Assembly (NCBI GenBank): GCA_903859705.1
Contig: CAIONQ010000079.1
Location: forward strand, 59,350-123,349
Source: an uncultured Chthonomonas sp.
Lineage (GTDB): Bacteria > Armatimonadota > Chthonomonadetes > Chthonomonadales > Chthonomonadaceae
Reading direction: 5' to 3'
Length of the DNA: 64,000 bases
Below are positions 1-64,000 of this stretch, piece by piece. A model generated the notes under the pieces. That model was not told the DNA's origin and did not search any database. It saw only the letters and a program-made list of their open reading frames with translations. Position 1 is the stretch's first letter. Each line of letters starts with the position of its first letter. The translations under genes and the position numbers were made by a program.

Positions 1-678
1 TCCATTCAGCAGCAACACCATGAGTTGATCGCTATGTGCAACAGATGCATGGTACGAGCACCATGTAACCACGGTCTTGTTTTCGTCCGGGTTAGGGTAC
101 TTCAGCTGATTCGGCGCATCGGCGGCACCGGTTGTTCCGGTCCAATCCAATGCGTAATGAATTTCGCGCACTCCGGCAACCGCGTTGCCAGTTTTATCGA
201 TCTGGGGCCCTGTATCGTAGCTATCAAAGGTGTAGTACCATGCCGGGCTTGCCCCTGTTAGCGGTACACCTGGTGGATAGACGGCTCCATTGGTTACTGC
301 GGCACGGTTATTGTTAGCGGCATTATCCGGGCACTGGAAGATACTGACATCTTTGTTGTACTTTTGCCCGGTTGCGAATGGCCGATTCAATACGTCACCA
401 GCGCTCAACGGTGTGCCGGAGCCACTGTACAACGTGTTGTTGTTTACATAGGGGTTGCAGAGCAGAATGGGCGGGTACTTCTGGTTATCCAGGAAGTAGA
501 GTTTCAGATCCTGACCAATTTCATGCATCTGCGTGAGGCAGGTTCCCTGCCGGGCAGATTCGCGGGCGCGGTTGAAAGTGGGGAAAAGAATAGCCGCAAG
601 AATAGCTATAATTGCTATAACTACAAGTAGCTCGATGAGTGAGAAGCCAGATCTCGCGGTTATCCTTCTGGTTTTCAT
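1..678 (-). CDS. DUF1559-type prepilin, C-terminus cut by window edge
   Basis: This is the N-terminal part of a type IV pilin-like (type II secretion pseudopilin) protein, likely cleaved and exported by the adjacent pilus machinery. Reading the minus strand gives a short basic leader (MKTRR), then a prepilin signature [20 protein letters not shown], with cleavage expected after the Gly and Glu at mature position 5. The typical RARESARQ segment of DUF1559 proteins follows. Near the left edge the sequence HSDQLMVLLLNG fits the H-X9-DG motif with Asn for Asp. The frame is still open at base 1, so the C-terminus is missing. An in-frame ATG at 693 would add MNQAD; the GGAAGG directly before it is too close, so 678 is preferred. 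It lies 141 bp downstream of the prepilin peptidase gene, and its substrate role there is inference. Confidence 0.85.
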   Translation of the reverse strand, partial: MKTRRITARSGFSLIELLVVIAIIAILAAILFPTFNRARESARQGTCLTQMHEIGQDLKLYFLDNQKYPPILLCNPYVNNNTLYSGSGTPLSAGDVLNRPFATGQKYNKDVSIFQCPDNAANNNRAAVTNGAVYPPGVPLTGASPAWYYTFDSYDTGPQIDKTGNAVAGVREIHYALDWTGTTGAADAPNQLKYPNPDENKTVVTWCSYHASVAHSDQLMVLLLNG

Positions 679-819
679 ATCGGCCTGATTCATCCTTCCA
701 ACGGGCGCGAGCTCGTGAGTTAGCATGCACTAATGCAAGCTTCGAACGCCTGATTTGACTGCCATACGTTCGGTGATGTTCCCACCGGTTTGTGCACCTC
801 GTGTTTGTGACGGATGCGT

Positions 820-1896
820 TTAGCTACCGGGGCTAAGTACCACCTGTTTTGGAAATGCATAGGCGAGGTACATTGCGGTAAACGGCTCACCAACCAGCAT
901 CGCCGCAAGAAACCCTACCACCATGAACGGACCGAATGGGATTGCAGACGGTGCCGGTACCCAGGCATCCTCATCTATGGTTGGCTTGACATCCACACCA
1001 TGACGTGCTGCCAGTTTATCTCGGAAGTAATCCAGGATATCCTCAAACCAGAGAACATACCCAATCCAGCGAAGCTCCATCAGCAAGTTAGATTCTTCTT
1101 CCGGGGTGCTCTCCCCTTCGGATTCAGGCTGAACTTGCGGTACGTTTGCTGATTTTGCCCGTTTCCCACGCAGATAAATCATTGCTGGGCCTACAATTGC
1201 ACCAGATCCACAACATAGAATTGCCCATATTGGGATTAGGCGCAGTACCGACATGCCGACTGGTGTGATGGATACTAGCATGGCGCCCATTGCACGCGCC
1301 AGCAGCACATCCCCCAGCCCCATGGCTTCTTGCCTTTTCCACACCCAGCCAAGAACTCTCACTGAACCGAACACTGCAATACCCGCCGCGCCTCCAAGAA
1401 GCGATGCGGGCAGCCAACCGTACAGCAACGCATGGCCAGGTTCGTGGGTGGCAAATCCATACATATCTCGTGCGAAGGCCACTATGAATGCAAGAATGTT
1501 GAGCTGCGGCGGTATTTCAAACAGCTCCATATCTATGCAGTACATGGGCACCAGCAGTGCTATAAACGCGGTTAGCGCAATGGCATTTGCTGGTTCTTCT
1601 CGAAACCGAAGGTAAACCACAAGAAACAGGATGCCGGTAATTAGCTCTACCCAGAAATACCGTGATGAAATCGGCTTTTTACAGTATCGGCACTTTCTTC
1701 CACAGATGAGGTAACTCAGCAGTGGGAAGAGATCCAGGGCTGAAAGCTGATGTCCACACGAAGGGCAGTAAGACCACTGCGGCTTCGTGAGGGATCCATT
1801 ACGGGGCAGACGCCAGATGACGACGTTCAAGAAGCTGCCGATGCATATGCCCAGCAGGAACGTCGTCACGCTCCAGAACCAGTTTTGTACGGTCAT
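820..1896 (-). CDS. pilD: prepilin peptidase / N-methyltransferase (A24 family)
   Basis: This is an inner-membrane aspartyl protease that cleaves the prepilin leader and, in the family, N-methylates the new N-terminus. The N-terminal GSFLNVVIWRLP segment and paired cysteines (C44/C47 and C69/C72) match the methyltransferase part. The two catalytic aspartates are visible: D122 in YCIDMELFEIP and D196 in the GLGD motif. Several hydrophobic membrane segments are present. At 358 residues it is longer than the usual 250-290, because a hydrophilic Glu-rich stretch (about residues 245-315) sits before the last membrane segment. It lies 78 bp downstream of pilC, in the order pilB-pilT-pilC-pilD-prepilin on the minus strand. 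The family call is secure; the methylation activity is by analogy. Confidence 0.93.
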   Translation of the reverse strand: MTVQNWFWSVTTFLLGICIGSFLNVVIWRLPRNGSLTKPQWSYCPSCGHQLSALDLFPLLSYLICGRKCRYCKKPISSRYFWVELITGILFLVVYLRFREEPANAIALTAFIALLVPMYCIDMELFEIPPQLNILAFIVAFARDMYGFATHEPGHALLYGWLPASLLGGAAGIAVFGSVRVLGWVWKRQEAMGLGDVLLARAMGAMLVSITPVGMSVLRLIPIWAILCCGSGAIVGPAMIYLRGKRAKSANVPQVQPESEGESTPEEESNLLMELRWIGYVLWFEDILDYFRDKLAARHGVDVKPTIDEDAWVPAPSAIPFGPFMVVGFLAAMLVGEPFTAMYLAYAFPKQVVLSPGS

Positions 1897-1974
1897 AAGG
1901 TCGAGACAGACTTCATGGGTGAGTAATTGGGCGGCAGAGCATGTAACTGCAAAGCCGCCCAGTTTCTTCCAGAC

Positions 1975-3231
1975 CTATTCTTTGGTTGCTCCGCCGGATT
2001 TCGTATCGTCGTCATTACCGCCGGAGAGGTTTTGAATAACCTGCAGCAGCGGGGCGAACATTGCGATAACGATAAACCCAACGCAAACACCGAGGAAAAC
2101 GATCATAACGGGTTCGATTGCCGAGGTAAGGGACTGGAGTGTGGACTCCACTTCGCCCTCGTAGAACTCTGCAATTTTGGAGAGCATCTGATCCAGAGCT
2201 CCAGATTCTTCACCGATAGAGATCATGTGAACAACCATGGGCGGGAACATTTTGCTCTTTTCCAGCGGTTCGTTAACGCGGTCTCCTTCTCGAATTCTTG
2301 CTCTGGCGTTCATGATTGCTTCTGCAATGATTTCGTTACCAACGGTACCGGCAACGGTTTCCAACGCTTGAAGAATCGGGACGCCCGATACGAGCAGAGT
2401 AGAGAGAGTTCGCGAGAAGCGCGCCAGGCAGATTTTATGGCCGAGCTTGCCGAATACCGGAACTTTCAGCTTGAGGCGATCGATAACTCGGCGGCCAAGC
2501 TTGGTAGTACCTGCGTATTTGATGCTAACCCAGAGCAGAGCAACGATACCGATACCGATATACCACTTGGTCTTCAAGAAGTCGCTGAAGTCTACGAGCA
2601 TCTGCGTCATCATCGGGAGGTCTTTAACGCCGAGGTCTTTGAAGAGTTCAATAAACTTCGGAACGATAAATGTACAGAGACCGAGAACGATGAGGATAGC
2701 TACAACCACAACGATGGTAGGATAGGTAAGCGCCGCTTTAACCTTGCGGCGAAGTTCCATATCCTTTTCCAGGAAGTGGGAAAGGCGCTGCAGTGATTCT
2801 TCAAGTACACCACCGACTTCGCCTGCTCGGATCAAACCGATAAACAGGTTATTGAAGACTTTTGGGTATTTCTGCATGGATTTTGAAAGCGTTTGGCCGC
2901 TTTCTACTTCCACCTGAATTTCACGCAGGATGCGTTTGAGTTTCGGGTTTTGAGTTTGTTCTCCGAGAACGTCCAGCGAGCGTACAAGGGATACGCCCGC
3001 GTCGATCATGGTAGAGAACTGTCGGCAGAAGATGGAAAGGTCTTTGAGCTTAACGCGCCCAAAGCCAGCCCCGGCGCTTTTCTTCTTACCACCAGCGGCC
3101 TGTTTAAGGTCACTAACGGAGAAGCCCTGCTCCTGAAGGCGTTTCTTTAGTATGTCCTGATTTTCAGCCTCGGAAGTTCCCGTTCTCACGGCTCCGGTGC
3201 TATCGCGTACTGTGTACTGGTATACGGGCAT
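1975..3231 (-). CDS. pilC: type IV pilus inner-membrane platform protein PilC / GspF family
   Basis: This is the polytopic inner-membrane platform that connects the PilB and PilT motors to the growing pilus. The 418 residues match the family length of about 400. Two T2SSF repeats are visible: the first begins near LKDLSIFCRQFSTMIDAGVS and the second near ICLARFSRTLSTLLVSGVPI. Each is followed by a hydrophobic segment, and the C-terminal IEPVMIVFLGVCVGFIVIAM is typical. The N-terminus (MPVYQYTVRDSTG) is the standard cytoplasmic start. GGAGGA lies ahead of the ATG. It is 31 bp downstream of pilT and is presumably co-transcribed with it. Confidence 0.95.
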   Translation of the reverse strand: MPVYQYTVRDSTGAVRTGTSEAENQDILKKRLQEQGFSVSDLKQAAGGKKKSAGAGFGRVKLKDLSIFCRQFSTMIDAGVSLVRSLDVLGEQTQNPKLKRILREIQVEVESGQTLSKSMQKYPKVFNNLFIGLIRAGEVGGVLEESLQRLSHFLEKDMELRRKVKAALTYPTIVVVVAILIVLGLCTFIVPKFIELFKDLGVKDLPMMTQMLVDFSDFLKTKWYIGIGIVALLWVSIKYAGTTKLGRRVIDRLKLKVPVFGKLGHKICLARFSRTLSTLLVSGVPILQALETVAGTVGNEIIAEAIMNARARIREGDRVNEPLEKSKMFPPMVVHMISIGEESGALDQMLSKIAEFYEGEVESTLQSLTSAIEPVMIVFLGVCVGFIVIAMFAPLLQVIQNLSGGNDDDTKSGGATKE

Positions 3232-3262
3232 TTCTGGTTCCTCCAGAACGGAAACGAACTAC

Positions 3263-4543
3263 TTAGCGCTGGTATCCGGGCTGACCGGGTTGCGGCATGG
3301 TTGCCGTCTTGATCATCTTCTCAAGTTCTGGTGGGTTCTGCGCTCGGGTGATGGCCTCTTCGTACGAAATGGTGCCCCGTACATAAAGATCGCGCAGGCT
3401 CTGATCCATGGTTGTCATGCCCATGCTGGCACTTGTCTGGATCATGGATGTGATTTGGTGCGCCTTGGCTTCACGAATCAGGTTACGGATTGCAGGGGAG
3501 GCGCGCATGATTTCAAGGCAGCAAACGCGGCCTGGTTGATTGGCGCGCGGGATTAGCTGCTGGCAGAGAATTGCCTGCAGGTTATTGGAGAGCTGCAATC
3601 GCACCTGTTCCTGCTGACCACCCGGGAACGAGTCTACGATACGTTCAACCGAGGTAGCTGCCGAGTTGGTATGGAGTGTTGCGAAAACAAGGTGGCCGGT
3701 TTCTGCAGCAGAAACTGCCATCTGCATGGTTTCGAGGTCTCGCATTTCACCAACGAGGATTACATCAGGATCTTCTCGGAGGGAGGCGCGTAGTGCGTTT
3801 CGGAACTCCTTGGTATCCTGCCCAACTTCACGTTGGTTGATGATGCTGAACTTGTGGTTGTGCAGGTATTCAATTGGGTCCTCGATGGTGATGATGTGCT
3901 TGCTTTCTTCCGAGTTAATTCGGTTGATCATCGCCGCGAGAGTAGTAGATTTTCCGGATCCTGTAGGGCCTGTAACGAGAACAAGGCCGCGAGGGAGCTT
4001 GGTAAGTTCTTCCAGAATTCCCGGGAGTCCCAGTTGCTGCAGAGTAGGTATCTTCTGCGGGATCTGGCGGAAGGCCATTGCGCAGTTGCCTTTATCGCGG
4101 AATACGTTAACGCGGAAGCGGGCAATGCGTGCGAGCTGGTAGGAGAAGTCGAGTTCAAGATCGGTTTCAAATCGCTGAATCTGATCGTCCGTAAGGATAT
4201 CGTAGATGAGGCGCTGTGTGTGCTGCGGCGACATCTTTTCCCACGGCATTGGTACCAGAGCACCATCGACACGGATGATTGGCGGTATGCCTACTGCGAT
4301 ATGAAGGTCGGAAGAGCCCTTATCAACCATTGCGCGGAGCAGGTCATCGATATGGGCATCGTCCAGCGGAAGCGGTCGGGCCGATGCGGTCGGTACAGCC
4401 TGTGTTGGAACCTGCCCCTGTTGTGCAAGCGGGTTGTAGGCAGTGGGCTGTTGTGGAGCCAGCGGGTTATAGGGCTGATTTCCAGGGGCCGCGCCGGGTA
4501 TGGGCGGTACGCCCGGCGTATTCGGAAACTGGTTATTCGACAT
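3263..4543 (-). CDS. pilT: type IV pilus retraction ATPase PilT
   Basis: This is a hexameric cytoplasmic ATPase that powers pilus depolymerisation and so twitching motility. The Walker A motif GPTGSGKS lies near residues 192-199, the Asp box around ITIEDPIEY, and the Walker B region DPDVILVGEMRD near 258-269. The C-terminal AIRNLIREAKAHQI matches the PilT-specific retraction motif. Length is 426 residues, against about 345 for classical PilT. The extra length is an N-terminal Pro/Asn/Gln-rich tail of about 58 residues containing YNPLA twice, which precedes the normal start (IDDLLRAMVDKGSSDLHI). A GGGGAGAT Shine-Dalgarno precedes the ATG. It sits between pilB and pilC. Confidence 0.95.
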   Translation of the reverse strand: MSNNQFPNTPGVPPIPGAAPGNQPYNPLAPQQPTAYNPLAQQGQVPTQAVPTASARPLPLDDAHIDDLLRAMVDKGSSDLHIAVGIPPIIRVDGALVPMPWEKMSPQHTQRLIYDILTDDQIQRFETDLELDFSYQLARIARFRVNVFRDKGNCAMAFRQIPQKIPTLQQLGLPGILEELTKLPRGLVLVTGPTGSGKSTTLAAMINRINSEESKHIITIEDPIEYLHNHKFSIINQREVGQDTKEFRNALRASLREDPDVILVGEMRDLETMQMAVSAAETGHLVFATLHTNSAATSVERIVDSFPGGQQEQVRLQLSNNLQAILCQQLIPRANQPGRVCCLEIMRASPAIRNLIREAKAHQITSMIQTSASMGMTTMDQSLRDLYVRGTISYEEAITRAQNPPELEKMIKTATMPQPGQPGYQR

Positions 4544-4657
4544 CTAACATCTCCCCATATTAACGGCTTCGCGCCTGCGAGGTGAATATTGTCTCGAGGC
4601 GCGGAGCCCATTTCTTTGACTGCAAATCATAACGCGATAGCAGAGCTGATAGCTGGA

Positions 4658-6445
4658 TCAGTACCCTGCGGTGAAGACAACGCGCATAACCTCTTCAGGA
4701 GTGGTAAGTCCGGCAAGAACTTTCAGCAGGCCATCTTCCCTCAGCTCGTGCATTCCGTTTGCTTTGGCGGCAGCCTTTAGTTCGGTAAGCGGTGAGCGGT
4801 GGACAACCATTTCGGCCATTTCCCCGTTCATTCGCATCAGTTCGTAGAAGCCAATGCGGCCCTTATAGCCTGTATGCCTGCAGATTTCGCAGCCACGGCC
4901 TCGCCACAACTGCACCATCTGCTGCGGATCTTCAATCTCCATACCGAAGCGTTTAAGATCAATTGCGGGCACTTCATAGGCCTCTTTGCAGTTTGAGCAG
5001 ATCTTTCGGCCAAGGCGCTGAGCAACGATACCGACGAGCGTTGCAGCGATAAGGAAGGGTTCAACTCCCATATCAATAAGTCGGATAGTTGCGGATGGAG
5101 CATCGTTGGTATGCAGGGTGGAGAGCACAAGGTGGCCTGTAAGGGCTGATTCAACAGCGATTTCTGCTGTTTCCAGGTCTCTCATTTCTCCAACCATGAT
5201 GATATCCGGGTCCTGCCGTAGGAAGGATCGGAGAGCACTGGAGAATGTGAGGCCAGCTTTCTTGTTAACCTGCACCTGCGTGATACCGCTCAACTGGTAC
5301 TCGCACGGATCTTCAACTGTAACGATGTTCTTTTCGATATCGTTCAGTTTGTTGAGGAGCGAGTACTGGGTGGTGGTTTTACCGGAGCCGGTTGGGCCAG
5401 TGGATAGGAGCATACCGTTCGGCTGTTGAGAAAGTTCTTCTATCTGCATTCGAACTTCATCGGTAAACCCGAGTTTGTTCAAACCGATCATAACGCTTCC
5501 CTTATCGAGAATTCGCATAACGATCTTCTCGCCGTGGAGGTTGGGAAGGCAGGATACTCGAAGGTCGTAATCTTTACCGTCGTACTTAATCGCAATACGT
5601 CCGTCTTGCGGAACGCGGCGTTCTGCGATGTTCATTTCCGACATGATTTTGTAACGTGCGGTAAGCGGCATCTTAATGTAGTTCGGCATGGTCATTGTTT
5701 CATGCAGAACACCATCGATGCGGTACCGGACGCGTACAGCGCGGCGATCTGGTTCGATATGGATATCAGATGCGCGCTCTTTAATTGCTTGCTGGATAAT
5801 GGTGTTTGCGAGGCGGACGATAGGCGCATCTTCCGATGCCTTTACGCCATCATCCACATCTTCGCTATCCGAAACTTCTGCCTTGGCGGAGTACTGTGCC
5901 ATGGCGAGTTTCATTGCAGACTGGGAATCTTCATCCACCAGTTCGTTGCCGCGCATGGGGTTCATACCGCCCTTTGCGGGGGCGCCGGTGCCGGGTGCGG
6001 CACCATCAACCGTGGCGCTGCCGTAGAGCTTACCAATCGCCTCTTCAATATCCAGTGGAGAGGCAAGCACTCCACGGATAGAACAGCGGGATACCAGGCG
6101 GAGGTCGTCGGCGGCAGTGATGTTGTTAGGATCGGCCATTGCGACGTACAGGAACGTGCCGTCTTTTTTCAACGGCAAAACATTGTGCCGTTTGGCCACA
6201 TGCTGAGGCACGATGTTAACCGCGCTGGCTTCCGGCTTATACACCGAAAGATCAACGTAACCAACACCCATCTCATGTGCCTTGGCTTCATAAACATGCT
6301 TCGGATTCAAGCCGAGGTCGACCAGGATTTTAGCCAGGTCGCCTTTTGTAGTGGCCTGTGCTTTCCGGGCTTCCTCGATCTCATTAGCCGAGGCGTAACC
6401 CTTTTCTACCATGTAGTCGCCAAGACTCTTGCGTGCCATTACCAT
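4658..6445 (-). CDS. pilB: type IV pilus assembly ATPase PilB / GspE family
   Basis: This is the extension ATPase that drives pilin polymerisation. The N-terminal GSPII_E_N domain begins MARKSLGDYMVEKG. A low-complexity linker (about residues 145-180) follows, then the ATPase core with Walker A GPTGSGKT near 350-357 and Walker B DPDIIMVGEMRD. A tetra-cysteine zinc site (CSNC and CEIC) lies near the C-terminus. The frame is open further upstream to 6514, but the ATG at 6445 (MVMARKS) has a GGTGGGGG Shine-Dalgarno six bases ahead, giving 595 residues, close to the family length. It heads the pilus gene run, 150 bp after aroE. Confidence 0.95.
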   Translation of the reverse strand: MVMARKSLGDYMVEKGYASANEIEEARKAQATTKGDLAKILVDLGLNPKHVYEAKAHEMGVGYVDLSVYKPEASAVNIVPQHVAKRHNVLPLKKDGTFLYVAMADPNNITAADDLRLVSRCSIRGVLASPLDIEEAIGKLYGSATVDGAAPGTGAPAKGGMNPMRGNELVDEDSQSAMKLAMAQYSAKAEVSDSEDVDDGVKASEDAPIVRLANTIIQQAIKERASDIHIEPDRRAVRVRYRIDGVLHETMTMPNYIKMPLTARYKIMSEMNIAERRVPQDGRIAIKYDGKDYDLRVSCLPNLHGEKIVMRILDKGSVMIGLNKLGFTDEVRMQIEELSQQPNGMLLSTGPTGSGKTTTQYSLLNKLNDIEKNIVTVEDPCEYQLSGITQVQVNKKAGLTFSSALRSFLRQDPDIIMVGEMRDLETAEIAVESALTGHLVLSTLHTNDAPSATIRLIDMGVEPFLIAATLVGIVAQRLGRKICSNCKEAYEVPAIDLKRFGMEIEDPQQMVQLWRGRGCEICRHTGYKGRIGFYELMRMNGEMAEMVVHRSPLTELKAAAKANGMHELREDGLLKVLAGLTTPEEVMRVVFTAGY

Positions 6446-6595
6446 GAGTTTCCCCCACCTCTGCGCTCTCTGCCGACTGGTTCTGACCGGATTTACGCCG
6501 TGAATCAGACGCAAACCCTGCCGGGTAATCGCCCGATTATATCATACGGCACGGAAACACGCAAGCATGGATTCAGCGCCCACCCGAGACTTCGG

Positions 6596-7498
6596 TTAGT
6601 GCAGCCCATCCATTACCGCTTGTTCCATGATGTCTGTGGGAGGCCGAACACCTGTCCAACGTTCGAACGAGGCGGCCCCCTGATAAACGAGCATTTTAAC
6701 GCCGTTCATCACTGTGCATCCGCGCAGTGCCGACTCACGTAGGAGCCGGGTTATTGGCGGATTGTAAACCATATCATATACTATCTGAGACGGCCTCAGA
6801 TGCTCTAATGGCAGGTTGGGCATGCCCTGAATTTCAGGGTGCATTCCCAGGCTTGTAGTGTTAACTATTAGCCCGGAATTTGCTGCCCACTCTGCGAGTG
6901 CAGAGCTATCTTCTGGCTGTAACACTGTTGGCCTGCGGTATCCACAGGCGTCCACGGCGCTGGCGAGGGCCTCTGCCCTGGCAACATTGCGGTTGAGGAT
7001 AGCGGTTAAGGAGCCGCTGCGTGCCAGTTGGAAAACTGCTGATCGGGCCGCTCCGCCCGCGCCCAGTATCAGCACATGTGCATTTTGAAATTGAAACCCG
7101 GCTTCTGTCAGGGGAGCACTAAAGCCATAGCCATCGGTGTTATCACCGATAAGGCCCGCTTCGGTGCAATGAACGGTGTTCACCGCCCCTACTTCCCGCG
7201 CCCTCTCAGTAACCACATCCATGAGCCCTACTGCGGCTTCTTTGTGCGGGATAGTGAGGTTAACCCCAACTATTCCCAAATTCGGTAGAGCACGAAGCGC
7301 CACCTCCAGCGATTCTGGTGCAACTGGAAACGGCACATACACATATGGCAGGCCGAGTGCGGCAAAGGCTGCATTGTGCATAGCCGGAGATCGGCTGTGC
7401 CCAACGGGATGTCCGAATACGCCAACAACGTGCGTTTTGCCCGTTAATGGTGGCGGGCCTGGTATTAAGTTGGAGTGCGTCTGGATTTGAGACGACAT
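6596..7498 (-). CDS. aroE: shikimate dehydrogenase
   Basis: This is the NADPH-dependent enzyme that reduces 3-dehydroshikimate to shikimate in aromatic amino-acid synthesis. The substrate-binding GHPVGHSRSPAMHN motif is complete. The catalytic Lys (K86 in NLTIPHK) and Asp (D122 in GDNTDGYGF) are present. The Rossmann signature LGAGGAARSAVF follows, and the C-terminal half has the NTTSLGMHP and YNPPITRLL motifs. Length is 300 residues, slightly above the usual 270-290 because of an N-terminal lead of about 20. AAGAG stands ahead of the ATG. It lies between yqeG and pilB, an order that suggests one long minus-strand transcription unit from ruvX. Confidence 0.95.
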   Translation of the reverse strand: MSSQIQTHSNLIPGPPPLTGKTHVVGVFGHPVGHSRSPAMHNAAFAALGLPYVYVPFPVAPESLEVALRALPNLGIVGVNLTIPHKEAAVGLMDVVTERAREVGAVNTVHCTEAGLIGDNTDGYGFSAPLTEAGFQFQNAHVLILGAGGAARSAVFQLARSGSLTAILNRNVARAEALASAVDACGYRRPTVLQPEDSSALAEWAANSGLIVNTTSLGMHPEIQGMPNLPLEHLRPSQIVYDMVYNPPITRLLRESALRGCTVMNGVKMLVYQGAASFERWTGVRPPTDIMEQAVMDGLH

Positions 7499-7581
7499 GT
7501 TAACTCTTTATGTTCCGCTGCTGCTGTGGAGATTTCTACACCGCGGGAATCCACCTGAGATTGCCTACGGAATCAGGCGGC

Positions 7582-8154
7582 TTAGAGGTGGCCCTTGCGT
7601 TTGAAGTAGCGCATTAGTACCTTTTCTGGCGGGCGACTTACGTACCGGGTGTAGGCAAATTCATGCTTCTGAAGCGGGGTTACCATAATGGTGTAGATTC
7701 CCACGCGATTACCGCCGAGAATATCCGTAAACATTTGATCGCCAACAATGGCTGTTTCTCTTGCGGTGGTGTGCATCAGTTCCAGGCACTTTTGAAAGCC
7801 CTGCTTGCCGGGTTTTTTTGCCTGCCGCACAAAATGGCATCCCAGGCGGCCTGCAATGCGTTCCGACCTGCGGCTTAGTACCGAGTTAGAGAGGATGCAC
7901 AGTTCCATCTTCTCTTGCTGAAGAGCCTGCAGCCAAACCATGATATCTTCATCAATCTCTTCTTGATGCCATTTTACGAGTGTGTTATCCAGATCCAGGA
8001 TAACTGCACGGATGCCCATTTCTATTAGATGCGGCACAGTAACATCTATTACGCTGGAGACGTTGCGGTGTGGGCAGAAGATGAGCCACCCGGGACGAGC
8101 AGGTAGCGGAGAAGCGATTCCTTTTTCTGACTGGTTTTTATTTGAAGGTTTCAT
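7582..8154 (-). CDS. YqeG-family HAD IIIA-type phosphatase
   Basis: This is a haloacid-dehalogenase phosphatase of the YqeG type; the physiological substrate is unknown. The catalytic DLDNTLVKW motif (nucleophile and acid Asp) is present, as are LSNS (motif II) and a Lys in the KKPGKQGF segment. Motif III is VGDQMFTDILGGNRVG. The 190 residues fit the family (about 170-180 with a longer N-terminus). It sits between mltG and aroE; in many bacteria yqeG neighbours aroE, which supports the call. No strong Shine-Dalgarno is seen before the ATG. The family is secure and the function is open. Confidence 0.88.
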   Translation of the reverse strand: MKPSNKNQSEKGIASPLPARPGWLIFCPHRNVSSVIDVTVPHLIEMGIRAVILDLDNTLVKWHQEEIDEDIMVWLQALQQEKMELCILSNSVLSRRSERIAGRLGCHFVRQAKKPGKQGFQKCLELMHTTARETAIVGDQMFTDILGGNRVGIYTIMVTPLQKHEFAYTRYVSRPPEKVLMRYFKRKGHL

Positions 8155-8197
8155 TTAGGTTAGGCTCTAAAAGCCCGTACGCCGGGCGGATTTGGGG

Positions 8198-9331
8198 CTA
8201 ATCACTGGCAGCAGTACCGGTTCGGGATCGGCGAGGTCGCTGCTTTTCTTCAGACCGTGCCCGAGCTATGGCTGCCTGATGCTGGGCGAAAGTGGTGGAA
8301 AAGATATGTGCACCAGTGGGGCGGGCCACGTAGTACAGATAGTTGTTGGTTTCTGGATGAAGCGCTGCGTTGAGAGATGGAAGCCCGGGGCAGCCAATTG
8401 CCCCAATGGGCAGACCATCATGCAGATAGGTATTATACGGGCTTTCCCGCTTCAGGTCACCATCCATGATACGTGTTTTATGGCTTCTGCCATAGAGCAC
8501 CGTGGCATCGATCTGCAGCTTCATGCTTTTCGATAACCGATTTTCAATTACTCCTGCGATTCGTGGCCTATCTGGATCAATACGCGCCTCTTTCTCTACC
8601 AGCGACGCCTTGATAACCACCGCTTCTAAGCCGCCGCGTGAAGCCTCAATGGCGGACTTATTATCCCGGTAGAACCTTCTGCTGAAGTTGTTCAGCATTG
8701 CCGCAGCCACCTGCATTGGTGTTTGCTTCGGAAGAAAATCGTAGGTATCTGGAAAGAGGTAACCCTCCAGCGAATGCTTTGGAAGGGGGAAATCTACTGG
8801 CAACAACTCGTAGGCATTGGGGTTGGTTACAAAATCTAGAAACTCTTTCGCGTTAACTATGCCCCGTGCTTCCAGGGTTTTTGCAATTTGATCCACGGTA
8901 TATCCTTCTGGGATAGTTACATGAAGCCTATCTGCGGCAGAATCGTTTGGCCCCTGCGCCAAACGTTCTATTACACGCTCCAGGGTTAAATCTCCTGAAA
9001 ACTTGTAATTCCCAGCTTTTAATTCTGATGCCTTGCCCGAAAGGCGAGCGGCCACCGCAAAAGCGACTCCGCTGCGCACCACCCCATTTTCCTGGAGGGT
9101 TTTGCCAACGGAGAGCAGGCCGCTGTGCCCACGGATGCGCAGGCGAATTGGGGAGGCCGGAGTTTGAACCGGGCGCCACTGCGTGTAGATTAAGGCTGCA
9201 AATGCCAGAATGGGCAGACCTACAAACAGGAGTAATCTGCGCCACAGCGTGCGGCGGCGGGCAATCTCCCGGGTTCTGAGGCGGTTTTCCGATCCCTGAT
9301 TATCAGAAGTTTTTCGTTTCTTCACTGCCAA
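8198..9331 (-). CDS. mltG: endolytic murein transglycosylase MltG (YceG family)
   Basis: This membrane-anchored enzyme cleaves nascent peptidoglycan glycan strands and is thought to end their synthesis. A basic N-terminal region is followed by a membrane segment (LLLFVGLPILAFAALIY). The periplasmic YceG domain carries SLEGYLFPDTY, the catalytic-Glu motif SLVEKEAR, the RIAGVIENRL segment and a C-terminal SPYNTYLHDGLPIGAIGCPG. Length is 377 residues, as usual. The start is TTG at 9331, with GGGAT eight bases ahead; a GTG six bases further in is an alternative. It is 14 bp downstream of ruvX, a pairing widely conserved in bacteria. Confidence 0.94.
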   Translation of the reverse strand: MAVKKRKTSDNQGSENRLRTREIARRRTLWRRLLLFVGLPILAFAALIYTQWRPVQTPASPIRLRIRGHSGLLSVGKTLQENGVVRSGVAFAVAARLSGKASELKAGNYKFSGDLTLERVIERLAQGPNDSAADRLHVTIPEGYTVDQIAKTLEARGIVNAKEFLDFVTNPNAYELLPVDFPLPKHSLEGYLFPDTYDFLPKQTPMQVAAAMLNNFSRRFYRDNKSAIEASRGGLEAVVIKASLVEKEARIDPDRPRIAGVIENRLSKSMKLQIDATVLYGRSHKTRIMDGDLKRESPYNTYLHDGLPIGAIGCPGLPSLNAALHPETNNYLYYVARPTGAHIFSTTFAQHQAAIARARSEEKQRPRRSRTGTAASD

Positions 9332-9345
9332 GAAGTGTTATCCCA

Positions 9346-9810
9346 TCAATCCGTAATTGGTTGTTGCGCATCCAAACGCTCGGTATCTTCTTGCTCATCC
9401 TTATGGTCCAGGTAGGCTTGAAGAATAAGGCAAGCGGCAACAGAGTCTACCACGCGTTTACGCTCAATGCGGTTTCGATTTGCCTGCATAAGCAGCCTAT
9501 CGGCCTCTCTGGTGGATAGCCTCTCATCTTGAAAGACGATGGGTATGCGCACACTGCCGCGCAGCTTTGTGGCAAAATCTCGGGCTTTTTCTGCCTGAAT
9601 ACCATGTGTACCATCCATCATCAGCGGCAGGCCAATAACAATTGCAGAAATCTCCTTTGCTGCAATCAACTCCCTGAGAGCGGCCATATCTTTGCGCCAC
9701 CCTTCTGCGCGAATCAGGGTAGTGCCTGGAAAAGCCATCTTCCCCAGTTCATCGCTTACAGCAATGCCAATAGTTTTTTCGCCTACATCCAGGCCCAGCC
9801 ACCGAGGCAT
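9346..9810 (-). CDS. ruvX: Holliday-junction-resolvase-like / pre-16S rRNA nuclease RuvX (YqgF)
   Basis: This is an RNase H-fold protein of the YqgF family, which acts in 16S rRNA 5'-end maturation and was earlier named a Holliday junction resolvase. The motif LGLDVGEKTIGIAVSD carries the first catalytic Asp. VIGLPLMMDG and FQDERLSTREADRLL match the remaining active-site motifs, ending with a DSVAACLILQAYL segment. The frame is open upstream to 9948, but the ATG at 9810 has AAGGAGAT directly ahead and gives 154 residues, close to the family length of about 140. It lies 10 bp downstream of the MFS gene and 14 bp upstream of mltG. Confidence 0.93.
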   Translation of the reverse strand: MPRWLGLDVGEKTIGIAVSDELGKMAFPGTTLIRAEGWRKDMAALRELIAAKEISAIVIGLPLMMDGTHGIQAEKARDFATKLRGSVRIPIVFQDERLSTREADRLLMQANRNRIERKRVVDSVAACLILQAYLDHKDEQEDTERLDAQQPITD

Positions 9811-9820
9811 AGTTATCTCC

Positions 9821-11068
9821 TTACAAACGTGTGGGCAGGCTGTGGTTTCTGCCGTGAAGATGCAATGCAAGTAGCACTGCTGCCGATATGGCAGCGCTAA
9901 TAGGAATGAGCATAAGCCCGGCGTGCCAGCCAGCCGGAGATGCTGCAACAGCGCCTACTGCCCATGGGATGGTACTGGTGCCACAACTGCTTGCAGCGGC
10001 AATGCCGCCAATGGCTGCGCCCAGGGCGCCGGGAAATCGAAAGCCAGACTCTACCAGTATAGATGAGTAAACCCCACCAAAGAAGAGGCCAACAAGCAGA
10101 ATACATGTACCGAGTGCCCTGCCGCTATCTGCCGCCAATGTAGCCAGGGCGGCAGCACCGCCACATATTGCCAATAAACTGCCCAGCGGCAGCGGGCGAA
10201 AGCGCATAAGCAACGGGGCCATGATCATTCTGCCAAGCGTCATTCCGAACCAAAAAAGGCTAACACAGCCAGTTGCAAGAGTGCCAGCGTGTGGTGCCCG
10301 ATACCGTATATATGTGGGCATCCACTCGAAATAGCCCACTTCGGCGCCTGCATAAAAAAGCTGTGCGGTACACAGCGCGAGAAAAGCCGGAGAGATAAGC
10401 AGCCCTTGCAGAGTTGACGGTGAAGCGGCAGTTGCGGGTGATGAGGCGTTGTGAGAACGGTTGGTTGATGCCGAATGTGCAGCGGATGCACCACCACGCA
10501 GCACTGCAAACAGCACAAACAGCACGGTTATGGCGGCAGCAAATGTTAAATACACGCCTCGCCAGGAGCTTGCAGCGAGTGCGCCATTGATGTAGTGCGC
10601 GGCGCAAAGCGGGCCGATTACGGCACCTGCGGCAAACGCCACCTGGCATAGATTGAGTATTTGAGCCTTAAACCGCGGAAGTAAATCTGCAGAAAAGGCG
10701 CCAGAAGCGGCTTGCATGCCCGCACTTCCTGCCCCTGCCAACGGTGCACAAAGCAACGCTGCCGTTAATGAGTGTGCAAGGCCCAGGCCCGTTAACCCAG
10801 CGCAAAATATGACACCGCAGCCTAGCACTACAACTCTTCTGCCAGCTTTGTCCGAAAGAGGACCGCTTACCAGCACTCCAACTACGCAGCCAGCGAAGCC
10901 AGCAGACATTAACTGCCCTTGTCCGGCCGTATTTAACTTGAATGCTGCGCCAAGCTGAGGAAGCAAAACGCCAATGGAAGCCAAATAAGCGCCATATACA
11001 GCATTAACTGCCAGACAGCATATGATGAGAAGCTTAGACTGCCCGGAAACAGGCTCGGAATGCAGCAA
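9821..11068 (-). CDS. major facilitator superfamily transporter
   Basis: This is a 12-helix inner-membrane secondary transporter of unknown substrate. Alternating hydrophobic segments run the full 415 residues. The loop between helices 2 and 3 has the MFS signature GPLSDKAGRRVV, and a weaker copy lies near the middle. The start is TTG at 11068, preceded by GAGGT. The coding strand is Ala-rich and high in GC, like its neighbours. It is immediately upstream of ruvX (10 bp) and probably shares its transcript. The substrate cannot be told from the sequence. Confidence 0.85.
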   Translation of the reverse strand: MLHSEPVSGQSKLLIICCLAVNAVYGAYLASIGVLLPQLGAAFKLNTAGQGQLMSAGFAGCVVGVLVSGPLSDKAGRRVVVLGCGVIFCAGLTGLGLAHSLTAALLCAPLAGAGSAGMQAASGAFSADLLPRFKAQILNLCQVAFAAGAVIGPLCAAHYINGALAASSWRGVYLTFAAAITVLFVLFAVLRGGASAAHSASTNRSHNASSPATAASPSTLQGLLISPAFLALCTAQLFYAGAEVGYFEWMPTYIRYRAPHAGTLATGCVSLFWFGMTLGRMIMAPLLMRFRPLPLGSLLAICGGAAALATLAADSGRALGTCILLVGLFFGGVYSSILVESGFRFPGALGAAIGGIAAASSCGTSTIPWAVGAVAASPAGWHAGLMLIPISAAISAAVLLALHLHGRNHSLPTRL

Positions 11069-11320
11069 GGTACCTCGATTTCAGGCGGCCGACCACTAAG
11101 TAAGCGAGTTTAATTTTTTATGGCGGCAAATGAAAGTATACCGTACGGTAGATTCTCGGCCTGTGTATGGCAGCGGCAGGTTGCGCAAAACACGCACCCT
11201 GCATTTGCGCAGAATCCCTTCCCGCTATGGCAGGTATCTGCTACAATGAGGCGGATGTAGACTGCCCGTAATGGTAGCATTCAACAATTAATATACGAGA
11301 CCCAAGGAGATAGCTTTACG
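11069..11320. other. divergent intergenic region, MFS / transketolase
   Basis: This 252-bp gap lies between divergently transcribed genes and must carry promoters for both. On the plus strand TACAAT (11240-11245) resembles a -10 box but has only a weak -35 (TTCCCG) 17 bases upstream. AAGGAGAT just before 11321 is the transketolase ribosome-binding site. Nothing else was recognised. Confidence 0.5.
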
Positions 11321-13162
11321 ATGACACCCCCGGTAGAGGCCTGGAAGGCGCTGGCCGCACAGCTGCGAGCAGACAGCATCCGATCAACAACGGCGGCAGG
11401 ATCGGGTCATCCCACGTCCAGTATGTCTGCGGCGGATATTCTTGCAGTGTTGCTTTCTAAGTACCTGCATTACGATTTCGATGCGCCAGAGAGCTTGCTG
11501 AACGATCGATTGATCTTCTCCAAGGGGCATGCTGCTCCCCTGCTGTACGCGGTTTACAAAGCTGCTGGCGCCATTACAGACGCCGAAATGCTTACGTTGC
11601 GCAAATTTGGCAGCCGAATTCAGGGCCACCCAACTCCCATTCTTCCCTGGGTAGATGTGGCTACGGGATCGCTTGGACAGGGCCTGCCCACCGGCATAGG
11701 CATGGCATGGGCCGGCAAGTACCTGGATAAGGTTCCGTTCAAGGTTTGGGTTTTGCTAGGCGACAGTGAGATGGCAGAAGGCTCCGTTTACGAAGCTCTT
11801 GAGCTTGGTGGGCACTATGGCCTGAACAATGTTATAGCCATCATTGATATGAACCGACTTGGCCAGCGCGGCCCAACTATGCTCGAGTGGCACAGTGAGG
11901 TTTATGCAGAGCGCGCTCGCGCATTCGGCTGGCATGCCATTGAGATTGATGGCCAGGATGTAGAGGCTGTTGATGCGGCCTTTGCAGAGGCTGTTGAGAG
12001 TGACAAGCCGGTTGTTATTGTTGCGAAAACCAAGAAGGGCGCAGGCGTTTCCTTCCTGGCAGATCACGATAACTGGCACGGTAAAGCGCTATCTCCAGCC
12101 GATGCTGAGAAAGCGCTTGCAGAGCTCGGCAACCCGGCATGCGATATTATCGCAAAGCCCCATCCGCCGCGGCCAGGCAAGGTTGCCGAAACAGGGGCAC
12201 CAGGCAAGTTTGTTCCGCCTACTTATGAGCTGGGCACCAAGGTGGCCACCCGAGAAGCTTACGGCGATGCCCTGAAAGAGCTTGGAGCGGTTAGGCCAGA
12301 AGTGGTTGTGCTGGATGGTGAAGTTAGCAACTCAACTTACTCCGACAAGTTCAAGAAGGTGTTTCCAGAGCGCTTCTTCGAAAGCTACATTGCCGAGCAG
12401 CAGCTTGTAAGCGCAGCCGTTGGTGTGCAGGCACTGGGCAAGGTTCCTTTTGCGTCAACATTTGCTGCGTTCTTCAGCCGAGCGTATGATCAGATCCGAA
12501 TGGCGGCCATATCTCAGGCAGATATTCGCCTGGTAGGTTCCCACGCTGGCGTATCTATTGGCGAGGACGGTGCCTCACAGATGGCACTGGAAGACCTTGC
12601 GATGATACGCGCAGTACATGGCAGCACGGTTCTTTACCCCTCTTGCGCCACCACTACCATCCACCTTACCGCACAGATGGTTACCCGTAAGGGTGTTGTA
12701 TACATGCGTACAACGCGTGAGAAGACGCCCGTGCTTTACGGCCCGGACGAGAGCTTCCCCATTGGGGGCAGCAAGGTACTTCGAAGCTCAGATAGCGATG
12801 TTGCATGCCTTATTGCAGCCGGTATCACGTTGCACGAATCGCTGAAAGCAGCCGATGTTCTGGCAGCTGAAGGCATTAATGTACGCATCATCGACCTGTA
12901 CTCGGTTAAGCCGATAGATGCAGCTACCGTGCGAAAAGCGGCCGAAGAGTGCGGTGGCAACCTTATAGTTGTGGAAGATCACTGGCCCGAAGGCGGACTT
13001 GGAGACGCCGTTCTGGAGGTTTTCGGAGGTGCGGGCACCGTGCATCCGAACGTTACTCGCCTTGCGGTGCAAAACATGCCTACCTGTGGCAAACCAGAAG
13101 AGCTGCTTGAAGAGGCTGGCATCAACGCAGCACACATCGCTGCTGCGGTGCGTGCGCTTTAA
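11321..13162 (+). CDS. tkt: transketolase
   Basis: This thiamine-diphosphate enzyme transfers two-carbon units in the pentose phosphate pathway. The N-terminal pyrophosphate domain has GSGHPTSS, the SKGHAAPLLYA segment and the cofactor motif GDSEMAEGSVYEAL (residues 147-160) ending in IIDMNRL. The pyrimidine domain begins near ATREAYGDAL with catalytic-region motifs FFESYIAEQQ and GVSIGEDGASQMALED. The C-terminal domain carries the DLYSVKPID segment. At 613 residues in one chain it is the shorter transketolase form, similar in length to animal enzymes rather than the 660-residue E. coli type. AAGGAGAT precedes the ATG. It is monocistronic in appearance, with a perfect hairpin after it. Confidence 0.95.
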   Translation: MTPPVEAWKALAAQLRADSIRSTTAAGSGHPTSSMSAADILAVLLSKYLHYDFDAPESLLNDRLIFSKGHAAPLLYAVYKAAGAITDAEMLTLRKFGSRIQGHPTPILPWVDVATGSLGQGLPTGIGMAWAGKYLDKVPFKVWVLLGDSEMAEGSVYEALELGGHYGLNNVIAIIDMNRLGQRGPTMLEWHSEVYAERARAFGWHAIEIDGQDVEAVDAAFAEAVESDKPVVIVAKTKKGAGVSFLADHDNWHGKALSPADAEKALAELGNPACDIIAKPHPPRPGKVAETGAPGKFVPPTYELGTKVATREAYGDALKELGAVRPEVVVLDGEVSNSTYSDKFKKVFPERFFESYIAEQQLVSAAVGVQALGKVPFASTFAAFFSRAYDQIRMAAISQADIRLVGSHAGVSIGEDGASQMALEDLAMIRAVHGSTVLYPSCATTTIHLTAQMVTRKGVVYMRTTREKTPVLYGPDESFPIGGSKVLRSSDSDVACLIAAGITLHESLKAADVLAAEGINVRIIDLYSVKPIDAATVRKAAEECGGNLIVVEDHWPEGGLGDAVLEVFGGAGTVHPNVTRLAVQNMPTCGKPEELLEEAGINAAHIAAAVRAL

Positions 13163-13183
13163 TAGCATGCTCCTATGTTTGTG

Positions 13184-13216
13184 GGTTGGCTGCCTCCCAT
13201 TGGTTGGCAGCCAACC
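13184..13216 (+). terminator. hairpin after transketolase gene
   Basis: A perfect 11-bp stem (GGTTGGCTGCC / GGCAGCCAACC) with an 11-base loop lies 22 bp after the transketolase stop. There is no T-run after it, so it may be a processing or stability hairpin rather than a classical intrinsic terminator. Confidence 0.45.
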
Positions 13217-13258
13217 GGCAACAGCTGCAGGTAACTACATGAGATACAGGAACACCTG

Positions 13259-13876
13259 ATGTCTGCATTGATCCTGCTAATGATAATTGGCCTTATTGGC
13301 CTGGTGCTTATGGCTATTCCGGGCCTGAGCCACCATGGACACGGCGGAATGGCACACGGAGCACTGCACACGCACGCTCCGCTTGGCGGAATGCACCATG
13401 TGCATGGCGTTCACGCGCCCGGCGATACTGTAGATTCCATTGCATCTTCGGGGCTATCGCTTCTGAGGTGGATACCCTCTCCCCGAATAATTTTCAGTCT
13501 GATGACTATGAGCGGTGCTATTGGGTTCGGATTGCAGAAATCTATGCACCTAACCTCTGGTATTGCTGCTCTGCTTGCTCTTATTCCCGCGTTAGCCATC
13601 GAAAAGTTTGTGTTTACTCCTTTATGGAACTCGATGATGCAGTTTGAGGGTATCCCGAGCTCTCCACTTGAGGCGTTAACCACACACACTGCGGTTGCCG
13701 TTACGCCCTTTCGAAACGGTAAGGGAATTGTCTCCGTTGAACGGGATGGGCGCGAAGTACAGTTTTGTGCAGCGCTGCCACCAGATCAGGCTGCCGAAAA
13801 GATCGCCGTTGGCGATAGGCTCACAGTTGAGCAGGTAGATGCCGAAAAGGAGACAGTTGTTGTGAGTATCCGCTGA
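13259..13876 (+). CDS. NfeD-like membrane protein with His-rich loop
   Basis: This is a small membrane protein likely to partner the SPFH protein encoded next. An N-terminal membrane segment (MSALILLMIIGLIGLVLMAI) is followed by a His/Gly-rich stretch (about residues 22-60) with at least 11 His. Two further hydrophobic segments lie at about 80-95 and 100-118. The C-terminal 65 residues (GKGIVSVERDGREVQF to the end) resemble the OB-fold of NfeD proteins: short beta strands ending in VGDRLTVEQVD. NfeD and SPFH genes are commonly adjacent, which supports the call. AGGA lies ahead of the ATG. The His-rich loop is not typical of NfeD and could bind metal, which is inference. Confidence 0.65.
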   Translation: MSALILLMIIGLIGLVLMAIPGLSHHGHGGMAHGALHTHAPLGGMHHVHGVHAPGDTVDSIASSGLSLLRWIPSPRIIFSLMTMSGAIGFGLQKSMHLTSGIAALLALIPALAIEKFVFTPLWNSMMQFEGIPSSPLEALTTHTAVAVTPFRNGKGIVSVERDGREVQFCAALPPDQAAEKIAVGDRLTVEQVDAEKETVVVSIR

Positions 13877-14032
13877 CATGACAAAAGTGTGTTGGCGATA
13901 ACTCAGAGTGTGAGTGGGCACCATTGCCGGCCCGTGCAGTGGGTGCCTTCTACAAGATAATTCGATACGGGTTTGTTTTCGAAGAAAGAAAACACCTAAT
14001 ACACCGGTTGTTCTTCGGTTCAGGAGGATACC

Positions 14033-15388
14033 TTGGACTCTTCAGCACCTACATGGATACTGGCCCTCGTTGGGTTCATCGCAGTTGTAGTAATCATTCC
14101 AGCCATTGCAAGTGCATTTTATCGTACCGTGGAGGCCGGCGAAATTCGGCTTGTAAGCTGGGGCCAAAAAGGCCTGCGTGTATACAGGGGACCGTGTAAG
14201 GCGTGGGTTATCCCGCTAATGACCTCTACGCGGGTAATTCCGGCAAGCGCTATAAATGTCGACATTGAAATCACAGATCAAACCGCTGACGTGGACGCCA
14301 ACGGAAAATCTGCCCCGGTTAAAGTTACCGTGCGCGCATCGGCAATCGTATCTGTTGGTGAGAGCGACTCTATGGTGAATACCGCTGCCAACAAGTTCTT
14401 TTCGAAGCCAAGCATGGATCAGCTTTCCACCCTAACAGATGTGCTTTCATCCGCTGGCAGGCGCGCTATCAACCTGCTGAAACACGATCAGTTGTTTAAT
14501 GCGCGCTCGCCATCTGCAGTGGCACCGCGCCCCGGCCCGGATGGCACGATACACGCATTTCCGTTGCAAACAGAAGATGACGAACTGGCTGTAATCATTA
14601 AAGATGCCTGTTCTCGTGAGCTTCTGGATCTTGGCCTCGCCTTCAACAGCCTTAACATTAAAGCGGTTCTTAGCGAAGTGGCTGAAGCGCGACGCCGAGA
14701 ATCTGCGGCGCGCGCCAAAGCAAGCGCAGATGTTGTGCAAGCACAGGAAGAGCAACGTTCGAGGATTGCACAGTTAGAGGCCCAGCAAAAGGTTAACGAC
14801 CAGGAGAAGGCCCTTAACATGCAGATTGCTTCTAACGGAGCAGCCATTGCCCGCGCAGAAGCTGAAAAGCAGGCGGCGGTGAGGCAGCAGCGTGAGGCAG
14901 AACTTACGGCCACGCAGATTACTCAGGCACAGGCCGATGCAGATCAGAACGTTATTCAGCAAGAGGCAGAAGGACGTGCCCAGGCTGCACGCATCCGGGC
15001 CATTGCTGAAGCCGAAGCCGATGCAATCCGCAAAAAGGCCGAGGCACTTGTAGAGGCTGGACAGGCTTATCTGGATCTGCGCCGACTAGAGCTTGCCCCG
15101 GCCCTTACCAAAGAAGTGGCTGCGGCGCTCGCGAACGGATCTTTTGTGAACTTTGCAAGCGGCGGCACAGGCGGCACAAGTGCAGTTGCCGGCGGCTCTG
15201 AAGATGTACTGCGGGTGGTTCAAACCCTGATGGCGGCACAGATAATTACGGCCAATGGTGGCATAGGTTCTCGCAATGCTGCCGCCGATGATGGGGGCTC
15301 TTATCCTATAGCAGATCCAGCTTCTGTAACTGTTAGGCCGGCTGTGCCAGCGGCACCTGTTCGGCCACCTGCTATTAGGCCCAAATAG
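14033..15388 (+). CDS. SPFH-domain / flotillin-like membrane scaffold protein
   Basis: This is a membrane-anchored oligomeric scaffold of the flotillin type, associated with membrane microdomains. One N-terminal membrane segment (WILALVGFIAVVVIIPAIA) is followed by the SPFH beta domain (about residues 33-200: VEAGEIRLVSWGQKG, VIPLMTSTRVIPASAINVDIE). A long Ala/Glu/Gln-rich coiled coil then runs over about residues 215-345, and the tail is Pro/Ala-rich. The start is TTG at 14033, chosen because AGGAGG lies five bases ahead. Length is 451 residues, within the flotillin range. It follows the NfeD-like gene by 156 bp. Confidence 0.88.
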   Translation: MDSSAPTWILALVGFIAVVVIIPAIASAFYRTVEAGEIRLVSWGQKGLRVYRGPCKAWVIPLMTSTRVIPASAINVDIEITDQTADVDANGKSAPVKVTVRASAIVSVGESDSMVNTAANKFFSKPSMDQLSTLTDVLSSAGRRAINLLKHDQLFNARSPSAVAPRPGPDGTIHAFPLQTEDDELAVIIKDACSRELLDLGLAFNSLNIKAVLSEVAEARRRESAARAKASADVVQAQEEQRSRIAQLEAQQKVNDQEKALNMQIASNGAAIARAEAEKQAAVRQQREAELTATQITQAQADADQNVIQQEAEGRAQAARIRAIAEAEADAIRKKAEALVEAGQAYLDLRRLELAPALTKEVAAALANGSFVNFASGGTGGTSAVAGGSEDVLRVVQTLMAAQIITANGGIGSRNAAADDGGSYPIADPASVTVRPAVPAAPVRPPAIRPK

Positions 15389-15420
15389 GGTACGAATTTA
15401 ACAAATTCAGGCAGAATTCG

Positions 15421-15451
15421 GCGGCTGGTGGCATAATGTGCCATCAGCCGC
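15421..15451. other. 13-bp hairpin between SPFH gene and rlmN
   Basis: GCGGCTGGTGGCA and TGCCATCAGCCGC form a 13-bp stem with one G-T pair and a TAATG loop, 32 bp after the SPFH stop. No T-run follows on either strand, so intrinsic termination is uncertain. Confidence 0.45.
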
Positions 15452-15503
15452 TGAACTGTGAATCAACGAAAACAGAACCTACCGTACCGCAGAACTCACC
15501 CCT

Positions 15504-16571
15504 ATGGAAACACTTATCGGTAAAACAACGCGTGAACTGGAGGCCGTAGCTGCATCGCTTGGCACTCAATCCTTCCGAGGAAAACAGATATCCGCGTGGT
15601 TATATAAAAAAGGCGCATCTTCCATTGATGCCATGACCGACCTACCTGCTGCACTACGCACCCAAATGGCCGCAGAGTACAGCGTGGGAATACCGGAGCC
15701 AGTGCACAGGGATGCTGCAAAAGATGGAACCGTTAAATATCTGCTGCGTTGTGACGATGGCCTAACGATAGAAAGCGTATATCTCCCTTATCAGGAGCGC
15801 GTTTCGGCATGCCTTTCCAGCCAGATAGGCTGTGCTGCAGGCTGTACGTTTTGTGCTACGGCACTGAGTGGCCTGGCACGCAATCTTACTCCGGGCGAAA
15901 TTGTTGGGCAGTATTTGCGCATGCAAGCCGAGAGTGAAAGGCGTATTTCTCATGTGGTGTACATGGGAATGGGTGAGCCGCTTTGGAACTACGACAACGT
16001 AATTCAGAGTATGCGCCTGCTGGGCGACGAAATCGGGCTTTCTTACCGACACATTACTGTTTCTACTGTGGGTGTTGTGCCGGGAATTCTGGCCCTTGCC
16101 CGAGAAAAGATGCCTATTACGCTGGCACTATCGCTTCATGCTCCGGACGATGACACGCGCAGTCGGCTAATTCCCACGGGCCGAAAGTGGAAGATAGCTG
16201 AAATACTCGAGGCGTGCCGAGAGTACTCTCAGCGCACACAGCGCGACCTCACGTTTGAGTACCTACTTATCGGGGGCGTAAACGATTCTGTAGAGCAGGC
16301 GGGTGCCCTTGCAAGGCTGCTCAATAGATACCGGTTGCAGGGCAACGTTAATCTGATACCTTTCAATTACGTTGCCACCAAGCAGGGCTTTTCACGGCCA
16401 ACGCGTGATTCTATAACAGAATTTCGCGCTGAACTAGAGCGCCTGGGCAGGGTAGCAACGCAGCGAATGACACGTGGGCACGAGGTGTCTGCGGCCTGCG
16501 GGCAGTTGCGCAGGAAACTGGAATCACCCTCGGTTATCTCACTGCAACTCGCAGATCAGCCAGAGAAATAG
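15504..16571 (+). CDS. rlmN: 23S rRNA (adenine2503-C2)- / tRNA methyltransferase RlmN
   Basis: This radical-SAM enzyme methylates C2 of A2503 in 23S rRNA and A37 in some tRNAs. The iron-sulphur CxxxCxxC motif is C110, C114 and C117 in GCAAGCTFCAT. YMGMGEPL binds SAM. The catalytic pair is visible as C332 near the C-terminus (SAACGQL), which is the methyl-carrying Cys in the family, and the conserved second Cys upstream. The 355 residues match the family. The following lipoprotein gene begins 10 bp after the stop. The ribosome-binding site is weak. Confidence 0.96.
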   Translation: METLIGKTTRELEAVAASLGTQSFRGKQISAWLYKKGASSIDAMTDLPAALRTQMAAEYSVGIPEPVHRDAAKDGTVKYLLRCDDGLTIESVYLPYQERVSACLSSQIGCAAGCTFCATALSGLARNLTPGEIVGQYLRMQAESERRISHVVYMGMGEPLWNYDNVIQSMRLLGDEIGLSYRHITVSTVGVVPGILALAREKMPITLALSLHAPDDDTRSRLIPTGRKWKIAEILEACREYSQRTQRDLTFEYLLIGGVNDSVEQAGALARLLNRYRLQGNVNLIPFNYVATKQGFSRPTRDSITEFRAELERLGRVATQRMTRGHEVSAACGQLRRKLESPSVISLQLADQPEK

Positions 16572-16581
16572 CCAGCATAAC

Positions 16582-17196
16582 ATGCCTTCCTTTTGCAATC
16601 AACACCATCCTGTTTCGAGAGTTGCTTATCGCTCTATAGCAGCTGCGGGCATCTGCTTGCTTCTGCTATGCGGCTGCGGAAAGTCGCGTCCACCGCAAAA
16701 GCGCGAGCCCACTGCGGAAGAGAAGGCTGCAAGAGAGCGCAAAGAGGTACCCGGCGTGCTTTCTGGCACGGGTTGGAATATCAAAATCCAATCCAGAGGA
16801 CAGCATGGATCGGGTCCACTTGAAATTGTTCTGCAGGCAAAGGCCGATACTGGCGAGGTACGCGATCCGCATGACCTTACAGTACAACTTAAAGGCGTAC
16901 GAGCGCAGTTGTACCACGAAGGGTTGCACACGGCCACAATAACCGCCCCAATTGCATCGGCAAATCAGAAACAGAAAACTCTCATTGCCGAAGGGGGAGT
17001 TACTGTAACCTCTCTCACAGACCCACCGGATACGGTGGTTACGTCAGACAAGCTTTACTGGAACGCCGCACACAACGAGCTTGTTGCTGAGGGGCATGCC
17101 AGAGCAGTAATGCGCACCCATGAAGGCGGTATACGCTCGACTACCGGAGACAGGCTGTACTTCGATACGAAACTGAAAGAGATTCGAAATGAGTAA
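16582..17196 (+). CDS. LptC-like lipoprotein (LPS export)
   Basis: This is probably the periplasmic LptC-type component that links the inner-membrane LPS extractor to the LptA bridge. The N-terminus has a basic/hydrophobic stretch (SIAAAGICLLLLCGCGK) ending in a lipobox-like LCGC, so it may be lipid-anchored; classical LptC has a membrane helix. The body has beta-rich segments typical of the Lpt jelly-roll (LTVQLKGVRAQLYHEG, IAEGGVTVTSL, DKLYWNAAHNELVAEGHARAVM). The ATG at 16582 gives 204 residues; the frame is open further upstream inside rlmN but that part is shadow. It overlaps the next gene by 8 bp, indicating translational coupling. Confidence 0.72.
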   Translation: MPSFCNQHHPVSRVAYRSIAAAGICLLLLCGCGKSRPPQKREPTAEEKAARERKEVPGVLSGTGWNIKIQSRGQHGSGPLEIVLQAKADTGEVRDPHDLTVQLKGVRAQLYHEGLHTATITAPIASANQKQKTLIAEGGVTVTSLTDPPDTVVTSDKLYWNAAHNELVAEGHARAVMRTHEGGIRSTTGDRLYFDTKLKEIRNE

Positions 17197-20100
17197 TCGC
17201 CCGGTTATATGGCCAATTCCGGCCGCCGCGGCAATATGCACGTTTGGCTGCCTTTTTGCTGCGAGCACCCGTGTGCATAGCCAGGATAAGCCTATGCATG
17301 CCCACGGTCGCTCGATTGTGATAGACAACCTCACCATTGAGGATTTCGACTCGAGCCGGGCTTCCCAGCACTCTCGTGGGTTCCGCATTGTTGGCCAGCA
17401 TACACGCCTTACAGCCATCGATCCCGAATCAAAAGCACGCCTCATTGTTGAATCTCCAGATATTACGGGCCAGCCAGAGGGCAAATTGAGCGCTGGCTCC
17501 ATCGTTTTTCTTGGGCCGGTTAATTTTCAATCTGAGCAGAAGGATCCAGAAACTGGAGCCATACGTAAAGCTAGTGGGCGCGCTGGGCGGGCAGAATATC
17601 ACCGTAGCTCTAATATTCTCACACTCACGGGCAACGTAACTATTGTCGCTTCTGATTCTGAAAAACTTCCGCTGCCAGCCAACATCCAGGCATCTTCGGC
17701 CCGTGTTGAACTGGATTACAAGCCGAGCCGGATAACTTTGCAGAGCGATGGCACTCACAAGATTGTGCTTTCTCGCTCCAAGGGTAGAGGTTCAGTAAGC
17801 GCAGAGGGTGCCAAATCCACTCACATTCAGATTGAGCACTACCGTTCTGGCGAGTTTCAGGCAGGCAGCCTGTTAGACATACGGTCGAATGGCAGGGTCC
17901 CGATTACTGTTACCGCTGAAGATGTGCCAGACGGCCCACAGGTTGCACTTAAATCTGAGCGTATTTCAGGCAGTTTCTCGCCGGACGGTTCTGGCCTCAG
18001 GCAGATAAAGTCTGAGGGAGCCATAACCACCGAGCTCAGTCTGCGTAATCCAGATGGCAATTTGGAACCTACGGCAAGTACAAGTTCACTCTCGGCCAGT
18101 GTAGACCTGGAAGCAAAGGTTTTACACATTGCAGGCAACGCTGCGCTAAATGTACAGCAAGCGGTTAACGCAAGAGCCACCGAGAAACAGAAATACCATG
18201 TACGAACCGGGGATGCAAACATTGATTTTCACACGGGCCGAGCGGAGTTAAGCGCCACCGGAACTGCAGATGCCAACGTGTTTCAAATCGAAAGCCTTCC
18301 AGGGAATAAGGGCTCTGTCAGCGTGTCTGGTTATAGCAATCTGGCATACAATGCAGGTGGCGCCGGTGCAATCCGCTTTACTGGCCCGGGCTCTACGTTA
18401 AATTACCATGGCTCTCAGGGCGAAACCTGTATATCCTCATCAAACGAAATACTGTGCTATTTCGACAACCGTACACATGAACTGCGGCAATTGCAGCAAA
18501 ATGGTAACGTTCATACACGGTATTCGACGTTCTCAAACAATAAATACCGAATACCGAGAGTGGTAACAGCCGAGTGTGCGACGCTACTGGCAGATTTGAT
18601 GCCAGCTATAAACAAGCGCACTTCCATGGATCTGCACTTCACCACCGTAACTGCAACTTTTGATGCGCCGGATATGCTGCACAAACCGGCATCGATGATT
18701 GGCAGCTCATTGGATGTACAGCTTTCGGCAGAATCTACTAAAATTACTTTACAAGGTTCGGCAGGGAACGCAATTGCAGAGATACCAACTGGCATATCTC
18801 CAGCTCTGGCAAAGGCTGCGGGTGTTACGCGTCCAGAACGAGATATACGCCTAACAGGCTTTGATTTGCTGATGTATGAGCCCGGGAAATTTGCCACGGT
18901 GCATGGAGCCCCGGCGCTGGTAGAAATAGACGACAGAACTGGCGGAAAGCGGACATCACTCTCCGCCATCAAGATAGCCGGTGCATTTTCAGACATAGAT
19001 GGATCGGTAGAGGCGTTTAGTGCAGAGGGCAAGGCCGCCCTCTCTACAACCACCATAACGGCCGGTAAAGAGAACAGCACCGTAACGGCCGTGGCCGAAA
19101 CTGTGATTTATAGTGCCGTTACGCAGCGCGCAGAGATGCATGGTGGATGCCTGTTAACTATTCTTGATGCCGCTCATTTAGAAGGACCAGGGTCCTTAAA
19201 AGCAACGGATGCAGAAGCCAATTTTGGGGAACCGTTTATATCCCTGAAGGCGAGTGCGCAGGGCGTGGCTGTGGCTAATTCCCGGGCATTTCTCCCTTTC
19301 AAGCGGGCCATATCGCCGCTGAAGGGGCAGGTTGCAGCGGCCAAATTTGATGTAACCGATCTGGAAATCGCGCATTTTAGCACGATAGAGTATCATGCTG
19401 AACAGGGCGGATTTGCTGCAGGAGAAGACATACAGTTTACTTCTATCGGCCACCTTAAGGGCACCAGCGCTCACCTTAACTGCCACCGGGTAGACTTTGT
19501 GTTGGCCGGCCAACCTGCGCAGCTTACCACAGCAGATATTACCGGGCCGGCACACTTTCATATGGAGTGGAGCAGTACCGAGGCCGGTAAACCAGTTTCT
19601 AACGCAATGAGCGGAACCTGCGGTAGTATGCACCTAAACGGTGATATGACGTGGTTAGAGCTGCGAAATAAGGTGGCTGCAACCCTGAACGCCCGGGGCG
19701 GTGCAGGGGATACGCAGGTAGAGGTGCTCTGCGATCGGATGGCAGCCTCTGGAGGCGAAAGCTCTACAGTTGATATTTCCGGTGCAGCAGAAGCAAACTC
19801 TCTCACCCTTACTCGCTACGTGACACCCACGGTAACGAACCACCTGAGTGCAGTGCATTTTGAACAGGCGGTGTTAGGTGGTACACAGGGTTTCAAAGCC
19901 ACTGGCCCTGCCCTCATATGTTCCGTGGCTCAGAACTCTGCAGAGCGAACGGCCGAGATAGCCGCAGCAACGATAGAGGGCTATGCAGTGGGCACAAACG
20001 GGAAAGACTGGATGGTTCATGCCGCATCGGGAGTACGCTTCAATTTGGCAGAGCCGGATAGCTCCACGGGCGTAAAATCGATGGTACGGGCAGTTGGCAC

Positions 20101-20377
20101 TGCTTCCGACCTGCTGTTTGGTTCCACCCAAGATCAGAATGTGGAGTTATCGGGCCCGATACACCTGGTGATTACCGATAGTGCTCGACTCGCGGAGCCC
20201 GGTACGCTTGATGCACCGGATGATCAGAAGCTAAAGGCAACCCTTTCCAGGGGTGTGGAAGGGTTTGAGTTTACGGCAGGCAGAAGCCCGGTACAGTTGA
20301 CGCTGCTACCTATACGGAAACAAAAGCCAACAAAAGCCAAGGAAACAGATCTCAACACTGCTGGCGGCAAGAAGTAG
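17189..20377 (+). CDS. very large LptA/OstA-like periplasmic protein
   Basis: An N-terminal signal peptide (WPIPAAAAICTFGCLFAAS, about residues 8-30) is followed by roughly 1,030 residues of repetitive beta-strand sequence. Segments such as ARLIVESPDITGQPEGK, GRAEYHRSSNILTLTGNVTI and ARVELDYKPSRITLQSDG alternate like the LptA/OstA jelly-roll, in which each strand ends in a short turn. LptA is normally about 180 residues and bridges the periplasm by oligomerising; here one chain could hold several such units. The C-terminus is Lys-rich with no membrane segment. It overlaps the LptC-like gene by 8 bp and precedes lptB by 43 bp. The family assignment rests on pattern and context, not on a strict motif. 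Confidence 0.65.
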   Translation: MSNRPVIWPIPAAAAICTFGCLFAASTRVHSQDKPMHAHGRSIVIDNLTIEDFDSSRASQHSRGFRIVGQHTRLTAIDPESKARLIVESPDITGQPEGKLSAGSIVFLGPVNFQSEQKDPETGAIRKASGRAGRAEYHRSSNILTLTGNVTIVASDSEKLPLPANIQASSARVELDYKPSRITLQSDGTHKIVLSRSKGRGSVSAEGAKSTHIQIEHYRSGEFQAGSLLDIRSNGRVPITVTAEDVPDGPQVALKSERISGSFSPDGSGLRQIKSEGAITTELSLRNPDGNLEPTASTSSLSASVDLEAKVLHIAGNAALNVQQAVNARATEKQKYHVRTGDANIDFHTGRAELSATGTADANVFQIESLPGNKGSVSVSGYSNLAYNAGGAGAIRFTGPGSTLNYHGSQGETCISSSNEILCYFDNRTHELRQLQQNGNVHTRYSTFSNNKYRIPRVVTAECATLLADLMPAINKRTSMDLHFTTVTATFDAPDMLHKPASMIGSSLDVQLSAESTKITLQGSAGNAIAEIPTGISPALAKAAGVTRPERDIRLTGFDLLMYEPGKFATVHGAPALVEIDDRTGGKRTSLSAIKIAGAFSDIDGSVEAFSAEGKAALSTTTITAGKENSTVTAVAETVIYSAVTQRAEMHGGCLLTILDAAHLEGPGSLKATDAEANFGEPFISLKASAQGVAVANSRAFLPFKRAISPLKGQVAAAKFDVTDLEIAHFSTIEYHAEQGGFAAGEDIQFTSIGHLKGTSAHLNCHRVDFVLAGQPAQLTTADITGPAHFHMEWSSTEAGKPVSNAMSGTCGSMHLNGDMTWLELRNKVAATLNARGGAGDTQVEVLCDRMAASGGESSTVDISGAAEANSLTLTRYVTPTVTNHLSAVHFEQAVLGGTQGFKATGPALICSVAQNSAERTAEIAAATIEGYAVGTNGKDWMVHAASGVRFNLAEPDSSTGVKSMVRAVGTASDLLFGSTQDQNVELSGPIHLVITDSARLAEPGTLDAPDDQKLKATLSRGVEGFEFTAGRSPVQLTLLPIRKQKPTKAKETDLNTAGGKK

Positions 20378-20420
20378 TTTTACCACTGGTTACCAGGGAT
20401 GATAGAGGCATCAGAACGCT

Positions 20421-21230
20421 GTGAAGATTACTGCAAATGAACTTGTGAAGGTATACCGGGGCGGCAAACGCGTGGTAGATGGGGTTAGCCTGGAGGTTGC
20501 TGAAGGCGAAGTAGTAGGACTACTTGGCCCAAACGGAGCAGGCAAAACCACCACATTCTACATGATAGTTGGCCTGCAGAGGCCAAACAGCGGCACTGTA
20601 ATGCTGGACGACCTGGACATTACCGGCTTACCGATGTTTAAGCGAGCCCGTGCCGGCATAAGCTACCTGCCACAAGAAGCTTCCGTATTCCGAAACCTGA
20701 CGGTGGAAGAGAACCTGAAGCTGGTGCTTGAGATGCGCAAAATGACCAATCAGGAGCGCAAAGACAGGGTGGAGCAGCTTATGGAGAGCCTACACATATC
20801 GCACAAACGCGATACGCTCGGTGGCCTGTTGTCTGGCGGAGAGCGCAGGCGTGTAGAGATTGCGAGATCTCTGGCCTCCAACCCGCGTTTCATTCTGCTG
20901 GACGAACCATTTACGGGTGTGGATCCCAAGGCCATTGAAGACATTGAAATCATCATTCAAGACCTGTGCCAGAAGCAGAATATAGGAATTCTGATTACAG
21001 ATCACAATGTTGAGGCCATGTTGCGCATAACAGAGCGAGCCTATATCATGGCCGATGCCCGTATGCGATTCGAAGGCCGATCCGATGAGCTTCTGACTAA
21101 TGATGAAGCGCGTTCCTTCTACTTCGGCGAGAGTTTTGGAATGGAGCGGCGGGTCGGGGGCAGAAAACGTCTGCAGCATGAGATTGATGAGACACTTCAG
21201 GACAGTACTGAGCATGGAGGCAAGGGATGA
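20421..21230 (+). CDS. lptB: LPS export ABC transporter ATPase LptB
   Basis: This is the cytoplasmic ATPase that powers extraction of lipopolysaccharide from the inner membrane. Walker A is GPNGAGKTT (residues 36-44), followed by the Q-loop in SYLPQEASVFRNLTVEENL, signature LSGGERRRVEIARSL and Walker B FILLDEPFTGVDP. The H-loop lies in LITDHNV. The SYLPQEASVFR/LTVEEN wording is characteristic of LptB among ABC ATPases. Length is 269 residues, slightly longer than the usual 240 because of a C-terminal tail. The start is GTG. The stop overlaps the next gene's ATG (ATGA). Confidence 0.95.
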   Translation: MKITANELVKVYRGGKRVVDGVSLEVAEGEVVGLLGPNGAGKTTTFYMIVGLQRPNSGTVMLDDLDITGLPMFKRARAGISYLPQEASVFRNLTVEENLKLVLEMRKMTNQERKDRVEQLMESLHISHKRDTLGGLLSGGERRRVEIARSLASNPRFILLDEPFTGVDPKAIEDIEIIIQDLCQKQNIGILITDHNVEAMLRITERAYIMADARMRFEGRSDELLTNDEARSFYFGESFGMERRVGGRKRLQHEIDETLQDSTEHGGKG

Positions 21231-22378
21231 AGCTGATTGATCGCCTCTTACTGAAGGACCTTATCAGCCCTTTCCTAACCGGCCTTGCTATGTTTACGGT
21301 GCTGGTGTTTGCTGTTGCCTTTTTGCCCCAAGCAACCGATATGCTGTTGCAGGGTGCGGGGATCGCGGTAGTTTCCAAGCTTGTATTGCTGAGCATGCCG
21401 GAGGTAATAACGCAGACACTGCCTATGGCACTGTTGTTAGCTGGCCTGCTTGGTTTTGGACGGCTCTCCGGCGACAGCGAAACGATTGCCATATTTGCAG
21501 CAGGCATCAGTTTTCCTCGTGCTGCGCGTACCGTTGCCCTGGCTGGCGTTGTTGTGAGCGTACTGGCATTTCTGTGGAACGACCTGGTAGTTCCGCCGTG
21601 CAAACGCGAGTTTGCTTCCATACGGCAGAACATAGCCGCCAAGATGCTGAAATCCGACAGGCCACTGGACTACCCAATTCGCCGAAACGACAATTCTATC
21701 GACAAATATGTTACGGTGAGCCATGGTTACGATGCCAAAACGAAGGCACTTAAAGGCGTAACGATTATTCAGTTTTCGGCGGGCAAAGGCCGTGCCGGCA
21801 TGATAGAAGCAGAGCTTCACTGTGAGCGCGCTACTGCTCGCGATCTGAAATCGATTACAGATTGGACTTACTTTAATGGATGGATTACGCAGTACTTATA
21901 CGATGCGAATTCCAGCACCATTGAGTCGGTAAGCGTTACTCAGTTCAAAGAGCTGAAGAGTACTCCTCAGCTGGCAATGGGGATGAGTTACGAAGAGGTG
22001 CTTGGTTCTGAAATTACAGACCCCAATGCTCGAAACTTTGTACAGCTCCGCCGCGAGCTTGAAAACGACAGGAAACACGGCCGCCTGCAGGATGCACGTG
22101 GCAAAGAGGTAAACCTTTACGGAAAGATTGCCTTACCCCTGGCAGGTATGGTTTTCGGTATTCTGGGCGCAGCCCTCGGCTGTAACACCCGCCGTGGCGG
22201 CAACAGAACCGTTGGCTTTGGAATGGCGATCTTCATCGTATTCCTGTACTATGTGTTCTACCGCTCTATGTGGGTAATCGGCCAAAATGGAGGCATGCCA
22301 CCCATACTTGCAAGCTTCCTGGCAGATATCATCGGCGCAGTTGTGGCCCTCTACCTTGCGTTTAACGCCTCACGGTAA
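21227..22378 (+). CDS. LptF/LptG (YjgP/YjgQ) family permease
   Basis: This is the inner-membrane permease subunit of the LPS extraction ABC transporter. The N-terminal MKLIDRLLLKDLISPFLTGLAMFTVL is the family signature. Three membrane segments come first, then a periplasmic beta-rich domain (about residues 140-290), then three C-terminal segments (PLAGMVFGILGAALG, FGMAIFIVFLYYVFY, LASFLADIIGAVVAL). Length is 383 residues, as usual. It overlaps lptB by four bases, with GGAGG ahead of its ATG. Only one such gene is here; LptB2FG normally needs LptF and LptG, so either a second gene lies elsewhere or this protein acts as a homodimer. Confidence 0.9.
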   Translation: MKLIDRLLLKDLISPFLTGLAMFTVLVFAVAFLPQATDMLLQGAGIAVVSKLVLLSMPEVITQTLPMALLLAGLLGFGRLSGDSETIAIFAAGISFPRAARTVALAGVVVSVLAFLWNDLVVPPCKREFASIRQNIAAKMLKSDRPLDYPIRRNDNSIDKYVTVSHGYDAKTKALKGVTIIQFSAGKGRAGMIEAELHCERATARDLKSITDWTYFNGWITQYLYDANSSTIESVSVTQFKELKSTPQLAMGMSYEEVLGSEITDPNARNFVQLRRELENDRKHGRLQDARGKEVNLYGKIALPLAGMVFGILGAALGCNTRRGGNRTVGFGMAIFIVFLYYVFYRSMWVIGQNGGMPPILASFLADIIGAVVALYLAFNASR

Positions 22379-22502
22379 CGGCCGTTGGCTGCACTACGTA
22401 GAGTACTCATTCCCGCATCACATAGCGGGGAAATAGCCAATAGGAATTCTGGACTGTAGAACTAATGGAACTGCGCCTTATCTAATTGGCGCGGAGTGAC
22501 GT

Positions 22503-24083
22503 ATGTTCTGGACGATGCTCGCCCTCACCCTCTGGGTGATTCTGGGTGGGTTTATATCTTACTATGGAGATTTGCAGGGGAGGCGCTGGGGCAAACGGCG
22601 CGTCTCCTGGTTTGGCATGCGTCCCAAACATACGGCAGTGCTCATCACCAGCCTAACGGGCGGCGTAATTGCCATGCTTAGCGTTACCACTGTTCTACTG
22701 ATTGCCAGACCTGTGCGCGATGTACTGTTACGCGGCGAGAGTGCAATTCACGATAACAAACGCCTGATTGATCAGCAGAAACAGCAGCAACAGTTTTACA
22801 ATGCTGAAATTGGTAGATATAAGGTTCAGCGGGATGAAACTAAAAAGCTTGTGGATGCGGGAGACAGGGAGTTGGCACGGCTACGGTATCAGCTAGCCAG
22901 TACTGAGGGCCAGCTGCGATCGTTGCTAGAGCGCATTTCTGGATTACAGAATTCTGTAGCTGGTTTGCGGCGAGATTCTAACCGGCTTCGTGCCGAAAAG
23001 CAACGATTAACTGTTGAAAACAAATCACTAAGCAAGCAAAATGGCAACGCCACCACTCTCAATGCCGACCTGGCAAAACAGAATGAAGAGTACAGCAATC
23101 AGAACCTTGCTCTTGATAAGCAGAAGAAGGAACTGGAGAATGCGAACAAAACGCTGACCCAGGTAAAGGATACGCTGGAGCGCAATCGAGATCTCTTCCG
23201 ACAGAACGCGGACGAGTTTTATGCTCAGAGCCGCGATCTGGAGAAGCAGAAGAATCAGCTTGAGCGCGACATAACTGATATGCGCCGCGACCGCGATGAG
23301 GCTCTCTCACTGATTAGCCGTAGAGACCAGTTAAACGGACAGATTCAGGCACTCAACCAGCTATATGCCCAAAAATATGCTGTTTTGCGGCAGGGTAGAG
23401 TTGGTTTGAGGTCGGGAGTGGAACTTAGCCGGCAGCTAATTGGAGCGCATCTGAGGCCCGAGGCTGTAAAGTACGAAGTGGAGATGTTGATAAACAACGC
23501 TTCCGAACGTGCCAAGGCCTATGGATCTGAGCCAGACAACGAAGGTAGAGTTGCACGGCTGCTTACTCAGAAAAAGGTAACACTTACGGGCTACGAAGAT
23601 CGAGATGAAGCGATGCAGATCGAAGACATCGCAACTCAATGGTCGGGCCAGGATATCTCCTGTGTTGTTGTAGCCACAACTGTTACAAACTGTTTGGCGG
23701 GTGAGCCCGCATATATAGAGCTGCATACCTACCCGGTTGTACGCGTGTTTCCGCGTGGAGCAGAAGTTGCCTCACGGCTAATAGATGGGCACCAATCGGT
23801 GGATAGAATCATCGAAGAGCTGCTATCTTTCTTGCATAAGGATGTAAAAGCAAGTGCAATCCAGGCCGGAACTATACCCAGAGTAGACCCAGATACTGGC
23901 ACCACAGAAGTTGGAATACTTGGCACAGCGGACCTCTTCCGCCTTACAGAGCGCGTTAGGAAGATGCACGGCACGGTGTTGTTAACTGCCAGAGCTCGCA
24001 CAGACATCAGCTCTGCTGATACCCTCAACCTATCATTCCATGTTAGCCGCGCGCCGAGTACTGCCGTCCGAACTGTTCGTTAG
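22503..24083 (+). CDS. DUF3084 membrane-anchored coiled-coil protein
   Basis: The function is unknown. Two N-terminal membrane segments (about residues 2-20 and 46-70) flank a basic loop RWGKRRVSWFGMRPKHTAV, which is typical of DUF3084. A long coiled coil rich in Gln/Lys/Arg/Glu follows, about residues 78-290. A globular C-terminal domain (about 300-526) includes VLRQGRVGLRSGVELSR. Length is 526 residues. The gene follows the LPS-transport set by 124 bp and precedes a YqgF-like gene by a short spacer, an order that suggests co-expression. The family call rests on the N-terminal architecture and context. A structural role at the envelope is a guess. Confidence 0.78.
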   Translation: MFWTMLALTLWVILGGFISYYGDLQGRRWGKRRVSWFGMRPKHTAVLITSLTGGVIAMLSVTTVLLIARPVRDVLLRGESAIHDNKRLIDQQKQQQQFYNAEIGRYKVQRDETKKLVDAGDRELARLRYQLASTEGQLRSLLERISGLQNSVAGLRRDSNRLRAEKQRLTVENKSLSKQNGNATTLNADLAKQNEEYSNQNLALDKQKKELENANKTLTQVKDTLERNRDLFRQNADEFYAQSRDLEKQKNQLERDITDMRRDRDEALSLISRRDQLNGQIQALNQLYAQKYAVLRQGRVGLRSGVELSRQLIGAHLRPEAVKYEVEMLINNASERAKAYGSEPDNEGRVARLLTQKKVTLTGYEDRDEAMQIEDIATQWSGQDISCVVVATTVTNCLAGEPAYIELHTYPVVRVFPRGAEVASRLIDGHQSVDRIIEELLSFLHKDVKASAIQAGTIPRVDPDTGTTEVGILGTADLFRLTERVRKMHGTVLLTARARTDISSADTLNLSFHVSRAPSTAVRTVR

Positions 24084-24121
24084 CATAAGGCCACATTTAT
24101 CGCAGGAGCGGCGGGTGTTTG

Positions 24122-24550
24122 ATGAGCGATTTAGTAAACCTCATTCTCGTGATTGATCCCGGTTCGGCAAAGGTTGGAATTGGAGTTGTGAATCGCTCCG
24201 GCGAAACGCTCTATCGGGATGTGATTCCAGCCGGGGAGCTTGTAGCGACAGTTGTAAGTATCAACACCAGGTTTAAGCCAGATGCGATTATATGCGGAAA
24301 CGGTACCCGGAGCGCAGATGCATGTTCTTCACTGCGCGCTATTGATGGGTTGCCGCCGTTAAGTTTGATAGATGAGGCGCATAGTACGGAAGAGGCTCGT
24401 ACGCTGTGGCTATCAGAAAATCCGGCAAGAGGGCTCAAACGATTAATTCCGCGTTCATTGCGCGTGCCTGATGGCCCGGTAGATGCGTATGTACCGCAGG
24501 TGTTGGCTGCTCGCTATTTCGGCGGTGCCAGCAAAACTGAGGGTGAGTGA
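24122..24550 (+). CDS. RNase H-fold YqgF/RuvC-like protein
   Basis: This is a 142-residue protein with an RNase H-like N-terminus: NLILVIDPGSAKVGIGVVNR puts an Asp at the end of the first strand as in RuvC/YqgF. IICGNGTRS matches the second strand, and SLIDEAHSTEEARTLW matches the Glu-bearing third motif. PDGPVDAYVPQVLAAR matches the C-terminal Asp motif. It is distinct from ruvX elsewhere in this window. The ATG at 24122 is used; an in-frame TTG at 24119 has slightly better spacing from AGGAG. It lies 35 bp after the DUF3084 gene, and the pair likely forms one transcript. The substrate is unknown. Confidence 0.75.
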   Translation: MSDLVNLILVIDPGSAKVGIGVVNRSGETLYRDVIPAGELVATVVSINTRFKPDAIICGNGTRSADACSSLRAIDGLPPLSLIDEAHSTEEARTLWLSENPARGLKRLIPRSLRVPDGPVDAYVPQVLAARYFGGASKTEGE

Positions 24551-24825
24551 TTGTGTTGTTTGCATAAAGTAGTTTGATTCTTAATGGAACCGCAGTGCCA
24601 CCGTGTTGTGTCTACTCAGGGATCATCACTGAGGCCCATGTGCCGCGTGTTGGCCAAATGCATTGCACGGTAAAACACCGGAACCAGAGAAATCCAAAAT
24701 ACAACATGTTTGCATGCCTGCGAACCGTTGTATCAGCGTGAGTAAACATGGAAGGCTGCACAGCGGCCTGCAACTCATGCTGAATGAGATCACTCCTCGC
24801 AGTTCAAACAACTAAGGAACCAAAA

Positions 24826-25527
24826 ATGTTCAGAGTCAATCGAATGTTACTTGCGGGGCTGGTGGCCACAGCTCTTGCCTCAGGCATTGGCGTTAAGGCC
24901 GATACGCTTACGTAACATTGGGATTTCGCGGCATCTGGTGCCACAGACTTCCCGTTTCAGTACTTCTTGTTCGATACAAACCTGGGTACGCTTACTAACG
25001 TGCGGTATGAGCTAGTATCAGATACCAATGCTGTATTGAACGTGTACAACTTCAATACCAACCCTGAGATTTTTCTCAACGCACATACTACCAGCAACAT
25101 AACGGTTACGGCACCGCCAGCTACCCATTTATACTTCAACACCAGCCTTAGCGGTTCTGTTGCATCGGGCATTGTTGGCTCAATGGTCGGCCCAGTTCCG
25201 GGTCAAAACAACTATAACGGACTAACCGATCACCAGGACATCAGCGCCCTGGTGAGCACTCCGTTCACGGGCTACTTCGCGCCAGGCGGTGGACTTTCAC
25301 CAATTCTACAGTCCATCAATCTGCATCTTTCTGATGCAACAAGCTCTGGAACGGCCGGTTCAGGAGTTGGCTTTGGAGGATCGTCTACCACCTCCGGCAC
25401 CTTGTACTTGCGATACGACTTTACATCAAGTCGTACTCCAGAGCCAGGTACGTGGGCACTGGTGATCGCATCAGCTTCGGTAACGCTTGCCGGTGTTGGT
25501 CGGCGACGACGCATTGCACGCAAATAG
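24826..25527 (+). pseudogene. PEP-CTERM protein gene with in-frame stop at codon 30
   Basis: Reading from ATG at 24826 gives a signal peptide (MFRVNRMLLAGLVATALA, ending in VKAD) and then TAA at 24913-24915. The same frame stays open to 25527 with no frameshift, encoding a choice-of-anchor E-like body and a PEP-CTERM tail (TPEPGTWALVIAS then GRRRRIARK). The neighbouring paralogue at 26480 has Gln at the matching place (TITQQWDF against TLT-stop-HWDF), so a CAA-to-TAA change explains the break. AAGGAACC lies ahead of the ATG and a terminator follows the tail. It is called a pseudogene, but readthrough or a sequence error cannot be excluded. Confidence 0.85.
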
Positions 25528-25558
25528 ATAAGTAAACAGTGCGTCGTTATGTATTGAG

Positions 25559-25588
25559 GCGCCCTGCCGTTGCTGGCAGGGCGCTTTT
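25559..25588 (+). terminator. intrinsic terminator
   Basis: A perfect 10-bp GC-rich stem (GCGCCCTGCC / GGCAGGGCGC) with a GTTGCT loop is followed by TTTT, 31 bp after the interrupted PEP-CTERM gene. Confidence 0.9.
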
Positions 25589-25787
25589 ACCTTTGAATAC
25601 CATTTGTACATTAAATTGTTTGGGATACCTTCGTACGTTACGGCACTCCTGCAAACAGTTATGCCCGCCGGATATGCAACCTAACTTACTGCCCCTTCAT
25701 AACTTCAACATAGGTCCGCATTTTACGCTACGGTACTGCGCGTGCGCAATCTACACAACCCACAGCTGATATTGTATCAATTTCTTA

Positions 25788-25816
25788 TTGCAGTCACGAA
25801 AAATCATTGGTATACT
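25788..25816 (+). promoter_or_regulatory. sigma-70-like promoter
   Basis: TTGCAG (25788-25793), 17 bases, then TATACT (25811-25816) with TGG just ahead as an extended -10. AATC lies at 25802-25805. The layout is the same as at three other sites in this cluster. It is 664 bp from the next start codon. Confidence 0.65.
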
Positions 25817-25822
25817 TCACGT

Positions 25823-26197
25823 GTGCGCGAGTCATCAATTTCTTGATGATTATCTCTTCACACTTCATCCGAGGTGCTTCAAAGTTGGGGTGAGTGATCT
25901 GTAAGGCACTGTCCTGAATGGTGTTTCTCAATCCAGATCTCATAATCCCTCCGTGTTCGGACCCCATCCGAGGATTTTGATCGCTGTCTCAAGCATTTGA
26001 CATCCTCAACTCGTACGGTTGGGATTCGAAATCGGTCTTCCTGTCACTGGTCGTTCCGTATCAGCACATCTTCTGTTAGTACTTCTGTCAAGCAGAACCC
26101 TGCAGACCTGCAGCTGTTAACCTGTGAGTAACAAGAACTTGTGCCAGAGCTACTCTCACTGAGGTTTCACTGAGCGGAGCCGGTGGCACCTATTTTT
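25823..26197 (+). ncRNA. candidate non-coding RNA or long leader
   Basis: This is the span from the start expected for the 25788 promoter to a terminator-like structure. That structure is GTGCCA (26141-26146) pairing with TGGCAC (26184-26189), with TTTTT at 26193-26197. Near the 5' end GTGTG can pair with CACAC around a TCATCAA/TTGATGA hairpin. There is no convincing open reading frame. The outer stem of the terminator is only 6 bp and its large loop is weakly paired, so the call is tentative. It could instead be a long 5' leader of the gene at 26480. Confidence 0.25.
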
Positions 26198-26479
26198 AGC
26201 AGGTTTGTCCTATATCAGGACAAATATGCGCCTCGCATTGGAACCACTCCACTGAGGTGCTGTGTCTAAGAGGAGATGTTCACCCTGGGGCAATCATGCC
26301 GCCAGGTGGAAATCTGTGTACTTCGGTACCAAGCCGGACCCCTACCGATCAATGCAGCAGATGGCGGCACAATCGCCAAGTGATCTATTGGTCTGTATGG
26401 ACGACCTATGTGGGCGGGCGGGCTTAATCATAGTTTTTCCGGTTCTCTCCACGCCGCTCAAACAATCAAGGGATCAAAC

Positions 26480-27160
26480 ATGCTCAAAGTCAATCGCCTG
26501 CTACTTACGGGTCTTGCAGGTACCGTACTAGCCTATGGCCCGAGTGCCAAAGCTGACACGATTACCCAGCAATGGGATTTCGTTGCTGGCTCCACTCAAA
26601 CATTCAACGAAACGTATAATCTGTTCAACTCGAATCTGGGTACGCTTACCAATGTTCGGTTTAGACTGGTGTCAGACACGAACGCAGAGGTTCAGATCGC
26701 CAACTCGAATGCATTCGGCACCAGTTATAGTGATGCAAATTCCACCACAACGGTTTTAGTACAGGGGCCACCCAGTGCTTTTACCTATGTGAACCAGGTG
26801 CTGGCAACGGCCTCGCACAGTGGTTTTATTGGCGCAAACTCGCTTGTGACATTTTCCGGTGAGCTCGATCATCAGGATTCCACTACTGCAGTTGGTGGAG
26901 GTTCATTCTACGCTTACCAGCAGGCTGGCGGGGGTACCGCGGGCGACTCTATCGACGTGACCGTCCAGAACCCACACAGCGAAGGCACTGGCGGTAGTGG
27001 CGTCTTCTTTGGTGGTTCTGCAACCACGTCCGGCAGGCTTTACCTGTACTACGATTTCACCAGCACTACCACTCCTGAGCCAGGTACCTGGGCTCTGGTT
27101 ATCGCATCTGCTTCCGTATCGGTAGCGGGCATTCGCCGCCGCCGTGTTGCACGCAAGTAG
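26480..27160 (+). CDS. PEP-CTERM protein, choice-of-anchor E-like
   Basis: This is an exported protein expected to be processed by an exosortase and attached at the cell envelope. A 25-residue signal peptide (MLKVNRLLLTGLAGTVLAYG, cut near AKAD) leads to a beta-rich body with FNSNLGTLTNVRFRLVSDTN and SGRLYLYYDFT. The PEP-CTERM tail has PEPGTW, a hydrophobic helix and RRRRVARK. The frame is open upstream to 26408, but AAGGGATC supports the ATG at 26480, giving 226 residues. It is the closest paralogue of the interrupted gene just upstream, sharing the signal-peptide wording. Its binding partner is unknown. Confidence 0.88.
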   Translation: MLKVNRLLLTGLAGTVLAYGPSAKADTITQQWDFVAGSTQTFNETYNLFNSNLGTLTNVRFRLVSDTNAEVQIANSNAFGTSYSDANSTTTVLVQGPPSAFTYVNQVLATASHSGFIGANSLVTFSGELDHQDSTTAVGGGSFYAYQQAGGGTAGDSIDVTVQNPHSEGTGGSGVFFGGSATTSGRLYLYYDFTSTTTPEPGTWALVIASASVSVAGIRRRRVARK

Positions 27161-27183
27161 TACCGATTAGTTCAGGGTAGCAC

Positions 27184-27216
27184 GAAGGCACTTTACTCAA
27201 TTAGTAAAGTGCCTTC
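27184..27216 (+). terminator. intrinsic terminator
   Basis: A perfect 14-bp stem (GAAGGCACTTTACT / AGTAAAGTGCCTTC) with a CAATT loop begins 23 bp after the stop. The following AATTTG is a weak T-tract. Confidence 0.8.
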
Positions 27217-27514
27217 AATTTGAGTACTGGCTTTTCGGCAATCAGATTCTGCAGTTCCTGTGATGGTATTCTCCGACTCCATTGATTGGAATAGTTACAG
27301 GTGATGTGCATTATGTAGACTTTGACTCGCAGCTAATGGCTACCGATGTCAGCTCATTTGGCGAATCTATTTGCCTGACTACCGGCGATATCAACTTGCA
27401 GCGATCTAGATCGCCTCGCGCCGAATTCGTTCTACAAATTTTTTAGAAGTTCACATTTGCATCTCATGAAGTTGACTCGATAATTGTATAAGCAAGCGCC
27501 CAAACATTAATTAA

Positions 27515-27543
27515 TTGCAATTAGTTTGAATCAATAGTATAAT
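27515..27543 (+). promoter_or_regulatory. sigma-70-like promoter
   Basis: TTGCAA (27515-27520), 17 bases, then a perfect TATAAT (27538-27543). AATC lies at 27529-27532, at the same offset from the -10 as in the other cluster promoters. It is 405 bp from the next start codon. Confidence 0.72.
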
Positions 27544-27549
27544 AACAGT

Positions 27550-27669
27550 GTGTGAGCACCATTTGTTCCATGATGTACTGTACCACACACTGCATAATGA
27601 TCATTCCAAGTTCGGGACGCGCCTAGCGCAAGGCAAGCTGCTGTATAGCGGACAACAGCTTAATGTTTT
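27550..27669 (+). ncRNA. candidate small RNA, about 120 nt
   Basis: A promoter, a 5' hairpin and a terminator-like hairpin stand in the order of a small RNA gene. The 5' stem is CAGTGTGTG (27546-27554) with CACACACTG (27584-27592), which spans the expected start. The 3' structure is AAGCTGCTGT (27635-27644) with ACAACAGCTT (27652-27661), one mismatch, followed by AATGTTTT. A separate promoter-like site for the next gene lies downstream. No family is recognised. Confidence 0.35.
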
Positions 27670-27770
27670 AATACCCGATCTGCTCATGTCGTCGTTCTGA
27701 GGGTTCAGTCTGCAGATTATCGCATTTGCAATCCTCGTGCCATGTGCAATCAACCTGATTCTAAGGTGCT

Positions 27771-27801
27771 GTGCATTACTCTTACAACAATCTGTTATAC
27801 T
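27771..27801 (+). promoter_or_regulatory. weak promoter-like site before PEP-CTERM gene
   Basis: GTGCAT (27771-27776), 19 bases, then TATACT (27796-27801), with AATC at 27789-27792. It lies 148 bp upstream of the ATG at 27949, a distance like those of the 28920 and 29976 promoters, but spacing and -35 are poorer. Confidence 0.4.
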
Positions 27802-27948
27802 TTCTACGCCGGAAATTTGGCGCAGGTGCACAGACGTAAGTAGGACCGTCTCCTTAGGCTCAGGTATTTTCAGGCAGTTCCACCATCCCAATGTAGACAG
27901 CAGGGCAGTACTGCATGTCTCCCACGATGCATTACTCAAGGAGAATCT

Positions 27949-28680
27949 ATGAGAAGTCGTCTCATCCTTTCGACAATCGCTGGCCTGGTTGCAGTTTCCA
28001 GCGCAGCTTTCGCGCAGACCGGAACCCTGTACAGCACTCAGACCGTGGATTGGGGTAGCGCTGGTACACCAGATGTTGTGCCGATCACTGACGCGCTGAC
28101 CTTCACGAAGTTCAGCCAGGCTGGTTTTCACCTTACGGATGTTTACATCAGCATTGTTTCTAACAGCCAGTCTTCAACTACGGTTCACAACGGCACAGGA
28201 TCTTCCGGTACCTGGACATCCGCAGGCGGCTTCATCAACGACCTGTTCGCATCTGTAAATGGTACAACGCAGGCGGACCTGGGTGCAACCGGTGTATCCA
28301 CTGGCTTTGCAAAGGGCAGCCACACAGCTAAGACCCTGGCTAGCGGTGGAACTGACAGCAACGTACTGGGTGCAGTCAAGCTTGATTACTATAGCAACGC
28401 ACAGATCGCTGACTTCAGCAAGCTGAACGATTTTGTTGGTATTGGCAACGGAACACTGGTTGTGAATGCGGCGGATATCAGCTCTACCTATAATGGTAAT
28501 GGCGGATTCACCCACCCGACCACGCTGGATGCATACGGCACGGTTACTCTCGAGTTCTACTCCGAAGCTAATCCGCCGCCCTCATCTGACACACCTGAGC
28601 CTGGCACGATGGCGTTGCTCATCGCAGGTTCTACGGTTTCCCTGGCTGCAATTCGCCGCCGCCGACTTGCTCGCAAGTAG
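27949..28680 (+). CDS. PEP-CTERM protein
   Basis: This is a 243-residue exported protein with a signal peptide ending in SSAAFAQ and a PEP-CTERM tail (TPEPGTMALLIAG, then IRRRRLARK). The body is Thr/Ser/Gly-rich and beta-like (TLYSTQTVDWGSAGTPDVVPITDALTF is the first strand pair). FSQAGFHLTDVYISIVSN sits where the paralogues have the FNSNLGTLTNV motif, so it is a more divergent member of the same family. AAGGAGAA precedes the ATG. It is flanked by its own promoter-like site and its own terminator, and is thus a single-gene unit. Confidence 0.87.
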   Translation: MRSRLILSTIAGLVAVSSAAFAQTGTLYSTQTVDWGSAGTPDVVPITDALTFTKFSQAGFHLTDVYISIVSNSQSSTTVHNGTGSSGTWTSAGGFINDLFASVNGTTQADLGATGVSTGFAKGSHTAKTLASGGTDSNVLGAVKLDYYSNAQIADFSKLNDFVGIGNGTLVVNAADISSTYNGNGGFTHPTTLDAYGTVTLEFYSEANPPPSSDTPEPGTMALLIAGSTVSLAAIRRRRLARK

Positions 28681-28704
28681 TTTAGGCAGCTTCATCGCCT
28701 GAAG

Positions 28705-28745
28705 AGAGGCACTTTGCAATTTTGGCAAGGTGCCTCTTTGTTTTT
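28705..28745 (+). terminator. intrinsic terminator
   Basis: AGAGGCAC (28705-28712) pairs with GTGCCTCT (28730-28737), extended inward by TTGC/GCAA, and is followed by TTGTTTTT. It lies 24 bp after the stop. Confidence 0.9.
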
Positions 28746-28919
28746 GATAGCGACTTGAATTTGATGGTACTTATTACGATTTCATCTGTAGAGACCATCA
28801 GACAGCACTCCAACGGCCTTTCAGGCTTCAACCGCCAGTAATGCGCAATATTGAGCAGCGAGCGAACTGAATATTGTGTTTATATTCCGACTCATTTCAC
28901 GATGAGACGTGCTCACCTA

Positions 28920-28948
28920 TTGCATACTTTTTGAATCGTTGGTATAAT
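28920..28948 (+). promoter_or_regulatory. sigma-70-like promoter
   Basis: TTGCAT (28920-28925), 17 bases, then TATAAT (28943-28948) with an extended -10 TGG and AATC at 28934-28937. It lies 140 bp upstream of the ATG at 29088. Confidence 0.8.
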
Positions 28949-29087
28949 TGTATTCAAGTAGGGTTAGCAAGGCAGTATGGAACTGCTCTCACGCTGTTAG
29001 CGCAACGTGTCAACTGATTGATCCTGCATCGTTTGTGAACAACGCAGAGATGCAGAATACATACGGCCAAAAGGGTTAAAGGAAATT

Positions 29088-29762
29088 ATGCTCAGAAAAA
29101 ATGCAGGGATCGTGCTTACAGCGGTAGCAACGATGGCTCTTTCTGCGGCGGCACACGCCCAGGTAATCGTGCAGAGCTTTACTGTGCCTTCACAGGCTGT
29201 AAGCTTTAGCCAGAGTGTAAGCTTTAACAAGTTCGATACAACGCTTGGCATATTGAACAGCGTTACGCTTAGCCTGTCTTCGAGTGTGACCGCCGAGATC
29301 GATGTATTCAACTTCTCCGGCAAAACGCAGTCGTTCTCGAATGCAACGGCATCTGTGCCTGTTAAGATTACCGGCCCAGACGGATCCAACTTTACCGTTA
29401 CCGCGGTAGCTGGCCCAATTTCTGGCAACGTACCAGCCCCGTTGGGTATCACACCTTTTGTAGGACAAACCGCATCTAACACAGGTAATTCCAGTATAGC
29501 TCCAGCTAACTTCGGCAGCTACTCTGGTTTCGGTGGTGGCACGCTGAATATGACGTTCCAGGGCCTCAACGGTACATATGCTGGTACAGCGCCGAGTGGT
29601 GTTGGATTTGGCGGAAGCGCGTCTGCTGGTGGTACGTTGACCATCACTTACAACTACACCAAGATCCAGCCAATCCCGGAGCCAGGATCTGCGACGTTCC
29701 TTGCAGCCGGTGTACTTGGCAGTGTTGGCATGGGACTTCGCCGACGACGCAAGAAAGCTTAA
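29088..29762 (+). CDS. PEP-CTERM protein, choice-of-anchor E-like
   Basis: This is a 224-residue exported protein. The signal peptide runs to about residue 24 (TAVATMALSAAAHA, then QVI). The body has FDTTLGILNSVTLSLSSS, equivalent to the FNSNLGTLTNV motif of its paralogues, and ends with AGGTLTITYNYT. The tail has PIPEPGS, a hydrophobic segment and LRRRRKKA, a slightly different sorting tail. AAGGAAAT precedes the ATG. It has its own promoter (28920) and terminator (29781). Confidence 0.87.
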   Translation: MLRKNAGIVLTAVATMALSAAAHAQVIVQSFTVPSQAVSFSQSVSFNKFDTTLGILNSVTLSLSSSVTAEIDVFNFSGKTQSFSNATASVPVKITGPDGSNFTVTAVAGPISGNVPAPLGITPFVGQTASNTGNSSIAPANFGSYSGFGGGTLNMTFQGLNGTYAGTAPSGVGFGGSASAGGTLTITYNYTKIQPIPEPGSATFLAAGVLGSVGMGLRRRRKKA

Positions 29763-29780
29763 GTCTGGCTTTTAGGATAT

Positions 29781-29837
29781 GCCCCCTGCTTTCCAAGATC
29801 TTTAAAAGATGTTGGGTAGCCAGGGGGCTTTTCTTTT
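29781..29837 (+). terminator. intrinsic terminator with long stem
   Basis: GCCCCCTG (29781-29788) pairs with CAGGGGGC (29821-29828). An inner AT-rich part (GATCTTT/AAAAGAT) can also pair, and TTTTCTTTT follows. Confidence 0.9.
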
Positions 29838-29975
29838 GTAATGTTGCATCCCAGCAGTTCAGGGTTGGTGAGCAAGTCCGCTGACCCAATATAACTGATT
29901 TAGTGCTGAATTATTGCAGCACAAGTGGATAACGTTCTTATTCGGCGATACAAGCGGACAGATTAGTTGCGGGGA

Positions 29976-30004
29976 TTGTGCGCTTGCTGAATCTATGGTA
30001 TAAT
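29976..30004 (+). promoter_or_regulatory. sigma-70-like promoter
   Basis: TTGTGC (29976-29981), 17 bases, then TATAAT (29999-30004) with an extended -10 TGG and AATC at 29990-29993. It lies 105 bp upstream of the ATG at 30109. Confidence 0.78.
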
Positions 30005-30108
30005 TTTCCTATATTGGCGTAACAGCTAACAGTAACACGGTCCGATACCGGGCATTGTGCACATATTCTTATCGCGCGGCTCTATTTCGCGATTACGCTG
30101 GAGATGAA

Positions 30109-30786
30109 ATGATCAGAACGAAATCTATCCTGGGATCGATACTGGCCCTGGTTGGCGTAACAGCCGCCGGACTAACCGCACATGCTGACGACCTTGTTCA
30201 GACATTCAACTTCAACGACGCTACGCCTACTTATAATGTAACGTTCAACCTGTTCAATAGCAACATTGGTGTGCTTAACAGTGTTACGTACGAGTTTGAT
30301 GCCACAAACGTTTCGAACTTCTCAGTTTTCAACCTTAATCCTTCACCAGCAACAGGTGTAGACATAAAGTCTGTGGCACATGTAGATGTCTTCGGTCCAA
30401 TAGGCTTGTCTCAGTATCTCTCGGAAGATATAACGGCCGAGGCCGCAAACTATACAGCAAATGGCTTCCTCTCGCAGGTGACTGGCGTAACAGGTAACAC
30501 CACAGATACAGCGAGTGTCGCACTGGGCGACCTTTCCGCATACCAGGCGCCAGGCGGTGGTCCATTGGCTGGCCAGCTTGTGATAAACATAACGCCTGGT
30601 ACCTATCAGGGGACTACGCCTCCCGGCGTTTTTGGCAATCTGGATTCCACCAGCACCACCGGTACTCTGAAGATTCATTACAACTTCACACGAGTTGTAA
30701 CCCCAGAGCCTGGCACCTGGGCATTGCTTGCAGCATCTTCTGTGATGGGTGTTGCCGGTATTCGCCGTCGCCGCCGCTCTGCCTGA
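30109..30786 (+). CDS. PEP-CTERM protein, choice-of-anchor E-like
   Basis: This is a 225-residue exported protein, last of the five in the cluster. The signal peptide ends near TAHAD (residue 25). The body has NLFNSNIGVLNSVTYEFD, the shared family motif, and TGTLKIHYNFT near the end. The tail has TPEPGTW, a hydrophobic segment and IRRRRRSA. The frame is open upstream to 30055, but GGAGATGA places the start at 30109. It has its own promoter and is followed by a strong hairpin. Confidence 0.87.
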   Translation: MIRTKSILGSILALVGVTAAGLTAHADDLVQTFNFNDATPTYNVTFNLFNSNIGVLNSVTYEFDATNVSNFSVFNLNPSPATGVDIKSVAHVDVFGPIGLSQYLSEDITAEAANYTANGFLSQVTGVTGNTTDTASVALGDLSAYQAPGGGPLAGQLVINITPGTYQGTTPPGVFGNLDSTSTTGTLKIHYNFTRVVTPEPGTWALLAASSVMGVAGIRRRRRSA

Positions 30787-30814
30787 GAGGCAGCGTATAC
30801 GAAGTAATCGTTGA

Positions 30815-30846
30815 AACAGCCGGTGAGCTATTGCTCACCGGCTGTT
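30815..30846 (+). terminator. intrinsic terminator between convergent genes
   Basis: A perfect 14-bp stem (AACAGCCGGTGAGC / GCTCACCGGCTGTT) with a TATT loop, followed by TTG TTG-like sequence. It may serve both converging genes, though the T-tract is better on the plus strand. Confidence 0.85.
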
Positions 30847-30870
30847 TTGTTGCTATCGAAGTGTACGCGC

Positions 30871-31800
30871 TTATAGTGCGTAGATTGTTCTAACACCACC
30901 AGGGCCGACGCCAGTAATGGTGGTTACACCGTTCTCCAGCAGGTAAGCCCGTGCCTCAGTGATGCCTGCACCCACGTGGGATGTGTTGTGGCTATCATCT
31001 CCAAAGCAGAATGGAACTCCATATTCGTTGGCTATCTCCATAATCCATGGTGCTGGATAGGGTTCGCCAAGGCCTTTTCTCCACCCTGCCGTGTTGAGAT
31101 CCAGAATTCCGTTCTGAGCTTTGACTTCCTGAATGGTTTCTCTGGCCGCAGATTTCACACGATCTGTTAACAATAGTTCTGGATCGACACCTGCCAGCAC
31201 AACGTTTCGTTTGACAAGATCCAGATGCCCTACTACATCGGGCTGAAGGGCATTTACCATGCGTGTTATTGTTTCATAGTACGCAACCGCAAGGTTTTCC
31301 GCCCCCCCCGCAAACGCGGCTGATCGCTGCCACTCTTCTGGCTCGCCATCTATCTGAATCTCATTTACGTAGTGAACGGATCCAACAATAAACTCGAACA
31401 ACGGCGTACCATCAGGTAGCGTCCGTGCACGATACCCTTTCATACGGCTTACGTAATCCACAGATGGAATCACTTCTGCCTCGAAGCCTCGCACTACCGT
31501 TAGTTTGCCTGCGAACTCTGAAGCAATAACAGGTAAATCCGCACAATAGGTCTCGAAGTCCTGTATTGTTTTCACTAGAGTCCACCCCATCTCCAGTTCA
31601 TTTGGATAGAGAAATCGTTCCTCACCACGGGGTGCGTGCTCACTTACACCAAAACTGTGATACCCGGCATCTACTGCCGCCTGCAGCATCTCCCTGAGTG
31701 TACTCTGAGCATGGTCGCAGTAATCTGAGCTGTGTCCGCCATGTAGAGACGTCATCCAGGGTTTAGTAGAAGCCACGTTTGTCGCAGCGGTATCCGTCAT
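30871..31800 (-). CDS. PHP-domain histidinol-phosphatase-like protein
   Basis: This is a metal-dependent phosphoesterase of the PHP superfamily, close to HisK/HisJ histidinol phosphatases of histidine synthesis. Metal-ligand motifs are visible: HGGHSSDYCDHA near the N-terminus, FGVSEHAPRG, the family signature FIVGSVHYVN, VVGHLDLVKRN and a C-terminal FGDDSHN. The 309 residues are slightly above the usual 260-280. AAGGAGAT precedes the ATG. It is a single gene, convergent with the PEP-CTERM cluster. A second PHP protein is encoded at 44215, so the true HisK cannot be assigned. Confidence 0.82.
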   Translation of the reverse strand: MTDTAATNVASTKPWMTSLHGGHSSDYCDHAQSTLREMLQAAVDAGYHSFGVSEHAPRGEERFLYPNELEMGWTLVKTIQDFETYCADLPVIASEFAGKLTVVRGFEAEVIPSVDYVSRMKGYRARTLPDGTPLFEFIVGSVHYVNEIQIDGEPEEWQRSAAFAGGAENLAVAYYETITRMVNALQPDVVGHLDLVKRNVVLAGVDPELLLTDRVKSAARETIQEVKAQNGILDLNTAGWRKGLGEPYPAPWIMEIANEYGVPFCFGDDSHNTSHVGAGITEARAYLLENGVTTITGVGPGGVRTIYAL

Positions 31801-31978
31801 CCTAATCTCCTTGTATATGGGTGCGGCAAACCAATTGTGTAGCCGCTACTGTAGAATACTCGATACCATGCCAACTGTGCGAGACATTTCCTGAGATTAG
31901 AACAGAAGGACTGCAGTGTAGTTCTCACGAACAATGCCTCACGCAGGTTTAGTATTTCAGAAACGTAAGGTGATCTAA

Positions 31979-33616
31979 GTGTCTCTTTCTCAGACCCGAG
32001 GAGTTGTAACGGCGCGCAATGGTATGGTGGCTGCTAGCCAGCCGCTTGCCGTTTCTGCAGGATTGGGTGTTCTACAGAATGGTGGCAGCTTTATAGATGC
32101 TGCTATCGCTGTATCCTCTGTGCTCGCTGTTACCGAACCTTACGCGAGCCACCTGGGTGGTGATGCATTCGTAATTACTTATGAGGCACGCACCGGCAAA
32201 GTAACGGCCTTCAACGCCTCTGGAGCGGCACCGGCGAGAGCAAACAGAGAATTACTGCGGGCTGGGATTCCTGTGCGTGGTTTTGCGTCCGCCTCTGTGC
32301 CCGGACTTGTAGATTGCTGGTATGCGTTACATGCACGCTACGGTAAGGTTGGTATACCTCACCTGTTAAAGCCTGCAATTGAATACGCAGAGTGTGGATT
32401 TCCGGCAGGTTTCAAGCATACACGGGTATTTAACAACAATGCTGCCCTGTTGAATGAACATCCCGATACTGCCTTTGCACTGGCTGGCGGCCAGGTGGAT
32501 GGCAAATTTCTACCCGGGCGGTTAGTTAAGCAGCCCGAGCTGGCATGGTCTCTAAAACAGATCGCTGCGAATGGGCCAGCGGCATTTTATGACGGCGCTA
32601 TTACGGAAAGAATTCTCGCTGCTTCTGATGCTGATAATGGGCTTTTCTCTGCCAGCGACTTTCAGAATCATTGCACTCAGATTTCTGACGCAATTCACAT
32701 CGATTACCGTGGTTATCGCGTGTATGGGCAGCCTCCGGTTTCTCAGGGACACATTTTATTGCAGCAACTGGCAATGCTTGAGGCATTCGACCTGAAGGCG
32801 CTTGGCCCCTGCTCGGCGGATACCATTCATCTACAAACAGAGGCCAAAAAGCGAGCTTTTGCTGACAGGCATGCTTATCTTGGCGATCCTTTTTTTCTGC
32901 AGGTACCGATGGAGTGGTTGCTTTCTAAGGAGTATGCGGCCGAACGCAGCGCTGGTATAGATATGAAACATGCAGCAGCACCTGGCCCCGGTGGGCCGCC
33001 GAAATTCACCGACCACGACACAACCTATTTCTGCGTTATGGATAAGGAAGGCAACGCGGTTAGCTTTATTCAGAGTGTTTTCTGGGTGTTTGGATCTGCG
33101 GCCGTTGCCGCAGGGACGGGGATTCTGTTCAACAACAGGCTCACGGGTTTCTCACTTGATCCGGCAAGCCCCAATGTTTTGGAACCAGGAAAGCGAACAG
33201 CCCACACATTGAACGCCTATCTGGTTACCAGGCCATCGGAAAACCCTGAGGCGCCCGAGCCTCTTGCTTTTGTTGGCGGCACACCCGGTGGTGATATTCA
33301 GGTTCAGAGCAATATGCAGGTGGTTTGTAATGTTATTGACTTTGCAATGAACCCGCAGGAGGCTGTGGAGGCGCCACGGTGGCAACATGGCGGTTCAGTT
33401 GGAGCTCCGGGCGAGACTGCTGCAGAAACGCTTGCTATAGAGAACAGGGTTTCAGAAGCTGCCATATCTTCGTTACGTGAGCGCGGGCATCTGGTATCTG
33501 CGTTGCCAGAGTGGGGACATGGCAGCAGCTACCAGCTGATTGTGGTTGACCCGGAAACAGGTGCGCTGATGGCGGGTTCGGATCCGCGATGCGATGGGCA
33601 CGCCGCGGGGTATTGA
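31979..33616 (+). CDS. ggt: gamma-glutamyltransferase family protein
   Basis: This is an N-terminal-nucleophile hydrolase acting on glutathione or related gamma-glutamyl compounds. The N-terminal motif MVAASQPLAVSAGL is typical. The autocleavage and nucleophile Thr is T348 in DHDTTYFCVMD. SGAAPARA and the C-terminal VGGTPGGDIQVQ match the substrate-site motifs. No signal peptide is evident, so it may be cytoplasmic. Length is 545 residues, within the family. The start is GTG at 31979, with AAGGTGAT ahead. Its stop abuts the stop of the convergent glucosidase gene with no spacer. Confidence 0.9.
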   Translation: MSLSQTRGVVTARNGMVAASQPLAVSAGLGVLQNGGSFIDAAIAVSSVLAVTEPYASHLGGDAFVITYEARTGKVTAFNASGAAPARANRELLRAGIPVRGFASASVPGLVDCWYALHARYGKVGIPHLLKPAIEYAECGFPAGFKHTRVFNNNAALLNEHPDTAFALAGGQVDGKFLPGRLVKQPELAWSLKQIAANGPAAFYDGAITERILAASDADNGLFSASDFQNHCTQISDAIHIDYRGYRVYGQPPVSQGHILLQQLAMLEAFDLKALGPCSADTIHLQTEAKKRAFADRHAYLGDPFFLQVPMEWLLSKEYAAERSAGIDMKHAAAPGPGGPPKFTDHDTTYFCVMDKEGNAVSFIQSVFWVFGSAAVAAGTGILFNNRLTGFSLDPASPNVLEPGKRTAHTLNAYLVTRPSENPEAPEPLAFVGGTPGGDIQVQSNMQVVCNVIDFAMNPQEAVEAPRWQHGGSVGAPGETAAETLAIENRVSEAAISSLRERGHLVSALPEWGHGSSYQLIVVDPETGALMAGSDPRCDGHAAGY

Positions 33617-36319
33617 TTAACGTGGGCGATCTCGGTATTGCACGCTTTGCTGTATCATTTTTGCCACGAGAGCTGTCCAGCCAGTTTGGTGTGATGCTCC
33701 CAGCCCTTTCCCGGTATCTGCGTGGTAATACTCATGGAATAGCAGGGAGACGTTGGCGTTCACTGTTCCAACGCGTGAGCCTGGCTTCCCCTCGTAGGGA
33801 CGAGTGCCATGCTCGTTGGCCGTAAACAGTGACAGGAGCCTATCTGTAAGGCGTTGTGACACCGCCCAAAGCGAATGCTGAGCGCCCGAACCGGTAGGAA
33901 ACTCTACAAGCAGCCCATCGGCGTAATAGTAGTCAAATTTTTGGAGAGCCTCTATCAAAAGGTAGTTTATTGGAAACCATACTGGGCCTCGCCAGTTTGA
34001 GTTGCCGCCGAACAGCTGCGTTTGTGATTCCGCTGGTTCGTATTGAATTTCATAGCGCGTTCCGTTTACATCCATTCGGTACGGATTGGCTTCGTGCCAT
34101 CGTGAGAGCGAGCGAATGCCGTATGGCGACAGAAATTCACATTCATCCAGCATCCGGTTAAGAATGGCTCTTAACCTTTCCTCATTGACCACAGAAAATA
34201 TTCTGCGTGATGCTTCCCCATCTGCAGCAACGCTTGCAATCCCGCTGCAGATCTCTGGCCTGTTCTCCAGAAACCACTCAATGCGCTTCCTCAGTTCTGG
34301 CAACGCCTGAAGTGCTTCATTGCTGACAGTTTCTACTGCCAGTAGCGGGATAAGCCCGGCGATGGATCGAATACGCATTGGCTCTGCTTTGCCATCTGGA
34401 GTGTGGAGCACATCGTAATAGAACCCATCGATATCATCCCATAGGTCTATATCCTCTGTATTGCCAGCCCGGAGGGCCGGACGGTTATTCATTGCGCTGG
34501 CAATGTAGAAGAAGTGTTCGGCAAATTTTACTGCCGTGTCTTCATATGCTGCGTCATTAACGGCAAGTTCCAGTGCAATGGCAAACATGTTCAGGCAATA
34601 CATGGCCATCCAACTGGTGCCATCCGATTGATCCAGATACCCACCCGTGGGCAGTGGGGCACTTCTATCAAACAACCCAATGTTATCGAGGCCGAGAAAC
34701 CCACCCTGAAATACGTTTCGGCCATCCGCATCTTTGCGGTTTACCCACCATGTGAAGTTGATTAGCAACTTGTTGAATACCCGTTTTAAGAAGCCTAGAT
34801 CTGCCGAACCCGATACTCGCCTATCAATCTGATAAATACGCATGGCAGCCCATGCGTGTACCGGTGGATTCACATCGCCAAACGACCACTCGTAGGCCGG
34901 TAACTGCCCGTTGGGATGCATGTACCACTCTCTAAGAAGCAGTACGAGCTGATCTTTTGCAAGGCCAGGGTCTGCAATGGAGACACTTACACAATGAAAG
35001 GCCAGATCCCAGGATGCAAACCATGGATACTCCCACGTATCTGGCATCAGGATGACATCCGCACCGTCAAGGTGCTGCCAGCGGACGTTTCTGCCATTAA
35101 GCCGCTCTTGCGGTGGCGCAGGCTGCAGGGCATCACCCTCCAGCCACTTTTTAACGTTGTAGTGGTAGTACTGCTTGCTCCAAAGTAAACCTGCAATTGC
35201 CTGGCGTTGAATTAGCTTAAGCTCCGGATCAGCACCCGGCATAATCAACGTTTCGTAAAACTCATCGGCCTCTGATTTGCGGGCTGCAAAAACTAAATCA
35301 ACGTCCCCCATCTTTACGGGAAGCGTTGGCTGGTTGGTATGCATGCTAAGCCTGAGCGCTACACTGGCAGTTTTACCAGCAGGTATCAGATGCCTACAAA
35401 GCACGCCCGCCTTGGTTCCACGTTGTAATGGGTTTACTACGCCAATCTGGCCAGAGACTACATAATCGTGGAAAGCATCTTTCCAGAAACCGGCAACGCT
35501 CTGTGTGCCGAACACACGCGACTTATTTGTTTCGTTATCCGTGAACAAGAGATCGGGAGAATCGAAATCGTTGGAGATATATTGCAGTGTGCCATCTCCC
35601 AGATCGGGGTGCGTAACATACACTGCGTTAGGGATATTGGCCGCAACTGATAACTGGGGTGGTATGGTTACTTTTTTCGGATTCCACGACCATCGGTTAC
35701 GAAACCATAGCTGCGGTAGCAGCCATATGGAGGCATCCTGTGCGGAACAGTTCGTTACACTGATGCGCACGAATATATCTGATACATTGGCTTTTGCATA
35801 CTCTACCAGAATATCAAAGTACTGGTTATCTGAGAATGCTCCCGTATCTTCCAATTCAAATTCGGGATCGTGGCGAGAGCGGCGGGCATTTTCTTGCAGG
35901 AGCGTGTTATAGGGAAAGGATGTTTGAGGGTACAGATAGCGGGCAGCCATGTAGGAGTGGGTTGGAGTGGAATCGAGGTAGTGATAACACTCCTTCACAT
36001 CCTCTCCATGGTTACCCTGCGGCCCTGTTACTCCAAAGAGCCGCTCCTTGAGGATTGGATCCTTGCCGTTCCAAAGTGCCAGTGAAAAGCATAAGTGCTG
36101 ATTACGATCCGAAATGCCCAGCAGGCCATCTTCGTTCCAACGGTATGCACGTGACCTGGCATGATCATGAGGGAAGTAGTTCCAGGCGCTGCCATCCGAG
36201 CTGTAATCTTCGCGGACGGTGCCCCAGGCACGTTCGCTCAGATAAGGACCCCACATTCGCCAGTCACTATTACCGGCATCCGCATCCTGCAGTCTTGACT
36301 GCTCGGCACCGAGGGACAT
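33617..36319 (-). CDS. GH63-like glucosidase
   Basis: This is a large (900-residue) protein of the glycoside hydrolase 63 / MGH1-type family, which removes terminal glucose residues. The N-terminal GPYLSERAWGTVREDYS is the family opening, and FGVTGPQGNHGEDVKE is characteristic. The (alpha/alpha)6-barrel region has TWEYPWFASWDLAFH and GFLGLDNIGLFDRS. The C-terminus carries NWRGPVWFPINYLLIEAL, where the catalytic region is expected. No signal peptide, so probably cytoplasmic. GGGAGG lies ahead of the ATG. It may be the last gene of the run that starts at tig, 40 bp after lon. The substrate is not resolved. Confidence 0.88.
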   Translation of the reverse strand: MSLGAEQSRLQDADAGNSDWRMWGPYLSERAWGTVREDYSSDGSAWNYFPHDHARSRAYRWNEDGLLGISDRNQHLCFSLALWNGKDPILKERLFGVTGPQGNHGEDVKECYHYLDSTPTHSYMAARYLYPQTSFPYNTLLQENARRSRHDPEFELEDTGAFSDNQYFDILVEYAKANVSDIFVRISVTNCSAQDASIWLLPQLWFRNRWSWNPKKVTIPPQLSVAANIPNAVYVTHPDLGDGTLQYISNDFDSPDLLFTDNETNKSRVFGTQSVAGFWKDAFHDYVVSGQIGVVNPLQRGTKAGVLCRHLIPAGKTASVALRLSMHTNQPTLPVKMGDVDLVFAARKSEADEFYETLIMPGADPELKLIQRQAIAGLLWSKQYYHYNVKKWLEGDALQPAPPQERLNGRNVRWQHLDGADVILMPDTWEYPWFASWDLAFHCVSVSIADPGLAKDQLVLLLREWYMHPNGQLPAYEWSFGDVNPPVHAWAAMRIYQIDRRVSGSADLGFLKRVFNKLLINFTWWVNRKDADGRNVFQGGFLGLDNIGLFDRSAPLPTGGYLDQSDGTSWMAMYCLNMFAIALELAVNDAAYEDTAVKFAEHFFYIASAMNNRPALRAGNTEDIDLWDDIDGFYYDVLHTPDGKAEPMRIRSIAGLIPLLAVETVSNEALQALPELRKRIEWFLENRPEICSGIASVAADGEASRRIFSVVNEERLRAILNRMLDECEFLSPYGIRSLSRWHEANPYRMDVNGTRYEIQYEPAESQTQLFGGNSNWRGPVWFPINYLLIEALQKFDYYYADGLLVEFPTGSGAQHSLWAVSQRLTDRLLSLFTANEHGTRPYEGKPGSRVGTVNANVSLLFHEYYHADTGKGLGASHQTGWTALVAKMIQQSVQYRDRPR

Positions 36320-36359
36320 AGCGGGGATCCTCCCATTCGCGAAATCACACGTGTTGCAT

Positions 36360-38861
36360 TTAGTTCTTGCGCATTATCAAACCAACAACCTCTGCCATGG
36401 TGGAAACGAAGTGTATATCCAGATCTTTGCGGACGCTTTCGGGCAAATCATCCAGATCCGGCAGGTTTTCTTCTGGAAGAATAATTCGGAAGATGCCCGC
36501 GCGATGCGCCGCAATTAGCTTCTCTTTGATTCCACCTACACCAAGCACCTTGCCCCGCAGAGTAATTTCGCCGGTGAGGGCTGTATCGTGCCGGACCTTG
36601 CTGCCTGTAAGGGCAGAAAGGAGAGCAGAGCAGATTGAGATGCCAGCAGAAGGACCATCCTTGGGAATAGCGCCAGCGGGCACATGCAAATGTATTTCGT
36701 GTTCGGCCAGCATTGCGGCGGGAATACTGAATGTATCTGCCGCAGATTTCAGGTATGAAAGTGCTGTTTGTGCAGACTCCTTCATAACCTCACCCAGCCG
36801 GCCGGTTAGCTGCACGCGGCTTTCCCGGGAAGGTATGAGGCTCACCTCAATAGAGATGATGTCTCCACCAACTTCCGTGTAAACCAGCCCTGTAGCCGCA
36901 CCAACCTGGTCGGCATCTTCCTTTTCGTTGCGATGGAAACGAGGCTTACCCAGGTAATCGGGCAGGTCGTCTGCATCTATTGTAACCGCCTCTGCGCTGC
37001 CATCCACTATTTTACGCGCTGTTTTGCGGCACAGGGCACCAATTTCGCGCTCAAGGCTTCGGATGCCTGCCTCTCTGGTGTATTCCCCTATAAGGCGGTT
37101 CAGGGCGCCATCTGTAATGGTAAGTGCGCCTTCTCGATTGGCAAATCCATGTTCTTTTTGCTGGCGTGGAACGAGGTGCTCCCGAGCAATGAGTAGTTTC
37201 TCATCCTCGGTATAGCTTGAGAACGAAATTACCTCCATGCGATCTCGCAGGGCTGGTGGAATTGGATCCAGCAGATTGGCTGTTGTTAAGAACAGCACGT
37301 CGCTCAGGTCAAATGGCACTTCCAGATAGTGATCAGAGAACTCTGAGTTCTGTTCTGGATCCAGCGCTTCGAGCAACGCGGATGACGGGTCTCCTCTGAA
37401 ATCAGAGCCTATCTTATCAATTTCATCCAATACGAATACCGGGTTGCGAGTTCCGCACGTTTTCAAGCCATGAATAATGCGGCCTGGCAGTGCACCGATG
37501 TAGGTGCGGCGGTGGCCCCGTATTTCGGCTTCATCCTTCATACCACCTACGGAAACGTGCACAAATTTGCGCCCTAAGGCTGCGGCAATGCTTCTTCCAA
37601 GCGACGTTTTGCCGACGCCAGGAGGGCCCTGGAAACAAAGGATTGGCCCCTTGGTGGTGCCTTCGGTAAGCTTACGAACCGCAAGGAACTCGAGAATGCG
37701 TTCTTTCACCTTATCCAGGCCGTAGTGATCTGCATTCAGGATAGCTTCTGCCGCGTGCAAATCAAGCTGATCTTCGGTTTTAACATTCCATGGAAGTGCG
37801 AGAACGGTATCAAGATATGTTCGAATGATACCCATTTCCGGTGATGCGGGTGGCATCTTCTCGAAGCGCTTTACTTCTTTAAGGATACGCTCACGTGCTA
37901 TCTCAGGTATGCCAGCGGTTTCGATACGAGCTCGGAACTCCGCTACTTCTGAAACCACGTCATCGCGTTCACCAAGCTCCGATTGTATTACCTTGAGCTG
38001 CTCTCGCAGCAAGTACTCGCGTTGGGTATCGCCCATCTCTTTTTCTACGCGGGCACGGATGGTGCGCTGAATATCCAACAACTCTGCTTCTTTACGCAGC
38101 ACAATTGCGAGTAACTCCAAGCGCGCGCTCACATCCAAGGTTTCAAGGATCTCTTGCTGAGCTTCATACCTAAGTTGGCGAAGGTAAGGTGTGATTACAT
38201 CCGCAAGCCTACCGGGGTTCTCGGTATTCATCACATTTACGAGAGCTTCGGGGGGTATGGATTTGCCGCCATTAACAACCTGCTCGAACTGGGAGCAGAC
38301 GCTGCGCATCAATGCTTCGGTCTGAATGTTTTTAACTTCTTCAGACTCTATCTTCTCAACGACTACAACGTAATGTGGGTCGTTCTGTACGTAATCCAGA
38401 ATTCGACAGCGCGATAGGCCTTCCAGCATTACGCGCACGGTGCCATCTGGCACACGAAGAACTTGCATTATTTCGGCAACAATGCCAATGCTGTAAATAT
38501 CGTCCGGCCCGGGATCTTCTTCTCCGGCATTGCGCTGAGTTGCAATAACAAGGCAGCGGCCCGTGTCAGAAGCTTCCTCCAGGGCACGAACAGACTTTTC
38601 ACGCCCAACAAGTAGGGGGAAAATCATGTGCGGGAAATAGACTTCGTTTCGGATGGGAAGTAGCGGGAGCGTATCCGTAACTTTATTAACGGGTGCAGCC
38701 TTGCGGCGCCGTGGGGTGGACGTAGCAGGCTTATCTGCAGCGGCCGGCTTGCGGCGGGCAGGACGTTCTGACGAGGGTTCATCTGCGGGTAAACCGGGTT
38801 TGCGAGGCAAGTTAGACACTCCTGCTGGGTCTAAGACGGGCATCTCATTTACTGCCGCCAT
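36360..38861 (-). CDS. lon: ATP-dependent protease Lon
   Basis: This is the hexameric cytoplasmic AAA+ serine protease that degrades misfolded and regulatory proteins. The N-terminal substrate domain begins LPLLPIRNEVYFPHMIFPL. The AAA+ module has Walker A GPPGVGKTS and Walker B VFVLDEIDKIG. The protease domain has the catalytic Ser in PKDGPSAG and Lys in GGIKEKLIAAHRAG. Length is 833 residues; about 60 N-terminal residues are Ala/Pro/Arg/Lys-rich and lie ahead of the normal Lon start. GAGGTG precedes the ATG. It is downstream of clpX by 90 bp, so the four proteostasis genes lie together. Confidence 0.97.
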   Translation of the reverse strand: MAAVNEMPVLDPAGVSNLPRKPGLPADEPSSERPARRKPAAADKPATSTPRRRKAAPVNKVTDTLPLLPIRNEVYFPHMIFPLLVGREKSVRALEEASDTGRCLVIATQRNAGEEDPGPDDIYSIGIVAEIMQVLRVPDGTVRVMLEGLSRCRILDYVQNDPHYVVVVEKIESEEVKNIQTEALMRSVCSQFEQVVNGGKSIPPEALVNVMNTENPGRLADVITPYLRQLRYEAQQEILETLDVSARLELLAIVLRKEAELLDIQRTIRARVEKEMGDTQREYLLREQLKVIQSELGERDDVVSEVAEFRARIETAGIPEIARERILKEVKRFEKMPPASPEMGIIRTYLDTVLALPWNVKTEDQLDLHAAEAILNADHYGLDKVKERILEFLAVRKLTEGTTKGPILCFQGPPGVGKTSLGRSIAAALGRKFVHVSVGGMKDEAEIRGHRRTYIGALPGRIIHGLKTCGTRNPVFVLDEIDKIGSDFRGDPSSALLEALDPEQNSEFSDHYLEVPFDLSDVLFLTTANLLDPIPPALRDRMEVISFSSYTEDEKLLIAREHLVPRQQKEHGFANREGALTITDGALNRLIGEYTREAGIRSLEREIGALCRKTARKIVDGSAEAVTIDADDLPDYLGKPRFHRNEKEDADQVGAATGLVYTEVGGDIISIEVSLIPSRESRVQLTGRLGEVMKESAQTALSYLKSAADTFSIPAAMLAEHEIHLHVPAGAIPKDGPSAGISICSALLSALTGSKVRHDTALTGEITLRGKVLGVGGIKEKLIAAHRAGIFRIILPEENLPDLDDLPESVRKDLDIHFVSTMAEVVGLIMRKN

Positions 38862-38951
38862 GGCACCTCAGGGCGCACCACGCAAAGGCACCTGGCGGCA
38901 AGGAAGTCGGATAAGACAACGCGTTACAAGTTTTGAGACCGGCGATCTACA

Positions 38952-40235
38952 TCACGAGGCCTGTCGTAACTCGCCAGAGGTCACCAGTTTAGGCTCAACC
39001 CTGTCGCGTACCGTCTCCTCTTCTATGAGGCACTGTTTAACATCTACTGCCGACGGGATTTCGTACATAATGTTAAGCATTACTTCTTCGATGATAGTGC
39101 GTAGTGCGCGTGCCCCGGTGTTGCGTGCCATTGCCTGGCGCGCGATTTCACGCAGTGCTCCATCGGAAAAGATTAGCTCTACCCCGTCGATTTCAAAGAA
39201 CTTAGCATACTGCTTTACGAGAGCGTTCTTCGGCTCTGTTAAGATTTGAACAAGAGCATTTTCATCTAGCGGATCCAGAGTTGCTACAACAGGAAGCCGA
39301 CCAATAAATTCCGGGATTAATCCGTATTTTAACAGATCATCTGGCAGAACGTGCTGGAAGATACTGCTTCGTTGCTCCTGCTCTTCGGCTTTATCCTGCA
39401 TACTGGAGCGTATGCCCATGGTTCGTTTATTCATGCGCCGTTCAATCATAGTTGCAAGGCCCTCAAAGGCCCCGCCGCAGATGAACAGAATATTGGTGGT
39501 GTTTAGCTGTACGTATTCCTGTTGTGGATGTTTGCGGCCACCTTGCGGGGGTACATTTGCCACTGTACCTTCCAGTATCTTTAGTAGAGCCTGCTGCACA
39601 CCTTCACCGGATACATCTCTCGTAATAGAAGGGTTTTCACTCTTACGCGTGATCTTATCGATCTCATCAATATAGATGATGCCGCGCTCAGCAGCACGCA
39701 CGGTGTTTTCCAGTGAACCACCGGGGTTTGCGGCATCGGCAGATTGCAACAGCTTGAGCAGTATGTTCTCAACATCCTCGCCTACATAACCGGCCTCCGT
39801 TAGAGAGGTGGCATCGGCGATTGCAAAGGGAACGTTGAGAATACGTGCAAGAGTTTGCGCGAGAAGTGTTTTACCGGACCCAGTGGGGCCAATTAGAAGT
39901 ATGTTGCTCTTCTGTAGCTCAACATCATTAACGGGTGTGCTGATGCGCTTGTAGTGATTGTATACAGCTACGCTAAGCGAGCGTTTTGCCCGCTCCTGGC
40001 CAATTACATACTGGCTGAGTATTCGATAGATCTCTTTAGGCTTCGGGATGGCTCCGGTGAATTCCGCCACGTGCCGTGGCAGTTCTCCACTTTCGCTCCG
40101 AATCATATCGTTACATAGCTCTACGCAATCAAGGCACACGCCGCCGTGTATCCCTACGATGAGCTTTTGTACCTGCTCACGGGTTTTACCGCAGAGCACG
40201 CAACGATTCTCTCCCCGCTCAACAGACCTGGCCAA
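38952..40235 (-). CDS. clpX: ATP-dependent protease ATP-binding subunit ClpX
   Basis: This AAA+ unfoldase feeds substrates to ClpP. The N-terminal zinc domain has CVLCGK and CLDCVELC. Walker A is GPTGSGKT, Walker [11 protein letters not shown]. The IGF-loop for ClpP docking is seen as IRSS rather than a plain IGF, so the exact loop is uncertain. The C-terminal [15 protein letters not shown] is conserved. The 427 residues fit. The start is TTG at 40235, with GGGAG six bases ahead. It lies 43 bp downstream of clpP. Confidence 0.97.
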
Positions 40236-40278
40236 ATTCAGCTCCCAGAGGACGTACTAACGCTGGCACCGCGGCAGA

Positions 40279-40890
40279 CTACCGGTCGGCGCGCTCAGCA
40301 ATCTTATCAATAATGCCGTATTCAAGCGCTTCCTGAGCTGACATAAAGTAGTCGCGATCCATATCACGGCGAACCTTATCATAGGGCTGCTTGGTGTGTT
40401 TGGCAAGAATTTCGTTCAAATTATCGTGTGCCCGCACCATCTCTTTGAGGCGAATTTCGGCATCCTGCACGGTGCCTTCGTATCCGCCTGCAACAGCGTG
40501 GATCATAATGCGGGAATTAGGAAGCGAATAGCGCTTACCGGCAGCACCACCGGCGAGCAGCACTGCACCCATGGAGGCTGCCGAGCCAACGCAGATGGTG
40601 GCAACATCACATTTAATGAGCTGCATGATGTCGTACATCGCCAGCCCGGCGGAAACACTGCCGCCGGGGCTGTTGATGTACATCTCGATGTCTGCATCCG
40701 GATCTTCCTTTTCCAGAAAGAGCATTTCAGCGATAACCAGGTTTGCCAGGTGATCGGTAACCGGCTCACCAATAAAGATAATTCTGTCCTTCAGGAGGCG
40801 TGAGTAGATATCATATGCACGCTCGCCGCGTGCACTTTGTTCTACTACCATCGGAATTACATTGGCCGGTGGGCGAAGTGTGCGATCCAT
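40279..40890 (-). CDS. clpP: ATP-dependent Clp protease proteolytic subunit ClpP
   Basis: This is the tetradecameric serine protease chamber. The catalytic Ser is in GSAASMGA, His in [11 protein letters not shown] and Asp in [27 protein letters not shown] and [18 protein letters not shown] are hallmark segments. The His motif is usually IHQPLGG; here the residues after His are AVA, an unusual variant of a non-catalytic part. The 203 residues are normal. GGGAGAT precedes the ATG. It lies 30 bp after tig. Confidence 0.97.
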
Positions 40891-40920
40891 AGTACTGATC
40901 TCCCGGATGCGTTTTTGTTA

Positions 40921-42327
40921 CTATTCGGCGGCGGCTTCTTCGCCATCTGCTACGCCATCACCTTCGGTGATTGCGGCTGTGGCCTCTTCCGCTGCAGCTT
41001 CTTCTGCTGCTTCTGCCTCAATCTCTTCGAAGGTGCGCTCAATCTCTACCAGAGTGTTGTTGGCAAAGAGGAAGTCGTGCAGCTTCTGCTGGATAAGAGC
41101 ATTGGCTACCTGCATGCGCCGGCGTGGATCGGCAAGATACTCTTCAAACTGCTCTGGAGTAATTGCGCCGATATCCTGCAGGCGTGCAAACTCACCATCG
41201 ATAGCTTCTTCGCTTGCCTGAAGGTTCTCGTTGCGTGCAATTTCCCGAAGTGCAAGAAGAACGCGGATCTGCATCTGCGCTTCGCCAATAACTGTTGTTT
41301 GGTGTTGTTCTTCGGTTTGGCCGGTTTGCGCAAGGTAGGTAGCGTAGTTGACACCGTTCTGTCTGAGTTCTACGCTCAGGCGGCGGTATTTTTCTTCAAC
41401 TTCGTCGCGCACCAGCACTGCCGGGAAATGAATTTCGGATGTTTCCAGGATCTGCTCGATAATTCCCTGCTCCGCAAGCTCATTGCTTGTGCGGTCGGCA
41501 TTGGCAAGAATCGATTCCTTCACCTTATCGCGGAACTCTTCAACCGTATCAACACCAGCTACATCTTTAACAAATTCTTCCGTAATTTCCGGAAGGGTCT
41601 TTGCGCTGATGCTGCTTACCTTAATGATGAACTGCACGCCTTTGCCGCGTACAGCCTCATCTTCGAAATCTTCCGGGTAAGTCAGGTCAAACGTGCGCTC
41701 TTCGCCAATTTCTGCGCCGATGAGTGCCTCATCGTAGCCAGGAATATTGTTGCTTCCCAGTTGAACGAGGCGGCGGCGTGAGGGAGCCGGGTTCTCATCA
41801 CCCTCTACGATGGTTTGAACATCGGCAATGACCATATCTCCTGCAGCAATACCGCGATCGGCAATGCGCTCGAATTTGGCTCTCTCATTGCGGATAGCCT
41901 CAATCTGCGCATCGATCATAACTTCGGTAACTGGGAAGATTGGCTTGTTAACGGTGAGGCCCATATATTCGCCGAGCGTGACTTTTGGCTCAAGCGGAAT
42001 CGAGCACTTGTAGGAAAACTCTTTCTTGTCTTCGATATCGGCTGGATCGAAAACCGGATCTCGGAAGGGTACAACGCCCTGATCTTCTACAGCTTCAGGA
42101 TATGTTGCGCGAATAAGCTGCTCAACGGTGTGGCGGCGAACTCGCTCAGCATCTACATACCGCTCAACAATTGCGCGCGGTGCTTTGCCGGGGCGAAAGC
42201 CAGGGATGCTTGCGAACTTGCCAAACTCTTTATAGGAGGCGTCGAACGCACGGGCCACCTGCTGCTCATCAATGCTGACATCCAGTACAAGTGTACACGG
42301 ATCGGTTTGCTCGGCTGTTACCTGCAT
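40921..42327 (-). CDS. tig: trigger factor
   Basis: This is the ribosome-associated chaperone and peptidyl-prolyl isomerase. The ribosome-binding signature GFRPGKAPRAIVERY is present (about residues 43-57). The PPIase domain begins about 160 (GDMVIADVQTIVEG) with LGSNNIPGYDEALIGAEIGE. The C-terminal cradle follows. The last 35 residues are an acidic Ala/Glu tail not typical of trigger factor. Length is 468 residues. It is the first gene of tig-clpP-clpX-lon and has a clear promoter upstream at 42475-42504. Confidence 0.96.
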   Translation of the reverse strand: MQVTAEQTDPCTLVLDVSIDEQQVARAFDASYKEFGKFASIPGFRPGKAPRAIVERYVDAERVRRHTVEQLIRATYPEAVEDQGVVPFRDPVFDPADIEDKKEFSYKCSIPLEPKVTLGEYMGLTVNKPIFPVTEVMIDAQIEAIRNERAKFERIADRGIAAGDMVIADVQTIVEGDENPAPSRRRLVQLGSNNIPGYDEALIGAEIGEERTFDLTYPEDFEDEAVRGKGVQFIIKVSSISAKTLPEITEEFVKDVAGVDTVEEFRDKVKESILANADRTSNELAEQGIIEQILETSEIHFPAVLVRDEVEEKYRRLSVELRQNGVNYATYLAQTGQTEEQHQTTVIGEAQMQIRVLLALREIARNENLQASEEAIDGEFARLQDIGAITPEQFEEYLADPRRRMQVANALIQQKLHDFLFANNTLVEIERTFEEIEAEAAEEAAAEEATAAITEGDGVADGEEAAAE

Positions 42328-42474
42328 TTCCGTCTTCGGTTCCTTTTAGTTGAAAGTGATATCGTTGTCAAAAACACAGGATACGCAGATGCAGAACTGA
42401 AACTCACGCTGCAGTCGCTGCAGTGTGGCGCAGAACGCTCCGGTATCCTGAGAGTGTTATACTGGTTATTGCGT

Positions 42475-42504
42475 AGAATACTCCATCGTTTCAGAGCGTG
42501 TCAA
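42475..42504 (-). promoter_or_regulatory. sigma-70-like promoter for trigger factor operon
   Basis: On the minus strand the consensus -35 TTGACA (42504-42499) is followed by 18 bases and TATTCT (42480-42475). It lies just downstream of the SGNH-like gene and about 150 bp from the tig start. Confidence 0.65.
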
Positions 42505-42511
42505 GTTCAGA

Positions 42512-43687
42512 CTATGGCTCAGAAACGCCTGCTGTTGCTACACCCGCAAGTATCAGCGAGCTGGTTCCCACCGGCCGTATTTCGAGTGAGTGCGCGCCTA
42601 GCTTTAACCCAGTGCCCGCAGTAGCGCTCCACAGCCCTGTAGAGGCTGCCCCAGAGGCCGGAACCACAATTCGCACCCAGGCACCTTCATCTATCTTCAC
42701 CTCGATAGATTGCAGCCCCTTACCCGTTACGATAACAGGTGAGGCGAATGTGCCTTCGAAGGAAATCTTGATTGCTGCAGCTCCGGCAGCTGCATGCAGA
42801 GTAACGGATGTTGCTCCGGCAACGGGTGCCTCGGCAACCCTGCTCCAGCCCTGCGAGAGTGCTCCTTCTGGAAGCTGCACCCGCACGGACGAGATGGCGG
42901 CCGCACTCAACCGGCTAACCATGCGATAAGGAATTACTCCCCTACCAACATGCAACGCCTGTTCAGCGAGAAACGCAGTAAGCGTATCGGCATAAAGCGC
43001 GTGCGCAGCGGCAGTTAATGAGCCTGCGTCCCCTGCAAATTCCGCCCATGTAAGCTTGCCGGTGTTTATCTGCTCTGCCGCGGAGGCGCCCGCATTAACA
43101 GAGCATATCCGGTAATGAGCGGCGGCGACATCGTGCTGAAATATGCAACCCGGCAATAGCCCCTGCTTGTATGCAGGCAGCATCTCTTTGCGCAGGCCGT
43201 ATATAAAACACATTTCGGCGGCGGCATTTGATGTTCGTATTTGCCGGATAAGGCCTTCGGTTGCGCTGTTGACCCACTCACCGGAGTGCTGGGAAACAGC
43301 TTCACCATCCTGATCGGCCAGATCAACAAATACCAGATCCGGCTGGCAAGCACTTACAATCGGCCACAGCATTGCTGCACCATAGGCCCCAGACCCGCTG
43401 CAGTTAACTCCCGTTACAGAAATTACTGCGCGTGGATACTGACGCTTAAGCCATGAGACCGTTTTTGCGGGCCATGTATTGGCCGCATCTGTGGAGACCA
43501 CATCGGACGAGGTTGCTCCACCCAGAAATAGCACCCGTAAGGGCTGGCCAGCTTTGAGCCTGGCAAAGGCATTTATAAGCCCATTGCGCTCTTGCATTAC
43601 CTCATAAGTCTGGGCGCTGGCATTGGAATGTGCCAGCGCTATCCAGACAAACAATAGTAAGCCGTAAGCAAGCCGTGCTACTTTCAT
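42512..43687 (-). CDS. secreted SGNH/GDSL-hydrolase-fold protein, catalytic residues apparently lost
   Basis: A signal peptide (GLLLFVWIALAHSNASAQ, cut near residue 26) leads to an SGNH-like domain of about 225 residues and then a C-terminal beta-rich domain of about 150. The fold landmarks are present: RVLFLGGATSS (block I), GVNCSGSGAYG (block II), DLVFVDLADQD (block III) and GDAGSLTAAAHALYADTL (block V). But the nucleophile Ser of GGS is Ala57-58 by eye, the Asn of block III is Gln, and the block V His is Ser223. So it may bind rather than cleave carbohydrate or ester. This is by-eye alignment. It is upstream of tig on the same strand. Confidence 0.6.
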   Translation of the reverse strand: MKVARLAYGLLLFVWIALAHSNASAQTYEVMQERNGLINAFARLKAGQPLRVLFLGGATSSDVVSTDAANTWPAKTVSWLKRQYPRAVISVTGVNCSGSGAYGAAMLWPIVSACQPDLVFVDLADQDGEAVSQHSGEWVNSATEGLIRQIRTSNAAAEMCFIYGLRKEMLPAYKQGLLPGCIFQHDVAAAHYRICSVNAGASAAEQINTGKLTWAEFAGDAGSLTAAAHALYADTLTAFLAEQALHVGRGVIPYRMVSRLSAAAISSVRVQLPEGALSQGWSRVAEAPVAGATSVTLHAAAGAAAIKISFEGTFASPVIVTGKGLQSIEVKIDEGAWVRIVVPASGAASTGLWSATAGTGLKLGAHSLEIRPVGTSSLILAGVATAGVSEP

Positions 43688-43711
43688 GGGTAAACCGGCC
43701 CTACCGTGTGA

Positions 43712-43957
43712 CTAACCAGCGGATTCGGTCTTCACCTCTTCGGTTGCAGGCTTTACAGCCTTAGCTCGGGGTGCGCGGGGCGCGGCCGGAGCCTTAGCGG
43801 TGCCAGCAGCGGCAGCCTTTGCGACAGGCTTAGCAGCAGGGCGTGCAGCGACGCGAGTGCTCGCGGGCTTGGCTGCGCGCGCGGCCTTTACTTCTGCGCG
43901 AATGGTCTCTTCATGGCGCTTGCGCGCCCGATTAATCTCTTTAGTTCGAATACGCAA
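43712..43957 (-). CDS. small basic Ala/Lys/Pro-rich protein
   Basis: This is an 81-residue protein of unknown function. The N-terminus is strongly basic (RIRTKEINRARKRHEETIRAE is the opening helix-like part), and a low-complexity Ala/Lys/Pro/Arg tail follows, ending EEVKTESAG. The frame is open upstream to 44107, but the TTG at 43957 has GGAGGAGAG ahead and gives a well-formed start, so the longer reading is rejected. The composition suggests nucleic-acid or ribosome binding, but no family is recognised. It is 24 bp upstream of the SGNH-like gene. Confidence 0.6.
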   Translation of the reverse strand: MRIRTKEINRARKRHEETIRAEVKAARAAKPASTRVAARPAAKPVAKAAAAGTAKAPAAPRAPRAKAVKPATEEVKTESAG

Positions 43958-44127
43958 CGGAATTCTCTCCTCCAGGCGGTCCAGCACAGCCCCGGATCTC
44001 AAACGGACGCGATGAGACAGGGCCGATCTGTAGCAGACACTTAATATACCACATTGGCGGCCAATGCGCCGGAACGATTCCCATGTTGAAAAGCGATGAC
44101 CATGCATGTTGCAGCCTTACAAAACAA

Positions 44128-44163
44128 AGGGCTGTACCTAACTGTTATGGTTAGGGCAGCCCT
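44128..44163 (-). terminator. intrinsic terminator of the PHP gene
   Basis: On the minus strand AGGGCTGCCCTAAC pairs with GTTAGGTACAGCCCT around a short loop, followed by TTGTTTTG. It lies about 50 bp after the stop of the PHP gene at 44215. Confidence 0.8.
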
Positions 44164-44214
44164 CGTACATGATGATATTCTACCAGTGTGGATTGATATG
44201 TGATTGCTGTTGCT

Positions 44215-45057
44215 TTAATGTGATTTTCGCAGTAAAGCGGCTGATCGATGGATTGGTACAAGCGTCTTTTGGCGCTTTGTGAAAGTAGCCAAATTGTTTA
44301 TGCCAGCCCTTTGTGCGATGTCTATAGCATCCAGCGCCCTAAAACCAACCTGTTCTGGCACGTGCGCATCCGATCCCATGATTACGCTATCGCCCCCTCG
44401 GCTGGCGTATAGTTCCACCGTATCCAGGCATGGATATGAGTTACCGGTATTATGAAAGAGCCCCGCTGTATTAATTTCTAGCACGATTCCCTCTTCAATC
44501 ATGTGATCGAACAGTGTGCAAAGCTCCCTTTTGTGTTCCGCCGAATGATATGGCCCCCAGGCAGCAATGCCCAGGCGATTTGCATATTCGAGGTGGCCAA
44601 CCACATCGAACATGCCGCTTACAACGGAATCTCTTACTGCCACGAAGTAATCGTGGTACGCCAACCGCGCGATGCGGCTGCGGTTATACTCCGGAGCCAT
44701 AATTTTAACGCGGTTAACGTAGTGCACGCTACCCATTACAAAATCGAAAGGGTGTTTTTCCAGATAGTTGCTGATTTTATCTTCAAACCACACCTGGTAA
44801 TCAATTTCAACTCCAGCTTTGATTTTGAGATGGCTGCCCCAGTGCATCCTGGCAAGCACAATATCGTGCATGTACTTCTCATAATCAAAGTAGTTCACTA
44901 CTGGATCATCGGGATCAAAATCTTTGTGTTCGGTAAACCCGATTTCATCTACGCCATGTGCCACTGCGCTGCGGCACATCTCATCAATTGTTGCCTTGCC
45001 ATCATGGGACCGAATGGAATGGACCTGACAGTCAACGATGTAGTAACCGTCGATCAT
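44215..45057 (-). CDS. PHP-domain phosphoesterase, histidinol-phosphatase-like
   Basis: This is a 280-residue PHP protein with the same motif set as the protein at 30871: DCQVHSIRSHDG, IGFTEHKDF, FVMGSVHYVN, VVGHLEYANR and a C-terminal MGSDAHVPEQVG. All these carry the His/Asp/Glu metal ligands. It fits histidinol-phosphatase in length. AGGAGGG stands ahead of the ATG. It is transcribed alone, with a terminator. No other histidine gene is nearby, so a different substrate is possible. Confidence 0.82.
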   Translation of the reverse strand: MIDGYYIVDCQVHSIRSHDGKATIDEMCRSAVAHGVDEIGFTEHKDFDPDDPVVNYFDYEKYMHDIVLARMHWGSHLKIKAGVEIDYQVWFEDKISNYLEKHPFDFVMGSVHYVNRVKIMAPEYNRSRIARLAYHDYFVAVRDSVVSGMFDVVGHLEYANRLGIAAWGPYHSAEHKRELCTLFDHMIEEGIVLEINTAGLFHNTGNSYPCLDTVELYASRGGDSVIMGSDAHVPEQVGFRALDAIDIAQRAGINNLATFTKRQKTLVPIHRSAALLRKSH

Positions 45058-45498
45058 GGGTCTGCCCTCCTCTCGCTATAGGCTCGCGGTATAAGGTATG
45101 CGGGTATAAGGCCTGGTGAGTGCAAATTCGCAGTCACCAATAGGGTATGAACACCAAAGTTCATCCAAAATTTCTTTTATCTCAGCATTGCAATATATCC
45201 TTCAAATCGAACGAAAATACGTAGATATGGGGATAACACTTAATGCGTGTGAATTACAGCACACCCCCCAAACCTTAAGCCCAACATAGTCGTCTGAAAA
45301 AGTACAGCAAGAGGATAATATCGGTGCAGACTTCCCAGTAACCGATGCTTCAATTATCTTATGTGCAGGAAACTGACGAACGATTGAAAAAGATATCACC
45401 AGATTACATCCGGCGGGTGTCACAATCGTTTCACGTTTCCGTCCGATAAACTATTGACCGGCACAAACACTGCCCCAATAGTGGAGAGGAGGCCGCTC
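45058..45498. other. 441-bp divergent intergenic region
   Basis: No gene is seen. Two copies of GGTATAAGG (45088-45096 and 45103-45111), 15 bp apart, stand close to the PHP start; on the minus strand they read CCTTATACC and could be promoter or operator parts. AGGAGG at 45487-45492 is the ribosome-binding site of the next gene. The rest shows nothing recognisable. Confidence 0.5.
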
Positions 45499-47085
45499 GT
45501 GATAACGCAAAAAGTGAGTTCGAGCCTTCCGGAACTGGCGCGATCGGAAGCCGGGAGCAGGGTACCGTTTACGGTATGTGCTCCTATAGAGGCGGAAGAA
45601 GCTGTTCTGAAGCGATTTGGCGCACGCGCCATTTCGATGCTTACGCAGCCACGACAGTACGAAGATGGCCGCATGTTACCTCCCAGGCTAAGCGCTAACG
45701 ATTGTTACGCTGCCTTGGAAGAGGCATGCCGCAAGATGGCGCGCGTTGCGGTGCGAAAAATAGAGGCTGGCGGATCTGCGTACAGTGCGTCTGTACTGGA
45801 GTTGCTGCCCACTATCTTCCCGGATGGCGCTGCCTATCTTGCACGGTGTATTCGCTCTGTGGTTAGTGATGCCGAGCGTGCAGAACGCAGGTGTGTTCCG
45901 GCTATTTCAATGGATCAGGAGCTGCGTAGTGGCTCTGGTGATGGAGATAGCGGCCTTTGCCTGCGCGACACCTTCGCGAGCGAAGCCCTGGACGAGCAGC
46001 CGGAAGAGGCATTGATCGACAGGTCGGACAGGGAACAGTTTCGTACAAGCCTTGCGCGTGCGCTCAAATCTATCTCTCCTGCTTACCTTTCTGCGCTGCA
46101 GCGCGATCTCGATCGCGAAAAAATGCGCCAGCTTGGGGAGCGTGTAGCACCGGAAACGGATCGCGAGAGACAGACGGTTTGCAGAGCACGAGCCGCGCTC
46201 AGCCAGATTCTGAAGAACGAATGCGGGCTGGATAACCCATTTATCCGGCTGCTATCCCAACAGAGGAACAGCAGGGTGCGACACAGGACGACAAAATCGC
46301 CCAACTGGTCTCGTGAGCGGCAGGAGGATCTCTTCCGGCGTTTGCTCAACACGCCATGGCACGAGCGCGCTGAACAAGCGGCAACACACTCCGAATCGGA
46401 TGTGGAAGAGGCCGTAGTAAATGTGGTCTCAACGCCTGGCAAAACGCTTGCGCCACCTTCACCGGAGATGCGACAGGCCATGCGTGTTATGGATATGTAT
46501 AAACTGCGCGACGATCCCCGTGCTCATTCGCCGGAAGCGCAGGCATTGTACGAAGCGGCAGGCGCGGCAAGATCTGCAGGCAAATTGGAAGATGCCATCC
46601 GCCTGTACCGCCATGCACACAGCGTGGAGCCATCATTTTTGGCACCATTAAATGAGGCTGGGGTACTACTGAGCCAGATAGGAAATCTGCGGGAAGCTCT
46701 GAGGATTTACCTTAGCATCGTTGAGCATCCTGAAGCTGGCCCCAGTAAGTTCATAGCCGCAACCAACGCTGCGGATATCTACCTTACCTGGTTTGATACC
46801 GGCCGCAACAAAGAAAAGAATATAGAACGCGCCATGTGGTACGCAAGGCTTGCTATGGAGCGCCCCACCCCCATGCGTGCATGTAACCTGCTTCTGGCAT
46901 GCGTTAAAGATAGGTACTATCTGGAAGCTCAGCAGATAATGGATACCGTTCTGAAGACTGACTCGCCGGAATGCCCTTCAGAAAAGTTCCTTGAAACACT
47001 GTTTCAAATTCGTGATGCAGACCTGGTCTCCTGGTGGAACTGGCTGGATGGCGAACTCGGAAAGGATAACTGTAATGACCGTTAA
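45499..47085 (+). CDS. sigma-factor-like protein fused to TPR repeats
   Basis: This is a 528-residue cytoplasmic protein with no signal peptide. The N-terminal half looks like an extracytoplasmic-function sigma factor that has diverged: helical segments FGARAISML and ACRKMARVAV, and a region-4-like stretch (about residues 175-240) ending VCRARAALSQIL. The C-terminal half has tetratricopeptide repeats (about 350-445: ARSAGKLEDAIRLYRHAHSV, SQIGNLREALRIYLSIV). The start is GTG at 45499, chosen for AGGAGG six bases ahead; an in-frame TTG at 45454 has no such signal. It overlaps the small gene at 47075 by 11 bp, so the two are translationally coupled. A regulatory role is inferred. Confidence 0.65.
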   Translation: MITQKVSSSLPELARSEAGSRVPFTVCAPIEAEEAVLKRFGARAISMLTQPRQYEDGRMLPPRLSANDCYAALEEACRKMARVAVRKIEAGGSAYSASVLELLPTIFPDGAAYLARCIRSVVSDAERAERRCVPAISMDQELRSGSGDGDSGLCLRDTFASEALDEQPEEALIDRSDREQFRTSLARALKSISPAYLSALQRDLDREKMRQLGERVAPETDRERQTVCRARAALSQILKNECGLDNPFIRLLSQQRNSRVRHRTTKSPNWSRERQEDLFRRLLNTPWHERAEQAATHSESDVEEAVVNVVSTPGKTLAPPSPEMRQAMRVMDMYKLRDDPRAHSPEAQALYEAAGAARSAGKLEDAIRLYRHAHSVEPSFLAPLNEAGVLLSQIGNLREALRIYLSIVEHPEAGPSKFIAATNAADIYLTWFDTGRNKEKNIERAMWYARLAMERPTPMRACNLLLACVKDRYYLEAQQIMDTVLKTDSPECPSEKFLETLFQIRDADLVSWWNWLDGELGKDNCNDR

Positions 47086-47290
47086 GATCAGCAAGGCCCT
47101 CGGAAATACTCTCCGAACCGCCGCCTGCATGGCCATCCTTTTCGGAGCCACATATGTTAGGTCCGAAGTTAAACCTGGCACAGGGGACCGTACTATAGGC
47201 ATATCTTCCATAAAAGGCCAGACGTTGCTTCTGGCGGAAGATGGCCAGGAATCTCATGGCGGCAAGGGTGGCGGCAAGAGCCACGGCTAA
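47075..47290 (+). CDS. 71-residue exported Gly/His/Lys-rich peptide
   Basis: The N-terminus is basic and then hydrophobic (KALGNTLRTAACMAILFGAT), like a signal peptide, followed by VKPGTGDRTIGISSIKGQTL. The C-terminus is ESHGGKGGGKSHG. AAAGGAT lies nine bases ahead of the ATG at 47075. The frame is open upstream to 46991 inside the preceding gene, but the start inside the overlap is better. It overlaps the sigma-like/TPR gene by 11 bp, so the two products are probably made together. No family is recognised; the His/Gly/Lys tail could bind metal or be a signal peptide cargo. Confidence 0.6.
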   Translation: MTVKISKALGNTLRTAACMAILFGATYVRSEVKPGTGDRTIGISSIKGQTLLLAEDGQESHGGKGGGKSHG

Positions 47291-47327
47291 GCCTTAGCCT
47301 CCTTCCTACTCAAGATATTCGCTATTT

Positions 47328-47376
47328 TGGCCCCCGTGGCCAGTTCGGCTAAATGCTGTGCTGGCTGCGGGGGCCA
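47328..47376 (+). other. long GC-rich hairpin between peptide gene and HEAT gene
   Basis: TGGCCCCCG (47328-47336) pairs with CGGGGGCCA (47368-47376), and the inner TGGCCAG/CTGGCTG extends the stem. No T-run follows. It covers the first possible starts of the next gene's open frame and may control read-through or translation. Confidence 0.55.
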
Positions 47377-47445
47377 GGGTGCTTGTTACCAGCAGCTTAT
47401 GCCTGCATGCCAACCATATTGCTACGCGGGGGCTTCAACTGCCAC

Positions 47446-49338
47446 ATGCGCCAACCAATTTACAACCCGTTCAAACACATCTTATTTACTGGCATGGCTG
47501 CTGGATTCTTTGGGCTACTACCACTTCACGCCCTGGCGGCAGTACCACAAACTCCCCAGCAGGCTACAGAATGGGGAGAACGCCTGCACAACCTCATTCC
47601 GAACTCTATTGAGGGCATTAGAACCGTTCAAGACCTGGGTACGCTTCCACCAGATTCTATTTTCACGATTCTTAACAGCAACTGGCCATCACTTACGAAC
47701 GAAGCTAAGCTCTACGTACTTAGCTGCATTGTTCAAAACGATAACCCGCGCATGCTGGATATCCTTGATCTGGGTGTTCATGATCCCTCAATAGCTGTGC
47801 AAAACCGGGCATTGCAGTTCTGCGAGAGCTTCGGATTTGAAGCCTTTACAGAGGATTACGATGCCTACTTGAAGTGGCGAGAGAGCAACCGTAATAAGCC
47901 CCTAAAAGAGGTGCTGGCCTCTTCTTTGAAATCCGTGGTTGCCGCCATCCCGCATGCAGATGAAGCCCAGCGGGGTGTGCTTTTCAGCATACTGGTTCGC
48001 TCAAACTTCAATTCCACTTCCCAAACGTCGCGGTGGCGCCGTGATGCTGCCCTCTCATCGCACCTGGCTGATACGCTGTTGCCGTGGGTTAAAGAGCAGA
48101 ATAATATGATGTGGACCTGTTTTCAGATCATTCGTGGTTTGAGACCGGGCGAAGAGTTTATGCGCACCAAAATTCTGCCACTTGCAGATGCTAAGACGGA
48201 AACATCTGTAAGGTATCAGGCTTTGAATTCTCTTGGGAGCCCGGATAACCCCTGGGCAATAGATCCTTTGATGAAGATGATGCTGGCCGAATATCCGGAT
48301 GCTCCGTGTGAAATGATTGGACAGGCCATTGCACAGGTTGGTGATCCAAAAGTTATTCCAACACTGATTGTGATGATGGAAACCGATAACTCTCCGGAAG
48401 GCAACAGGGTTATTGGCAATGTGCTTGCCCCACTTACGGGCGTTAATAATTCCGTAGTACGAGATTCGCGGTGGTGGCGATCGTGGTGGACGCGAAACAG
48501 CAAGCGATTTCCGCCAGAAGTAAGAAATGCGCCCTTTACAAAAGTGGCCATTAGGGCACGCCCGCTCCCTGCAGATCCGTTAAGCCCGGTACTTAGGGCC
48601 GCGCAACCCATGCTTAAACAGGTTGCCGGAGATATAAAGCGATCTTACTGGTTTGTAGACCCTCGACCTCAAATGCGGCCGGGGCCGGGCGCAATTCGTG
48701 TTAAGGCAAGCTCAGGTTCAACCGCAGCGGATGCAGGGCCACTTGGCCTGATTGTTGTTCTGCCTGGTGATGGGGATGGTGCAACTGCAAGTGCATTCTG
48801 GCAGGAGGCAGCCCGCAAAGCTCTGGAGAGCCACTACTGCATAGCCATTTTAAATGCACCCAGGTGGAGCGATACGCAATCTATCACGTGGGTTACTGCA
48901 TTCGAAATGAAGCGCGTGCGTGAAGCTAAGTTTGCAGCCGAAACCTTTGTTCAGGAAGTTGTTAAGGATGTACAGACTTATCGGCAAATAGATAACTCCA
49001 GGGTCATTCTCCATGGGATAGGTGCAGGAGGCGTGCCAGCCTATTGTGCTTCCCTTGATCCTACAACGCCGTTTACCGCAACGTTTATTGCATCCTCCCC
49101 CTTCCGAACTGCAGAGCTACCATCTCTGGACAGCGCCAAAGGCAGGCGGTATCTTATATTGAATGCTAAAGACGACCGGGCACACCCATTTTGGATGGCA
49201 GAAGCTGCCCAAAAACTGCTGCAGCAAAAGGGCGCAATAGTGCAGATGGATGCAACTGCTGGTTACCTGGGGGCGCTGAATGGGGATGCGTATGCCCCCC
49301 TGCTGCGTTCAAGCATAGAGTTGATTGCTAAAAAATAG
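47446..49338 (+). CDS. HEAT-repeat protein with alpha/beta-hydrolase-like C-terminus
   Basis: This is a 630-residue exported protein. The signal peptide begins MRQPIYNPFKHILFTGMAAG and cuts near LHALAA. The middle (about residues 60-370) is helical with HEAT-like segments (ALNSLGSPDNPWAIDPLMKMM). The C-terminal 230 residues look like an alpha/beta hydrolase: IVVLPGDGDGATAS (first strand), VILHGIGAGGVPAY (nucleophile elbow) and ILNAKDDRAHP (acid motif). But the elbow is G-I-G-A-G, with Gly for Ser, and no His follows at the usual place. The frame is open upstream to 47353, inside the hairpin. The start is tentative. Function unknown. Confidence 0.6.
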   Translation: MRQPIYNPFKHILFTGMAAGFFGLLPLHALAAVPQTPQQATEWGERLHNLIPNSIEGIRTVQDLGTLPPDSIFTILNSNWPSLTNEAKLYVLSCIVQNDNPRMLDILDLGVHDPSIAVQNRALQFCESFGFEAFTEDYDAYLKWRESNRNKPLKEVLASSLKSVVAAIPHADEAQRGVLFSILVRSNFNSTSQTSRWRRDAALSSHLADTLLPWVKEQNNMMWTCFQIIRGLRPGEEFMRTKILPLADAKTETSVRYQALNSLGSPDNPWAIDPLMKMMLAEYPDAPCEMIGQAIAQVGDPKVIPTLIVMMETDNSPEGNRVIGNVLAPLTGVNNSVVRDSRWWRSWWTRNSKRFPPEVRNAPFTKVAIRARPLPADPLSPVLRAAQPMLKQVAGDIKRSYWFVDPRPQMRPGPGAIRVKASSGSTAADAGPLGLIVVLPGDGDGATASAFWQEAARKALESHYCIAILNAPRWSDTQSITWVTAFEMKRVREAKFAAETFVQEVVKDVQTYRQIDNSRVILHGIGAGGVPAYCASLDPTTPFTATFIASSPFRTAELPSLDSAKGRRYLILNAKDDRAHPFWMAEAAQKLLQQKGAIVQMDATAGYLGALNGDAYAPLLRSSIELIAKK

Positions 49339-49361
49339 CCTACTCGGAGAGTTTCATATAT

Positions 49362-49856
49362 ATGTTGGTAATCGAGCCCTACCGGTTCACATGCAGTGCA
49401 GCCCCAGACGTTGAGTACGAGGTTGGGGTGGTGAGCCCAGACTTACGCGCGGAGATGGAGAGCATCTTTGCTGTACGGATGACGGTATTTGTGGAGGAGC
49501 AGGCCGTTCCCGCTGAGGAAGAACTGGATGCTTACGATCTCACATCCGTGCATTTTATGCTTCGTGCAATCACTGATGAATCTGGCGCGGTTGGCACGGC
49601 AAGGCTAATTGATAAAGGGCATGGCGTTGCAAAGATTGGGCGTGTTGCCGTGCTAAAAGAGCATAGAGGCCGGGGAGTTGGACTTGAGTTAATGCGCCAC
49701 ACAGAGCGCTACGCACGGGCTTCTGGATACACAGAGATGGTGTTGGAGGCGCAGTGCCATGCAATTCCGTTTTATGAAAAGCTGGGGTATGTAGCAGAAG
49801 GCCCTGTATTTCTGGATGCAAACATAGAGCATCGCGTTATGCGGCGCTCCCTGTAG
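49362..49856 (+). CDS. GNAT-family N-acetyltransferase
   Basis: This is a 164-residue acetyl-CoA-dependent acetyltransferase. The acetyl-CoA pyrophosphate loop motif is visible as KIGRVAVLKEHRGRGVGLELM. The N-terminal VRMTVFVEEQAVPAEEELDAYD resembles YjcF/ElaA-type GNAT proteins, and the C-terminal AIPFYEKLGYVAEG is typical. CGGAGAG lies before the ATG. It follows the HEAT gene by 23 bp. The substrate is unknown. Confidence 0.88.
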   Translation: MLVIEPYRFTCSAAPDVEYEVGVVSPDLRAEMESIFAVRMTVFVEEQAVPAEEELDAYDLTSVHFMLRAITDESGAVGTARLIDKGHGVAKIGRVAVLKEHRGRGVGLELMRHTERYARASGYTEMVLEAQCHAIPFYEKLGYVAEGPVFLDANIEHRVMRRSL

Positions 49857-49872
49857 GTTGCAAGCAACAGGT

Positions 49873-50523
49873 ATGACCGAACAACCCTCCCCGCAACAAT
49901 CTGCCAACACAACAGCCTCACCGGCACCCGGATTAAGCGAGATATTTCGGGTGTTTTTTGTGCTTGGCCTACAGTCTTTCGGAGGGGGGATCGCCACCTT
50001 TACAATGATTCATGAGCAGACTGTTCGGCGCCTGAGATATATATCTGAAGAACAGTTTGTACAGAATTGGGCCATGGTACAGCTTGCGCCTGGCATTAAC
50101 CTGCTGGCGCTTGTGATACTTATAGGCAGGCGAGCCCGGGGTATGAAAGGGGCGTTCGCTGCATTAATTGGCTTGATGGCGCCCAGTTGTGCCCTTACCA
50201 TGCTGATAGCATCCGTGTACACGCACTTACATACAGTACCGGCGGCCGTAGCAGCGATAAATGCGGCCATCCCGGCAATTGTGGCTGTAGGGCTGCTCAG
50301 CTGCATAACAATGTTGCGCCCAATGATAAAATCTGTGCCCAACGAATTGGATACTACCCCGCGTAGCCAGCCGGTTTTTGCCTGTGCGATGGTGATTGCT
50401 GCTGGGGCAGCTGTGCTCTCTAACCGCTTGCCTATTCCCGCAGTGCTGATACTATGTGGGGTTGCTGGTGCAATTGAAGCCGTTCTTTCGAGACTGCTTG
50501 CAATGAGAAGGTCCACTTCATGA
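49873..50523 (+). CDS. chromate transporter, first half (short-chain CHR)
   Basis: This is a 216-residue membrane protein with the CHR-domain opening LQSFGGGIATFTMIHEQTV. It has about 5-6 hydrophobic segments. Two short CHR genes side by side form the bidomain type found split in many bacteria. The ATG at 49873 is preferred over a TTG at 49858. Its stop overlaps the next ATG (ATGA). Chromate export is the family's known role; the actual substrate here is open. Confidence 0.85.
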   Translation: MTEQPSPQQSANTTASPAPGLSEIFRVFFVLGLQSFGGGIATFTMIHEQTVRRLRYISEEQFVQNWAMVQLAPGINLLALVILIGRRARGMKGAFAALIGLMAPSCALTMLIASVYTHLHTVPAAVAAINAAIPAIVAVGLLSCITMLRPMIKSVPNELDTTPRSQPVFACAMVIAAGAAVLSNRLPIPAVLILCGVAGAIEAVLSRLLAMRRSTS

Positions 50524-51032
50524 ATCCAGCTGCCTATTTCTGGAGCATGCTAAAGGCATCGCTGTTTTCTACGGGAGGCATGGGGAACCTGCCAGCCATC
50601 CATCACGACTTCATTCAGGCGCATGCCGCTCGCCCAGAAGTATTCGGCGAAGCCCTTGTAATTGGCCAGTTTTCGCCTGGCCCCAACGGCCTTTGGACCG
50701 TGGCGTTTGGGTACATTACACGTGGTATTTTGGGAGGCGTACTGGCTGCAGTAGCGGTTTCGATCCCACCATTTCTGGTTATCTTGTTGGATAAGTTCTA
50801 TGCTAAGAACCGGGAGAGCGTGGCAATAACTGGGTTCATTCGGGGAATTAGCCTCGGCGTTATCGGCGCGTTTGCTGTTACATTGATCAGTATGTTGAAA
50901 GCAGCCCACCCAGGGCTCAGGGCAATTGTTACGCTAATTGCTGTTGCCGCTATCTCCGCGCAAAAAATAGTGCGTGTACCTGTACCTGCTCTTATTGCTG
51001 CCTCAGCCCTGTTGGGCTTGTTGTTTCCGTAA
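50520..51032 (+). CDS. chromate transporter, second half (short-chain CHR)
   Basis: This is a 170-residue partner of the preceding gene, overlapping it by four bases. The opening is LFSTGGMGNLPAIHHDFI, and the conserved GQFSPGPNGLWTVAFGYI follows. Four hydrophobic segments are visible. Together the two genes make a full CHR transporter of antiparallel halves, as expected for short-chain pairs. Confidence 0.85.
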   Translation: MNPAAYFWSMLKASLFSTGGMGNLPAIHHDFIQAHAARPEVFGEALVIGQFSPGPNGLWTVAFGYITRGILGGVLAAVAVSIPPFLVILLDKFYAKNRESVAITGFIRGISLGVIGAFAVTLISMLKAAHPGLRAIVTLIAVAAISAQKIVRVPVPALIAASALLGLLFP

Positions 51033-51159
51033 CTCGCAGGGATTTGCCAGATCTGCGGCTGATATATTGCAGTTAGCAACTCTGAAACCATGTGGGTAAA
51101 GGCGCTGTATACAACAGTAAGCGCTATGCGATTAGCATGCCTTTTCTCAGGAGACTCTT

Positions 51160-51693
51160 ATGACACTCGCTCAAGTACAGGCGGCGGCTGCGTTTGTATC
51201 CTATCTCATTCTTACCTGGGCCGGCCTTATTATCGCCGTTGCACTGCTGGTGCCGGGTCATGCCGACCGCGCCAGAATTCAGGCTCAAGATCACACCGCA
51301 AAGAGCATTGTTGCGGGACTTGCGATGCTGATCCCAATTGCGTTTGCCCTCGCGATGGTACAGGGAGCCCCCCTGCTGCGTTTCCTTGGAATGCTGGTGA
51401 TCTTTGCATCTGCAGGCACACTTGTACTTGGCTCCAGTGGCATAGCTCTCATACTCAGTAAGCGAATAAGTGGCAGTGGCACCGATGCCAGTGAGTTTGG
51501 CGGCCTGCTGCGGGGTGCCCTGGTGTACAGCCTTGGGCTCGGCTTTCCGTTTGTGGGATGGTTTCTATTTTTGCCGGTTGCCCTGATTACTTCGCTGGGC
51601 GCTGGAGTTCGCGCTCTGATTAGCGCACGAAAGGCAGCAACGCCTGCTGCTCCTCAGTACGAGATACTCACCAACCAGGGAGCGGCGCAATGA
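51160..51693 (+). CDS. four-helix membrane protein of unknown function
   Basis: This is a 177-residue protein with four hydrophobic segments (about residues 12-32, 50-66, 72-98 and 122-146). No motif is recognised. AGGAGAC precedes the ATG. Its stop overlaps the ATG of the DUF1800 gene (ATGA), so the two are coupled. It may help anchor or assemble the exported DUF1800/DUF1501 proteins, but this rests only on position. Confidence 0.65.
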   Translation: MTLAQVQAAAAFVSYLILTWAGLIIAVALLVPGHADRARIQAQDHTAKSIVAGLAMLIPIAFALAMVQGAPLLRFLGMLVIFASAGTLVLGSSGIALILSKRISGSGTDASEFGGLLRGALVYSLGLGFPFVGWFLFLPVALITSLGAGVRALISARKAATPAAPQYEILTNQGAAQ

Positions 51694-53291
51694 GAGCTGC
51701 GCAGAGGCGAACCAGGGAAGCCGCTGTGGGGGCAACCACACCGGCCCTAACCCGCCGCCAACTGCTGGCATCTGCAGGTAGTGCCGCTGCTATTGCGATC
51801 TATGGCACGGGCTGTGCAGAAACCGCCAGGCAGGCTCGCAGCCTAACGGGTCCATTACCACTGGCTTACCTGCCTCTTTCGGCAGAACCGCAGACTCTAA
51901 AGCTAGCCCTGCACGCAGTGGCCCGTGCCGGGTTTGGCCCACTTCCGGGCGATGTTACGCGCGCTGCAATAATGGGCCCACGTGCGTGGGTAGAGCAACA
52001 ACTCACATCCTGGGGCTCTATCCCTGAGGATCCCGCCGTAGACTGGCGCGTAAACGCTTTAGATACACACCAGACGCAGCAAGAAGCTCCAGACGCGATG
52101 ATGAGCATGGAGTACGATCAACTGCTGGCAGAGACGGCCCAGGCAGCCGTGCTTCGTGCTCGATTTTCCACCAGACAACTCAAAGAGAACCTGATAGATT
52201 TCTGGACCAACCACTTCAACATCTATGCCTTGAAGAGCGACGGGCAGGCACTGGTGCCTACCGATATCGAAACCGTTATTAGGGCAAACTTCGATTCCTT
52301 TCCGAATATGCTGCGAGCATCCGCGCATAGCCCTGCGATGCTGAACTATCTGGACAACAAGTTCAATGAGAAAGGTGTTGCCAACGAAAACTACGCCCGG
52401 GAACTGCTGGAACTGCACACCCTGGGTGTGGATAGCGGTTATACGTTAACCGATATCAAACAGGTGGCAAGATGCTTTACAGGTTGGACGGTGAAAACCG
52501 GCTGGCAGCGCGGGCAATTTGTGTATACCGACAACCTGCACGATAAAGGTAGCAAGTACATTCCGTTTCTTAATCTGACCATTGCACCAAATGGTGGACA
52601 GAAAGATGCAGACGCGGTAATTGAAACGCTGGCATACCACCCGGCGACGGCGCATTTTCTGGCACGCAAACTATGCAAGCATTTTCTGGGTACAGTGCCA
52701 TTAGATACGCAGGATGCCGCCGTGCGCGCCTATCTTGGCAGTAAGGGCCGCATTTCATGCATGCTACGGCCAATACTACTGGATGCGCTGTTCTCTACGG
52801 AGCGGTGCCAACCCATTATCAAGCGGCCGCTCAATATGACGGTGTCTGCATTGCGGGCACTAAATGCTGATACGGATGGCGCGAGGCCCATACAGGTGCA
52901 TTTGGATACGATGGGGCAGCCACTGTATCAGTGGCCTATGCCAGATGGGTATCCCGAGAAGGCCTCGGCATGGGCAGCAAATTTGCTGCCAAGGTGGAAC
53001 TTCTCGCTTGCCCTAACCGCAAACACAATCCCGGGCACAACCACCAATTTGCCTGCGCTATTCACTGCGGCGGGTATTTCAGCAACAGAGTGTGGAGACG
53101 CGGGAATTCTTAAGCTCTCTGAGTTAGTATTGAATACGCCGGCAAACGTTATACAGCAACACTCACCGCAATTGGTTGCCGCGATGAAGCAACATGCCGC
53201 GGATGCAGCAGCAGCACATGTAAAGGTTCCGCAGATATTAGCGGAGTGTACAGCGTTACTGCTATCGTCACCAGAATTTCAGTGGAAATAG
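51690..53291 (+). CDS. DUF1800 protein with twin-arginine signal
   Basis: This is a 533-residue exported protein. The N-terminus has TRRQLLASAGSAAAI, a twin-arginine signal, then a hydrophobic stretch ending in GTGCAE that may be lipid-modified. DUF1800 landmarks are present: LIDFWTNHFNIYA, YARELLELHTLGVDSGYT, VARCFTGWT and LARKLCKHFLG. The family has no known activity. It is paired with DUF1501, 36 bp downstream, an order seen in several phyla. Confidence 0.88.
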   Translation: MRAAQRRTREAAVGATTPALTRRQLLASAGSAAAIAIYGTGCAETARQARSLTGPLPLAYLPLSAEPQTLKLALHAVARAGFGPLPGDVTRAAIMGPRAWVEQQLTSWGSIPEDPAVDWRVNALDTHQTQQEAPDAMMSMEYDQLLAETAQAAVLRARFSTRQLKENLIDFWTNHFNIYALKSDGQALVPTDIETVIRANFDSFPNMLRASAHSPAMLNYLDNKFNEKGVANENYARELLELHTLGVDSGYTLTDIKQVARCFTGWTVKTGWQRGQFVYTDNLHDKGSKYIPFLNLTIAPNGGQKDADAVIETLAYHPATAHFLARKLCKHFLGTVPLDTQDAAVRAYLGSKGRISCMLRPILLDALFSTERCQPIIKRPLNMTVSALRALNADTDGARPIQVHLDTMGQPLYQWPMPDGYPEKASAWAANLLPRWNFSLALTANTIPGTTTNLPALFTAAGISATECGDAGILKLSELVLNTPANVIQQHSPQLVAAMKQHAADAAAAHVKVPQILAECTALLLSSPEFQWK

Positions 53292-53327
53292 ACTGAGTTT
53301 GCATGCAATCAAACAGGCGACTAAACA

Positions 53328-54656
53328 ATGAATAAGCTACCAACGCGCCGTGAAGTTCTGAGTGGTGCCATGCTTGCCGCCGCTGCTGGAGCGGCCGCCG
53401 GATTGCACTCAACATCCTGCCTGGCTTCAATAGCTTTGAGCCCGGGAGAGAAGGAGCGTACGCACGATACGCTGGTGGTTATATTTCTGCGTGGTGGTGC
53501 AGACGGACTCAATATTGTTCCGCCTTATTTCGAAGATGAATATTACAGGCTTCGGCCAATGTTATCCCTTGCCCACCCAAACGACCGCAGGGCATCTGTA
53601 ACGGGTAGGACTGTGGATTTGGACGGAAAGTTTGGGTTGCATCCGGCACTTTCACCCCTGCTTCCACTTTATAAGCAGGGCCAGATGGCAGTGCTGCATG
53701 CCGTGGGCTCTGGCGATAACACACGGTCTCACTTTGAAGCTGTTGCCGCCATGGAAACTGGCAATGCCCGGAACGTAGGAGCTTCCAGCGGTTGGCTGGC
53801 CAGGCACCTTTCAGCCACCATGCGGGAGGATGATAGCCCTCTGCGTACCGTAGCAATCACCGAAACCATGCCAGATTCACTCAGGGGTGCACCCACCGCC
53901 GCTGCGCTGCTGCATCTTTCGGACTATCGGTTGGAGGTGCCTTCGTCTTCAAACCGTGGGCGTAAGCCTGGCACCCAGCCGCCGGTTGATAGATCTCTGG
54001 CAATGACTTCTACCTTACGAACTCTGTATGGTTCTGATCAAAACTCTTTGAGCACAGCAGGAAAGAATACTCTGGATGCTCTGGATGCCGTAAAGCGGCT
54101 TGATCCGGCTCATTACCGCCCGGCGAGGGGCGTATCTTACAACACGGAGCCCATTGGTTTGGGGTTAAAACAGGCTGCATGCCTTATCAAAGGACGTGTT
54201 GGCCTGGAAGTTGCTTGCCTTGAAATGCAGGGCTGGGATACGCACGTTACCCAGGGTAAAGAATCTGGCTTTCAGCCCACAAGGCTTAAAGAGCTGGGGG
54301 GTGCGCTAGCCGCATTTTGCACTGATATCGGCACCCAACTGCAGGGTGTAACCGTGGTTGTGATGACCGAGTTTGGGCGGCGCGCATATGAAAACACCGG
54401 GCTTGGAACCGACCATGGCAGGGGTGGTGCGTGGTTTGTAATTGGCGGCGGGATTCGAGGCGGTAAAGTGTACACGCGTTGGCCTGGATTGCATAAAAGC
54501 CAGCTTGATGAAGGCAATGACCTAAAGGTAACAACCGATTATCGCGATGTGCTTGCAGACGTGTTGGTGAACCGCATGGGGGCCACAAATCTGAACGCGG
54601 TTTTCCCCGATCACGCAGTTCATTTGCCCGGTCTGGCACATTCTGGCAATGTTTGA
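53328..54656 (+). CDS. DUF1501 protein with twin-arginine signal
   Basis: This is a 442-residue exported protein. TRREVLSGAMLAAAAGAAAG is a twin-arginine signal. The body has the DUF1501 motifs VVIFLRGGADGLNIVPPY, AVGSGDNTRSHFEA, WDTHVTQGKESG and VVVMTEFGRRAYENTGLGTDHG, which resemble a sulphatase/phosphatase-like metal site. It follows the DUF1800 gene, its usual partner. Function of the pair is unknown. Confidence 0.9.
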   Translation: MNKLPTRREVLSGAMLAAAAGAAAGLHSTSCLASIALSPGEKERTHDTLVVIFLRGGADGLNIVPPYFEDEYYRLRPMLSLAHPNDRRASVTGRTVDLDGKFGLHPALSPLLPLYKQGQMAVLHAVGSGDNTRSHFEAVAAMETGNARNVGASSGWLARHLSATMREDDSPLRTVAITETMPDSLRGAPTAAALLHLSDYRLEVPSSSNRGRKPGTQPPVDRSLAMTSTLRTLYGSDQNSLSTAGKNTLDALDAVKRLDPAHYRPARGVSYNTEPIGLGLKQAACLIKGRVGLEVACLEMQGWDTHVTQGKESGFQPTRLKELGGALAAFCTDIGTQLQGVTVVVMTEFGRRAYENTGLGTDHGRGGAWFVIGGGIRGGKVYTRWPGLHKSQLDEGNDLKVTTDYRDVLADVLVNRMGATNLNAVFPDHAVHLPGLAHSGNV

Positions 54657-54804
54657 TTTTAGCCATGATTCACTTTGCGAGCTTTAATGAATGCAAAACA
54701 CATCTAGCAATCCGTCATTAATGATAGAATAATGAGTGCAGGCTAAGATTATATCAGCCTGGCCGACCAAGAGCCACATCCTTAAACGAAAGCAATCTGG
54801 CTGA

Positions 54805-57800
54805 ATGCCTGTTCCTTCTGATAGCAGCATAAACGACATCGAACGCCTGCGAACGCTCCAGGCCACCGGTTTGATGGATTCCGCAGCGTCGGAAACATAC
54901 GATCGTCTGGTTCGGCTCGCAGCAAAGATTCTTGATGCCCCGGTTGCCCTTGTTTCACTTGTGGATAACGAGCGTCAGTTCTTTAAGGGCTGCATAGGGC
55001 TCCCACTGGATCTGGCAAGATCACGGCAGACTCCCATTCGTCAGTCGTTCTGCCGATATGTAGTGGAATCGTCTAAGCCGTTGATCGTAAATGATGCCAG
55101 CCTCGATCCTTTATTGAAAGATCATCCGGCACACACAGAATTAGGCGTATGCGCTTACGCTGGTTTTCCCATTCGAACAACAGATAACGAGATATTAGGT
55201 TCGTTTTGTGTATTGGATTGGAAACCCAGAAAGTGGTTGCCAGAACAGCTGGACATCCTTGAAGATTTAACCCAATCCGTTATTACTGAGATAGAGCTAA
55301 GCCTGGCACTGCGCGAAATCCGAGTTGTTGCTGCAGAGAGCATGCTGAACGAAGCAAGAACCCACGCGGTTATTACATCTGCGCTGGATTGTATTATCTC
55401 TACAGACGAAAGCGGAACTGTACTCGAATTTAACCCGGCGGCAGAAGCTACTTTTGGGTACAAAGCCTCCTATGCTATTGGCAAACAGATGGTTGATCTG
55501 ATTGTGCCGCCAGCCTTTAGAGCGGCACACCTGGCGGGCATGGAGCGGTATCTGAAATCCGGAAAAGCCCACATAATAGGCAACCGGATTGAGATTGTAG
55601 CCCAGAAGGCAGATGGCAGTATCTTTCCTGTAGAGCTCGCGCTTACTGAACTCGAAATACCGGTGCGCATCTTTACTGCCTATATGCGTGATATTACAGA
55701 ACGCAAAAGTGCAGCTGAGGAGATTAACAGATCTTCTGCGATGCTGCAGGCGATTCAGAAAGCTCAGAGCCAGTTCATTCTTGACCTTACCGGGGCAACG
55801 GCATTCGAAGGCCTGCTGGCCAGCCTGCTATCTATGACTGGAAGTGAAAGCGGTTTTGTAGCAGAAGTTCTGCACTCTGAACAACGCACCCCGTACCTGC
55901 GCACCCGCGCTATTGCCGGAGAAGCCTGGGATGATTTGTGCCACGGTATTCTGGGTGACGGCCGGCAGGAATACATTGATTTTGGGAATCAGGATAATTT
56001 CCTGGGTGCCGCGCTTAATAGTGGTGCTCCAATCATATCCAACGATCCAAAATCTGATCCAAGATCCGGTGCCCACTATGGAGCGCAGCCTAAAATTGAA
56101 AATTTTCTGGGTATTCCGTTCATGCATGGCACAGAGATGGTGGGCATGGTGGGCATGGCTAACCGGCCCGATGGCTACAATGTTGGGTTAATAGACTACC
56201 TGCAGCCATTTTTAACTACCTGTGGCAACCTCATTTCTGCTCAGAGGGTGCGAGAGCAGCGTACGGCATTTGAAGAGCGGTTGAGGATTGAGCGAGATTT
56301 CAAATCTGCGATTTTTGATACGGCAACCGCATTGGTGCTTGTTCTGGATAGCAATGGCACTGTAGTAGATTTCAACCGCTCCTGCGAAAAGATGACCGGT
56401 TTTACTCGAGAAGAAGTTACCGGTGTACCTGTATGGGCTACTCCTTTTTATCCAAAGGAAGATCGCGAAGCATCACACAAATACTGGACAGAACGCACAA
56501 CAAACTGGCCCCCCGCGGTTCATGAGCGTTGGTGGATTTCTCGCAACGGATCGCGGCACCTCACGGCGTGGAACACATCGATTATTCGCGGTGAAGATGG
56601 CAAACCCGCGTTCTTTGTTCGCTGTGGCCTGGATATTACAGAGCAGCGGCGAAACGAGCAAGCCTTGCTGCAGGCGCGCCACCGCGAGATTGAGATTGGG
56701 GCTCAAATTCAGCAGACACTGTTAATGACAAAGCCACCGGAAGTGATTGCAGGGTTCCGGACGGGCGCTGTGATGCACGCTTCCCAGAAGATCGATGGCG
56801 ACTATATCGAGTTCTTCAACTGCGGTAACCAGCTACTTCACTTCGACTTTTTGATTGGCGACGTTATGGGCAAGGGCGCAACCGCTGCCCTGCTTGGCGC
56901 CGCAAGCAAAGGGCAGTTTCAACGGGCGATAAGACGCCTGATTATTCAAACCTCTGAGTTTGGCCGGGCGCCTGAACCAGAGGAGATTCTTGCTGCTGTT
57001 CAACAAGTAATGGCGCCAGAATTGATTCATCTGGATAGCTTTATTACGCTCAACTATGCGCGCTTCCATCCGGGTAAACGAATGCTTACCCTCATAGATT
57101 GCGGACATACGCGCACCATTCACTATCGCGCCCAAACTGAAGAGTGGGTTTACCTACAGGGTAATAATCTTCCGCTGGGCGTTTTGGAGCACGAAACCTT
57201 TGTGCCCCTATCTGTGCCTATCAATATCGGTGATATTGTTTTGTTTTATTCCGATGGAGTAACCGAAGCTGTGAATTCAGATGGTGAGTTCTTTGGAGAA
57301 GAGGGCCTGATGCATACGGTACAGGCGGCATCGCATATGCCGCCGCAGGAGCTTACAAACTTAGTTTTTGAGACGGTATGCGAGTATACCGGTACAAGGC
57401 AGGTTTCTGACGACTTTACATGCGTAGCATTCCGATTTGAGCAGGATACTTCCTACATTTCCGAGCACCGTGCCGCACGCGAGTTCCCGGCAACGATGGA
57501 TTCTCTTGAGGAGATTCGCATCTTTGTAACGGAATTCTGCCAGAAAGAAGTTGGCCCTCTGGTGGAAGATACCGTACACTTAATGGTACTGGCTGTTAAT
57601 GAAGCCATCACAAATATTGTTCGGCATGCATACGGCGGCAGGGATGGATACCACGTGCAGGTAATTATTGAAGCAGCTGCTGATGAAGTTATCTTCTACC
57701 TGCATGATGGTGGATTGCCGTTTGACCCGACTGGAATTCCGGAACCGGATTTCGATGGCGGCAAAGACGGCGGGTTCGGTCTGTTCATTATTCAGCAGTG

Positions 57801-57921
57801 CATGGATGCAGTTTATTACGAGCACTATGACCTTGGCAAGAACTGCCTCTCAATGTCGAGAAAAATTCGGCCGGAAGATCGAGTGGGTCCGGACAGGAGA
57901 CCAGCAGTTTATGATATTTGA
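54805..57921 (+). CDS. GAF-PAS-GAF-PAS-SpoIIE phosphatase-HATPase regulator
   Basis: This is a 1,038-residue cytoplasmic signalling protein. GAF1 lies at about residues 25-165, PAS1 at 180-305, GAF2 at 315-480 and PAS2 at 495-620. A SpoIIE-type PP2C phosphatase follows (about 640-860: KIDGDYIEFF, GDVMGKG, FYSDGVTEAV), then an RsbW-like HATPase (about 880-1025: VNEAITNIVRHAYGG, GGFGLFIIQQC). It thus combines the RsbU-like phosphatase and the RsbW-like kinase of partner-switching systems in one chain. It overlaps the STAS gene by 11 bp. The ligand of the sensor domains is unknown. Confidence 0.9.
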   Translation: MPVPSDSSINDIERLRTLQATGLMDSAASETYDRLVRLAAKILDAPVALVSLVDNERQFFKGCIGLPLDLARSRQTPIRQSFCRYVVESSKPLIVNDASLDPLLKDHPAHTELGVCAYAGFPIRTTDNEILGSFCVLDWKPRKWLPEQLDILEDLTQSVITEIELSLALREIRVVAAESMLNEARTHAVITSALDCIISTDESGTVLEFNPAAEATFGYKASYAIGKQMVDLIVPPAFRAAHLAGMERYLKSGKAHIIGNRIEIVAQKADGSIFPVELALTELEIPVRIFTAYMRDITERKSAAEEINRSSAMLQAIQKAQSQFILDLTGATAFEGLLASLLSMTGSESGFVAEVLHSEQRTPYLRTRAIAGEAWDDLCHGILGDGRQEYIDFGNQDNFLGAALNSGAPIISNDPKSDPRSGAHYGAQPKIENFLGIPFMHGTEMVGMVGMANRPDGYNVGLIDYLQPFLTTCGNLISAQRVREQRTAFEERLRIERDFKSAIFDTATALVLVLDSNGTVVDFNRSCEKMTGFTREEVTGVPVWATPFYPKEDREASHKYWTERTTNWPPAVHERWWISRNGSRHLTAWNTSIIRGEDGKPAFFVRCGLDITEQRRNEQALLQARHREIEIGAQIQQTLLMTKPPEVIAGFRTGAVMHASQKIDGDYIEFFNCGNQLLHFDFLIGDVMGKGATAALLGAASKGQFQRAIRRLIIQTSEFGRAPEPEEILAAVQQVMAPELIHLDSFITLNYARFHPGKRMLTLIDCGHTRTIHYRAQTEEWVYLQGNNLPLGVLEHETFVPLSVPINIGDIVLFYSDGVTEAVNSDGEFFGEEGLMHTVQAASHMPPQELTNLVFETVCEYTGTRQVSDDFTCVAFRFEQDTSYISEHRAAREFPATMDSLEEIRIFVTEFCQKEVGPLVEDTVHLMVLAVNEAITNIVRHAYGGRDGYHVQVIIEAAADEVIFYLHDGGLPFDPTGIPEPDFDGGKDGGFGLFIIQQCMDAVYYEHYDLGKNCLSMSRKIRPEDRVGPDRRPAVYDI

Positions 57922-58252
57922 GACTGTCAATTCTGGGGATGCTCTTATAATACGCATTCCGGGCCCGTCGTTAGACGCGCACACGTCTCCAGAGTTTAAG
58001 GAAGAGATCAAGCCACTTATCGACAGCAGTACTCAGATTGTACTGGATATGAGCGGTTTGAACTTCCTGGATAGCTCTGGCCTGGGTGCGATACTTACCT
58101 GCCTTCGGCGAACAACTGCTAATGGGGGCAAACTTGCCCTGTGTGGCATGCAGAAACAGGTGCGTATGCTGTTTGAGCTGGTGCGTGTTCACACCATATT
58201 CAAGATTTGTGCTACAGAGGATGAAGCTATAGCGATTGTGGCATCTGCCTGA
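57911..58252 (+). CDS. STAS-domain anti-anti-sigma factor
   Basis: This is a 113-residue STAS protein, the likely substrate of the phosphatase/kinase encoded upstream. IVLDMSGLNFLDSSGLGAIL contains the phosphorylatable Ser (DSSG). AGGAG stands ahead of the ATG at 57911, inside the end of the upstream gene. The open frame runs further upstream in the shadow of that gene. No sigma factor gene adjoins it; the sigma-like protein at 45499 is the only candidate in this window. Confidence 0.88.
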   Translation: MIFETVNSGDALIIRIPGPSLDAHTSPEFKEEIKPLIDSSTQIVLDMSGLNFLDSSGLGAILTCLRRTTANGGKLALCGMQKQVRMLFELVRVHTIFKICATEDEAIAIVASA

Positions 58253-58286
58253 GTTTTCTGCAGTTCTCGCGCATACCCGATATTTC

Positions 58287-58316
58287 TTGCAATATAGCTC
58301 CGCACTGGAGTACAAT
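58287..58316 (+). promoter_or_regulatory. promoter of the TPP riboswitch transcript
   Basis: TTGCAA (58287-58292), 18 bases, then TACAAT (58311-58316). A start near 58323 would put the riboswitch at the 5' end of the RNA. Confidence 0.7.
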
Positions 58317-58332
58317 TTCTTAACAGTTTCGT

Positions 58333-58435
58333 AACACTGTATATACCGCTAGGGGAGTCTGAAAGGACTGAGAGGGCTTAGTGCCGACCCTGGTACCTGA
58401 ACCGGATAATACCGGCGTAGGAAAGCGGCAGTGTC
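58333..58435 (+). ncRNA. TPP riboswitch (THI element)
   Basis: The conserved thiamine-pyrophosphate aptamer core is plain: AGGGGAGTC, then CTGAGAGGG, GACCC, ACCTGAACCGGATAAT and CGGCGTAGGAAAG. The P1 stem is ACACTG (58334-58339) with CAGTGT (58429-58434). It is on the plus strand, with a promoter just upstream and an intrinsic terminator downstream. The first gene after it is a DUF1559 prepilin, not a thiamine gene, which is unexpected for this riboswitch. Confidence 0.95.
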
Positions 58436-58472
58436 TTCAATAAGCAGTACTCACATTTGGTCTGCCCGAAGA

Positions 58473-58508
58473 GCCGCTCCTGCATAGCTAAATCAGGGGG
58501 CGGCTTTT
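58473..58508 (+). terminator. riboswitch expression-platform terminator
   Basis: GCCGCTCCTG (58473-58482) pairs with CAGGGGGCGGC (58494-58504), with one G-T pair and one bulge, followed by TTTTG. In the TPP-bound state it would stop transcription before the prepilin. Confidence 0.85.
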
Positions 58509-58542
58509 GTACTTTGGCCGTACCTCATTGGGAGCAGTACTG

Positions 58543-59331
58543 ATGATGCATCGATCGATGGCGAAAGCCTTCACACTCATAGAACTACTCGTGGTTATAG
58601 CGATTATCGCAATCCTTGCAGCCATTCTCTTTCCCGTATTTGGACAAGCCCGCGAAAGTGCCAGGCAAACGGTTTGCACCAGCAATGTGCGGCAGATTGG
58701 CCTTGGGCTACAGATGTATGTTCAGGATTTTGACCAGAGCTACCCTATCTTCTACGCTTACAATACGCAGGATCCGGTTACCTCCGCGCGCGCATGGTCG
58801 GGCGATGCTGCACACAAGGGCGTTGAGCTGCTGATTATGCCCTACGAGAAGAATAAAGAGATATTTAAGTGCCCGGATGATATGGGGGGCCCGGGCCTGG
58901 CGGACCCTACCTACGGCTGCCCGGGGCGAACCACATATCACGCATGCTATGGTTCCAGCTACCGGTTTGATATTGGCAGCTTCAGCATCGTTCCGAACGA
59001 ATCATCTCAAAACAACACCCTGTACACCGAGAGCCAACCAATAAGCGATTCGAGCTTTTCATCTCCATCTGAAACGCGCATTATGCGCGATGAGATGATG
59101 CCCTGGTTTGGCACAGACGCCAAGTATGGCTATCTGCCATCCTGGTTTACGCGCTGGCACAGCCGGGGCGGCGGCATTGTTTATGCCGATGGCCACTCCA
59201 AATTTGTTGTATCTGCCGGTGGTTTCGACAATCAGGTTGTGTGTGCAGGCGGGGGCCGCAGCGGCGATAAAGACCCGAATGCACCAGGCGATGGCAACGG
59301 ATACGGCACGTTTTACGGGATTTGCGACTGA
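58543..59331 (+). CDS. DUF1559-type prepilin downstream of the TPP riboswitch
   Basis: This is a 262-residue type IV pilin-like protein. A short basic leader leads to [19 protein letters not shown], with Glu at position 5 of the mature form. The [23 protein letters not shown] segment is typical of DUF1559. The C-terminal [14 protein letters not shown] holds the H-X9-DG motif. GGGAG lies eight bases ahead of the ATG at 58543. It is encoded right after the TPP riboswitch and its terminator. Its stop lies two bases from that of the convergent GNAT gene. A role in thiamine is not evident. Confidence 0.85.
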
Positions 59332-59333
59332 CC

Positions 59334-59750
59334 TTAACTGCCTTTGAGCCACTCTCCAACCACAGTGGCCAGGCCATTCGGCTGGGGCGCAAATCCCAGC
59401 CGCGCATAAAACCCAACCAGATGATCGTCTGCCTGCAAATAGACGTGCTGCCCTGGCACGCATTCTTTCAGCAGGCGGATCATCTCAGTAGCTACCCCAC
59501 CTCCACGATGCTCTGTGAGCGTCCATACATCCACAAGATATGCATTGCAAACGCCATCTGATAACAGCCTTGCTGTTCCTACAACGCGATCCCCGCACCA
59601 CGCCATGGCGCAGTAGGCACTGTTCTGGAATGAGACGCGAAGCTGCTCTGGCGTACGGCCATTGTCAAAGTCATCGGTGTTCAGGTCGTGCTTAAGCTGC
59701 TCCCAGTTGACGGTATCGATTGACAATCCAAATGTAATGGTTGTTTTCAT
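59334..59750 (-). CDS. GNAT-family N-acetyltransferase
   Basis: This is a 138-residue acetyltransferase with the acetyl-CoA loop region LVDVWTLTEHRGGGVATEMI and the closing HLVGFYARLGFAPQ. The frame is open upstream to 59888, but MKTTITFGLS at 59750 starts the fold and avoids overlap with the divergent DinB gene. The Shine-Dalgarno is weak. The substrate is unknown. Confidence 0.8.
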   Translation of the reverse strand: MKTTITFGLSIDTVNWEQLKHDLNTDDFDNGRTPEQLRVSFQNSAYCAMAWCGDRVVGTARLLSDGVCNAYLVDVWTLTEHRGGGVATEMIRLLKECVPGQHVYLQADDHLVGFYARLGFAPQPNGLATVVGEWLKGS

Positions 59751-59807
59751 AGTATTCTCAATATCGAGTGGGTACTGAACAGTGGTAAACACAGCGGGAG
59801 GATAAGC

Positions 59808-60347
59808 ATGAATAACGATATATCGCTGTTGGATTTGTTTAGCGGGTGGGAAGGCTACAACACCAGCCTGATACTTGCATTGAGGCAAACCCCGCCAGAG
59901 CTGTTGGGCCAGCGGGGTTCCGAAAAATCTCGAACAATTGGCGAGCTATACCTGCATATAGCTATGGGCCGCATAGATTGGTTCAGCAGGATGGGCGCCC
60001 CGGGTGCGCAGACCTTAATGCAGGAGGTCGAGGGCGAAATCAACCCCGATACGAAAGGCGATGCATCCCAGGATCACCAATTGCTTGAGAACTGGCTAAG
60101 GCGCAGCTGGGATCTTGTAGAGAGCTGCTTGCAGGGCTGGAATGTATCGGATCTTTCTGAAACGTATTTGCAGTCTTACCTTGGGAAGACATATGTTGTA
60201 CCGAGGCAGTGGGTGATTTTCCGAATACTGGCGCATGACATACACCATGGTGGCCAGATATCCGTACTCCTATACCAACAAGGTATAGAGCCGCCAGAGT
60301 TGGGTGCCAATGGCGGCCATATTACCCCGCTTTCCACTGTGGATTAA
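59808..60347 (+). CDS. DinB-family four-helix protein
   Basis: This is a 179-residue DinB/YfiT-like protein. The metal-binding His residues are seen in ELYLHIAMGR and in AHDIHHGGQISVL. Members are metal-dependent enzymes, such as thiol transferases in bacillithiol or mycothiol pathways, but the substrate here is unknown. GGGAGGAT lies ahead of the ATG. Its stop overlaps that of the convergent VanW gene (TTAA). Confidence 0.85.
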   Translation: MNNDISLLDLFSGWEGYNTSLILALRQTPPELLGQRGSEKSRTIGELYLHIAMGRIDWFSRMGAPGAQTLMQEVEGEINPDTKGDASQDHQLLENWLRRSWDLVESCLQGWNVSDLSETYLQSYLGKTYVVPRQWVIFRILAHDIHHGGQISVLLYQQGIEPPELGANGGHITPLSTVD

Positions 60348-61162
60348 ATGCCGGGCGGCACCTCGAAATCCTGAACTACGCGATCCATTGCAGCATAGCT
60401 GTCATCCCCCAGAAACTCTCGCTTGACCTCTTTGCCGTTCTGGCAAAAAATGCGATACGTCATTACCCTGCAGCCGATCATTCCTGGGTTGCGAACGTAA
60501 GGCCGATGGTCCGAACCGTGCGTAACGCTCATAACGCGGGTCAGGTGCTGCGGTTGAACGGTGGCTATACGTTGTGTTTCCAGCCGGATAGTTTGGTGAG
60601 GATTGCCGGAGCCGTAAATCCGCACACTCAACGTGGCATCGTTGGAAACAGATTCGATACGTACTGGGAATGGGTATGGATTGTGCAGCCTCAAGTCTAC
60701 ATCGTATTGTGCAACGGCGGCATCTCGCCCGGCAAGCACATAGTGGGGCGCCATAACGTGTGGATGTCGCTCTGGAATCCCCAACCCCGCCAACAGAGCA
60801 GCATTGTAGAGGGTAGTGCTTGTTTGGCATACTCCGCCGCCATATGCCTTAATGAGTTCGCCTTCGTAGCTTACCGGTGCCTTTACATAGCCTCGCTCAT
60901 GGGTCCAGCTCTTCACGGTATGGTTGAACGAGAAATCACCGCCAGGCGGTATCACAGATCCGTTAAGTGAGGAAGCCGCCAGTGAGGCATTGTGCGCCTG
61001 GCCAGGCGTTCTCTCCGAAAGGCCAGTGGCGTAGCCTGCAAGCAGCAGCTCTTTAGCCTGGAATTGCTGCACCGGGCGTGTTGCGGCCCAGAGGCAGCCA
61101 CATGCAATGGCGCATGCGGCGACTAACCGTGCTGAGGCACCGAGTGTAATTGAGTGGCTCAT
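60344..61162 (-). CDS. VanW-family protein
   Basis: This is a 272-residue exported protein. The N-terminal ARLVAACAIACGCLWAA is a signal or anchor. The VanW core is clear: IPPGGDFSFNHTVKSW, then AYGGGVCQTSTTLYNAALLAGL and NPYPFPVRI. VanW is named from vancomycin-resistance clusters, but its action is not established; a cell-wall role is likely. It overlaps the alpha-2-macroglobulin gene by four bases (ATGA), so the two are translated together. Confidence 0.9.
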   Translation of the reverse strand: MSHSITLGASARLVAACAIACGCLWAATRPVQQFQAKELLLAGYATGLSERTPGQAHNASLAASSLNGSVIPPGGDFSFNHTVKSWTHERGYVKAPVSYEGELIKAYGGGVCQTSTTLYNAALLAGLGIPERHPHVMAPHYVLAGRDAAVAQYDVDLRLHNPYPFPVRIESVSNDATLSVRIYGSGNPHQTIRLETQRIATVQPQHLTRVMSVTHGSDHRPYVRNPGMIGCRVMTYRIFCQNGKEVKREFLGDDSYAAMDRVVQDFEVPPGI

Positions 61163-64000
61163 CGTACCATCACCCTGTTTTCTGCAGATTCCGCGTGGAG
61201 CTCTGGCGCATACATCGCCTGGATCATTGCTGGCATCGCATGATAGCTGCCCCTGGTTTTTGCCCGGAGGTTATACTCTATTACCGACTTACCAGCAGGC
61301 AGGTGCTTCGCGAAGAATGCGACATGTGTATCCCGCACATCGATGTTGGAGTACCAGAATGACCAATCGGTATCGGCATCTACCTCGCCCTTTTCGCTGA
61401 TTTCGCACCCAGCTGGGTATGGATCTTCAATCAGCACATACTCCATATCACGTGGGGAGGTAATTGTTATTCGCACCCGAATATGATCGCCCTCGTTCAG
61501 CTGATCGTTCGTTGCTTCTGTATCGATATGCCAGCCCCTGTTTGATTGCCTCGCGGCTACCCTACGGTATTCACGAGATAGCTCGAATGGGTCTTGCGTT
61601 GTTCCTGCCATAATGCCCTTCTTTGCTGGAGCGGCCCCGAGGTGTGCCGTGGATGGGAATACAGGAGCAATCTTTTGCATGTCTTCAGCATCCACCAGGT
61701 AGTGAACCTGGGCAGTAAAGAATGCAGGCAGCCCGCCACCAGCCCTGGTTAATCTTATGGTGTTTTGCCCGGAATGTAGCGCATCGGCTTTAACGTGAGC
61801 TACAAAATCCTCACCATCTGCCATGCCCGAATTTGTAATGATGCCGGCAGTATTTACAGGCTGGCCATTTACTGTTAAGGTAAGCTGCCCATTGGTGGTG
61901 CCAGTAGCATGGTGGGCGGACACATATGCACAGAGGGCCATTACTCCCCAGGCAGTGTCTCTAGTGTTACTCCAACTGCCATCGCCGCTTCTGTTGCGCA
62001 TCAGCCAGCACATAATCTGCTCGCAGCGCGGGTCGTTAGGACGGGCGGCAGTTAGCGCCATCAGGGCTGTGGCAGTGGTGGTAACGTCACTTGCCGTCCA
62101 TTCGGTCATATAGGTGCGAGCCCAGTGGATGGAAGCGTCTTGAACCTTTGCCTGCAGCATAAGCGTATCTACAAACCGCTGATCTGGCAGCCCACACTCT
62201 TTGCAGGTTAAGATGAGCCATGCCAGCCCCTCGGCGCCAATCAGCTTTTCTGATGCCTTTGGAATAATAGTAGCTGCCAATTTGTGACTGCCAGACCTGG
62301 CAAGTGCATACAGTAGAAATGCCGTGGTATTGGTATCCAGGTTGCGCTTAGTGATGTATTCATCTGCGGCTTTTTGGGCGTTATGCAGCACGTTTTCGGA
62401 AACAGGATAGTTGTCCTTTGCCGCTTCTGCAAGGCCCAGTAAAGCGTAAGCAGTCATCCACGGATCATCGCCTCCATGTTGCCACCAACCCCAGGTGCCA
62501 GACTTTTGATCTTGCATCCGGTTTATGCGCATGATTCCCGATTTAACCATTGCAGGAAGCTCAGGCAACCGCAGAGAGGCGCCATGAGGCAGCACCCCTG
62601 CACGTACGAGGCGAGCCGCCATCAGATCTGGCACAAATTTGCTTAAGGTCTGTTCTGTACATCCATAAGGAAATCCGGTGAGGTATTCCATGCTGCCAAG
62701 CACTCCACCAACTGCGGAGGGGGTTACTCGAATCTCCAGGCGCCCCGAACCTTTGAGGGCATTCGATGGCAGATTTACGTTGAGCTCTTGATAGGCTGCC
62801 GATGCGCCGCCGGGAACGATTGCGGAACCGCCATTAACCAATGTGCGGCCGTGCGGCAGAACGGGAAGAGTTACTTCTACGGCATCCATATATGGTTTGC
62901 CATTCGGTGCAGTTGCATCGGTCCAGGCTTTAGCAGTGATCTTAACTCTGCCTTCAGTAACTGCATCGACCGGCCACACCAGTTCTGCCCACTTACCTGG
63001 TTGTATTACCGCAGTTTGAACCCGGTTGCATCCGAGGGCAAGCTCAATTCCAGGATCCAGCGCAATGTGTACATTCTGTAGTGCGCCGGTATCGTTGTGT
63101 ACAACGGTAAGAACGCGGCTCTGGTCTCTATTCACGAGGCTCCGCGGTGTCTCCAGCCTTACCATAAAGGGTTTGCTGCAGACGATGGTGCATACGCCCC
63201 TACCCACGCGGGTATCTTCTGTTGCACCTACCACGGTTGTGCGCCATGTGGTCAAGGTATCTGGCACGTTCACGGTAATCCTGGCTTCCCCAGCGCTGTT
63301 GGTGTGCAAATTGGGATTCCAGTAGGCTGTATCTGGGAAGCGCTTGCGTGCTACCATCTGCGGCTCACTCTTATCTGCATCCCCCATAAATGCAATGGAG
63401 AATGAAAACTCCGTTTGCACTTGCGATTGCCGATGCGGATAGAACTCATCGAAAAGCGCCTTTGGTGTGTCTTCTCGGATGGCGTAAATAGACTCATCTA
63501 CCACGCCCAAAGAGAGGGCTGCGGGAATGCCGTGGCCTTTATCGTCCGTTGTTTTGACGGTATAGGTTACTGGATCACCGGGCTGGCAGTTGCGTTTATC
63601 CGGGGTAACCAATACGTTCAGTTGCTGCAGTGGCATGGCAACACGCAGATTGAGCTCGCTTGTGGCGAACTTCTTGTTCTTTATGTAGCATGCAGCAAGG
63701 GAGATATTGGGGCCGTATTCGCCAGAGATGGGCACCTCGACAACCGTACTTTTGGCAGTCATTGGTACAACTTTTGCCATGTGCACGCGGTCGCCTTCAA
63801 TGGTAAGCAATACAGACATTCCCTTTTCAAGTGAATTGACGAGAATGCGTGCTGTTTCGCCGGGCTGGTACTGCTTCTTATCGGCGTGGAGCGCAAGATC
63901 GGTGTAGCTGGTATCCAGATCTCCCCCGCCGTTGGCTACAACCCAGTAGTATGTTCGGGCAGTAACTTTGTTGCCATGATCATCGGCAGCGGTTACTTTA
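61159..64000 (-). CDS. bacterial alpha-2-macroglobulin, N-terminus beyond window
   Basis: This is the C-terminal 947 codons of a large periplasmic protease-trap protein. MG-like beta domains come first, and the frame stays open to 63999 (reading YYWVVANGGGDLDTSYTDL), so the start lies past the right edge. The thioester motif is present in FPYGCTEQTLSKFVPDL, which traps attacking proteases. The alpha-helical thioester domain and the C-terminal receptor-like domain follow. It is the gene upstream of vanW in this strand. Bacterial alpha-2-macroglobulins often pair with penicillin-binding protein 1C; here the partner is VanW. Confidence 0.92.
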   Translation of the reverse strand, partial: KVTAADDHGNKVTARTYYWVVANGGGDLDTSYTDLALHADKKQYQPGETARILVNSLEKGMSVLLTIEGDRVHMAKVVPMTAKSTVVEVPISGEYGPNISLAACYIKNKKFATSELNLRVAMPLQQLNVLVTPDKRNCQPGDPVTYTVKTTDDKGHGIPAALSLGVVDESIYAIREDTPKALFDEFYPHRQSQVQTEFSFSIAFMGDADKSEPQMVARKRFPDTAYWNPNLHTNSAGEARITVNVPDTLTTWRTTVVGATEDTRVGRGVCTIVCSKPFMVRLETPRSLVNRDQSRVLTVVHNDTGALQNVHIALDPGIELALGCNRVQTAVIQPGKWAELVWPVDAVTEGRVKITAKAWTDATAPNGKPYMDAVEVTLPVLPHGRTLVNGGSAIVPGGASAAYQELNVNLPSNALKGSGRLEIRVTPSAVGGVLGSMEYLTGFPYGCTEQTLSKFVPDLMAARLVRAGVLPHGASLRLPELPAMVKSGIMRINRMQDQKSGTWGWWQHGGDDPWMTAYALLGLAEAAKDNYPVSENVLHNAQKAADEYITKRNLDTNTTAFLLYALARSGSHKLAATIIPKASEKLIGAEGLAWLILTCKECGLPDQRFVDTLMLQAKVQDASIHWARTYMTEWTASDVTTTATALMALTAARPNDPRCEQIMCWLMRNRSGDGSWSNTRDTAWGVMALCAYVSAHHATGTTNGQLTLTVNGQPVNTAGIITNSGMADGEDFVAHVKADALHSGQNTIRLTRAGGGLPAFFTAQVHYLVDAEDMQKIAPVFPSTAHLGAAPAKKGIMAGTTQDPFELSREYRRVAARQSNRGWHIDTEATNDQLNEGDHIRVRITITSPRDMEYVLIEDPYPAGCEISEKGEVDADTDWSFWYSNIDVRDTHVAFFAKHLPAGKSVIEYNLRAKTRGSYHAMPAMIQAMYAPELHAESAENRVMVR

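Follow-up and report, generated by a model that had tools for sequence, protein, structure and literature searches.

Why should a TPP riboswitch stand in front of a gene for a pilin-like protein? The question is raised by a locus near the end of the 64,000-nucleotide stretch of DNA analysed here (the window), which makes up bases 59350–123349 of the 123349-base contig C79 of an Armatimonadota genome. The phylum is taken from the closest named protein relatives, most of which are labelled Chthonomonadaceae, Chthonomonadales or Armatimonadota, and one Chloroherpetonaceae. The sequence-only reading of this locus had offered two answers: either thiamine status controls a surface pilin, or a thiamine gene has been lost or displaced and the riboswitch now drives an unrelated gene. 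It had also reported no thiamine gene in the next 5 kb, and none was seen, in a downstream view that is limited to 4.7 kb, where the contig ends together with the window.

The aptamer (58341–58440, + strand) matches the covariance model of the THI element (RF00059) over all 105 model positions, with 72.1 bits against a gathering threshold of 54.3 (E = 3.1e-12), which bears out the claim of a full TPP aptamer. It is the sole RF00059 match in the 6.24-Mb draft genome, and an Rfam scan of the 64-kb window brought up no other family at cut-off. The call rests on the covariance model, since folding the isolated aptamer stretch by energy gave nothing better than shuffled sequences do (z = –0.78). 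Further downstream lies a terminator-like hairpin (58469–58508, +), likely the expression platform, of 13 pairs with a 3' arm ending in UUUU and a folding energy of –21.3 kcal/mol (z = –2.28; 4 of 200 shuffles equally good). This hairpin would be the intrinsic terminator of the earlier claim; it is absent from the calls of a consensus terminator scan, probably owing to the length of its loop and the few Ts past the stem. Under a less strict scripted criterion, 27 of 36 TPP-prepilin leaders contain a hairpin and T-rich tail on the way from the aptamer to the start codon, where sequences shuffled with base composition alone preserved would give 2.8. Identification of an antiterminator by complementarity was tried and dropped; a 6-nt complement exists in the window leader, and over the 27 leaders such complements gave no signal above cross-pairs. 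The promoter claimed upstream corresponds to a weak sigma-70-like match, TTGCAA-18-TACAAT (58287–58316, +), which agrees with the consensus at 9 of 12 positions but which we do not regard as established, because shuffles give a mean of 0.5 such sites by chance.

The gene behind this leader (58543–59331, +) encodes 262 amino acids from the ATG at 58543, preceded by GGGAG at 58530 and the likely start, or 257 from the ATG at 58558. Its product scores above cut-off for both PF07596 (DUF1559 / SBP_bac_10; 36.3 bits, cut-off 23.3) and PF07963 (N_methyl; 31 bits, cut-off 21.2), in agreement with the pilin-like gene described directly behind the riboswitch, and belongs to what we call DUF1559 subfamily I. 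The predicted structure (pLDDT 93.1, pTM 0.86) has type IV pilins as its nearest solved structures; they make up all 7 of the VIA-align matches listed, among which the two-lobed fold of solute-binding proteins does not occur. Neither Pfam nor NCBIfam matched an enzyme family to the protein, and the structure search returned no significant enzyme fold. Residues that are near-invariant in subfamily I but shared by no more than 10% of 29 paralogs include I64, F65, A67, Y68, N69, H86 and E90, and further along R174, R177, E179, M180, Y192, F223 and D224. H201 and D211-G212, on the other hand, are kept by no fewer than 31 of 33 orthologs and also by most of the 29 paralogs, and H201, D211 and H213 are common to most or all paralogs. 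We take the C-terminal H201 / D211-G212 to be what is called the H-X9-DG motif of DUF1559; the NCBIfam scan of the protein gave no H-X9-DG model at E ≤ 0.001. Because the prepilin gene is followed by a GNAT protein gene on the opposite strand and then by one for a DinB-like protein, the transcription unit in the window is a single gene.

The arrangement recurs throughout the phylum. TPP elements were found in 224 of 291 Armatimonadota genomes and subfamily I in 136, spread over 12 families, and wherever both could be placed the TPP element lies directly upstream of the subfamily-I gene (107 of 107 genomes). This count is made up of 96 of 98 genomes adjacent by listed coordinates, the two non-adjacent ones (G078 and G079), for which a direct scan finds a TPP element upstream, and nine more by direct scan; in the remaining 29 subfamily-I genomes a TPP element is present somewhere in the genome, its position relative to the prepilin not placed. 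The sequence-only reading had considered that the pairing might be absent from close relatives, and the opposite was found. Closer inspection of 61 genomes (the window's own and 60 relatives) gave 59 TPP elements in 51 genomes, of which 37 have a prepilin motif within 1600 nt downstream: 34 of subfamily I, two (G044 and G057) of another subfamily, and one (G051) behind a different gene. The remaining 22 elements precede thiamine-like genes (thiC, thiG, thiE, thi4 and thiM by reading) or unidentified ones. To judge from these genomes, the pairing of TPP element and subfamily I is old and conserved. Since the prepilin is the constant member of these riboswitch loci, the second answer above is wrong to make it an unrelated gene. 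The first answer gains support from the same 107 pairings; in it, control by thiamine itself and the surface location of the pilin are inferred. Chance neighbourhood was rejected as well: the genome has 46 DUF1559 matches in 6.2 Mb, the window gene included, so that a TPP element placed at random would seldom have one behind it, and 29 other DUF1559 loci carry no riboswitch over cut-off from any Rfam family.

Relatives also show what may follow the prepilin. Of 72 TPP-subfamily-I loci, 26 have a thiamine pyrophosphokinase (TPK) gene downstream, on the strand of the prepilin and no more than 5 kb away, and 14 have a sodium:solute symporter of the SSS family downstream; both counts are minima because many stretches end within 1.5 kb past the aptamer. 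The 26 include one locus (G016) with an extra gene between prepilin and kinase and exclude another (G015) whose nearby kinase is on the opposite strand. By coordinates, nine further loci (G002, G012, G017, G019, G020, G021, G029, G042 and G025, the last across a contig break) have the symporter next in line. Subfamily-I loci with the kinase come from families f1, f2, f3, f13, f15, f24 and f35, and when both TPP-linked subfamilies, I and II (see below), are considered, TPK follows some prepilins in nine families, often with the SSS symporter behind it. In the loci examined from f14 (77 genomes; 21 loci), f28, f30, f6 and f7, neither TPK nor SSS appears behind the prepilin over the stretch covered, which is also the situation in the window. 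In the window genome the TPK gene is on a separate contig (G000:C105:67799-68092; TIGR01378 110.7 bits, cut-off 76.4), and no SSS symporter relative was found at E ≤ 1e-40. The idea of a lost or displaced thiamine gene is therefore partly right, the kinase being elsewhere and no close symporter relative having been found, where many relatives have both downstream.

Which protein might then import the vitamin in the window genome? Within the 61-genome set the presence of SSS goes with that of the prepilin: 22 of the 34 genomes with subfamily I have it, and so do just three of the 27 others, namely G044 and G057, which have subfamily II, and G060. PF04973 (PnuC/PnuT) is found in 9 of the 12 subfamily-I genomes without the symporter versus 1 of the 22 with it, which makes a PnuC/PnuT-family protein one candidate importer in the window genome, although the neighbours seen give no support for a thiamine role. 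In f14 (G041), the gene next to the PF04973 one looks, by sequence reading, like that of an NMN adenylyltransferase, which makes transport of nicotinamide riboside just as likely there. A PF04973 protein is encoded on the window's contig, outside the window (G000:C79:3270-3812, L249), and L250–L257 were likewise noted.

A second subfamily of DUF1559, with a different C-terminal signature, has a similar position. Subfamily II has 8 carriers among the 291 genomes, from families f17, f41 and f43. In all seven testable cases a TPP element stands immediately ahead of the gene, the eighth being interrupted by a contig end. Three of these loci, in f41 and f43, have the order TPP element, DUF1559-II, TPK, SSS; the two f17 loci with downstream sequence have neither TPK nor SSS. 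Subfamily I formed one side of a branch both in our first tree (63 of 63 rows, SH-aLRT 89) and in a 61-row tree (26 of 26 rows, SH-aLRT 97), in which subfamily II did the same (SH-aLRT 99). The AU test was made on the 61-row set, for which part of the earlier rows had been dropped and three new subfamily-II sequences added. Because it did not reject a tree uniting I and II (p-AU 0.56, 61 rows), we do not claim that the two subfamilies were recruited independently, as the first tree had tempted us to do; there may have been one origin or two.

The distribution of thiC, the product of which makes the pyrimidine HMP, is nearly the inverse of that of the TPP-linked prepilins. A thiC match, taken to indicate de novo pyrimidine synthesis, was obtained in 121 of the 291 genomes, but in only 7 of the 144 with subfamily I or II as against 114 of the 147 without (Fisher 1e-40 by genome, uncorrected for kinship). 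Counted by family in a hand tally, a thiC-matching carrier occurs in 5 of 15 carrier families, and thiC in 27 of the 30 others (p = 2e-4). The exclusion can also be followed within families: in f43, G258 and G259 have the prepilin without thiC and G260–G264 have thiC and neither subfamily, and in f3, G027 and G030 have thiC without subfamily I. As for the seven genomes with both, one (G106) has only a thiC fragment, and the other six (G003, G020, G025, G061, G078 and G079) carry two TPP elements each. With thiamine auxotrophy judged by thiC alone, capture of thiamine would help explain how the many Armatimonadota that lack a thiC match are supplied with vitamin B1.

Considering the aptamer, the terminator-like hairpin, the gene order and its conservation, the TPK and symporter genes that accompany the prepilin in relatives and a thiC distribution inverse to its own, we propose, with a probability of roughly 60%, that the leader (58341–58508) would shut off the prepilin gene when TPP is ample, and that the prepilin would serve a thiamine-salvage regulon by capturing thiamine or a vitamer while tethered to the membrane or to a filament. 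When TPP is scarce, the leader would be transcribed through and the prepilin made; PilD would cleave it, and the cleaved protein might be held in the membrane or in a short filament with its C-terminal domain exposed outside the inner membrane, where it would bind thiamine or a vitamer. The vitamin would then be handed to an inner-membrane importer, perhaps the sodium:solute symporter in the many relatives that have it, and TPK would trap thiamine as TPP, upon which the switch would close. Candidates for the necessary assembly machinery are encoded in the same genome, as a row of PilD-, PilC-, PilT- and PilB-like genes on the – strand of the window (820–6514), about 52 kb from the prepilin. 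They are a candidate prepilin peptidase (820–1896, –; A24_N_bact exceeds its cut-off with 107.2 bits, Peptidase_A24 with 21.7 bits falls short of 26.5, and NCBIfam gives no match), a PilC-like type IV pilus platform protein (1975–3231, –; T2SSF 234.7 bits), a PilT-like ATPase (3263–4543, –; T2SSE 176.3 bits, labelled by size and position) and a PilB-like assembly ATPase (4658–6514, –; T2SSE 448.4 and MshEN 69 bits, labelled by reading). The PilD-like peptidase is a candidate for processing the window prepilin.

These pilus genes could also be taken in another direction. The prepilin might build an adhesive or motile filament, induced by thiamine hunger, that lets the cell cling to thiamine producers or move up to them and itself binds no vitamin. 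The pilin signal, the pilin-like predicted fold and the PilBTCD-like set in the window would all suit such a filament, as would the examined loci of f6, f7, f14, f17, f28 and f30, where neither TPK nor SSS comes behind the prepilin. However, a kinase and a transporter serve cell-autonomous functions, and in nine families it is TPK, often with the symporter, that the prepilin precedes; in addition, the residues specific to the subfamily are conserved in the C-terminal domain and not in the assembly helix alone. We consider a filament of this kind unlikely, if quite conceivable. The conserved residues themselves raise the thought of catalysis, for H86, E90, R174, R177, E179 and H201/D211/H213 could form the active site of a secreted enzyme. 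Ahead of uptake it would release thiamine from TPP, TMP or some other vitamer, and the downstream kinase does need free thiamine. But three of these residues (H201, D211 and H213) also occur in most or all paralogs, and with neither an enzyme family match nor a significant enzyme fold for the window protein we give such an enzyme little credence.

What is captured might, alternatively, be the HMP precursor or a degradation product rather than thiamine. Cells without thiC need either HMP or thiamine, and the accessible part of a report on Pelagibacter connects the SSS protein ThiV both with a TPP riboswitch and with the uptake of HMP (PMC11452348); the linked enzyme, TPK, nevertheless acts on whole thiamine, and we regard this variant as distinctly unlikely. 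That a transporter or kinase gene was lost from behind the riboswitch, leaving the prepilin as a passive remnant, would agree with the window genome, where TPK is on another contig and SSS was not found, but is hardly credible: where the operon is kept the prepilin lies between riboswitch and kinase, and where neither partner follows the pairing persists. A passive leftover riboswitch is likewise contradicted by the 107 pairings in 107 testable genomes. Tethered capture of thiamine or a vitamer thus remains our preferred reading.

To our knowledge, the archaeal bindosome is the one precedent for a nutrient-binding protein with a prepilin signal. In the Sulfolobus bindosome, as presented in the accessible part of the source, sugar-binding proteins have class III (prepilin) signal peptides and are built in by a type IV filament machine (PMC4471445), a likeness to the present case in which binding is a prediction on our side. 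That system is archaeal, handles sugars and uses a dedicated Bas assembly (PMC4471445, same part), whereas here we deal with a bacterium, a predicted vitamin ligand and a predicted fold of the pilin kind, and the prepilin has no assembly genes beside it, the Pil set being ~52 kb away. More tentatively, and with some doubt, we suggest that DUF1559 prepilins may be a bacterial counterpart of the bindosome, many filament-tethered nutrient binders with one nutrient per subfamily, among which the TPP-linked ones would be thiamine receptors. If so, the TPP-linked subfamilies would be the first DUF1559 proteins with a ligand readable from the genome. DUF1559 has been termed a solute-binding family, with 74 paralogs in the planctomycete R. 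baltica (PMC2754498), and the 46 matches here are likewise dozens of paralogs of one Pfam family; the accessible part of that report gives no ligand or regulon, in contrast to the TPP-linked subfamily, for which genome context predicts one. Since a riboswitch names the metabolite that is sensed, one branch of DUF1559 can be given a specific ligand test, with thiamine. Should the domain bind thiamine, type IV pilin-like proteins would join bacterial vitamin uptake, and there would be a handle on the remaining DUF1559 family.

On the side of thiamine uptake, the closest parallels are the OMthi / pnuT / tnr3 operons of Bacteroides, which, in the part of the report accessible, are under TPP riboswitches (PMC5613172) and share with the proposed regulon the riboswitch, an outer capture part, an inner-membrane transporter and TPK. 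Like the Armatimonadota loci, they often form one operon and are sometimes split with the riboswitch kept (PMC5613172, same part). The capture slot would be filled here by the DUF1559 prepilin and is filled there by a TonB-dependent receptor (PMC5613172, same part); here, moreover, an SSS-family protein is the linked transporter, and most carriers have no thiC match. The sequence of riboswitch, kinase and transporter is present in relatives, and the TPK/SSS linkage is absent in the window genome. ThiV, an SSS symporter under a TPP riboswitch in SAR11 cells that are unable to make HMP (PMC11452348), resembles our loci in tying such a symporter to this riboswitch, and the accessible part of its description mentions no prepilin partner. 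We found no report of a link between DUF1559 or pilins and TPP riboswitches in the open literature, a search that left most subscription journals and preprints outside. TPP-regulated thiamine salvage is known; a prepilin component is not reported for it in the literature searched.

Lastly, a few observations on individual loci may be added. Tandem TPP-linked prepilins occur at L030 (G042:C3:37469-38769) and L238 (G076:C71), where the riboswitch-proximal copy looks truncated or interrupted and a fuller copy comes next. At L258 (G196), a TPP element occurs without a thiC match or either DUF1559 subfamily, and the first sizeable frame after it resembles a membrane protein of unknown kind that may be a thiamine importer. 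Directly upstream of the riboswitch in the window (54805–58252, +) are a SpoIIE/HATPase/PAS/GAF regulator and then a STAS-domain protein, with no evident thiamine link, and before them (51690–54656, +) two adjacent genes with Tat-like signals, which presumably resemble a DUF1800/DUF1501 pair.
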